This document shows, one piece after another, positions 1-14,041 of a stretch of DNA of 14,041 bases. The notes under the pieces were generated by a model that saw only the letters and a list, made by a program, of their open reading frames with translations, had not been told where the DNA came from and made no database searches. Positions within the stretch are counted from its first letter, which is position 1; the number at the start of each line of letters is the position of its first letter. Both the position numbers and the translations under genes were made by a program. This DNA comes from an uncultured Gammaproteobacteria bacterium (GTDB lineage: Bacteria; Pseudomonadota; Gammaproteobacteria; SZUA-140), in contig CALZIG010000126.1 of assembly GCA_945787585.1 (NCBI GenBank), forward strand, positions 1 through 14,041. The letters run 5' to 3'.

Positions 1-888
1 GAGATCTGGGAGATCAATCCAGACATCGAAAACCCCCATCTTATCTATCCCGGCGATGTGATTTTTCTCGAATATGTCGATGGCAAACCAGTATTAAAGG
101 TCGACCGCGGCGAAACCAGCCATCAGCGCAGTGCGACGAGTGATCCTAACACGGTGATTCTCTCTCCTTTTCCACGCGCCACAAAACTGGACCACGCCAT
201 TCCGACCATCCCGTATGACGCGATCCGCCAGTTTCTTGATCATCCCACGATCATGACCCCTGAAGAGGTCAAGAATGCTGCCTATGTTACCGCCAGCGAA
301 GAGGGTCGTCTGATCAGCGGTACCTCACATCGACTGTATGTGCGCGGCATCCCGAACACCTACTCAGAGTTTGATATCGTGCGTCCCGGCAGGCCCTATT
401 ACAATGATCCCAAACGGAAAAAAGACATCCTGGGCTATGAGGCGATCAGACTGGCGACCGCCAACGTCGAGGCGTTCGGCGATCCGGCCACGCTACGCAT
501 CAAACATTCCGCGCGCGAAGTGTTGATTGGTGATCGTCTGATTCCCAGCCGCAAACAGGCGATCAGCCAAAACTTTCACCCCAAGGCACCCGATGAACAG
601 GTGACCGGACAGATTATCTCTGTGCCCGCTGGAATCACCCGTGTGTCACAATTTCAGATCGCCGTCATCAACATCGGCACCAATCAGGGCCTCAAAACGG
701 GCAACATTCTCTCGGTGTTCCAGAAAGGCGATCGCGTGCGCGACCCGATCACCCGCAAAAACATCCAGCTTCCGGATGAGCGTGCCGGGGTGATGATGGT
801 CGTACGTACCCTGGATCGCTTCAGCTATGTGCTGGTGATGGAGGCGTCGCGCGACATTCGCCTCTATGATATGGTGAGAAACCCCTAA
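1..888 (+). CDS. LysM-domain protein, C-terminal part (5' end outside window)
   Basis: The reading frame is open from base 1, so the gene starts upstream; the GTG at 58 is internal and not the real start. The first ~24 visible residues (EIWEINPDIENP, then LIYPGDVIFLEY) match the C-terminal half of a LysM motif, which binds peptidoglycan glycan strands. The remaining ~270 residues are a non-membrane region typical of the LysM proteins encoded just before dprA in gammaproteobacteria, with no catalytic motif that I recognise. A secreted or periplasmic, wall-associated role is inferred; the signal peptide would lie outside the window. The gene ends in TAA at 886-888, 97 bases before dprA. Family assignment is good, but the precise function is unknown. 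Confidence 0.85.
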   Translation, partial: EIWEINPDIENPHLIYPGDVIFLEYVDGKPVLKVDRGETSHQRSATSDPNTVILSPFPRATKLDHAIPTIPYDAIRQFLDHPTIMTPEEVKNAAYVTASEEGRLISGTSHRLYVRGIPNTYSEFDIVRPGRPYYNDPKRKKDILGYEAIRLATANVEAFGDPATLRIKHSAREVLIGDRLIPSRKQAISQNFHPKAPDEQVTGQIISVPAGITRVSQFQIAVINIGTNQGLKTGNILSVFQKGDRVRDPITRKNIQLPDERAGVMMVVRTLDRFSYVLVMEASRDIRLYDMVRNP

Positions 889-985
889 ATTACTTTCAAG
901 CTGATCGTGATTAATGTAACGGGGCTAAACTAGACCACCAGACACCACGCGAACACGGAACGTTCGCCTTGAAATAGATAAACTG

Positions 986-2143
986 ATGCCACCAGAAAAT
1001 GGAATTTCTGTTTCTGAAGATGAGCTAAGCCACTGGCTGGCGCTCCTGCTCACCCCCGGGATCGGCTCACGCCGCTTTCAGGCCCTGCTGAAACGGGTCG
1101 GTTCACCACGTGAAATATTTGCGACCCCTCCCAAACAGCTGATTGATGCCAAAGCCATTCCCAAATCAGTAGCGGCACGTCTCGCCACGCCCGACTGGCC
1201 ACAAGTCGAAAATCAGCTCAACTGGCTACAGCAGCCAGGCCATCACATCATCACCTGCGCCGACCCGCGCTATCCCGCCCTATTAAAGGAGATCGCCGAC
1301 CCACCCCCTGTGCTGTTTATCCAGGGCAATCTGGAAACACTCTGTCGGCAGCAGATCGCCATCGTCGGCAGCCGTAACCCCTCGCCCGACGGCCGTGAAA
1401 ATACCTTTGCCTTTGCACGTGAGCTGGCGCAGCGCGGCTATGTCATCACCAGCGGCCTGGCTCTCGGTGTCGACACTGCAGCCCATCGCGGCGCACTGCG
1501 CGGTGGCGGTGCCACTATCGCTGTGATGGGGACGGGTCCCGATTATCGCTACCCCAACAGCAATCGCTCGCTGGCCGATGAAATTGTACAGAATGGCGCA
1601 TTAATCACCGAATTCCCACTCGGCACCCCACCACTGGCCGAAAATTTCCCTCGCCGCAACCGCATTATCAGCGGCATGAGCCTCGGGGTGCTCGTCACTG
1701 AGGCGGCGCTACGCAGCGGCTCACTCATCACCGCTCGCAGCGCTTTAGAGCAGGGACGAGAGGTCTTTGCGATCCCCGGCTCCATCCATAACCCGCTCGC
1801 CCGAGGGTGCCACGCGCTGCTCCGGGATGGCGCAAAACTTGTTGAAAACACTCAAGATATCATCGAGGAACTGGATTCATTGAGCCACTTCGAACCCGCC
1901 GATACCCCCTCCGTCATCCCACCCCTTTTCGCCAAACCCCTCGACGACAAAGAACAGGCCGTTTTAAGTGCGCTCGGTTTTGACCCCAGTGCCATCGACA
2001 CCCTGGTCGAACGCACAGAATTGACTGCCGAGGAACTTTCCGCCATCCTTCTCGTACTTGAATTGCACAATTACGTAAAAACGACCCCCGGCGGCCACTA
2101 TGTTCGCAGCGGGATCAATACGGGGAATGAAGGACTTAGTTGA
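986..2143 (+). CDS. dprA: DNA-processing protein DprA (Smf)
   Basis: DprA binds incoming single-stranded DNA during natural transformation and loads RecA on it; it acts in the cytoplasm. The 385-residue product has the expected order: an N-terminal helix-hairpin-helix/SAM-like region (about 15-70), a Rossmann-like DprA core (about 100-300), and a C-terminal winged-helix region (about 315-375). Core signatures are IAIVGSRNPSPDG (S129, R130), ITSGLALGVDTAAH, ENFPRRNRIISG and SGSLITARSALEQGREVFAIPG. Length fits the family (about 360-390). The ATG at 986 has only a weak Shine-Dalgarno sequence, but no better start is seen. Its TGA overlaps the smg ATG by one base (TGATG), suggesting translational coupling. 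The core is intact, so competence proteins may be present elsewhere in the genome. Confidence 0.97.
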   Translation: MPPENGISVSEDELSHWLALLLTPGIGSRRFQALLKRVGSPREIFATPPKQLIDAKAIPKSVAARLATPDWPQVENQLNWLQQPGHHIITCADPRYPALLKEIADPPPVLFIQGNLETLCRQQIAIVGSRNPSPDGRENTFAFARELAQRGYVITSGLALGVDTAAHRGALRGGGATIAVMGTGPDYRYPNSNRSLADEIVQNGALITEFPLGTPPLAENFPRRNRIISGMSLGVLVTEAALRSGSLITARSALEQGREVFAIPGSIHNPLARGCHALLRDGAKLVENTQDIIEELDSLSHFEPADTPSVIPPLFAKPLDDKEQAVLSALGFDPSAIDTLVERTELTAEELSAILLVLELHNYVKTTPGGHYVRSGINTGNEGLS

Positions 2144-2631
2144 TGAAAGAAAACATGCTGGACGTGCTGATGTATCTCTTCGAGCACTATATAAATGAAG
2201 AGACCGAAGTCAGCCCAGATCATGATTCTCTGAAAATCCGCCTTGAAGAGGCGGGGTTTTCACAGGGTGAAATCGGCAAAGCGTTCCTGTGGCTTGAAGA
2301 CCTCTCAACGCAGCGCGAAGCCGGCGCCTTTGGCCTGAAAGAGATTGCCTCCACCCCCGGGGCCATGCGCATATATAGTGCAGATGAACTTGAACGCCTC
2401 GAACCTGAAAGCCGTGGTTTTCTGCTGTTCCTTGAGCAGACCGACGTACTGACGCCGATCACGCGTGAACTGATCATCGATCGCGCGCTGGCACTTGAAA
2501 GCAACGCCATCGACCTCGATGATCTCAAATGGATCGTTTTGATGGTGCTCTTTAACCAGCCCGGCCAGGAAGCGGCCTATAGCTGGGTCGAAGATATCGT
2601 CTTCGACGGTATGGAAACGACACTGCACTAA
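2143..2631 (+). CDS. smg: Smg family protein (DUF494)
   Basis: This small acidic cytoplasmic protein of 162 residues closely matches E. coli Smg from memory. Shared blocks include MLDVLMYLFEHYI near the start, RGFLLFLEQTDVL in the middle, and DDLKWIVLMVLFNQPG near the end. Its biochemical role is not firmly established; the gene is conserved between dprA and topA in gammaproteobacteria, as here. I chose the ATG at 2143, which overlaps the dprA stop. An in-frame TTG one codon earlier is less likely, because AAGGA at 2130-2134 is spaced 8 bases from the ATG. It is likely co-transcribed with dprA. Confidence 0.95.
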   Translation: MKENMLDVLMYLFEHYINEETEVSPDHDSLKIRLEEAGFSQGEIGKAFLWLEDLSTQREAGAFGLKEIASTPGAMRIYSADELERLEPESRGFLLFLEQTDVLTPITRELIIDRALALESNAIDLDDLKWIVLMVLFNQPGQEAAYSWVEDIVFDGMETTLH

Positions 2632-2741
2632 TCGCGTTTCTAATCACACACGGAGATGTGCCGCTGAACGGGATAAGTCGCGCCCGGCGCCTCAAATCAC
2701 TTTTTTACTAAACAACCAACACGAATGTTAATGGTCTCTGA

Positions 2742-5048
2742 ATGAGCAAAAATCTTGTCATCGTCGAATCACCGGCAAAGTCAAAGACGCTTAAAAAGTA
2801 TCTAGGCAAGGATTTCGAGATTCTCGCGTCCTATGGACACGTTCGCGATCTGCTCCCCAAAGAAGGTGCGGTCGACCCTGAGAATGACTTTGCGATGAAA
2901 TATCAAATCATCGAAAAGAACGCTAAACATACCGATGCCATCGTCAAGGCACTGAAAAAGGCCGACACCCTCTATCTCGCGACCGATCCGGATAGGGAAG
3001 GTGAGGCGATCTCATGGCATCTGCTTGAGATTCTGAAAAAGAAAAAACTAATCAAAGAGAAGCCTGTTTATCGCATCGCCTTCAATGAGATCACCAAAAA
3101 GGCGGTGAACGATGCGGTCGCCAACCCGCGCGAACTCTCGATCGACATGGTCAATGCGCAGCAGGCCCGTCGCGCACTCGACTACCTCGTCGGCTTCAAT
3201 CTCTCACCACTACTGTGGAAAAAGATCCGCCGCGGCCTCTCTGCCGGTCGCGTACAGAGCCCCGCGCTGCGCATGATCGCCGAGCGTGAAGATGAGATCG
3301 AACGCTTTGAAAAGCGTGAATACTGGACCATGGAGTCTGACCTTAAAGCGAATAAGAAAGACGCCTTCAGCGCCAAACTGACCCACTATAAAGGTGAAAA
3401 GCTGGAGCAGTTCAGCATCACCGATGAGAAGACTGCCACCGATGCCGAACAGGCCATCAACAAGGCCGCGGCGGGTAAACTGATCGTCGAAACCGTTGAA
3501 AAGAAACAGCGTCGCCGCAACCCGGCCGCCCCCTTTATCACCTCAACGTTGCAGCAGGAGGCGTCGCGTAAACTCGGCTTCACCGCGCAGCGCACCATGC
3601 GCACCGCACAGCAACTCTATGAAGGTATCGATATCGGTGATGAGGCAATCGGCCTGATCAGCTACATGCGTACCGACTCGGTCAACCTCGCAGCCGAAGC
3701 GATTGAACAGTTACGTGAACTAATCACCGAACGCTACGGCAAAGAGAACCTGCCCAAAGAACCGAAGACCTACAAGACCAAATCAAAAAATGCGCAGGAA
3801 GCGCATGAAGCGATTCGTCCGACGGTCGTGTCGCTTACGCCTGACTCTATTAAAGACAAACTGCGTGCAGATCAATTTAAGCTCTACAGCCTGATCTGGA
3901 AACGTACCGTCGCCTGTCAAATGGTCCACGCCACCATTAATATGGTCGGTGTTGATCTTAGCGCGGGCGAAGGCAACACCTTCCGCGCCACCGGTTCGAC
4001 CATCGTCAAACCCGGTTTTATGGCGGTCTATCAGGAAGGGCTTGATGACAGCAAAGAGAAAGAAGGTGACGATGAGAAACTGCTACCGCCATTAAAAGAA
4101 GGCGACGAGGTCGAGTTGCTTAAACTGCGCCCGGAGCAGCACTTCACCGAGCCGCCACCACGATACACTGAGGCGAGTCTGGTCAAGACGCTCGAAGAGC
4201 ACGGTATCGGTCGGCCCTCGACCTACGCCAGCATTATCTCGACGCTACAGGCACGCGACTATGTTGAACTCGACAAAAAACGGTTCAAGCCAACCGATGT
4301 GGGGCGCGTGGTCAATAAGTTCCTGACCGAACACTTTACACGCTACGTCGATTACAACTTCACCGCCAACCTCGAAGACGAACTCGATGCGATCTCTCGC
4401 GGAGAAAAAGAGTGGATTCCGCTAATGAAGGATTTCTGGGGCCCCTTCAAAGCGCTGGTCGACGACAAAGAGGTGAGCGTACAGCGCAAAGATGTCACCC
4501 AGGAAGCGATGGATGAAGAGTGCCCCAAGTGTGGTAAGCCACTCTCGATTCGCCTCGGACGACGCGGCCGTTTTGTCGGCTGCACCGCCTTTCCCGAATG
4601 CGACTACACTCGCAACCTCGGCGAAGATGGCGAAAGCACGGAGCCTGAGATAGTAGAAGGCCGCAACTGTCCCGACTGTGAATCAGACCTGATCATTCGC
4701 CACGGCCGTTACGGCAAGTTCATCGGCTGTAGTAACTATCCGAAGTGCAAACATATCGAACCGATCGAGCAACCGGCAGACACCGAAGTGGAATGCCCCG
4801 AGTGTAAACAGGGCACGATCCTGCAGCGTAAATCACGTTACGGCAAGATCTTCTTCTCCTGTGGTCGCTACCCCGATTGCAGTTACGCCATTTGGAATAA
4901 ACCGGTCGCCCGCCCCTGCCCCGATTGCGACTGGCCGATCCTGACGCTCAAGACCACCAAGCGCAAAGGTACCGAACTGGTCTGCCCGCAGAAAGAGTGC
5001 GGCTATGCAGCCCCTGCCGATGAAGAAGGCAATCCAACAGAAGATTAA
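2742..5048 (+). CDS. topA: DNA topoisomerase I (type IA)
   Basis: TopA relaxes negative supercoils by passing strands through a transient single-strand break, forming a 5'-phosphotyrosine bond. The 768-residue protein opens with a TOPRIM domain (MSKNLVIVESPAKSKTL, Glu9; metal-binding DPDREGE at 82-88). The type IA core follows, with the catalytic Tyr308 in LISYMRTDS. The C-terminal part (from about 590) has four tetracysteine zinc ribbons in tandem, starting CPKCGKP, CPDCESD, CPECKQG and CPDCDWP; the last has C-x4-C as its second pair. It is about 100 residues shorter than E. coli TopA (865), and the shortening is at the C-terminal end. The ATG at 2742 has little Shine-Dalgarno support, but the N-terminus aligns exactly with the family. 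It converges on cysB across the repeat element at 5059-5196. Confidence 0.98.
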   Translation: MSKNLVIVESPAKSKTLKKYLGKDFEILASYGHVRDLLPKEGAVDPENDFAMKYQIIEKNAKHTDAIVKALKKADTLYLATDPDREGEAISWHLLEILKKKKLIKEKPVYRIAFNEITKKAVNDAVANPRELSIDMVNAQQARRALDYLVGFNLSPLLWKKIRRGLSAGRVQSPALRMIAEREDEIERFEKREYWTMESDLKANKKDAFSAKLTHYKGEKLEQFSITDEKTATDAEQAINKAAAGKLIVETVEKKQRRRNPAAPFITSTLQQEASRKLGFTAQRTMRTAQQLYEGIDIGDEAIGLISYMRTDSVNLAAEAIEQLRELITERYGKENLPKEPKTYKTKSKNAQEAHEAIRPTVVSLTPDSIKDKLRADQFKLYSLIWKRTVACQMVHATINMVGVDLSAGEGNTFRATGSTIVKPGFMAVYQEGLDDSKEKEGDDEKLLPPLKEGDEVELLKLRPEQHFTEPPPRYTEASLVKTLEEHGIGRPSTYASIISTLQARDYVELDKKRFKPTDVGRVVNKFLTEHFTRYVDYNFTANLEDELDAISRGEKEWIPLMKDFWGPFKALVDDKEVSVQRKDVTQEAMDEECPKCGKPLSIRLGRRGRFVGCTAFPECDYTRNLGEDGESTEPEIVEGRNCPDCESDLIIRHGRYGKFIGCSNYPKCKHIEPIEQPADTEVECPECKQGTILQRKSRYGKIFFSCGRYPDCSYAIWNKPVARPCPDCDWPILTLKTTKRKGTELVCPQKECGYAAPADEEGNPTED

Positions 5049-5058
5049 CAAACTTAAA

Positions 5059-5196
5059 AACTGCCCCAGGTGAGTACGAGACAAGGTGCAATGCCCCTGG
5101 GTGCGAAAGTCGGCGAAAAACGCGGAATTTACGAATAGTAAATGAGCACTTTTGAGCCGGGTTTCAACGCAGTATCGTGCCGCCTGAGGCAGTTTT
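5059..5196. repeat. MITE-like intergenic element with 14-bp inverted ends
   Basis: The left end AAAACTGCCCCAGG (5059-5072) is the reverse complement of the right end CCTGAGGCAGTTTT (5183-5196), with one mismatch. The ~110 bp between them hold a smaller perfect hairpin, TTTAC-GAATA-GTAAA (5128-5142), and no credible ORF. The internal sequence (GGCGAAAAACGCGGAATTTA and GGGTTTCAACGCAGTATCGT) resembles, from memory, a dispersed intergenic repeat seen in several gammaproteobacteria. That resemblance could not be checked here. It fills nearly all the space between the convergent topA and cysB genes and could act as a bidirectional terminator. The right end forms part of the cysB stop codon. No clear target-site duplication was seen. 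Confidence 0.6.
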
Positions 5197-6109
5197 ACAT
5201 CGCCGCGTCGACCGCCTTCCGATCCAGATGCGGCGCAAACATCTCAATAAAGGCGTAGTGAAAACCACGCAGGTAACTGCCGCGACGAATACCGATGCGC
5301 GTGGTGCTCGCCTCAAACAGATGCGCGGCATCAACGACGCCCAGCGTGCTATCGCGTTCTTCGTCATAGGCCATCGTCGCCACCAAACCAATTCCCAGCC
5401 CTAATTTCACGTACGTTTTGATCACATCCGCATCGAGCGCCGTCAGTACCATGTTCGGCCGCAGGCCCGCCGCTTCAAAGGCGCGGTTAATTCTGGACCG
5501 ACCCGCATAGGCAAAGTCATAAGTGACAATCGGATAACTGGCGATCGCCTCCAGCGTCAATGGTTCACAACCCAGAATGGGATGTCCGTGCGGCGCGATC
5601 ACGCTACGATTCCACTGGTAACAGGGCATCATCGCCAGCTCTTCATCCAGCTCGATCCCTTCGGTGGCGATGGCAAAATCTGCCACGCCCGACGCCGCCA
5701 GCTGTGCAATTTGTGTCGGACTCCCCTGATGCAGGTGCAGCCGCACACTGGGGTAGAGCTCGGTAAAACGCTTGATCACGGGCGGCAGCGCGTAGCAGGC
5801 TTGCGTATGGGTGGTCGCAATCGACAGACTACCACTCGCCTCGTGGGTAAACTCAAACCCTACCTGTTTGATATGCTCCAGCTCACGCAGCACCCGCTCG
5901 GCCATTGCCAGCACTGCGCGCCCCGGCTGCGTCACCCCGACTAAACGTTTACCGTTACGCTCAAAGATCTGCACATTGAGTTCATCTTCAAGCTGGCGGA
6001 TCTGATGACTGACGCCCGGCTGCGCGGTGTGCAACACCTCAGCCGCCGTCGAAATATTAAGCCCACACCGCTCAACCTCGCGGATATAACGCAATTGTTG
6101 AAAATTCAT
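5195..6109 (-). CDS. cysB: LysR-type regulator CysB (sulfur assimilation)
   Basis: CysB activates sulfate-assimilation genes, with N-acetylserine as inducer and sulfide or thiosulfate as anti-inducer. The 304-residue protein has a LysR winged helix-turn-helix (residues 1-60, MNFQQLRYIREVE) and an effector domain. The block IATTHTQACYALPPVIKRF carries T100, T102 and Q103, and FAIATE carries T149; these match ligand-pocket positions known in enterobacterial CysB. The position equivalent to Thr202 seems to be Ala. GGAGG lies about 8 bases before the ATG. E. coli CysB is 324 residues; this one stops right after VDAA plus a Met, so ~20 tail residues are missing and the TAA sits on the edge of the adjacent repeat element. 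It is divergent from the exporter and reductase genes. It could be the paralogue Cbl, but the context favours CysB. Confidence 0.92.
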   Translation of the reverse strand: MNFQQLRYIREVERCGLNISTAAEVLHTAQPGVSHQIRQLEDELNVQIFERNGKRLVGVTQPGRAVLAMAERVLRELEHIKQVGFEFTHEASGSLSIATTHTQACYALPPVIKRFTELYPSVRLHLHQGSPTQIAQLAASGVADFAIATEGIELDEELAMMPCYQWNRSVIAPHGHPILGCEPLTLEAIASYPIVTYDFAYAGRSRINRAFEAAGLRPNMVLTALDADVIKTYVKLGLGIGLVATMAYDEERDSTLGVVDAAHLFEASTTRIGIRRGSYLRGFHYAFIEMFAPHLDRKAVDAAM

Positions 6110-6140
6110 GACTACCCTCCTGCCTTTAAAACTAAGCTCT

Positions 6141-6159
6141 ATATAACTAATAGTTCTAT
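6141..6159. promoter_or_regulatory. Dyad in cysB / exporter divergent region (possible LysR-type box)
   Basis: The sequence ATATAACTAATAGTTCTAT is a near-palindrome: AACTA and TAGTT around a central A at 6150, extended by ATA/TAT with one mismatch on each arm. It lies 32-50 bases upstream of the cysB ATG, next to a possible extended -10 for cysB (TGCTATACA, minus strand, 6167-6159). LysR regulators usually bind such AT-rich dyads in the space between themselves and a divergent target gene. Binding by CysB is therefore inferred, with autorepression as the simplest role. No experiment or search supports it. Confidence 0.4.
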
Positions 6160-6197
6160 GTATAGCATTATTTATTATTATTGATACTATTGATTTA

Positions 6198-6206
6198 TGC
6201 TAGAAT
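6198..6206 (+). promoter_or_regulatory. Extended -10 promoter for the sulfite exporter operon
   Basis: TGCTAGAAT is a TGn extended -10 with a hexamer one base from TATAAT. It lies 80 bases before the GTG start at 6287 in an AT-rich gap. The -35 region is poor: TTATTG at 6178-6183 gives 17-base spacing, and TTGATA at 6181-6186 is only 14 bases away. Weak -35 elements are usual for promoters that need an activator, which fits CysB control. This is motif-based only. Confidence 0.4.
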
Positions 6207-6286
6207 TCCACTCCCTGCAATAAACGTACAACAGATAGAAACCTAAAGAATCAATTAGTTACGCGGAAATCATCGGATATATTACA

Positions 6287-7072
6287 GTGGAATGGGCATA
6301 CATCATCTCGGGATTCGCCGTTGGCGCGCTCGTCGGACTGACCGGCGTTGGCGGTGGTTCGCTGATGACGCCGCTGTTGATCTTTGCCTTTAACGTGCCG
6401 CCGATCATCGCTGTCGGCACCGACCTGCTGTTTGCCGCGATCACCAAAACTGGCGGCATCCTGTCTCACAACCGGCGCGGCACCATCTGCTGGAATATCG
6501 TGGGCTGGCTCTCTGTCGGTAGTCTGCCGACGGCGATTCTCACCGTTTATATCCTCGACACGGTACGCGCCACTGCCCCGGATTTCCAGATCGACACACT
6601 CGTCAACACCTCGTTAGGGGCCGCGCTGATGTTGACGGCACTCGCGCTGTACCTTAAAAATACCATTCAAAACACAGGGCAAAGCATTAAAAAACTGCTG
6701 CCAAACTGGAAACAATGGCGTACACCCGTTACCATATTGGCCGGCGTATTATTAGGGGTGCTGGTGCCTATTACCTCCATCGGTGCGGGAGCATTTGGCG
6801 CGGCTATATTGTTATTTTTATATCCATCGCTACCCACTATGCGTATCGTGGGTACCGACCTGGCACATGCAGTGCCGCTCACAGCGGTCGCCGGACTGGG
6901 ACATATGCAGATGGGCACGGTCGATTTCACCCTGCTGGGCTATCTGCTGATAGGCTCACTGCCGGGGATCTATGTGGGTAGCCACATAAGCACCATCATT
7001 CCGGAGCGGATTATGCGTCCGATCCTCGCAACTATGCTGTTGCTAATTGGTCTTAGATTTGTAGTCGCCTGA
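6287..7072 (+). CDS. TauE/SafE-family sulfite (sulfur anion) exporter
   Basis: This 261-residue inner-membrane protein has about seven to eight hydrophobic segments. It shows the two-fold internal repeat of the TauE/SafE (DUF81) family: LTGVGGGSLMTPLL ... AVGTDLLFAAITKTGG (residues 18-57) and ITSIGAGAFGAAILLF ... IVGTDLAHAVPLT (162-199). Members move sulfite, sulfoacetate and other small sulfur anions, but direction and substrate are often unproven. Its position between cysB and the sulfite reductase gene suggests sulfite efflux, or sulfur-anion transport in assimilation. The GTG start at 6287 gives the usual family N-terminus (MEWAYIISGFAVGALVG), although the Shine-Dalgarno is weak. It is followed by the reductase gene after 61 bases, probably in one transcript. 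Confidence 0.9.
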   Translation: MEWAYIISGFAVGALVGLTGVGGGSLMTPLLIFAFNVPPIIAVGTDLLFAAITKTGGILSHNRRGTICWNIVGWLSVGSLPTAILTVYILDTVRATAPDFQIDTLVNTSLGAALMLTALALYLKNTIQNTGQSIKKLLPNWKQWRTPVTILAGVLLGVLVPITSIGAGAFGAAILLFLYPSLPTMRIVGTDLAHAVPLTAVAGLGHMQMGTVDFTLLGYLLIGSLPGIYVGSHISTIIPERIMRPILATMLLLIGLRFVVA

Positions 7073-7133
7073 AACAGGCACAAAGTAGTATTGGAAACAT
7101 TATCGCCCGTAACTAAGGGCAGGAGAAGCAGTG

Positions 7134-9431
7134 ATGACGGTTATAACGCAATCATTAACCAATGACGAAGAGATCGATCGCTACCAGGAGACGCTGCAAG
7201 CGTACCTTGATGAAAAGATTGATGCCGATCGCTTTCAATCGATGCGCCTGCAACAGGGCATCTATGGCCAGCGCCAGGAAGGAGTCAACATGGTTCGCAT
7301 CAAGGTGCCCGGTGGCCACTTTAATGCCGAGCAGGCAGAGCATGTCGCCGATGTTGTTGAGCAGTTCTCACAACACGGCACCGCGCACGTCACCACGCGC
7401 CAGTCGATTCAGGTCCACTACATCCCGCTGGAGAAGACGCCGGATGCGATCCGTCTGCTCGCCAAATCAAACATGACCTCACGCGAGGCGTGCAATAACA
7501 CCGTGCGTAACATCTCGGGCTGCCCACTCGCCGGGGTCTGCCCACATGAACATACCGACATCACCCCAATTTTGGGCAACGTCACGCAGCATTTTCTGCG
7601 TTACCCGCTCACACAGCACCTGCCACGTAAGTTCAAGATGAGCTTCTCTGGCTGTGAGTCCGACTGCGCACAGGGGATGATCCACGATCTCGGCGTGATC
7701 GCCACCAAAAAAGATGGCGTGCCCGGTTTCAAGATTCTGGCCGGCGGTGGTCTTGGCCATAAACCGCGTCAGGCGATTACCGTCGAGGAATTCGTCGAAG
7801 AGCCGCAACTGCTGGCATCGATGGAAGCGATCATCTCACTGCATAACCGCTACTCCAATCGCCGTATGCGCGCTAAATCACGCATTAAGTTCCTGGTCGA
7901 TAAGTTCGGTGCAGACGGCTTTATTGAAAAGTATAAAGAAGAACTCGCGCGTACTGTCACTGCGCTTGCCGATAAAACCCTGCCCGCCGCAGAGTGGGTT
8001 GAACCTAAGGCCGGCAGCGGGCACAACAACCCCGGCTCACCCCGTGCGGTGCTGGCGCAGAAGCAGGCAGGACTCAACATCTTCCCGATCGCGATTCCGA
8101 TTGGCGATGTCAGCGTGGCGCAACTGCGCGGTCTGGCCGCATTGATGCGTACTGAAGGACTGCAAGACATCCGAACCACACAGGATCAAAACCTGATGCT
8201 GGTCGGGGTTCCTGATGCAAAAATAGAAACGGTACGCGCTGCCATTGCTGCCCTCGGTCTCAAAGAACCGGTGACGGGGGATGACGTTGTCGCCTGTCCC
8301 GGCACTTCAACCTGCCGCCTCGGCATCACCTCGTCCACCATCCTCGGCCCTAAACTGAGCGGCGGCGAGCATGACCTGCGCATCCGCGTCAGTGGTTGCC
8401 ACAACGGTTGCGCGCAGCCCGAGACCGGCGATATCGGCATCTATGGCGAAGGTAAACGGAAGCACGGCAAACTGATCCCCCATTATCAGATGTATCTCGG
8501 TGGTGATGGCCGTCATGGCGGCGCAATCGCAATCAAAGGCCCCACGGTCCCCTCTGCCCGCATCGAATCGGCGATCGAAAAAGTGAAGCTCACCTACACC
8601 ACCGACAGTGCCAACGCGCAGTCTTTCTTTGACTGGGCGCAGAGTAAAGACACCGCCTATTTCAAAGATCTGCTGGATGATATTGCCAACATCAACGAAG
8701 AAGATGTGCCAGAGGTACTCAATGACCACGGCGATGTCACTGACTTTAAGGTACTGCAACTCGGCGGTGGCGAATGTTCCGGCGCGGCGCAGGAGACGGT
8801 CGCGGCCAACTTTTCAGAAGCTGCCACTGAACGGACCTATCGCAACGCCTTTCTGCTGCAACGTAAATATGACGAAGCGCTGGAATGCGCGATCGAAGTG
8901 GGCCGTCGCGTCGGACAATCACTGCTGTTCCTCGCCGGTGAAAAACCCCTCGATGACCTGCAGGCGATCGGTAAGTTGTTGCAAACGGCGCAACCAACAC
9001 AGGCCCATCTTGGCCAGCAGATCGCTGAGTTTGGTGAATTGATCAACGAATTACAGGCCAACTTTGACGATGCCAGCTTTACTGAACTGGCGCAGGCGAT
9101 GGACCACTGGACGATCGAAGCCGCCAACGCCTGTCAGACCATCGACCAGCAGCTCGACCTCAGTGCGTCGATTCCGAGAGTGCCAGCCGCCACATCCGAA
9201 AAGGCCACCGCTGAAGTGATCGATCTCAGCACCTTCGGTTGCCCGCTGCATTACATCAAGGCGCGTAACGAGCTGCGTAAATACCCTGCCGGTGAAGTGA
9301 TTGAATTCCTTTTCACCGCCGGTGAACCCTCGGAACAGGTCTCTACCAGCCTCGCAAGCGAAGGCCATGAGATCCTCAATACCGAGCAGCAGGGTGACAA
9401 GACACGCATCAAGGTTAAAAAGGTAGGCTAA
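7134..9431 (+). CDS. cysI: Sulfite reductase hemoprotein with TusA-like C-terminal domain
   Basis: Predicted to reduce sulfite to sulfide by six electrons using siroheme coupled to [4Fe-4S]. I start at ATG 7134, since AGGAG at 7121-7125 is 8 bases away; a GTG one codon earlier is possible. Of 765 residues, the first half (about 50-300) has VTTRQSIQVHY (R89), RNISGCP (R125) and LPRKFK (K166, K168), matching the sulfite-binding basic residues of E. coli CysI. The second half (about 313-500) has the expected cluster cysteines C388/C394 and C422/C426. Unusually, the first half also has a quartet, C130/C136 and C174/C178. Residues ~510-690 are helical with a GGGECSGAA motif (C548) and not recognised. 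The end (~694-765) is TusA/SirA-like with FGCPLHY (C703) in place of CPxP. Nitrite as substrate is possible, but cysH next door favours sulfite. No flavoprotein partner (cysJ) is visible. Confidence 0.92.
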   Translation: MTVITQSLTNDEEIDRYQETLQAYLDEKIDADRFQSMRLQQGIYGQRQEGVNMVRIKVPGGHFNAEQAEHVADVVEQFSQHGTAHVTTRQSIQVHYIPLEKTPDAIRLLAKSNMTSREACNNTVRNISGCPLAGVCPHEHTDITPILGNVTQHFLRYPLTQHLPRKFKMSFSGCESDCAQGMIHDLGVIATKKDGVPGFKILAGGGLGHKPRQAITVEEFVEEPQLLASMEAIISLHNRYSNRRMRAKSRIKFLVDKFGADGFIEKYKEELARTVTALADKTLPAAEWVEPKAGSGHNNPGSPRAVLAQKQAGLNIFPIAIPIGDVSVAQLRGLAALMRTEGLQDIRTTQDQNLMLVGVPDAKIETVRAAIAALGLKEPVTGDDVVACPGTSTCRLGITSSTILGPKLSGGEHDLRIRVSGCHNGCAQPETGDIGIYGEGKRKHGKLIPHYQMYLGGDGRHGGAIAIKGPTVPSARIESAIEKVKLTYTTDSANAQSFFDWAQSKDTAYFKDLLDDIANINEEDVPEVLNDHGDVTDFKVLQLGGGECSGAAQETVAANFSEAATERTYRNAFLLQRKYDEALECAIEVGRRVGQSLLFLAGEKPLDDLQAIGKLLQTAQPTQAHLGQQIAEFGELINELQANFDDASFTELAQAMDHWTIEAANACQTIDQQLDLSASIPRVPAATSEKATAEVIDLSTFGCPLHYIKARNELRKYPAGEVIEFLFTAGEPSEQVSTSLASEGHEILNTEQQGDKTRIKVKKVG

Positions 9432-9469
9432 CTCCTCCCTTTAAAAACAACTAGATAGATGCTGTTTTT

Positions 9470-9495
9470 GGGCTGACTATAAATATAGTCAGCCC
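9470..9495 (+). terminator. Rho-independent terminator after sulfite reductase gene
   Basis: GGGCTGACTATA (9470-9481) pairs perfectly with TATAGTCAGCCC (9484-9495). This gives a 12-bp stem with a nominal 2-base loop, or 11 bp with a 4-base loop. ATTTTATTTTT follows at 9496-9506. The position, 38 bases after the reductase stop, fits a transcription terminator. It implies that cysH is expressed from its own promoter or by read-through, so the locus is not one simple operon. Confidence 0.85.
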
Positions 9496-9545
9496 ATTTT
9501 ATTTTTAATCGGCCATTTATATTGGCCCTTTTGAGGATAAGACTC

Positions 9546-10250
9546 ATGAGTTCGGAATCGAGACTGGACGCAACGTTAGAAGCAAAGATCGAACAGAGCA
9601 AACAACGCCTGATCGAGATCGCCCACGACTACGCCCCCGCCACCTTTGCCAACAGCTTCGGTGCGGAAGATATGGTCGCCACCGATCTGATCTGCAAGTT
9701 CGCACCAGAAATTGAGATCTTCAGCCTCGATACCGGTCGCCTACCGCAGGAGACCCATACAGTGATCCAGCAGGCGATGGCCCACTACCAGCGCGAGTTC
9801 GTCATCTATGCGCCAGAGAGCAGCGACGTGGAGGCCTACGTCCGTAAAAACGGCCCGGATGCCTTTTATGATTCCGTCGAGCTGCGCAAGGCGTGCTGCC
9901 GCATCCGCAAAGTGCTGCCACTGCAGCGCGCTTTAAAGAACAAAAAGGCGTGGGTCACCGGCATGCGGGCCGAGCAGTCACCGACGCGTGGCAAACTGCC
10001 TGAATCGGAATGGGACGAAGGCAATGGGCTGCAAAAATTCAACCCGCTGAGCAGCTGGAGCAATAAAGAGGTGTGGGCCTACATTCGTTACTTCGACGTG
10101 CCGTACAACAAACTGCACGACCAGCACTACGCCAGCATCGGCTGCGCGCCCTGTACCCGCGCGATTGCGGTGGGGGAAGATATTCGCGCCGGACGCTGGT
10201 GGTGGGAAGACCCTGACAATAAAGAGTGCGGCTTGCACGTTAAGAAATAA
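9546..10250 (+). CDS. cysH: Adenylylsulfate (APS) reductase, Fe-S type CysH
   Basis: This enzyme reduces activated sulfate to sulfite with thioredoxin or glutathione-type electrons, in the cytoplasm. The 234-residue protein has the PP-loop-like nucleotide region FANSFGAEDM (about 32-41), LDTGRLPQET, the KACCRIRK motif (C117, C118), GCAPCTR (C200, C203) and the catalytic KECGLH tail (C228). The CC...CxxC set binds a [4Fe-4S] cluster and marks APS reductases; E. coli PAPS reductase lacks it. APS is therefore the likely substrate, although databases often name such proteins phosphoadenylylsulfate reductase. The ATG at 9546 has GAGG at 9533-9536; the upstream TTG at 9522 would swallow this Shine-Dalgarno and is rejected. 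It supplies sulfite to the reductase encoded just upstream. Confidence 0.95.
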   Translation: MSSESRLDATLEAKIEQSKQRLIEIAHDYAPATFANSFGAEDMVATDLICKFAPEIEIFSLDTGRLPQETHTVIQQAMAHYQREFVIYAPESSDVEAYVRKNGPDAFYDSVELRKACCRIRKVLPLQRALKNKKAWVTGMRAEQSPTRGKLPESEWDEGNGLQKFNPLSSWSNKEVWAYIRYFDVPYNKLHDQHYASIGCAPCTRAIAVGEDIRAGRWWWEDPDNKECGLHVKK

Positions 10251-10287
10251 GCAAGCCGGAGTGACGGCATCGCGACAGCCCTGCCCG

Positions 10288-11442
10288 CTACTCTGCTTCC
10301 TGTAATTCAATCTCACCACGACTCTCAACACGGTTGCGGCCATTGGCCTTGGCCTCGTAGAGCGCCTTATCTGCCTGACCCACGATATATTCCCCCTGTA
10401 TGCGCATCGCTGCGGATTCATTCAGCGCGGGATTAAAGGTCGTCACACCGATCGAGATGGTGACGTTAAAATCGGCCTGCCCGTCGATGCTAAACACATG
10501 CTGTTCGATACTCTCGCGGATACGCTCCGCCACTTCCAGCGCCTCCTCTTCGCCCGCCTGCGCTAACAGCGCTGAGAACTCTTCGCCGCCGTAGCGTGAT
10601 AACACATCACTGCCACGCATCTGCGCACGAATCAGCGCGGCGACATCACGTAATACCAGATCACCAACCTGGTGCCCATACGTGTCATTGACCCGCTTAA
10701 AGAAATCGACATCCAGCAACATACACGAAAGCAGCCGTTTATTGCGCTGTGCCGTACTAACCTCTTCTTTGAGCCGCTGATCAAAGAAGCGTCGATTATT
10801 GATCGCGGTTAATGTATCGGTCAGCCCCTGTCGTTTTAACCGTTCGATATTGACTGCGTTTTCCAGACAGATCGAAACCGTCGCTGAAAGGTGCTCAAAA
10901 AAGTCCGTGCGCACACCACGTACAAAACGTTCCGCATTGTAGCTACCGACGTTAAGGCTACCGATCAGTTTACCCTGACGCACCAGCGGCAGCAGGGCCA
11001 CACTGCCCGGGGTACGGCGACGCGCGGGAAAAAGGGTCGAATGTTGACGGGAGCGGTAAGCGCCCAGCGTCGGAAAGAGTGACATCTGATAATGGGCGTT
11101 AATGTCATCGCTGGAGGACGCGAACATCAGATGCGGCAGCGAACGCAGATCCACCCCTTCATCTTCCAGTGCGCGTTGAATTTCATATTCCGGGTCGAGT
11201 AGCAGCAGCGTCACCTCATCCCAACGGAAAGTGGCGTAATCGGGGGCGAGTATCGCCTCAATCAGATCATGCACAGAACTAAGGCCGATCAGCTTCAGCT
11301 CCAGCGACTGAAAACGGCGCATCTTGCGCTCGTTTTTACGCGCCTCGGCAATAAACTCATCCAGCCGATGGCGTAAAATCTTGTTTTCGGATATTGGGTC
11401 TTTCGGCATACCGATCTGTTCCAGTAAAAATGATGCAGTCAT
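10288..11442 (-). CDS. Diguanylate cyclase with DUF484/GAF-like sensor
   Basis: Predicted to make cyclic di-GMP from two GTP, a signal for surface and motility behaviour. Of 384 residues, the N-terminus (about 20-60) is a likely coiled coil. Residues ~60-215 form a DUF484/GAF-like sensor (VALLPLVRQGKLIGSLNVGS), and ~220-375 form a GGDEF domain. The active motif is GGEEF (285-289), an accepted catalytic variant. An RxxD inhibitory site (R276-D279) lies exactly five residues before it, so product inhibition is expected. No transmembrane segment or EAL domain is seen, so it is probably cytosolic. The ATG at 11442 has GGGAG about 13 bases upstream, which is wide; the Met at residue 12 is an alternative start. 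It converges on cysH with only 37 bases between, and is divergent from the lipoprotein gene. Confidence 0.92.
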   Translation of the reverse strand: MTASFLLEQIGMPKDPISENKILRHRLDEFIAEARKNERKMRRFQSLELKLIGLSSVHDLIEAILAPDYATFRWDEVTLLLLDPEYEIQRALEDEGVDLRSLPHLMFASSSDDINAHYQMSLFPTLGAYRSRQHSTLFPARRRTPGSVALLPLVRQGKLIGSLNVGSYNAERFVRGVRTDFFEHLSATVSICLENAVNIERLKRQGLTDTLTAINNRRFFDQRLKEEVSTAQRNKRLLSCMLLDVDFFKRVNDTYGHQVGDLVLRDVAALIRAQMRGSDVLSRYGGEEFSALLAQAGEEEALEVAERIRESIEQHVFSIDGQADFNVTISIGVTTFNPALNESAAMRIQGEYIVGQADKALYEAKANGRNRVESRGEIELQEAE

Positions 11443-11517
11443 CCGCCCACGCTCCCTATGTATCTGCTATCGTTTACCAGCCAGTCCTTTGGCTCAATAC
11501 AGCAGCGCGGTGTGAAC

Positions 11518-12540
11518 ATGGCACGCATCAACCCATTAAAATCGTTAGGCGTACTGCGCCCTGCATTCATCATGGCACTGATACTGTTACTTGCTGCGTG
11601 TGCCACATCTCGTCCCCAAACCAGTACGCTGCAAAATAGCAACGCAGATGCCACTGCTTATATCGTTAACGACCAGACCACGGATTTCGCCCGTTTCGCG
11701 CCACTTTTTATCGCCGAACAGACAGACAAATCGCTTAACCGCATTGGCACACCGCGCGCCCGTCTCGACCAGCACGGCAACATACGCATCGGTATCGACG
11801 CCAATAAACCAACGGTTTACGTTGACCGTCAAACTTTCACCACTGCCACCGGCCGTTACACCAACCTGATCTACCGCATTCATTTCCAAGAGACACCTTT
11901 CAGCCTGTTTCCGTTCCACATTACCGCTGGCAACAACAACGGTTTGTTGACAGTCGTAACACTGAATGCAAGTAACAGGCCGATTTTATTAACAATGGTG
12001 CATACTTGCGGCTGTTTCCTCGCGATGGTGCCGACCCAGTATCTGCCCGCTTCCGCCTACCCCGCTGACTGGGAAACCGACTCGCAATGGATTTACGGCA
12101 TGACGCTGCCGGGCCTGTTAGAACTTCCAGAGCCATTGGATGCCGACAGCCGCATCGCGATATTTCTTAAAGATGAAACCCATCGGGTGATGGACGTCCA
12201 AATTTTGTCGCAGGCAGAAATCACCCAGCATTTTCACAACGAAACACTGGGTATCGCCCCGGTTGATGAACTGATGAACCTCCCCGTAGGCGATGGCACC
12301 ACTTCATATTTCGAAACCGAAGGCAGCCGCAAAGGCTACGTGAAGGGATCACACAAACCGTTTGAACGGTTGTTGATTAGCTGGTGGGCATTAGACTGGC
12401 GCGTGGGTGAAGATAAAGCCTACGGAGACAAAAATGACACTGGGACCGTTTTTTATACCAGCCTCAAACCGTGGAACCGGCAAGCGTCGGATATGTGGCC
12501 GTTTGCAGAGTTTTTAACTTTTTGGGGATGGGGGTTGTGA
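11518..12540 (+). CDS. Putative lipoprotein of unknown function
   Basis: I do not recognise the family. The ATG at 11518 gives a clean lipoprotein signal: charged MARINPLK, a hydrophobic stretch, then the lipobox LLAAC with Cys28. An in-frame ATG at 11458 would add 20 residues before the signal and is less likely, although the Shine-Dalgarno at 11518 is weak. The mature part (~312 residues) is rich in aromatic residues and beta-type sequence, with HTCGC (H162, C164, C166) in the middle and a Trp-rich end (ISWWALDWRVGEDKAYGD; FWGWGL). Residue 29 is Ala rather than Asp, so outer-membrane anchoring is the default expectation. The HTCGC motif could bind a metal or form a disulfide. It is divergent from the diguanylate cyclase gene, 75 bases apart. 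Confidence 0.8.
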   Translation: MARINPLKSLGVLRPAFIMALILLLAACATSRPQTSTLQNSNADATAYIVNDQTTDFARFAPLFIAEQTDKSLNRIGTPRARLDQHGNIRIGIDANKPTVYVDRQTFTTATGRYTNLIYRIHFQETPFSLFPFHITAGNNNGLLTVVTLNASNRPILLTMVHTCGCFLAMVPTQYLPASAYPADWETDSQWIYGMTLPGLLELPEPLDADSRIAIFLKDETHRVMDVQILSQAEITQHFHNETLGIAPVDELMNLPVGDGTTSYFETEGSRKGYVKGSHKPFERLLISWWALDWRVGEDKAYGDKNDTGTVFYTSLKPWNRQASDMWPFAEFLTFWGWGL

Positions 12541-12786
12541 TCGTTACTTATTCGGGTGGCTTACTGTCTAAGTTGCTACGATAATTATCATGCTTACAAT
12601 CAAACGCCACAATATATTGAGTTATCGATATATTTAATCTATAAAGGGAAGTGACACACAGCCCTATCGGCTTCTTCTGAGGTTTACAACTTTATTGGCG
12701 TCGGGGAATTTTCAAAAAGGCTGTGAAATAATGAAAGGACTTAGACATACATCTGCCTACCTAACTGTTAAAGGTCAAACAGAAAT
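12541..12786. other. AT-rich intergenic region before the orphan gene
   Basis: Base composition drops sharply after the lipoprotein stop. Visible structure is limited. There is an inverted repeat AATATAT / ATATATT (12611-12617 and 12628-12634, 10-base spacer), and distant complementary 7-mers CACAGCC (12657-12663) and GGCTGTG (12719-12725) that could pair in RNA. A short ORF begins at 12731. No confident -35/-10 pair, tRNA or recombination site is seen. Confidence 0.4.
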
Positions 12787-12790
12787 ATGA
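12731..12790 (+). CDS. Possible 19-codon leader ORF overlapping the orphan gene
   Basis: ATG at 12731 opens a frame MKGLRHTSAYLTVKGQTEI ending in TGA at 12788-12790. The stop overlaps the next gene's ATG as ATGA, the classic arrangement for translational coupling. AAAAAGG ends 10 bases before its start. The downstream gene has only a weak, distant AAAGG of its own, so ribosomes arriving from this ORF could initiate there. It resembles no known leader peptide, and a chance ORF of this size in AT-rich DNA is quite possible. Confidence 0.3.
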   Translation: MKGLRHTSAYLTVKGQTEI

Positions 12791-13605
12791 ATCAAATTAT
12801 AGATATAGACCTAAGTAAAAAATTAGAAATAACAATAAATAATACAAAGCCAGTTGGGCTTGAAGATTTGTCTTTATCGCTTTTAGCATTCAACCATCAA
12901 TTTCATAAGTTTATTGAATCTGAAACAAACAAAGAAACAGAAATTGGTACTGAACTGTTAATAAAAGAAGTGAGAAGTGGTTCAATTATAGTTGAACTTG
13001 TTTCACAGGCTGCCCCTATTGTTCCTTTGCTATGGGAAGGAGGATCATTACTCCAATGGTCAAAAGTTGTTCAAGACACATGTAAGTGGCTTTTGGGTAA
13101 AATTGATACACCACCTAAAAGCCATACAAAACAAGATCTACAGGAGTGGAATAACATTGTAGAGCCAGTTGCGAAAGACAATGGGTCGCAAATTAATATC
13201 AATGTTTCTGATAACGCAAAAATAATAAATCAAATCACTATAAATTCTACTGAGGCTAATGCGATGCAAAATCGTATTAGCCATTTAATTGAAGATATTG
13301 ACACTCCAGAAGACAATATTCATAAGCGCAAGGTAATGTATTGGTATCAAACTAAATTTGATCCAAACTCCGATACTGGAAATAGAGCAATAATTGATGA
13401 TCTATCGAAGACTGGCCTGAAAGTCATATTTGAAAATAACGCGGTGAAAGATGAGATGCTTCACTCAGATCCAAAATTTGGCAAACCTTGGCATGAACTA
13501 GCATATGTGGTTGATGTTGAAGTACAAACAGTTCGCGGCGCTCCAAAAATGTATACGGTTCTCAAGTATTATCCAGAGTATACATTCGACCCAGAAGCGG
13601 AATAA
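12787..13605 (+). CDS. Hypothetical protein in AT-rich island
   Basis: I do not recognise a function. The 272-residue product has a helical, acidic N-terminus (residues 1-55), then LLIKEVRSGSIIVELVS (57-73) leading into a moderately hydrophobic stretch to about 104 (AAPIVPLLWEGG). An Asn/Ile-rich segment follows (about 133-160), then a beta-type C-terminal half rich in aromatics (VMYWYQTKF; VLKYYPEYTF). The xVRSGSIxVEL pattern occurs, from memory, in uncharacterised proteins of accessory regions. There is no signal peptide and no clear membrane anchor. Codon use is strongly A/T-ending (AAA, ATA, AAT), unlike every neighbour, which points to horizontal transfer. A role in phage defence or as a cargo gene is only a guess from context. 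Confidence 0.75.
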   Translation: MNQIIDIDLSKKLEITINNTKPVGLEDLSLSLLAFNHQFHKFIESETNKETEIGTELLIKEVRSGSIIVELVSQAAPIVPLLWEGGSLLQWSKVVQDTCKWLLGKIDTPPKSHTKQDLQEWNNIVEPVAKDNGSQININVSDNAKIINQITINSTEANAMQNRISHLIEDIDTPEDNIHKRKVMYWYQTKFDPNSDTGNRAIIDDLSKTGLKVIFENNAVKDEMLHSDPKFGKPWHELAYVVDVEVQTVRGAPKMYTVLKYYPEYTFDPEAE

Positions 13606-13612
13606 CCTTTTA

Positions 13613-13643
13613 CAAAAAAGCTAATGATCTTTTGGCTCTTTTG
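13613..13643 (+). terminator. Weak terminator-like hairpin after the orphan gene
   Basis: CAAAAAAGCTA (13613-13623) can pair with TGGCTCTTTTG (13633-13643), with one A-C mismatch and one G-U pair, eight bases after the orphan gene stop. The A-tract/T-tract arms would also work in the opposite direction. The GC core is only about three pairs, so termination strength is doubtful. Confidence 0.3.
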
Positions 13644-13666
13644 ATTCAATGCGTAAAATGTACTAA

Positions 13667-13704
13667 GTAGGGCGTCAAAAATCGATAGCGCATTGCGCCG
13701 TATG
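13667..13704. repeat. Degenerate palindromic intergenic repeat (GTAGGGCG...GCGCCGTATG)
   Basis: The stretch runs from GTAGGGCG to CATTGCGCCGTATG with AGCG in the middle. From memory it resembles a widespread proteobacterial repeat whose intact form is a palindrome around GGCGCAATA / TATTGCGCC. Here the right arm looks intact and the left arm has drifted (GGCGTCAAAAA). It lies between the orphan gene and the oxygenase-like gene, near the right edge of the AT-rich island. The family match could not be checked. Confidence 0.35.
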
Positions 13705-13788
13705 TAATGGCGTTATCAAAAACCCGGTAAAGGATAGTTGTGCTTGATGGTTGTTGAATTTGATGTAGCTTCGTTCGGCAACCTTAGC

Positions 13789-14041
13789 TCAAGAGCGAGC
13801 CAGACGTTTTAAAAAACCCTCACGCGCCCCAGCATTGATCCAGCCAGTGGCGATCGTTTTGCTAAGTTCGCTATTCACCCGACCGCGATGGATATGAGAG
13901 GGAGCAGCCGGAAAGATCACCAGCTTGCCCCGTTCTGCTTCCTCATGGTGCTGCTGCCAGTGGAATTCTGTACCGGCCTCCGTCACAGAATCGCAGTAGA
14001 GAATCCAGGCCAGCACGCGGTGCGCCGGCTCGGTGGCTTCA
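13789..14041 (-). CDS. 2OG-Fe(II) oxygenase-like protein, C-terminal fragment (5' end outside window)
   Basis: The minus-strand frame is open to the window edge, so the gene starts beyond 14041; the GTG at 14016 is internal. The visible 83 residues match the C-terminal half of prolyl-4-hydroxylase-type oxygenases, which use Fe(II), 2-oxoglutarate and O2. Visible pieces are a core strand (VLAWILYCDSV), EAGTEFHWQQ, and KLVIFPAAPSHIHRG, where a His of HIHRG would be the distal iron ligand. SKTIATGWI follows, a typical closing segment of this subfamily. The proximal HxD pair lies outside the window. The substrate cannot be told. Base composition is back to that of the core genes. The stop is TGA at 13791-13789. 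Confidence 0.7.
   Translation of the reverse strand, partial: EATEPAHRVLAWILYCDSVTEAGTEFHWQQHHEEAERGKLVIFPAAPSHIHRGRVNSELSKTIATGWINAGAREGFLKRLARS

Follow-up and report, generated by a model that had tools for sequence, protein, structure and literature searches.

The tandem sulfite reductase (SiR) encoded in the window, the whole 14,041-nucleotide stretch of DNA from an uncultured gammaproteobacterium analysed here, carries a complete quartet of cysteines at the cluster-ligand positions of each of its two halves, and this two-quartet layout is a trait of its protein family rather than a peculiarity of a single protein. Tandem assimilatory siroheme reductases as such are already known, and the variant described here appears to lie in the second complete quartet, located in the N-terminal half (N-half). 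Judged from sequence, we favor, with moderate confidence, an enzyme that combines one catalytic centre with another [4Fe-4S] centre, located in the N-half, which would be non-catalytic and probably include a siroheme; this would make the protein a single-chain parallel to DsrAB.

Pfam assigns two stretches each of PF01077 and PF03460 to the window protein, corresponding to two NIR_SIR_ferr plus NIR_SIR units within one chain, and also reports an above-cut-off match of the C-terminal domain to PF01206 (Table 1). The HEPN-like and TusA domains fused to the reductase do not figure in the first-pass annotation, which had attributed the tandem organization to an ancient gene duplication. In agreement with this claim, the N-half and the C-terminal half (C-half) show detectable homology in a two-sequence blastp comparison (E 1e-5), and their quartets align column by column.

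Table 1. Features of the SiR gene, its product and its neighbours; neighbour counts refer to 30 loci, some of them on contigs too short to show neighbours.
Feature	Coordinates	Strand	Remarks
cysB-type regulator, divergent	5195..6109	-	NCBIfam; 23/30 loci
TauE/SafE-type transporter gene, upstream	6287..7072	+	PF01925; 14/30 loci
Tandem nitrite/sulfite reductase of the siroheme type, with HEPN-like and TusA domains at the C-terminus	7134..9431	+	ATG start; 765 aa plus stop
N-terminal reductase half, residues about 44-275 (NIR_SIR_ferr + NIR_SIR)	7263..7958	+	Pfam, alignment, Fsr residue numbers
N-half cluster motif, first pair, C130-x5-C136	7521..7541	+	
N-half cluster motif, second pair, C174-x3-C178	7653..7667	+	
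C-terminal reductase half, residues about 305-500, predicted catalytic cluster half	8046..8633	+	
C-half cluster motif, first pair, C388-x5-C394	8295..8315	+	
C-half cluster motif, second pair, C422-x3-C426	8397..8411	+	
Linker motif G546-E547-C548-S549	8769..8780	+	C548 in 82/82 family rows covering the position
HEPN-like helical domain, residues about 552-669	8787..9140	+	
TusA domain, residues 695-763, with C703	9216..9422	+	PF01206, E 1.4e-11; fold match to E. coli TusA and YeeD
cysH, APS/PAPS reductase	9522..10250	+	Just downstream of SiR in 23/30 loci checked

All eight cysteines of the window protein are present where the first-pass annotation had placed them, in two quartets of identical spacing. 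When AsrC and NirB are aligned with 33 N-halves and 33 C-halves, the cysteines of these two proteins fall into the same four columns as both quartets. Among 84 family sequences (the window protein and the best-scoring matches of the searches for relatives, a non-random sample with 77 distinct members), 82 have an intact N-half quartet, a frequency that argues against a chance occurrence; the same holds for 65 of the 67 sequences at <90% identity, and the conservation reaches down to about 32-38% identity. The C-half quartet is complete in 83 of the 84 family rows, the remaining one ending before it, and in all 26 tandem reductases of other types, none of which has a complete quartet in the N-half. 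These counts bear out the earlier assertion that normally only the C-terminal half retains the four ligands, and the alignment that had been proposed as a check shows the N-terminal quartet to be kept across the family and incomplete in NirA-type and E. coli-type rows. The comparison set comprised 11 P. aeruginosa-type, six E. coli-type and five NirA-type reductases as well as L082 and one protein each from Persicobacter, Chlorohelix and Cetobacterium, with type labels that are our own, taken from annotated members and clades of the full-length tree; apart from the rows of the last three genera, all sequences come from a single phylum. Two family members deviate at the N-half positions: L025, which reads W/G/C/C on a contig starting at query residue 128, and L092, which reads A/C/C/T in an otherwise full-length frame. 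The latter represents a natural partial loss, in which the TusA cysteine is also replaced (L at the C703 column; n = 1). In a related subfamily (L053-L058, six of the 84), the second N-half pair reads C-x4-C, so that the spacing is not uniform across the family.

Relatives were sought across the class (274 genomes) and the phylum (398 genomes, of which 81 gave matches at E <= 1e-60); 30 loci were fetched from the phylum-level search. Both searches found the family in many gammaproteobacterial groups. It is present in Nitrosomonas (L013-L019, of which six are from named strains or isolates and one is from a metagenome-assembled genome), whose copies stop short of the TusA domain and are followed by cysH. 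In the group f198, the N-half quartet and the TusA cysteine are conserved in all 24 fetched members, at 34-37% identity. Among the titles and abstract openings of the open-access matches listed, a body of literature with subscription papers mostly outside it, we found no report of a quartet in both halves and no SiR-HEPN-TusA protein; the consulted passages of PMC3448663 mention neither.

The residues surrounding the two cluster positions point to a single sulfite-reducing site. In CysI and DsrAB, the unit that bears the basic residues sits opposite the catalytic cluster. In MjFsr, sulfite is bound by R355, R423, K460 and K462, and R388 is an arginine of the type seen in assimilatory sulfite reductases (aSirs) (PMC10229431). 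By spacing, R55, R89, R125, C130, K166, K168 and C178 of the N-half correspond to R355, R388, R423, C428, K460, K462 and C472 of MjFsr, with one spacing off by four residues and two by one. The sulfite-binding set initially proposed for the first half (R89, R125, K166, K168) thus holds for R125, K166 and K168 but not for R89, which by spacing matches MjFsr R388; the fourth sulfite-binding residue is R55, the counterpart of R355. All four basic residues (R55, R125, K166 and K168) are present in the N-half of the window protein, and the C-half has P, D, D and R in the same columns. Across the 33 C-halves, the common letters of the first three columns are non-basic, and the K168 column contains R in 15 cases (window protein included) and K in two, so that some positive charge remains in the C-half pocket. 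The P/D/D/R pattern of the window protein argues against a second sulfite-reducing site, in line with the single canonical active site supposed in the first-pass annotation.

If the basic residues lie opposite the catalytic cluster, as in DsrAB, the catalytic centre would be formed by the C-half cluster together with the basic residues of the N-half, and the N-half cluster would therefore face a pocket without a full basic set. In the mechanism that we propose, sulfite would be bound by R55, R125, K166 and K168 and, by homology, reduced at a siroheme-[4Fe-4S] centre with C388, C394, C422 and C426 as its ligands. The cysteines C130, C136, C174 and C178 would hold the second [4Fe-4S] centre, again probably with a siroheme. 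Since the facing C-half positions lack the basic set, this centre would not reduce sulfite; it may stabilize the fold or hold or relay electrons, similar to the structural centre of DsrA. It appears to have been dispensable at least once, because L092, without two of the N-half cysteines, stays otherwise full-length. Two further candidates for evidence of a second site were discarded. The family-specific residues K57 and R117-E118-A119 do not qualify as ligands of a second siroheme, as they persist in the quartet-free Persicobacter protein. Half-wise conservation is uninformative, because the N-half is the better conserved of the two in most pairs of every reductase type compared (761 of 780 quartet-bearing pairs, 54 of 55 P. 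aeruginosa-type, six of six NirA-type and eight of ten E. coli-type pairs).

Other readings of the N-half cysteines have to be weighed against this assignment. It is possible, if somewhat unlikely, that the N-half contains a [4Fe-4S] cluster without siroheme, which would serve the catalytic centre as an electron relay or store. The retention of the quartet in nearly all family members would be expected in this case as well, most of the C-half residues facing the site do not belong to the basic set, and N424, an asparagine flanking the C-half cluster, has S176 as its counterpart in the N-half of the window protein. However, the quartet has the CX5CXnCX3C layout that characterizes the siroheme-coupled cluster of assimilatory enzymes and Fsr (PMC10229431), and its columns are common with those of AsrC and NirB. 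The presence of a sulfur-carrier (TusA) domain in the same protein might instead suggest cysteines that bind zinc or form disulfides or a persulfide in place of an Fe-S cluster, a notion that we regard as improbable given that the four residues are conserved together at cluster positions, even in sequences of about 32-38% identity, and match the columns of cluster ligands. Our preferred assignment is also weakened by the predicted structural model, which has middling confidence at the N-half cysteines (10-residue means of 66, 81 and 74), with values <50 at residues 119-122 and 162-164 and of 54 in the C-half block 391-400.

Catalysis at both centres, with one acting on sulfite and the other on nitrite or another substrate, would account for the completeness of both quartets, and activity on nitrite is shared by many sulfite reductases (PMC10229431); moreover, the C-half has basic residues in R416 and R347. 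We nonetheless consider this scenario very improbable, as P, D, D and R occupy the C-half positions of the window protein that correspond to the anion-binding residues, with the first three of these columns commonly non-basic over the 33 C-halves, and as a NirB frame, albeit one with an in-frame stop, is present elsewhere in the genome. One catalytic centre accompanied by a non-catalytic N-half centre remains our preferred reading.

This arrangement resembles that of DsrAB, in which a catalytic siroheme-cluster site is paired with a structural one located in DsrA (PMC10229431). The parallel drawn in the first-pass annotation appears apt in its layout, with DsrA contributing basic residues and a structural cofactor and DsrB the catalytic cofactor. 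DsrAB, however, consists of two chains with ferredoxin domains and has the motif CXnCCX3C at the catalytic site of DsrB (PMC10229431), whereas the window protein is a single chain with CX5CXnCX3C twice and an assimilatory context, and it scores below the cut-offs of the DsrA and DsrB families (28.7 of 392.85 and 33.7 of 341.5 bits). Its N-half shares with Fsr the residue set discussed above, at near-equal spacing, and with AsrC the cysteine columns, but both of these enzymes have single reductase domains, ferredoxin-type inserts and other electron donors (PMC10229431). A recent structural study describes aSirs as having given up one of the siroheme-[4Fe-4S] sites of a two-site ancestor (PMC10229431), whereas the N-half quartet of the window protein is complete at the sequence level. 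E. coli-type CysI is expected to catalyze the same reaction and has a similar cysH and cysB context, but the six rows of this type (L076-L080 and L083, labelled by clade) lack a complete N-half quartet, and the window protein reaches only 101.5 bits against the CysI model TIGR02041 of NCBIfam (cut-off 756.55). It also remains below the cut-offs for NirA (PRK09567; 220.4 of 523 bits) and ferredoxin-nitrite reductase (PRK09566; 219.8 of 594 bits). SDGS, SDGA or TDAG takes the place of its four N-half cysteines in all five NirA-type rows, and tobacco NiR (3b0h) has N, D, S and Y there in a separate alignment; the match to ferredoxin-type NirA, plant NiR and SiR stops before the HEPN-like and TusA parts. 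The Persicobacter protein WP_338398912.1 is similar in its reductase part and has a C-terminal extension with an ECAG motif, but it reads S/D/S/S in the N-half, lacks TusA and adjoins siroheme synthesis genes.

The origin of the second quartet was approached with two quick trees, computed without bootstrap and both carrying long-branch warnings. The full-length tree contained 66 of 108 rows, excluding the short L023 and L025 as well as rows of at least 80% identity; A1 likewise comprised 24 of 26 loci, without L023 and L025. The tree of halves was built from 33 of these 66 reductases (Cetobacterium, Chlorohelix and L077 being excluded from a chosen 36) together with AsrC and NirB; the alignment and tree of halves did not include DsrA and DsrB (L085). 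On the full-length tree of 66 reductases, the quartet requires three changes. In the tree of halves, N-halves are set apart from C-halves, with AsrC and NirB grouping with the N-halves. Retention of the N-half quartet from the duplicated ancestor, followed by several losses, appears simpler than its regain, because single-domain enzymes and C-halves carry the same cysteines. A regain is quite unlikely in our view, even though the quartet-free N-halves of the NirA, E. coli and P. aeruginosa types branch outside the family in the tree of halves, a quick tree whose root is not fixed. It would require four cysteines to reappear at ancestral positions already occupied in the single-domain AsrC and NirB, and the placement of L092 inside the quartet clade of the full-length tree indicates partial loss. 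The Persicobacter protein lies within the quartet clade in the N-half tree, with starred support, but at the base of this clade in the full-length tree, on a long branch at an open fork.

With all eight ligands present in this clade, which counts cultured Nitrosomonas among its members, the fused two-site intermediate that has been assumed becomes directly testable, and the clade could help to show the purpose of a non-catalytic siroheme centre, a question it shares with DsrA. One may go further and speculate that the clade represents a single-chain DsrAB with two siroheme-[4Fe-4S] centres from a fused ancestor, whose TusA-bearing members pass on sulfur via a persulfide at C548 and C703. We regard this combined reading as rather unlikely; were it true, other assimilatory enzymes would have lost one centre, and TusA-bearing members would hand on the product sulfur as a persulfide rather than set it free as sulfide, much as DsrC takes over sulfur from DsrAB.

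As a guess by analogy, C548 of the window protein might act as a sulfur acceptor like the DsrC arm. This cysteine (8775-8777) lies in a low-confidence linker reading GECSG or GECAG, is also found in Persicobacter, and occurs independently of the presence of TusA or the N-half quartet. Within the TusA domain, C703 is present in 53 of the 54 rows covering the position, and the second proline of the TusA motif CPxP is replaced by H in the window protein. For four assimilatory reductases, zero-valent sulfur was reported as the direct product in PMC13188885, whose main text contains no occurrence of TusA. Such a product would suit a TusA tail, and one possibility is that the HEPN-like and TusA domains accept product sulfur. 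The tail is missing from Nitrosomonas and some other members. A general coupling of the second site to TusA is ruled out by the Nitrosomonas rows, which retain the quartet without it. At two loci, L009 (near 8073) and L011 (near 8064), the TusA part lies in a different reading frame at the SiR stop, through either an assembly error or a genuine split.

The gene order in the window is topA, cysB (on the minus strand), the TauE-type gene, SiR and cysH. L010, L011, L026 and L029 have enough sequence downstream yet show no match to cysH, and none of cysB, cysH and the TauE-type gene lies beside SiR in Persicobacter. DsrA, CysJ and CysI gave no match above cut-off in 13 genomes of the same family (that of the window included, which is 86% complete, with many of the others incomplete as well); below-cut-off matches to CysJ occurred in two of the 13, and those to CysI were partial and mostly fell on the tandem reductase described here. 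Given this absence and the synteny of cysB, the TauE-type gene, SiR and cysH, the window protein is most likely the assimilatory sulfite reductase of the cell, which would supply sulfide for cysteine synthesis. Its electron donor is probably ferredoxin, because CysJ is lacking and a flavin-reductase-like gene lies beyond cysH in L024. Elsewhere in the window, three open reading frames of 276, 360 and 272 aa (58-888, 11458-12540 and 12787-13605) have no Pfam match at E 0.001. Contig C107 of the same genome (L002) carries the NirB frame with the in-frame stop, beside frames that, from reading their translations, we label NirD-like and nitrate reductase-like.
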